10,728 nucleotides of DNA from Clostridiales bacterium (lineage in GTDB: Bacteria > Bacillota_A > Clostridia > Oscillospirales > Oscillospiraceae). The position numbers and the translations under genes are program-made. The notes under the pieces were generated by a model. It ran no database searches. It was not told where the DNA came from and saw only the letters and a list, made by a program, of their open reading frames with translations. Location of the stretch: the NCBI GenBank assembly GCA_014799485.1, contig JAAVHY010000005.1, positions 23,024-33,751 of the forward strand, in the 5' to 3' direction. Positions 1 to 10,728 of this stretch are shown piece after piece (the stretch's first letter is position 1; each line of letters opens with the position of its first letter).

Positions 1-1277
1 ATGGTGGTCTTGCCCGACCCGGTGGCCCCCACAAAGGCCACGGTCTGCCGCGGGTCCACATGGAAGGACACCCCTTTGAGCACCCACTCGTCCGGCTCGT
101 AAGCGAACCACACGTCCTTGAACTCGATCTCGCCGCGAAGCTCGTCCAGCTCCATGGCGTCCGGCTCATCCACCACCTCCGGCACCATGTCCAGCACGGT
201 GAAAATTTTCTCCGCCGAGGCAAAGGCGGACTGGAGCTGGTTGAACTGCTCCGCCAGCGTCTGGATGGGGTTGAAAAACTTGGCGATGTAGAGGTAGAAG
301 GACACGATGGTGCCGCTGGTCATGGCCTGCCCCAAAAACACGGTGTCCCGGATATATCCCTTGCCGCCCAGATACAGCAGGCACAGCACCGAGGAGATGT
401 ACAGCATATACACCACGGGCCGGAAGATACCGAATACGAAAATCTGGTTCTGCTTGGCCCTTTTCAGCTCCCTGCTTTTTTCCAGGAATTCCGACATTTT
501 CCGGTCCTCCTGGTTGAAGATCTGGGTAATCTTGATGCCGGACAGGTTTTCCGACAGGAAGGTGTTGATGTCGGTGGTGCGGTCCTTCACCGTGCGGTGG
601 ACCTTCCGGGTAAAGACCCGGAAGATGACGGTGAACAGCACCAGGAAGGGCACGAAGCACAGCACCATCAGGGTGAGCATATAGTTGAGCATCAGCATGG
701 CCGCCAGCACGCCCACCACGATGAAGGCGTTCTTGGCCATGTTCACCAGCACATTGGTGAACATCATGGAAATGGCGTTGGTGTCGTTGGTGACGCGGGT
801 GACCAGCTTGCCCACCGGGATCTTGTTGAGCTGGTCATGGGACAGGCTTTCGATGTGGATAAACAGGTCTTCCCGGAGGGCGGAGAGGATCTTCTGCCCC
901 GTCCTCTGCAAAATGATGGCCTGGAAATAGGTACACACCATGGATACGATGAGGATGCCGGCGTACAGCGCCACCCAGCGCAGCAGGGCGGAGGGCTCGA
1001 AGCGGTCTTTGATCAGCTCCTCGATATGGCCGATGATCAGCGGTGAGGCCAGGTCGTAGGCGATGGAGGCCAGCATGATGACCAGCACCAGCAGGAACTC
1101 TTTTTTATAAGGAAGGGCGTATTTCATCAGCCGGCGGATGATCTCGCCGTCCGGGATGTGGCGGTCAAAGTCGGGCGCGGCCTTCCGCCGCCGGTCCCAC
1201 CACCACGCAGTGAGAAAGATGAGGGTGAACACGCCGACCACGGCGCCCACAAAGATAACAGGCAGATATTCACGCAT
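1..1277 (-). CDS. ABC exporter half-transporter, second subunit (partial, C-terminus cut by window edge)
   Basis: Transmembrane plus ATPase half-transporter, probably the partner of the gene just upstream in a heterodimeric multidrug-type exporter. I translated 425 codons from the ATG at 1277; the frame stays open to the window edge. The last complete residues are GATGSGKTT (about 417-425), the Walker A motif, so most of the nucleotide-binding domain lies outside. A canonical exporter transmembrane domain covers about residues 60-330. Residues 7-27 form an extra hydrophobic stretch, followed by the basic segment DRRRK, so this subunit seems to have one more N-terminal membrane helix than its partner. 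The ATG overlaps the upstream stop in ATGCGTGA (8 nt), and a GGAGGAGGGG tract lies just before it, which supports translational coupling. By analogy with BmrD, LmrD and TM288 this should be the subunit with the intact catalytic glutamate, but that residue is not visible here. The substrate is unknown. Confidence 0.93.
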   Translation of the reverse strand, partial: MREYLPVIFVGAVVGVFTLIFLTAWWWDRRRKAAPDFDRHIPDGEIIRRLMKYALPYKKEFLLVLVIMLASIAYDLASPLIIGHIEELIKDRFEPSALLRWVALYAGILIVSMVCTYFQAIILQRTGQKILSALREDLFIHIESLSHDQLNKIPVGKLVTRVTNDTNAISMMFTNVLVNMAKNAFIVVGVLAAMLMLNYMLTLMVLCFVPFLVLFTVIFRVFTRKVHRTVKDRTTDINTFLSENLSGIKITQIFNQEDRKMSEFLEKSRELKRAKQNQIFVFGIFRPVVYMLYISSVLCLLYLGGKGYIRDTVFLGQAMTSGTIVSFYLYIAKFFNPIQTLAEQFNQLQSAFASAEKIFTVLDMVPEVVDEPDAMELDELRGEIEFKDVWFAYEPDEWVLKGVSFHVDPRQTVAFVGATGSGKTT

Positions 1278-3051
1278 TGTGCCGCGCCCCCTCCTCCTCC
1301 AATTTTTGCAGCTCCACCATGCGGTGGTAGGCCGGGCAGGTCTTGTAAAGTTCGGCATGGGGGCCGATGGCGGTCACCCTGCCGTCCTCCAGGAAAATGA
1401 TGCGGTCCATCCGCTCCACGGTGGAGACCCGGTGGGCAATGAGGATAGTGGTGCGGCCCTGCCGGGTCTGTTTCAGGTTGTCCAGGATGGTCCGCTCCGT
1501 CTGGGTGTCCACGGCGGACACCGAGTCGTCCAAAATCAGGATGGGCGCGTCCTTGATGAGCGCCCGGGCGATGGAGATGCGCTGCTTCTGCCCGCCGGAC
1601 ACGGTGACGCCCCGCTCCCCCAGCACGGTGTCGTAGCGCTGGGGGAAGTCCCGGATGTCCCCGTCCACCCCGGCCAGCGCGGCGGCCCGCTCCACCCGCC
1701 CGTTGTCAGGGGCGGTGTGGGTGAAGTCGATGTTCCGGGCGATGGTGTCGCTGAACAGGAAATTATCCTGGGGCACATAGGCCGCCGCCAGGCGCACGTC
1801 CCGGATGGGGACGGTGTTCACGTCGTGCCCGTCCACAAAAATCGTGCCGTCCGGCACGTTGCAGGTGCGCAAAATCAGATCCACCACCGTGGTCTTGCCC
1901 GCGCCGGTGCGGCCCACCAGCCCGATGTTCTCCCCCGCCTTGATGGTGAAGGACACGTCCTCCAGCGCGTCATATTCCCCGTCCGGGTAGCGGAAGGTGA
2001 GGTGGCGGAACTCTATGTCCCCTTTCACCGGGCCCAGCGGACGCACGTCCGGGCGGTCGGCCACGTTTTGGGGGGCGTCCAGCAGCTCGCTGATGCGCTT
2101 CAGGGACGCCTTGCCCCGGCTGGTCATGTCGATCAGCTCGGACACCGCCATGATGGGCCAGACGACGGATTCAAAGTAGCCGATGAACTCCATCAGCTCC
2201 CCGGCGTTGAAAGAGCCCGCCCACACCAGATACCCGCCGTAGCCCAGGATAATGCAGATCACCGACTCCACGAACAGGGTCACCAGAATGCGCAGCAGCA
2301 CGGACGAACGGGTGAAGTCTACGTTGGCCTCCTCGTTCTCCTGATTGAGCGCCTTGAAGGCCAGCAGCTCCTTGGCCTCCTTGACGAACGCCTTGATGAC
2401 GGCGATGCCGGAAAAGCTCTCCTGGGAGAAATCGGACAGCTTGGAAAACGCCGCCTGCCGGATGTCCCACTTTTTCATCATGTACCGCCCCACCACCGCG
2501 CTGGACGCCAGCAGCAGCCCCATGGGGATCATGGCGAGGCCGGTCATGAGGGGGTCCATGCTCCACATACGCCAGACGGACATACCACCCAGCAGCAGCG
2601 CGTCAAAGAACATGAGGAAGCCGGAGCCGTAGCAGTCCTGCACCGTCTCCAGGTCGTTGGTGAACAGGCTCATCAGCCCGCCCACCTTGTTCTCCGCGTA
2701 GAACTGCCGGTCCAAATCCTTGGCGTGGTCAAACATCTCGTTGCGCAGGCCGGTCTCCACCTTGATGGCCGCGCCGAAGATGCAGATGCGCCACAAAAAG
2801 CGGCCGAACACCATAGCCACGATGATGCCCAGCATGGGCAGGCAGACGCGGTCCAGCAGAAAATCCATGTCGAAGGGCACGGCCCCGCCGTCCACCATGA
2901 CATAGCCCTGGTTCACCCCGTTGATGACCTGCTGGTAGAGGTTGGGGATGACCAGCTGCATATAGTCCACCAGAAACAGCGCGGCCAGGCCCAGCAGGAG
3001 CCACCCCGCGTACTTCAAATAATATTTGTTGATGCGTTTTCCGAAAATCAC
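1270..3051 (-). CDS. ABC exporter half-transporter, degenerate-site subunit (BmrC/LmrC/TM287-like)
   Basis: Half-transporter of 593 residues, the usual length for the family, with an N-terminal transmembrane domain (about 15-310) and a C-terminal ATPase domain (about 345-590). Visible motifs are Walker A GRTGAGKT (380-387), Q-loop YVPQDN (425-430), signature VSGGQ (484-488), Walker B ILILDD (504-509) and the switch histidine in IAHRVST (H540). The residue after the Walker B aspartate is D509 rather than the catalytic glutamate. That substitution marks the degenerate-site subunit of heterodimeric exporters such as BmrCD, LmrCD and TM287/288. The start is GTG at 3051, with AGGGAG seven bases upstream; no better start was seen. 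Its stop overlaps the ATG of the second subunit. A candidate promoter and a strong hairpin lie in the 141-bp gap upstream. Likely role: ATP-driven export of drugs, lipids or peptides at the cytoplasmic membrane; the substrate cannot be read from sequence. Confidence 0.95.
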   Translation of the reverse strand: MIFGKRINKYYLKYAGWLLLGLAALFLVDYMQLVIPNLYQQVINGVNQGYVMVDGGAVPFDMDFLLDRVCLPMLGIIVAMVFGRFLWRICIFGAAIKVETGLRNEMFDHAKDLDRQFYAENKVGGLMSLFTNDLETVQDCYGSGFLMFFDALLLGGMSVWRMWSMDPLMTGLAMIPMGLLLASSAVVGRYMMKKWDIRQAAFSKLSDFSQESFSGIAVIKAFVKEAKELLAFKALNQENEEANVDFTRSSVLLRILVTLFVESVICIILGYGGYLVWAGSFNAGELMEFIGYFESVVWPIMAVSELIDMTSRGKASLKRISELLDAPQNVADRPDVRPLGPVKGDIEFRHLTFRYPDGEYDALEDVSFTIKAGENIGLVGRTGAGKTTVVDLILRTCNVPDGTIFVDGHDVNTVPIRDVRLAAAYVPQDNFLFSDTIARNIDFTHTAPDNGRVERAAALAGVDGDIRDFPQRYDTVLGERGVTVSGGQKQRISIARALIKDAPILILDDSVSAVDTQTERTILDNLKQTRQGRTTILIAHRVSTVERMDRIIFLEDGRVTAIGPHAELYKTCPAYHRMVELQKLEEEGARHNA

Positions 3052-3095
3052 GCCAACGCTCCCTCTTTTCTATCCAGGCGTTTTGCAAAGCGTCC

Positions 3096-3131
3096 CCGAT
3101 CCGGCGCGGCAGTCCCCGCCGGCCGGATCGG
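3096..3131 (-). other. Strong stem-loop in the leader of the ABC exporter genes
   Basis: Perfect 10-bp inverted repeat, CCGATCCGGC (3096-3105) against GCCGGATCGG (3122-3131). Four more G/C pairs (CGGC/GCCG) can form inside it, with one unpaired base. On the minus strand no T-run follows, so it is not a standard intrinsic terminator for the helicase gene. If the candidate promoter at 3142-3170 is used, the hairpin starts within a few bases of the transcript 5' end and about 45 nt before the GTG start. It could stabilise the mRNA, act as an attenuator, or (as DNA) be a repressor operator. The structure is seen directly; its role is inferred. Confidence 0.6.
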
Positions 3132-3141
3132 CAACCCGTAT

Positions 3142-3170
3142 AGTTTACCACATCCCGGCCCGTCCGTCCA
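3142..3170 (-). promoter_or_regulatory. Candidate SigA promoter for the ABC exporter pair
   Basis: On the minus strand, TGGACG (3165-3170) lies 17 bp before TAAACT (3142-3147), and the -10 is preceded by TG-G, giving an extended -10. Each hexamer matches 4 of 6 consensus positions. The site lies between the helicase stop and the GTG of the first ABC gene. The 141-bp spacing suggests the exporter has its own promoter rather than depending only on read-through. Confidence 0.4.
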
Positions 3171-3192
3171 TACCGAACGTCCAAAATGTGGC

Positions 3193-5421
3193 TCACCGCC
3201 TGCCCCGGCCCTGCGCCCCGCCCTTCCGGTCCCTGCGGAAGCAGACGTCGCACAGCCGCCCCCGGTGGTGCAGGGGCAGCGCCTTCCCGCAGCGGGCGCA
3301 GAAGCGGATATTGTTCCTCAGCTTGTAGAGCAGGATCTCGTTGATCTCGTCCGCCACCCGCTCCCGGGTGTCATACAGCTTGTCCCCGTCCACCGGGCAG
3401 TCAAAGGCCTTGGCAAAGGAAAAATAGAGGTCCAGCTTGCGGTAATACTGCTCCAGCTCCGGCAGGGTGGAGTCATCCTCCGGCAGACCGGGCTGTTCGA
3501 TGGGCTCCCCCCGCTGCCAGCGGTGGAGGAACTGGAAAAACAGCTCCCGCAGGGCGTCCTCCGTCTCGTCAAAGGGGATGTTGGCCGCCCGCAGCTCCTG
3601 CTCCCGGGTCAGGACAAAGCCCATCTCCCGCATTTTGGAGATGATCGTGATATACCGGGTGATGTCCAAACGGCGGTAAGGCTCCACCGTGGGCATCTGG
3701 TTCCACTGGGTCAGCACGTCCAGCAGGTCGAAGTCCACCTGGAGCACCAGGTCGGAAAACCCGGCCACCGCGTATTCCAGGGGCGGCACCGCCGCCTCCA
3801 AGCCCGCCTGGATGGCGGGCAGGTTCTGGGTAGCCCCCACGAAGCCCTTGTTGTACATCCCGAACCGGCCCGCCCGGCCCGCGATCTGCTTGATCTCCTC
3901 CGGCTTCAGGTCCCGGCGCTCCACGCCGTCAAATTTCTCCGTCTCCATAAAAATGATCCGCCGTATGGGCAGGTTCAGCCCCATGCCGATGGCATCGGTG
4001 GACACGATATACTCCATTTTTCCGTCAAGGAACCCCTCCATCTGCTTGCGGCGGGTGGAGTACGGCAGGGCCCCGTAGATGATGGCGGGCTCTTTGCCGC
4101 TCTGGCGCAGGTCCTCCGCCACGCTGAGCACCCCTACCTTGGAGAAGGTGATGAGGGCGTCCCCCGGCTGTACCCGCTGGTAGTCGATGGGGTGGCTCAT
4201 GCAGATCAGCGGCGTGGTGCGCTCGTGCGCCACCACCTCTACGCTGTCGCCGCAGCTCTCGATGAGGCGCAGGAGCAGCTCCCTGGCCTCGGGGGCGGCG
4301 CACAGGTGCACCTCCGGGGCCAGCACGCCCAGAATGGCCCGCGTCCAGGCGTAGCCCCGCTGGGCGTCGGCGATCATCTGGCACTCGTCGATCACCGCCA
4401 CGTCATACCGCCGCTTCATGTCCAGCTTTTCGGCGGTGGCCGCCAGGTGGGTGTCCCCCTCCCGGAAGTCCTCCTCCTCGCCGGTGGACAAGGAGCAGTC
4501 CACCCCGGCGTCCAGCAGGGCCTCCTGCCCTTCCAGCGCCAGCAGGCGCAGGGGGGCCAGGTACACCCCTGTTTTCGCCCGGATCAGCCGCTGGAACCCG
4601 GCGTAGGTCTTGCCGGTGTTGGTGCCGCCCAGGTGGAGGACAAAGCGGCGGTGCATGGCCCGGGCCTCGGGGTATTCGTCCTTGGGGTTGAGGGCGATGA
4701 GCAGGGACAGGCTGGTGCGGATGGCCTGGGGGACATACCACACCGACCAGACGGTGCCCAGCCCTTCCAGGAGGAGCTGCCCCGCCGGGAAGCCCTTGGC
4801 GCCCAGCAGGGCGGCCAAATCCGCTTCGGGCTGGGCGGCGGAAAAATCGGCCGCGGCCTGCCTCGCGGCGCTGTGGAGCACCGCGGGATACCGGGCGTAC
4901 ACCTCCGCCGCCATGGGGTGGCCGGGGTGCCCGCCCAGCCAGCCCCCCGCCCGGAGGAAGTTCTTGAAAAGCTCCGGCAGGCGCTTGCTGTCGCACCGCT
5001 GTTCCAGGGCCAGGAATTCGCCCAGCCAGGCCGTGGCCTGGGCGGAGCGCAGGCGGCTTTTCGCCGCGTCGGGCATACGGGCGAGGATGGCCCGGTGGTA
5101 CTGCCCCGCCAAAAGCCAGGGCAAGCCGTCGCCCTTCTCCGCCCCGTCCCAGCTCTTGGCCAGGGCGGCGCAGGCCCGTTTCGCGCCGGCGGCGGCCTGC
5201 GCGGCGGGGGTCTCCACGGCGGAGCCGTCCCCGTGCCCCGTGGTAAAGCGGGGATCGGCCTCCGCCAGACGCACGTCCTCCTTGGCCCAGACCCGGACAG
5301 AGTGGCCGTCGCCGGGGATGTAGCGGGGCTTTGGAAGCAGTTCCCGGATCAGGTCGTTGGTCCAGCCTCGCCGCTTCAGCAGGGACGCGGTCATATATTT
5401 TCCTCGGCCTCGTCCGGACAT
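3193..5421 (-). CDS. SUV3-like superfamily 2 RNA helicase with C-terminal zinc ribbon
   Basis: A 742-residue ATP-dependent helicase resembling mitochondrial SUV3. Visible motifs are Walker A GGTNTGKT (265-272), DECQ box (345-348; SUV3 has DEIQ), ARGWAWTR-like QRGYAWTR, STDAIGMGLNLPIRRIIF (474-491, almost identical to human SUV3 as I recall it), and QIAGRAGRFG (512-521). The C-terminal region resembles the SUV3 C-domain and ends in a CX2C-X12-CX2C zinc ribbon (C708, C711, C724, C727) with a basic tail. The first 260 residues are Ala-rich and carry a GWT-x2-LI-x2-LL motif (19-27). I chose the ATG at 5421 because AAGGGGG lies 7 bases upstream; an ATG at 5394 (GAGG, 7-base spacer) and a TTG at 5448 are alternatives. 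A good promoter lies upstream at 5485-5513. SUV3 works with PNPase in human mitochondria and with the RNase R-like Dss1 in yeast, so RNA turnover is the likely role; this is inference for this organism. Confidence 0.9.
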   Translation of the reverse strand: MSGRGRGKYMTASLLKRRGWTNDLIRELLPKPRYIPGDGHSVRVWAKEDVRLAEADPRFTTGHGDGSAVETPAAQAAAGAKRACAALAKSWDGAEKGDGLPWLLAGQYHRAILARMPDAAKSRLRSAQATAWLGEFLALEQRCDSKRLPELFKNFLRAGGWLGGHPGHPMAAEVYARYPAVLHSAARQAAADFSAAQPEADLAALLGAKGFPAGQLLLEGLGTVWSVWYVPQAIRTSLSLLIALNPKDEYPEARAMHRRFVLHLGGTNTGKTYAGFQRLIRAKTGVYLAPLRLLALEGQEALLDAGVDCSLSTGEEEDFREGDTHLAATAEKLDMKRRYDVAVIDECQMIADAQRGYAWTRAILGVLAPEVHLCAAPEARELLLRLIESCGDSVEVVAHERTTPLICMSHPIDYQRVQPGDALITFSKVGVLSVAEDLRQSGKEPAIIYGALPYSTRRKQMEGFLDGKMEYIVSTDAIGMGLNLPIRRIIFMETEKFDGVERRDLKPEEIKQIAGRAGRFGMYNKGFVGATQNLPAIQAGLEAAVPPLEYAVAGFSDLVLQVDFDLLDVLTQWNQMPTVEPYRRLDITRYITIISKMREMGFVLTREQELRAANIPFDETEDALRELFFQFLHRWQRGEPIEQPGLPEDDSTLPELEQYYRKLDLYFSFAKAFDCPVDGDKLYDTRERVADEINEILLYKLRNNIRFCARCGKALPLHHRGRLCDVCFRRDRKGGAQGRGRR

Positions 5422-5484
5422 GGCGCTTCCCCCTTTCCCAATTGGCAATAAACATTAAAGAAGACTCGGTCTGATGCTTCCTAT

Positions 5485-5513
5485 AGTATAGCCCGGAACG
5501 GAAAAATCTTCAA
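5485..5513 (-). promoter_or_regulatory. SigA-type promoter for the SUV3-like helicase
   Basis: On the minus strand, TTGAAG (5508-5513) and TATACT (5485-5490) are separated by exactly 17 bp, with 4/6 and 5/6 consensus matches. It lies just after the terminator of the sirtuin gene and predicts a leader of roughly 55 nt before the ATG at 5421. This is the best-formed housekeeping promoter in the window. Confidence 0.75.
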
Positions 5514-5538
5514 CAGCGGATTTGTCAGGCCGCTGGCC

Positions 5539-5577
5539 GTCAAAATGCCGCCTGTTCTGATGAACAGGCGGCTTGAC
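5539..5577 (-). terminator. Intrinsic terminator of the macrodomain-sirtuin operon
   Basis: Perfect 11-bp stem, GCCGCCTGTTC (5547-5557) and GAACAGGCGGC (5562-5572), with a 4-base TGAT loop. On the minus strand the stem is followed by ATTTT. It starts only a few bases after the sirtuin TAA. An outer GTCAA/TTGAC pair flanks the stem. The position and T-run fit Rho-independent termination of the sirtuin transcript. The A-run on the other side of the stem faces the minus-strand gene, so no plus-strand function is proposed. Confidence 0.85.
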
Positions 5578-5579
5578 CG

Positions 5580-6455
5580 TTACGGATTTTTTACTTGTTC
5601 CAATACCTGTCCGATGTCCGCGTCCAGGCACAAGCTGCGCTTTTCGATTTCCGGGGGCGCGTATGCCTGCCCCCGGTTGACGCAGATATAGCTTGCTTTG
5701 GGGTTTTTGTAAACCTGCTGCCAGAAAGGATATTTGATGATGCCCGGCGTATTCATTCCCACGCCCAGCTCCAGATACAGGATTGCCCCATCACTGTGCC
5801 GGCGCACGAAGTCCTCATACCGCCGCGCCGCGGCATACCAGCCCTCGTCCTGCACAAAGGTATCGTCCGCCCGGAGGTTCATGCTCATGGGCTTCCCGCA
5901 TTTGGGGCAGCGGGGGATCAATTCGGACGGCACCCTCATATCCCGCTGTTCCTCAACCATTTGACGCACCGCGGCCTCGTTGTCATACGTCCTCTCGTGG
6001 CATGGCTCCGAGCACTGCCACAGGCCATAGTCCCCCTGGGTATAGAACAGCCGCTTTTTATCAAACCCCGCCTTTTGAAAGCAGTGGTCTACATTTGTGG
6101 TCAGGACAAAGTAATCTTTTCCCTCTACCAGCTTCAGCAGCGTATCGTAGACCGGCTTGGGTGGGTCCACATAGCGGTTCCAATAGATATTCCGGCTCCA
6201 ATAGGCCCACTGTTCCTCCAGCGTTTCATAGGGGTAAAAGCCCCCGGAGTACATATCCCGAAAGCCGTACTTGGCGGCGAAATCCGCAAAATGCTGTTCA
6301 AACCGCTGGCCTGAATAGGTAAATCCCGCGGAGGTGGACAGTCCCGCCCCCGCGCCGATCAGGATCGCGCCGGCATCCTCAATCGCCTGCTTCAGCTCCC
6401 CGATCCGGGCCGAGGATATTTCGGTAGATTTGCTTGTCTGTCTCCTTAAAAACAT
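5580..6455 (-). CDS. Macrodomain-linked class M sirtuin (SirTM-like NAD-dependent protein ADP-ribosyltransferase)
   Basis: A 291-residue Sir2-fold protein. The NAD-binding motif is GAGAGLSTSAGFTY (34-47), followed by TTNVDH (119-124, canonical TQNID) and QGDYG (140-144). Canonical sirtuins have the catalytic histidine at this last site; here it is Q140, as in class M sirtuins, where the equivalent Asn, Asp and Gln (here N121, D123, Q140) support ADP-ribosyl transfer rather than deacylation. Zinc is probably bound by C148, C152, C183 and C186. In Staphylococcus and Streptococcus, SirTM modifies a lipoylated GcvH-like carrier. The ATG at 6455 has AAGGTG 7 bases upstream and lies inside the end of the macrodomain gene (77-nt overlap), so the two are co-transcribed and probably coupled. 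A terminator follows the stop. Automated annotation might call it an NAD-dependent deacetylase, which the missing histidine argues against. The substrate in this organism is unknown. Confidence 0.92.
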   Translation of the reverse strand: MFLRRQTSKSTEISSARIGELKQAIEDAGAILIGAGAGLSTSAGFTYSGQRFEQHFADFAAKYGFRDMYSGGFYPYETLEEQWAYWSRNIYWNRYVDPPKPVYDTLLKLVEGKDYFVLTTNVDHCFQKAGFDKKRLFYTQGDYGLWQCSEPCHERTYDNEAAVRQMVEEQRDMRVPSELIPRCPKCGKPMSMNLRADDTFVQDEGWYAAARRYEDFVRRHSDGAILYLELGVGMNTPGIIKYPFWQQVYKNPKASYICVNRGQAYAPPEIEKRSLCLDADIGQVLEQVKNP

Positions 6456-7185
6456 TGAAAATCACCTTCTGGATGGAAGATCGCGTTTTGAGGAAGTCCG
6501 TTACGGTCTTGACCGCGATTTCGGCGGCTTCCTGGTTGGGAAAGCGGAATACCCCGGTGGAGATGCAGCAGAAGGCCACGCTTTCCAGGCCGTTCTCCGC
6601 GGCCAGCTCCAGGCAGGAGCGGTAGCAGGAGGCCAGCAGCTCCCGGTCACGCCGGGTCACGGCCCCCCCAATGATGGGGCCGACGGTATGCAGGACATAC
6701 CGGCTGGGCAGGTTGAACGCCGGGGTGATTTTGGCCTGCCCGGTGGGCTCCTCATACCCCTGCCGGTTCATCAGCTCATCGCAGTACAGCCGCAGCTGGA
6801 TGCCGCTCTTGCTGTGGATGATGTTATCAATGCAGGAATGGAGCGCGTGGAAACAGCCCCTCATGCCGCTGTTTGCCGCGTTGACGATGGCATCCACCTT
6901 TAAGGTGGTAATATCTCCCTGCCACAAGGCCAGCCGCCCGTCGGCACGGAGGGGCGGGAGAGCGCTGCCATCGACCACTCCCAACCTATCCCGCTCCGCC
7001 GACAAATACTCGTCCTGCGCCGTCAAAAATTCCTCAGCCACGGGCATGGGCGGGCGCACGTTCATCAGCGCCCGAAGCAGATCCTTCTGCCCCTGGGCAT
7101 CCTCCGGGATCACAATGCTTTTGTACTGTGCATCTTCCGCCAGCAGTTCCCGGATCAGATAGCGGCGTTGTTCTTCATGCGTCAT
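6379..7185 (-). CDS. Zinc-type macrodomain protein, protein-ADP-ribose hydrolase
   Basis: A 268-residue protein with an N-terminal region (1-80) and a macrodomain (about 83-258). Ligand-binding motifs are QGDIT (89-93), VNAANSGMRGCF (101-112), GPIIGG (169-174) and STGVFRFP (209-216). The stretch GCFHALHSCIDN carries C111, H116 and C118 in the Cys-His-Cys arrangement of zinc-dependent macrodomains such as the staphylococcal enzyme encoded beside SirTM. Those enzymes remove the ADP-ribose that SirTM adds. The length agrees with that family. I chose the ATG at 7185 because GGAGG lies 7 bases upstream; the frame is open to a TTG at 7242 but that has no ribosome binding site. The gene ends inside the sirtuin gene, and the conserved end of the fold (VIFNVFKETD, 241-250) shows that the overlap is not an artefact of a wrong stop. 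No clear promoter was found directly upstream. Confidence 0.93.
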   Translation of the reverse strand: MTHEEQRRYLIRELLAEDAQYKSIVIPEDAQGQKDLLRALMNVRPPMPVAEEFLTAQDEYLSAERDRLGVVDGSALPPLRADGRLALWQGDITTLKVDAIVNAANSGMRGCFHALHSCIDNIIHSKSGIQLRLYCDELMNRQGYEEPTGQAKITPAFNLPSRYVLHTVGPIIGGAVTRRDRELLASCYRSCLELAAENGLESVAFCCISTGVFRFPNQEAAEIAVKTVTDFLKTRSSIQKVIFNVFKETDKQIYRNILGPDRGAEAGD

Positions 7186-7244
7186 GCCCTTGCCTCCTGC
7201 CGTACCGCGGCTTGCCCTCAACGGTTCAGAAAAATGTTCCAACT

Positions 7245-7281
7245 CGGAAAGGGCGGGCCCGCCCGGGGCCCGCCCTTTCCG
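7245..7281 (-). terminator. Perfect 16-bp GC-rich stem-loop after the SLH metallophosphoesterase gene
   Basis: CGGAAAGGGCGGGCCC (7245-7260) and its exact reverse complement (7266-7281) flank a 5-base loop. It starts 23 bases after the stop of the SLH gene and lies about 60 bases before the macrodomain ATG. On the minus strand the nearest T-run (TTTTT) begins only about 11 bases after the stem, so it is not a textbook intrinsic terminator. It may terminate inefficiently, protect the upstream mRNA 3' end, or attenuate read-through into the macrodomain-sirtuin pair. Confidence 0.65.
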
Positions 7282-7304
7282 AAAAGCATCCCCTTACCAC
7301 AAAA

Positions 7305-9935
7305 TCACTTGGTGGGCAATGCGGCTTCCTGTCTTTCTACGATATCCATCTGATAGCGCATGAGGATGGTCGCGACCTGCGCGCGGGTCGCGCTGCCCTG
7401 CGGATTCAGCAGGAGCACGCCGCCCCGGTTTTCTCCCGCGATCAACCCTTCGGCCACCGCCCACGAAAGGGCCTCCTTGGCGTAGGCCGAAACATCTTTG
7501 CCATCCGGGAAGGATGAGAGGTCCGCCCGTTTTGTGGTGTCATACCCCTTCCAACAGGAGTATTGGTACAGCGCCACGGCCATCTGCTCCCGGGTCGCGT
7601 TCCCGGCCGGCAGGAATTTCAAACCGTCCGTATCGGGGAACATACTGTCCGACCAGGCCCACAGTACCGCGTCTGTGTAATACGTCCCGGAGGCGACATC
7701 GCTGAACGGGTTGCTGACGCTCACCACCGGCTTGCCGTCCATGCGCCACAGCACCGTCGCCAGCATCGCGCGGCTCATCGCCTCATCCGGCGCGAACCTC
7801 GACGCGCCCACACCATTAAAGAGGTTATGGCTGACCACATATTGCACTGCAGTATAGTGCCAATCGCCTGTCTTCACATCGCTGTACGGCAGGGCCATAG
7901 GGATCATGGGGATCTCGGTGATATCGATCCGCTCCCCGCAGCGGGCGCAATGGTGGGACCGCTCGCCGGCCGACGTCTCCGTTGCGGGGACGTCGATCGT
8001 CCAGCTGGAGGAGTACTCATGCCCCAGGGGCTTGACCCATTTCCGCTCCGCGCTGCCGCAGATCACACATACGCGCCGCCTTATCCCCGCGCTTGTACAG
8101 TCCGCCTCCGCCACCGATGTCCAGCTGCCATAGGAATGGCTCTCGCAGACAGGCCGTACAGCAGGATCGTCCGACCCCGTTGCGGAGCGGTATGTGGCGC
8201 GCAGCCTTAACGCGCCCGTGGGCATTGTGACCGTCAGCTCCGACTGCGCTGCATCCGTCTTGCTCAGCGTCACGTCTCCCAACTCGACTACCCACTTGTC
8301 AAAGATCTGCCCCTCGGGGGCCGCGTCGGCGGTGAATTTCACCTGTGCTCCGGGCACCGCTACGTCCAAGTCGGCGCTTCCGTTCTCTGCCCTAACGGTA
8401 TAACCTTCAAATTCGTAAATATAGAACAATGATGGATAGTCAAAATATCCATTAATCAGCTCACGGTGATTATAGTTCAGAACATATCCCCCGGCGCCAA
8501 AAGTATAGTAATCGCCGCTCACGCCCACCACCATAGGCATTCCTGGGGATTCCAGCGTGACTTTTGCGCTATCCCCGTCAGCCGTGAACGCCGCATACCG
8601 TGTGCCGTCTCCAATTTTCCAACCGCCGGAGTCACTGGTAAAGGTCCACTCCTTCGAGGAGGGATCTACATATATTCTGTCGCTGCCAGCGTCAACCTTC
8701 GATGCGGTTTCGAGGTCAAAACCCACACGTCCCTCCCTGTCCACCACGGTAGGCAGCATAAAGTAATACTTCGCCATATTGTCCGGGCGGCATATCAGTA
8801 CGTATTTGCCGCCGTCCACCAAATCACTGAGGTTCGTCACACGGGTGTAGCACGGATCTTCCTTCTGGGGCTCGGGGGGCAGCGGGGTAACTGTTTTCGT
8901 CAGCTTAACAGTTTGCGGCGATGAATACCGCCTGGTATTCGGGGGATACGCCGTCTCATTTTTATAACTGTTCGTAACTCCCACCGACTTGAGGTCATGC
9001 CGCCCGTTGGCATCATAACGCGCAACGGTCACTTGATCTTCGGAGATCTGGAACACCGTCATAGTCAGAGCGTCATCGGCTCCCTGATTGACATCCCGGT
9101 AGTAACCGACATACCCTGCGTTCATATAAGTGAACTGCAGCGTTTCTTCTTTAAAGACAGTTCGGCTGTCCTGAGCAATGAGAATCTTATCCCCTTTTGC
9201 CAGATAAATGGAAGATCCGCCCAGATAATCGTCCCATCCGTTGGAGTGGTCGTGCCCGAATAGGAAGAAAATGTTCAGTCCCGCCGCACCGGCCTCGTTG
9301 AGTACGTCGAAAATATAGTTCGCACACTGCCCGTCACCATCATTGACCGTTCGCATATTGTAATTGAGGGGCAAATGGGACAGAACGAAAATGGGTTTCG
9401 TGTACGAGTCTTCGCGCTTTTGATCCAGGTACTTTTTCAGATTCCACGCAGTCTCCTTTATCGTTTCTGGATTATTATTCCACCACATATAGTCGTCCTC
9501 GTTGATGACAAAAACGCCGTAAGCGCCGCTGGCGGGATCGTTATTGCCGCTTCCGGCCATCCCCGCCGATCCTATGCCGGAATCATGGTTTCCCTGTGTA
9601 AAAACCAGGTTTTCCGTCACGATACCGCTGACCGCTTCTTTCAATGCGGCTACGCCTTTCGCTGTTTCTCCTACTACATCCGCCTGATATAAATCATAGT
9701 CGTAATCACCACAGCACAAAAAGCCATCCGCGCTGTCGATCCCGGTTTGTTCTTTTATTACCTCAACAAGCCCTTTAACAAAATCTTTCCCCTCTTCGTT
9801 TCCATTCTCATTCTGGAAATCCGAGCAGGCGATCACCGTCGTGACCGCCCCGCTCTGCGGCGCGGCTTCCGCGATAGGGCTGCAGAAGCTGAACAGCAGG
9901 CTCAAGCAAATCAGTGCGGACAAAAACCTTTTCAT
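7305..9935 (-). CDS. Secreted SLH-anchored calcineurin-like metallophosphoesterase
   Basis: An 876-residue surface protein. Residues 1-25 are a Sec signal peptide, probably cut near AEA-A (23-25). The catalytic domain (about 30-310) has SDFQ (38-41), CCGDYDYD (75-82), GNHDSG (115-120), SHLPL (186-190) and GHDHSN (227-232), the metal-ligand series of calcineurin-like phosphoesterases; the usual first-motif His of DxH is Gln (Q41). A middle region (360-510) of unknown fold follows, then an InlB-type B-repeat-like domain (about 512-582), two Cys-X2-Cys modules (C623/C626 and C663/C666), and three SLH domains (about 684-727, 744-790, 807-860). SLH domains bind pyruvylated cell-wall polymer, so the enzyme should sit on the cell surface. 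The start is ATG at 9935, about 10 bases after GGAGGG; a GTG at 9953 is possible but overlaps that site. The substrate may be a phosphoester or nucleotide and is not determined. Confidence 0.92.
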   Translation of the reverse strand: MKRFLSALICLSLLFSFCSPIAEAAPQSGAVTTVIACSDFQNENGNEEGKDFVKGLVEVIKEQTGIDSADGFLCCGDYDYDLYQADVVGETAKGVAALKEAVSGIVTENLVFTQGNHDSGIGSAGMAGSGNNDPASGAYGVFVINEDDYMWWNNNPETIKETAWNLKKYLDQKREDSYTKPIFVLSHLPLNYNMRTVNDGDGQCANYIFDVLNEAGAAGLNIFFLFGHDHSNGWDDYLGGSSIYLAKGDKILIAQDSRTVFKEETLQFTYMNAGYVGYYRDVNQGADDALTMTVFQISEDQVTVARYDANGRHDLKSVGVTNSYKNETAYPPNTRRYSSPQTVKLTKTVTPLPPEPQKEDPCYTRVTNLSDLVDGGKYVLICRPDNMAKYYFMLPTVVDREGRVGFDLETASKVDAGSDRIYVDPSSKEWTFTSDSGGWKIGDGTRYAAFTADGDSAKVTLESPGMPMVVGVSGDYYTFGAGGYVLNYNHRELINGYFDYPSLFYIYEFEGYTVRAENGSADLDVAVPGAQVKFTADAAPEGQIFDKWVVELGDVTLSKTDAAQSELTVTMPTGALRLRATYRSATGSDDPAVRPVCESHSYGSWTSVAEADCTSAGIRRRVCVICGSAERKWVKPLGHEYSSSWTIDVPATETSAGERSHHCARCGERIDITEIPMIPMALPYSDVKTGDWHYTAVQYVVSHNLFNGVGASRFAPDEAMSRAMLATVLWRMDGKPVVSVSNPFSDVASGTYYTDAVLWAWSDSMFPDTDGLKFLPAGNATREQMAVALYQYSCWKGYDTTKRADLSSFPDGKDVSAYAKEALSWAVAEGLIAGENRGGVLLLNPQGSATRAQVATILMRYQMDIVERQEAALPTK

Positions 9936-9974
9936 TTTCAAAATTCCCTCCACTCTTTATTTTTGAAACGCTGT

Positions 9975-9999
9975 GCGCATTTATCCAAACGGAATGCGC
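9975..9999 (-). other. Inverted repeat in the leader of the SLH metallophosphoesterase gene
   Basis: GCGCATT (9975-9981) and AATGCGC (9993-9999) form a perfect 7-bp stem with an 11-base loop, about 40 bases before the ATG. It could be an mRNA hairpin or an operator. I recognise no riboswitch class in it. Confidence 0.4.
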
Positions 10000-10179
10000 C
10001 GCCGGGGGTTGCTTTCTATCTCAGGCGCCCACCGGATACTTTTTAAATATATCGACTGAATATGCTGCCAAAATAAGAGGCAATTACAGTTTTTCTGCTT
10101 TGGCCTATTATTAATAAAAGGTATGTCTCCCAATTCCCTCAGCCGTCAAAATATCGGCAAAAATTTTTTGCTTCCAGGC

Positions 10180-10206
10180 TAAACTTTTCAAGAAACCTGC
10201 CGAATA
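10180..10206 (+). promoter_or_regulatory. SigD/sigma-28 promoter of the flagellin gene
   Basis: TAAACTTT begins at 10180 and GCCGAATAA at 10199. The spacing from TAAA to GCCGA is exactly 15 bases, as in the SigD/FliA consensus TAAA-N15-GCCGATAA; the only clear departure is one extra A in the -10. Transcription would begin near 10213, giving a leader of about 210 nt. This fits late-class flagellar control, with SigD released from FlgM after hook completion (established for the family, inferred here). Confidence 0.8.
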
Positions 10207-10225
10207 AGTAAGTGAGCAGCTCAGA

Positions 10226-10250
10226 TGGGAAATTGAAACAGCGATTCCCA
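10226..10250 (+). other. Hairpin near the 5' end of the flagellin leader
   Basis: TGGGAA (10226-10231) and TTCCCA (10245-10250) form a perfect 6-bp stem with a 13-base loop, about 13 bases after the predicted transcription start. It may shield the 5' end of the mRNA. The GGA in the left arm is paired, so it is a poor CsrA site. Confidence 0.4.
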
Positions 10251-10371
10251 CAGCCGCAGCCCCATCGTTTTCACCCGGTTCCGGGCCGGTTGAAATACCT
10301 CCCCAGCGCCGGACAAACTGGACGCCCCGGCCAGGTCGCCCAGGGAAGCCGGAAGTTCTGAAATGTGCAGA

Positions 10372-10415
10372 GGCAAAGGAATGCCAAGGCACACAAAAAA
10401 ATTTATTAAAAGGAG
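10372..10415 (+). promoter_or_regulatory. Candidate pair of CsrA sites and ribosome binding site before flagellin
   Basis: A short hairpin GGCA-AAGGAA-TGCC (10372-10385) presents GGA in a six-base loop, the typical CsrA recognition geometry. A second GGA lies in the Shine-Dalgarno AGGAG (10411-10415), 8 bases before the ATG. In Bacillus subtilis, CsrA represses hag through two leader sites, one over the Shine-Dalgarno, with FliW as antagonist. The arrangement here is similar, but binding is inferred; the presence of csrA and fliW cannot be checked in this window. Confidence 0.5.
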
Positions 10416-10423
10416 TTTACATC

Positions 10424-10728
10424 ATGCGTATTCAGCATAATATTATGGCCATGAGCGCCTACCGGAACTACACCAACAACGTCTCCGCCATGAAGAAGAA
10501 CCTGGAGAAGCTCTCCTCCGGCTACAAGATCAACCGCGCCGGTGACGACGCCGCCGGTCTGGCCATTTCCGAGAAGATGCGCGCCCAGATTACCGGCCTG
10601 GAGACCGCTCAGAAGAACGCCAAGGACGGCATCAGCCTGGTGCAGACCGCTGAGGGCGCCCTGCAGGAAGTTCATGATATGCTCAACCGTATGGTCGAGC
10701 TGGCCACCCAGTCCGCCAACGGCACCTA
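10424..10728 (+). CDS. hag: Flagellin, N-terminal part (partial, runs off window)
   Basis: The first 101 residues of flagellin, the filament subunit exported by the flagellar type III system. The start [15 protein letters not shown] and the block [20 protein letters not shown] (30-49) are the conserved D0/D1 helices. Residues 78-101 ([19 protein letters not shown] and following) are the D1 helix. Aligned with Salmonella FliC, R89, E92 and L93 correspond to R90, E93 and L94 of the TLR5-binding surface. The start ATG at 10424 has AGGAG 8 bases upstream. A SigD promoter lies about 220 bases upstream with a structured leader between. The gene has no neighbour on its left on this strand, so it is the first gene of its transcript. 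The gene symbol is used in the Bacillus sense; fliC is the alternative. Confidence 0.97.

What the first reader, a model, noticed from the sequence alone, without database searches (positions are those of the whole stretch)
5580..7185. Two-gene Zn-macrodomain / class M sirtuin cassette without its lipoylation partners
The pair has the hallmark residues of the reversible ADP-ribosylation module described in Staphylococcus and Streptococcus: a macrodomain with C111/H116/C118 and a sirtuin with N121/D123/Q140 in place of the catalytic histidine. In those operons it sits with a GcvH-like lipoyl carrier and an LplA2 ligase. Here the flanking genes are an SLH metallophosphoesterase and an RNA helicase, and a terminator ends the pair. 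The substrate may be encoded elsewhere, or the cassette may modify a different target.
Basis: partly seen in the sequence, partly recalled or inferred. Interest (0 to 1): 0.75.

Follow-up and report, generated by a model that had tools for sequence, protein, structure and literature searches.

The report
Lone ADP-ribosylation writer and eraser pair
Two overlapping genes encode an enzyme predicted to attach ADP-ribose to proteins and one predicted to remove it; such lone pairs are already known, but related gut bacteria often keep the pair beside redox genes, which points to a target other than the known lipoate-carrying protein.

Summary
Window 6379-7185 (-) encodes a zinc macrodomain (Cx4HxC, NAAN, Dx3H); 5580-6455 (-) a class M sirtuin (N121, D123, Q140-G, R195, GVGMNTP). 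They overlap by 77 nt; no lipoyl genes lie nearby. That absence is not new: Rack 2015 and Ariza 2024 describe lone pairs, and the one lone-pair Zn-Macro assayed in 2024 (an archaeal one) did not demodify GcvH-L. In relatives, no GcvH-L or LplA2 match was found in 80 sirtuin loci. A full-length GcvH occurs in 21 of 114 sirtuin-bearing genomes searched; in the closest relative (84-85% identical sirtuin) it belongs to a canonical glycine-cleavage operon on another contig. The sirtuin lies in class M, far from deacylases. No report was found, in the papers searched, of the clostridial neighbourhoods: within 4 kb upstream lie an HxlR-family regulator (38 of 80 loci), a PNPOx/4Fe-4S protein (27), an NmrA-like protein (15) or an ACGX-type radical SAM enzyme (15), and almost none downstream. 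ACGX maturase and sirtuin co-occur in two family samples (22/24, 23/28 genomes). The window has none of these. Verdict: new member of a known kind, with a testable redox lead on the open substrate question.

The parts
6379..7185 (-). Zn-macrodomain gene (predicted protein-ADP-ribose hydrolase, 268 aa)
5580..6455 (-). class M sirtuin (SirTM) gene (predicted mono-ADP-ribosyltransferase, 291 aa)
6379..6455 (-). 77-nt overlap of the two frames, suggesting translational coupling
7193..7198 (-). AGGAGG, ribosome-binding-site-like, before the macrodomain
   Evidence: read from sequence
6463..6470 (-). AGAAGGTG, ribosome-binding-site-like, before the sirtuin and inside the macrodomain frame
   Evidence: read from sequence
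5541..5572 (-). hairpin plus short T-run after the sirtuin, probable terminator
   Evidence: -27.8 kcal/mol, z -6.1; not listed by the consensus scan
7245..7281 (-). GC-rich hairpin between the upstream gene and the pair, possibly ending the upstream transcript
   Evidence: stretch 7215-7300, z -3.4; no adjacent T-run

Best explanation
The two genes form a writer/eraser unit, probably translationally coupled. The SirTM uses NAD+ to put a single ADP-ribose on a target protein (no deacylation, because Gln replaces the catalytic His). The Zn-Macro removes it, its zinc polarising the glycosidic bond. This is inferred from homology and conserved catalytic residues; no activity was measured. The target is not a GcvH-L/LplA2 lipoyl carrier but another protein encoded elsewhere, most likely part of a redox or electrophile response, because that is the company the pair keeps in relatives. 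This last step is inference from neighbourhoods that the window itself lacks.
For: Families and structures. Catalytic and zinc residues: (N-D-QG in 97 of 109 sirtuin-like ORFs examined, CHC in 77 of 81 macrodomain-like ORFs), read against PMC11490716 section 4 and PMC4518038 section 15. Tree. No GcvH-L, LplA2 or LLM match in the window or the 80 loci L001-L080, with Staphylococcus (L101) and Aerococcus (L102) loci as positive controls. Full-length GcvH in 5 of 39 and 16 of 75 sirtuin-bearing genomes. LplA in 8 of 30. GcvH-L contact residues given for SpyMacro (R172, K175, R183) and SauMacro (R175, R176) are Ile, gap, Asp and Gly-Gly here (the residue numbering was mapped by me from the PDB chain alignment). 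Redox-type neighbours in relatives.
Against: The window has no such neighbour and its genome is not held, so a distant gcvH-L cannot be excluded. The closest relative G068 does have GcvH and LplA genes, so the machinery for a lipoyl target may exist in this lineage. Many relatives are incomplete assemblies, so absences are weak. Other arginines stand close to the replaced contact positions. Some related loci hold the sirtuin without a macrodomain. No enzymatic data.
Confidence: 0.72

Rival explanations
1. The target is a lipoylated GcvH encoded elsewhere in the same genome (the classical system with its genes split up).
For: G068, with the sirtuin nearest to the window's, has a GcvH and two LplA-type ligase matches.
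Against: That GcvH is a 124-aa GCV_H protein beside GCV_T and two GDC-P proteins. Rack 2015 reports that SirTMs did not modify the canonical GcvHs of S. aureus and E. coli (passage); Ariza 2024 that MorMacro, from a minimal pair operon, and fusion Zn-Macros did not demodify GcvH-L (passage; the bacterial lone-pair members were modelled, not assayed). 93 of 114 sirtuin-bearing genomes show no full-length GcvH.
Confidence: 0.1
2. The pair is a toxin-antitoxin or anti-phage module: the sirtuin harms cell or phage by NAD use or ADP-ribosylation, the macrodomain protects (DarTG-like logic).
For: Writer/eraser adjacency; a different location in the closest relative; occurrence on plasmid records.
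Against: No PADLOC match for either protein. Recurrent neighbours are redox-type genes and regulators. Some related loci have the sirtuin without a macrodomain nearby, which an antidote-dependent toxin would hardly allow.
Confidence: 0.07
3. The sirtuin is a deacylase and the macrodomain hydrolyses its by-product O-acetyl-ADP-ribose.
For: RefSeq names such sirtuins 'Sir2 silent information regulator family NAD-dependent deacetylase'.
Against: Q140 replaces the catalytic His; the tree separates it from canonical sirtuins of sirtuin-bearing genomes by long branches with full support; five of five genomes searched hold a separate strong Pfam SIR2 match.
Confidence: 0.03

Closest known systems
Lone SirTM/Zn-Macro pair ('independent operon', Rack 2015; 'operon' branch, Ariza 2024, e.g. 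Methanobrevibacter oralis, Enterococcus faecalis, Treponema pedis)
   Same: Two adjacent genes, class M sirtuin plus Zn-Macro, no lipoyl genes; strains of Clostridiaceae and Lachnospiraceae are already named as SirTM carriers (passages).
   Different: Nothing essential. Different species; window neighbours are a Suv3-type helicase and an SLH phosphoesterase.
Extended SirTM operon (GcvH-L, Zn-Macro, SirTM, LplA2, OYE, LLM) of Staphylococcaceae/Lactobacillales
   Same: Same two enzyme families, same gene order Macro then SirTM.
   Different: No GcvH-L, LplA2 or LLM match (OYE was not searched); GcvH-L contact residues of the macrodomain not kept; the two extended-operon sirtuins in the tree form their own clade.
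Clostridial redox-type cassette seen here (HxlR | NmrA-like, or ACGX peptide + radical SAM + nitroreductase | PNPOx-4Fe4S | Zn-Macro | SirTM), e.g. Roseburia sp. 831b plasmid, locus L104
   Same: Same pair; the window sirtuin sits inside this radiation.
   Different: Window lacks all the accessory genes.

Membership tests
class M sirtuin (SirTM) | Gln-Gly in place of the catalytic His-Gly | tested here: met
   Q140-G141
class M sirtuin (SirTM) | Catalytic Asn118 and Arg192 (S. pyogenes numbering) | tested here: met
   N121 and R195
class M sirtuin (SirTM) | GVGx[NT]TP motif | tested here: met
   GVGMNTP
class M sirtuin (SirTM) | Adjacent macrodomain gene of the Zn-Macro kind | tested here: met
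class M sirtuin (SirTM) | Tree position apart from deacylases | tested here: met
   (quick tree, LG+G4, 62 rows, SH-aLRT 100 for the split from four canonical sirtuins)
class M sirtuin (SirTM) | ADP-ribosyltransferase activity without deacylase activity | not testable with these tools
   needs an assay
Zn-Macro | Cx4HxC zinc loop | tested here: met
   C111-x4-H116-x-C118
Zn-Macro | NAAN motif and Dx3H dyad | tested here: met
   N102-A-A-N105 and D120-x3-H124, read
Zn-Macro | N-terminal extension (three-helix bundle in solved members) | tested here: met
   about 80 residues before the macro fold, aligned from residue 1 with 8rsi; helices not modelled
Extended GcvH-L/LplA2 operon | gcvH-L and lplA2 beside the pair | tested here: not met
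   with L101/L102 as positive controls
Extended GcvH-L/LplA2 operon | Basic GcvH-L contact residues on the macrodomain | tested here: not met
   SpyMacro R172/K175/R183 and SauMacro R175/R176 positions are I/gap/D and G-G (numbering mapped by me); other Arg lie nearby (TVGPIIGGAVTRRDRELL)
Clostridial redox-type cassette | HxlR, PNPOx-4Fe4S, NmrA-like or ACGX genes within 4 kb upstream | tested here: not met
   the upstream gene is the SLH phosphoesterase

The most novel reading that the evidence does not exclude
In gut Clostridia the SirTM/Zn-Macro pair serves a lipoate-independent redox system. Where the ACGX system is present, its Cys-rich peptide (repeats such as ACGSACGAGDKPEEKPA, with paired cysteines next to Asp/Glu/Lys) takes the place of lipoyl-GcvH-L as the dithiol carrier that is ADP-ribosylated on an acidic or cysteine residue. 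Lone pairs such as the window's act on the same kind of thiol-redox partner encoded elsewhere.
Probability: 0.14. Interest if true: 0.78.

Novelty: new member of a known kind. Interest (0 to 1): 0.42.

Why it matters
The targets of SirTM/Zn-Macro pairs outside the lipoyl operon are stated to be unknown (Ariza 2024, passage). The survey done here shows that in two gut-bacterial family samples the sirtuin is common (88 of 300 and 98 of 230 genomes) and often stands in redox-type gene runs. It names specific candidate partners (ACGX peptide, PNPOx-4Fe4S protein, NmrA-like protein) that can be purified and tested. It also weakens the view that the system is mainly a pathogen trait.

Tried and rejected
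Own genome: not held, so gcvH/lplA were searched in relatives only. First gene calling by longest ORF was misleading in this GC-rich DNA: antisense ORFs displaced real genes (including the window helicase), and a 205-aa PNPOx-4Fe4S protein was lumped with the macrodomain; replaced by profile searches of six-frame ORFs. Suv3 linkage: Evtepia (L058/L100) also has suv3 near the pair, on the other side; 1 of 80 loci, judged chance. Synteny with the closest relative: pair and suv3 lie on different contigs in G068, so no shared insertion site could be shown. MATE and aldo/keto reductase neighbours are not enriched near the pair and were dropped. A further recurrent upstream family ('c8', 10 of 80 loci) has no Pfam match and stays unidentified. 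Defence reading: no PADLOC hit. Phage collection: three records, the best being an unverified 5.5-kb record that carries the staphylococcal extended operon, not evidence of phage carriage. Fusion of PNPOx-4Fe4S with macrodomain: two joint frames, L006 with only 39 residues of the former and L033 with only part of the macrodomain; not taken as evidence. Structure prediction was not run, since solved relatives match both proteins over nearly their whole length.

The sirtuin-only loci lowered the toxin-antitoxin rival from 0.08 to 0.07; no other odds were changed.

Full report
OBSERVATION. The minus strand of the window encodes a 268-aa macrodomain protein (6379-7185) and a 291-aa sirtuin (5580-6455) whose frames overlap by 77 nt. 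AGGAGG precedes the macrodomain ATG, and AGAAGGTG lies inside the macrodomain frame 7 nt before the sirtuin ATG, so translational coupling is likely. A strong hairpin follows the sirtuin; its T-run is short and the consensus scan does not list it. A second GC-rich hairpin separates the pair from the upstream SLH/metallophosphoesterase gene. The downstream gene is a Suv3-type helicase. The GC content of the pair (about 58-60%) lies within the range of the window.

IDENTITY. The macrodomain exceeds the NCBIfam cut-off for PRK04143 (356 against 272 bits) and its closest PDB chains are the Zn-Macros 8rsi, 5kiv, 8rsl and 8rsm. It has Cx4HxC (C111, H116, C118), NAAN (102-105), Dx3H (D120, H124) and the N-terminal extension, the features given for Zn-Macros in PMC11490716 section 4. 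The sirtuin scores below the Pfam SIR2 cut-off (20.5 against 24 bits) but matches 5a3a, deposited with the SirTM paper, at E 1.9e-78, and the fungal fusion 8rsn. N121, D123, Q140-G141, R195 and GVGMNTP correspond to N118, D120, Q137, R192 and GVGx[NT]TP of PMC4518038 section 15. In a quick tree of 62 sequences canonical sirtuins from four genomes that also hold the class M sirtuin form their own clade (SH-aLRT 100), the two extended-operon sirtuins form another (100), and the window sirtuin sits with the one of genome G068 (96; 84-85% identical) inside the clostridial class M radiation. Of 59 inner branches 26 have support under 80, and the program warned about long branches (L119 rows; L103 with the extended-operon rows).

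KNOWN OR NEW. Rack 2015 (PMC4518038; outline, passages, sections 15 and 29 seen) states that SirTM/macrodomain genes occur as independent operons or in extended operons, and names strains of Clostridiaceae and Lachnospiraceae among carriers. Ariza 2024 (PMC11490716; outline, passages, sections 4 and 6 seen) reports that MorMacro, from a minimal pair operon, and fusion-derived Zn-Macros do not demodify SpyGcvH-L while SpyMacro of the extended operon does; the lone-pair Zn-Macros of Enterococcus faecalis and Treponema pedis were modelled with GcvH-L, with low confidence for the complex; the targets of other pairs are called elusive. A two-gene pair without lipoyl genes is therefore a described kind. 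Their supplementary tables were not read.

IS A LIPOYL PARTNER ELSEWHERE? The window's genome is not held. Queries made from the Aerococcus and Staphylococcus operons (GcvH-L, LplA2, LLM; L102, L101) match neither the window nor any of the 80 loci L001-L080 at E 1e-2 (many loci are short of 10 kb flanks). Full-length GcvH (E below 1e-30) occurs in 5 of 39 and 16 of 75 sirtuin-bearing genomes; weaker hits are short stretches of lipoyl/biotinyl type. LplA (TIGR00545) occurs in 8 of 30. The closest relative G068 has a 124-aa GCV_H protein beside GCV_T and two GDC-P proteins, and two LplA-type matches, all on contigs other than the sirtuin's. The macrodomain lacks the basic residues said to lie near the lipoyl lysine in the SpyMacro and SauMacro models (Ile, gap, Asp and Gly-Gly instead of R172, K175, R183 and R175, R176; numbering mapped by me), although other arginines stand close by. 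Together this makes a GcvH-L target unlikely but not excluded.

NEIGHBOURHOODS. Profile searches of 83 loci (L001-L080, L098, L099, window) found the macrodomain near the sirtuin in 72. Of the 11 others, L033 has a partial macrodomain, L017, L038 and L076 have under 2 kb upstream, and seven (L014, L019, L034, L036, L061, L064, L074) have over 9 kb upstream without a macrodomain match within 8 kb. Where a macrodomain lies within 3 kb, it stands upstream on the same strand in 67 of 70 of L001-L080. Within 4 kb upstream of the sirtuin in the 80 loci lie an HxlR-family regulator in 38, a PNPOx_N plus 4Fe-4S protein in 27, an NmrA-like NAD(P)H-binding protein in 15, an ACGX-type radical SAM enzyme in 15 and a nitroreductase in 13; in the 4 kb downstream the same five number 2, 0, 1, 0 and 0. 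MATE (5 against 2) and aldo/keto reductase (2 against 2) are not enriched. All these families were picked because they recurred near the pair, so only the contrast between sides, and with the two unenriched families, is informative. Identities rest on tested representatives: TIGR04340 596 bits (cut-off 400), TIGR04341 112 bits (cut-off 28); HxlR PF01638 in three of three tested; PNPOx_N plus Fer4 in two of two. The HxlR protein tested with NCBIfam resembles the redox regulator RrpB at 139 bits, below its cut-off of 175. The other members were found by profiles made from single representatives; 14 of the 16 radical SAM loci score above 370 bits against the L009 profile with 12 of them above 630, and L041 (116) is weak. 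ACGX peptides were read in 14 of the 80 loci, 13 of which are radical SAM loci, and on two plasmid records (L008 matched the loose pattern but is not an ACGX peptide). A Roseburia sp. 831b plasmid carries, divergent from an HxlR regulator, acgA, acgM, nitroreductase, PNPOx-4Fe4S protein, Zn-Macro, SirTM and DUF1848 in one run. Enterococcus casseliflavus and Treponema saccharophilum pairs stand with Rrf2 regulators, an SDR or NAD(P)H-binding protein and a PNPOx protein. In G068 the gene just upstream of the pair is a lactate/malate dehydrogenase.

CO-OCCURRENCE. In 300 genomes of G001's family, sirtuin hits of at least about 49% identity occur in 88, ACGX maturase over the cut-off in 24, strong PNPOx-4Fe4S hits (E below about 1e-29, a few of them partial) in 41. 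Maturase and sirtuin share 22 of 24 genomes (Fisher p 4e-11) and 9 of 26 maturase copies lie within 8 kb of the sirtuin; PNPOx-4Fe4S and sirtuin share 36 of 41 (p 4e-17), 23 of 43 copies within 8 kb. A second family (230 genomes of G033's family, somewhat different limits; sirtuin in 98) gives 23 of 28 (p 6e-6; 15 of 29 copies within 8 kb) and 50 of 53 (p 2e-19; 31 of 57). The tests ignore kinship, so the p-values are too small. On the sirtuin tree the label ACGX needs 6 changes for 6 rows, but well-supported branches force only 2, so repeated joining is suggested, not shown. In the first family most maturase copies (17 of 26) are not beside the sirtuin, some of them on other contigs of fragmented assemblies. 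No held paper contains both 'SirTM' and 'radical SAM', and searches for ACGX, acgA/acgM and class M sirtuin terms listed no report of the association (listings only, of open-licence papers).

MECHANISM. Shown: gene anatomy, family membership by residues and tree, no lipoyl genes nearby, redox-type neighbourhoods in relatives. Inferred from published work on homologs: NAD+-dependent mono-ADP-ribosylation by the sirtuin and zinc-dependent reversal. Inferred here: a non-GcvH-L target, probably in thiol or flavin redox metabolism. Speculative: the ACGX peptide as a dithiol carrier replacing lipoyl-GcvH-L. Against over-reading: the window itself, and its nearest relative G068, lack HxlR, ACGX and PNPOx-4Fe4S genes beside the pair, and G068 has no ACGX maturase over the cut-off and no strong PNPOx-4Fe4S hit.

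VERDICT. The finding is correct in fact and ordinary in kind. Its value lies in the survey it led to, which turns 'unknown target' into named candidates.

Noticed in passing
L114 4698-6442, L115 4261-7020, L116 5542-7355, L119 3995-6167, L120 1680-3491: Tandem divergent SirTM-like sirtuins (about 30-40% identical to the window's). The upstream copy keeps QG and Arg; the last copy has EG and lacks the Arg, so it may be a partner pseudoenzyme. In Paenibacillus sp. 37 (L120) they stand with nicotinate phosphoribosyltransferase and an isochorismatase-family hydrolase.
   Followed up: partly
L104 1177-6897: Plasmid-borne cassette in Roseburia sp. 831b: divergent HxlR regulator, ACGX peptide, its radical SAM enzyme, nitroreductase, PNPOx-4Fe4S protein, Zn-Macro, SirTM, DUF1848.
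   Followed up: yes
L014, L019, L034, L036, L061, L064, L074: Class M sirtuin with over 9 kb of upstream sequence but no macrodomain match within 8 kb; in L014, L036 and L061 an HxlR gene lies within 2 kb upstream of the sirtuin.
   Followed up: partly
window 3193-5448: Suv3-type RNA helicase downstream of the pair. In Evtepia gabavorous (L100) a Suv3 C-terminal part ends about 1 kb upstream of the macrodomain gene, with an NmrA-like gene between.
   Followed up: partly
L117 5354-8140: Macrodomain followed by split SirTM frames and then a second, full-length SirTM frame, suggesting decay beside a duplicate.
   Followed up: no
L101 1524-5524: An unverified record labelled Staphylococcus phage holds the staphylococcal LLM, GcvH-L, Zn-Macro, SirTM, LplA2 operon, probably host DNA.
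   Followed up: partly
window 7305-9938: Predicted SLH protein with a calcineurin-like phosphoesterase domain and a divergent InlB B-repeat, probably cell-surface.
   Followed up: no
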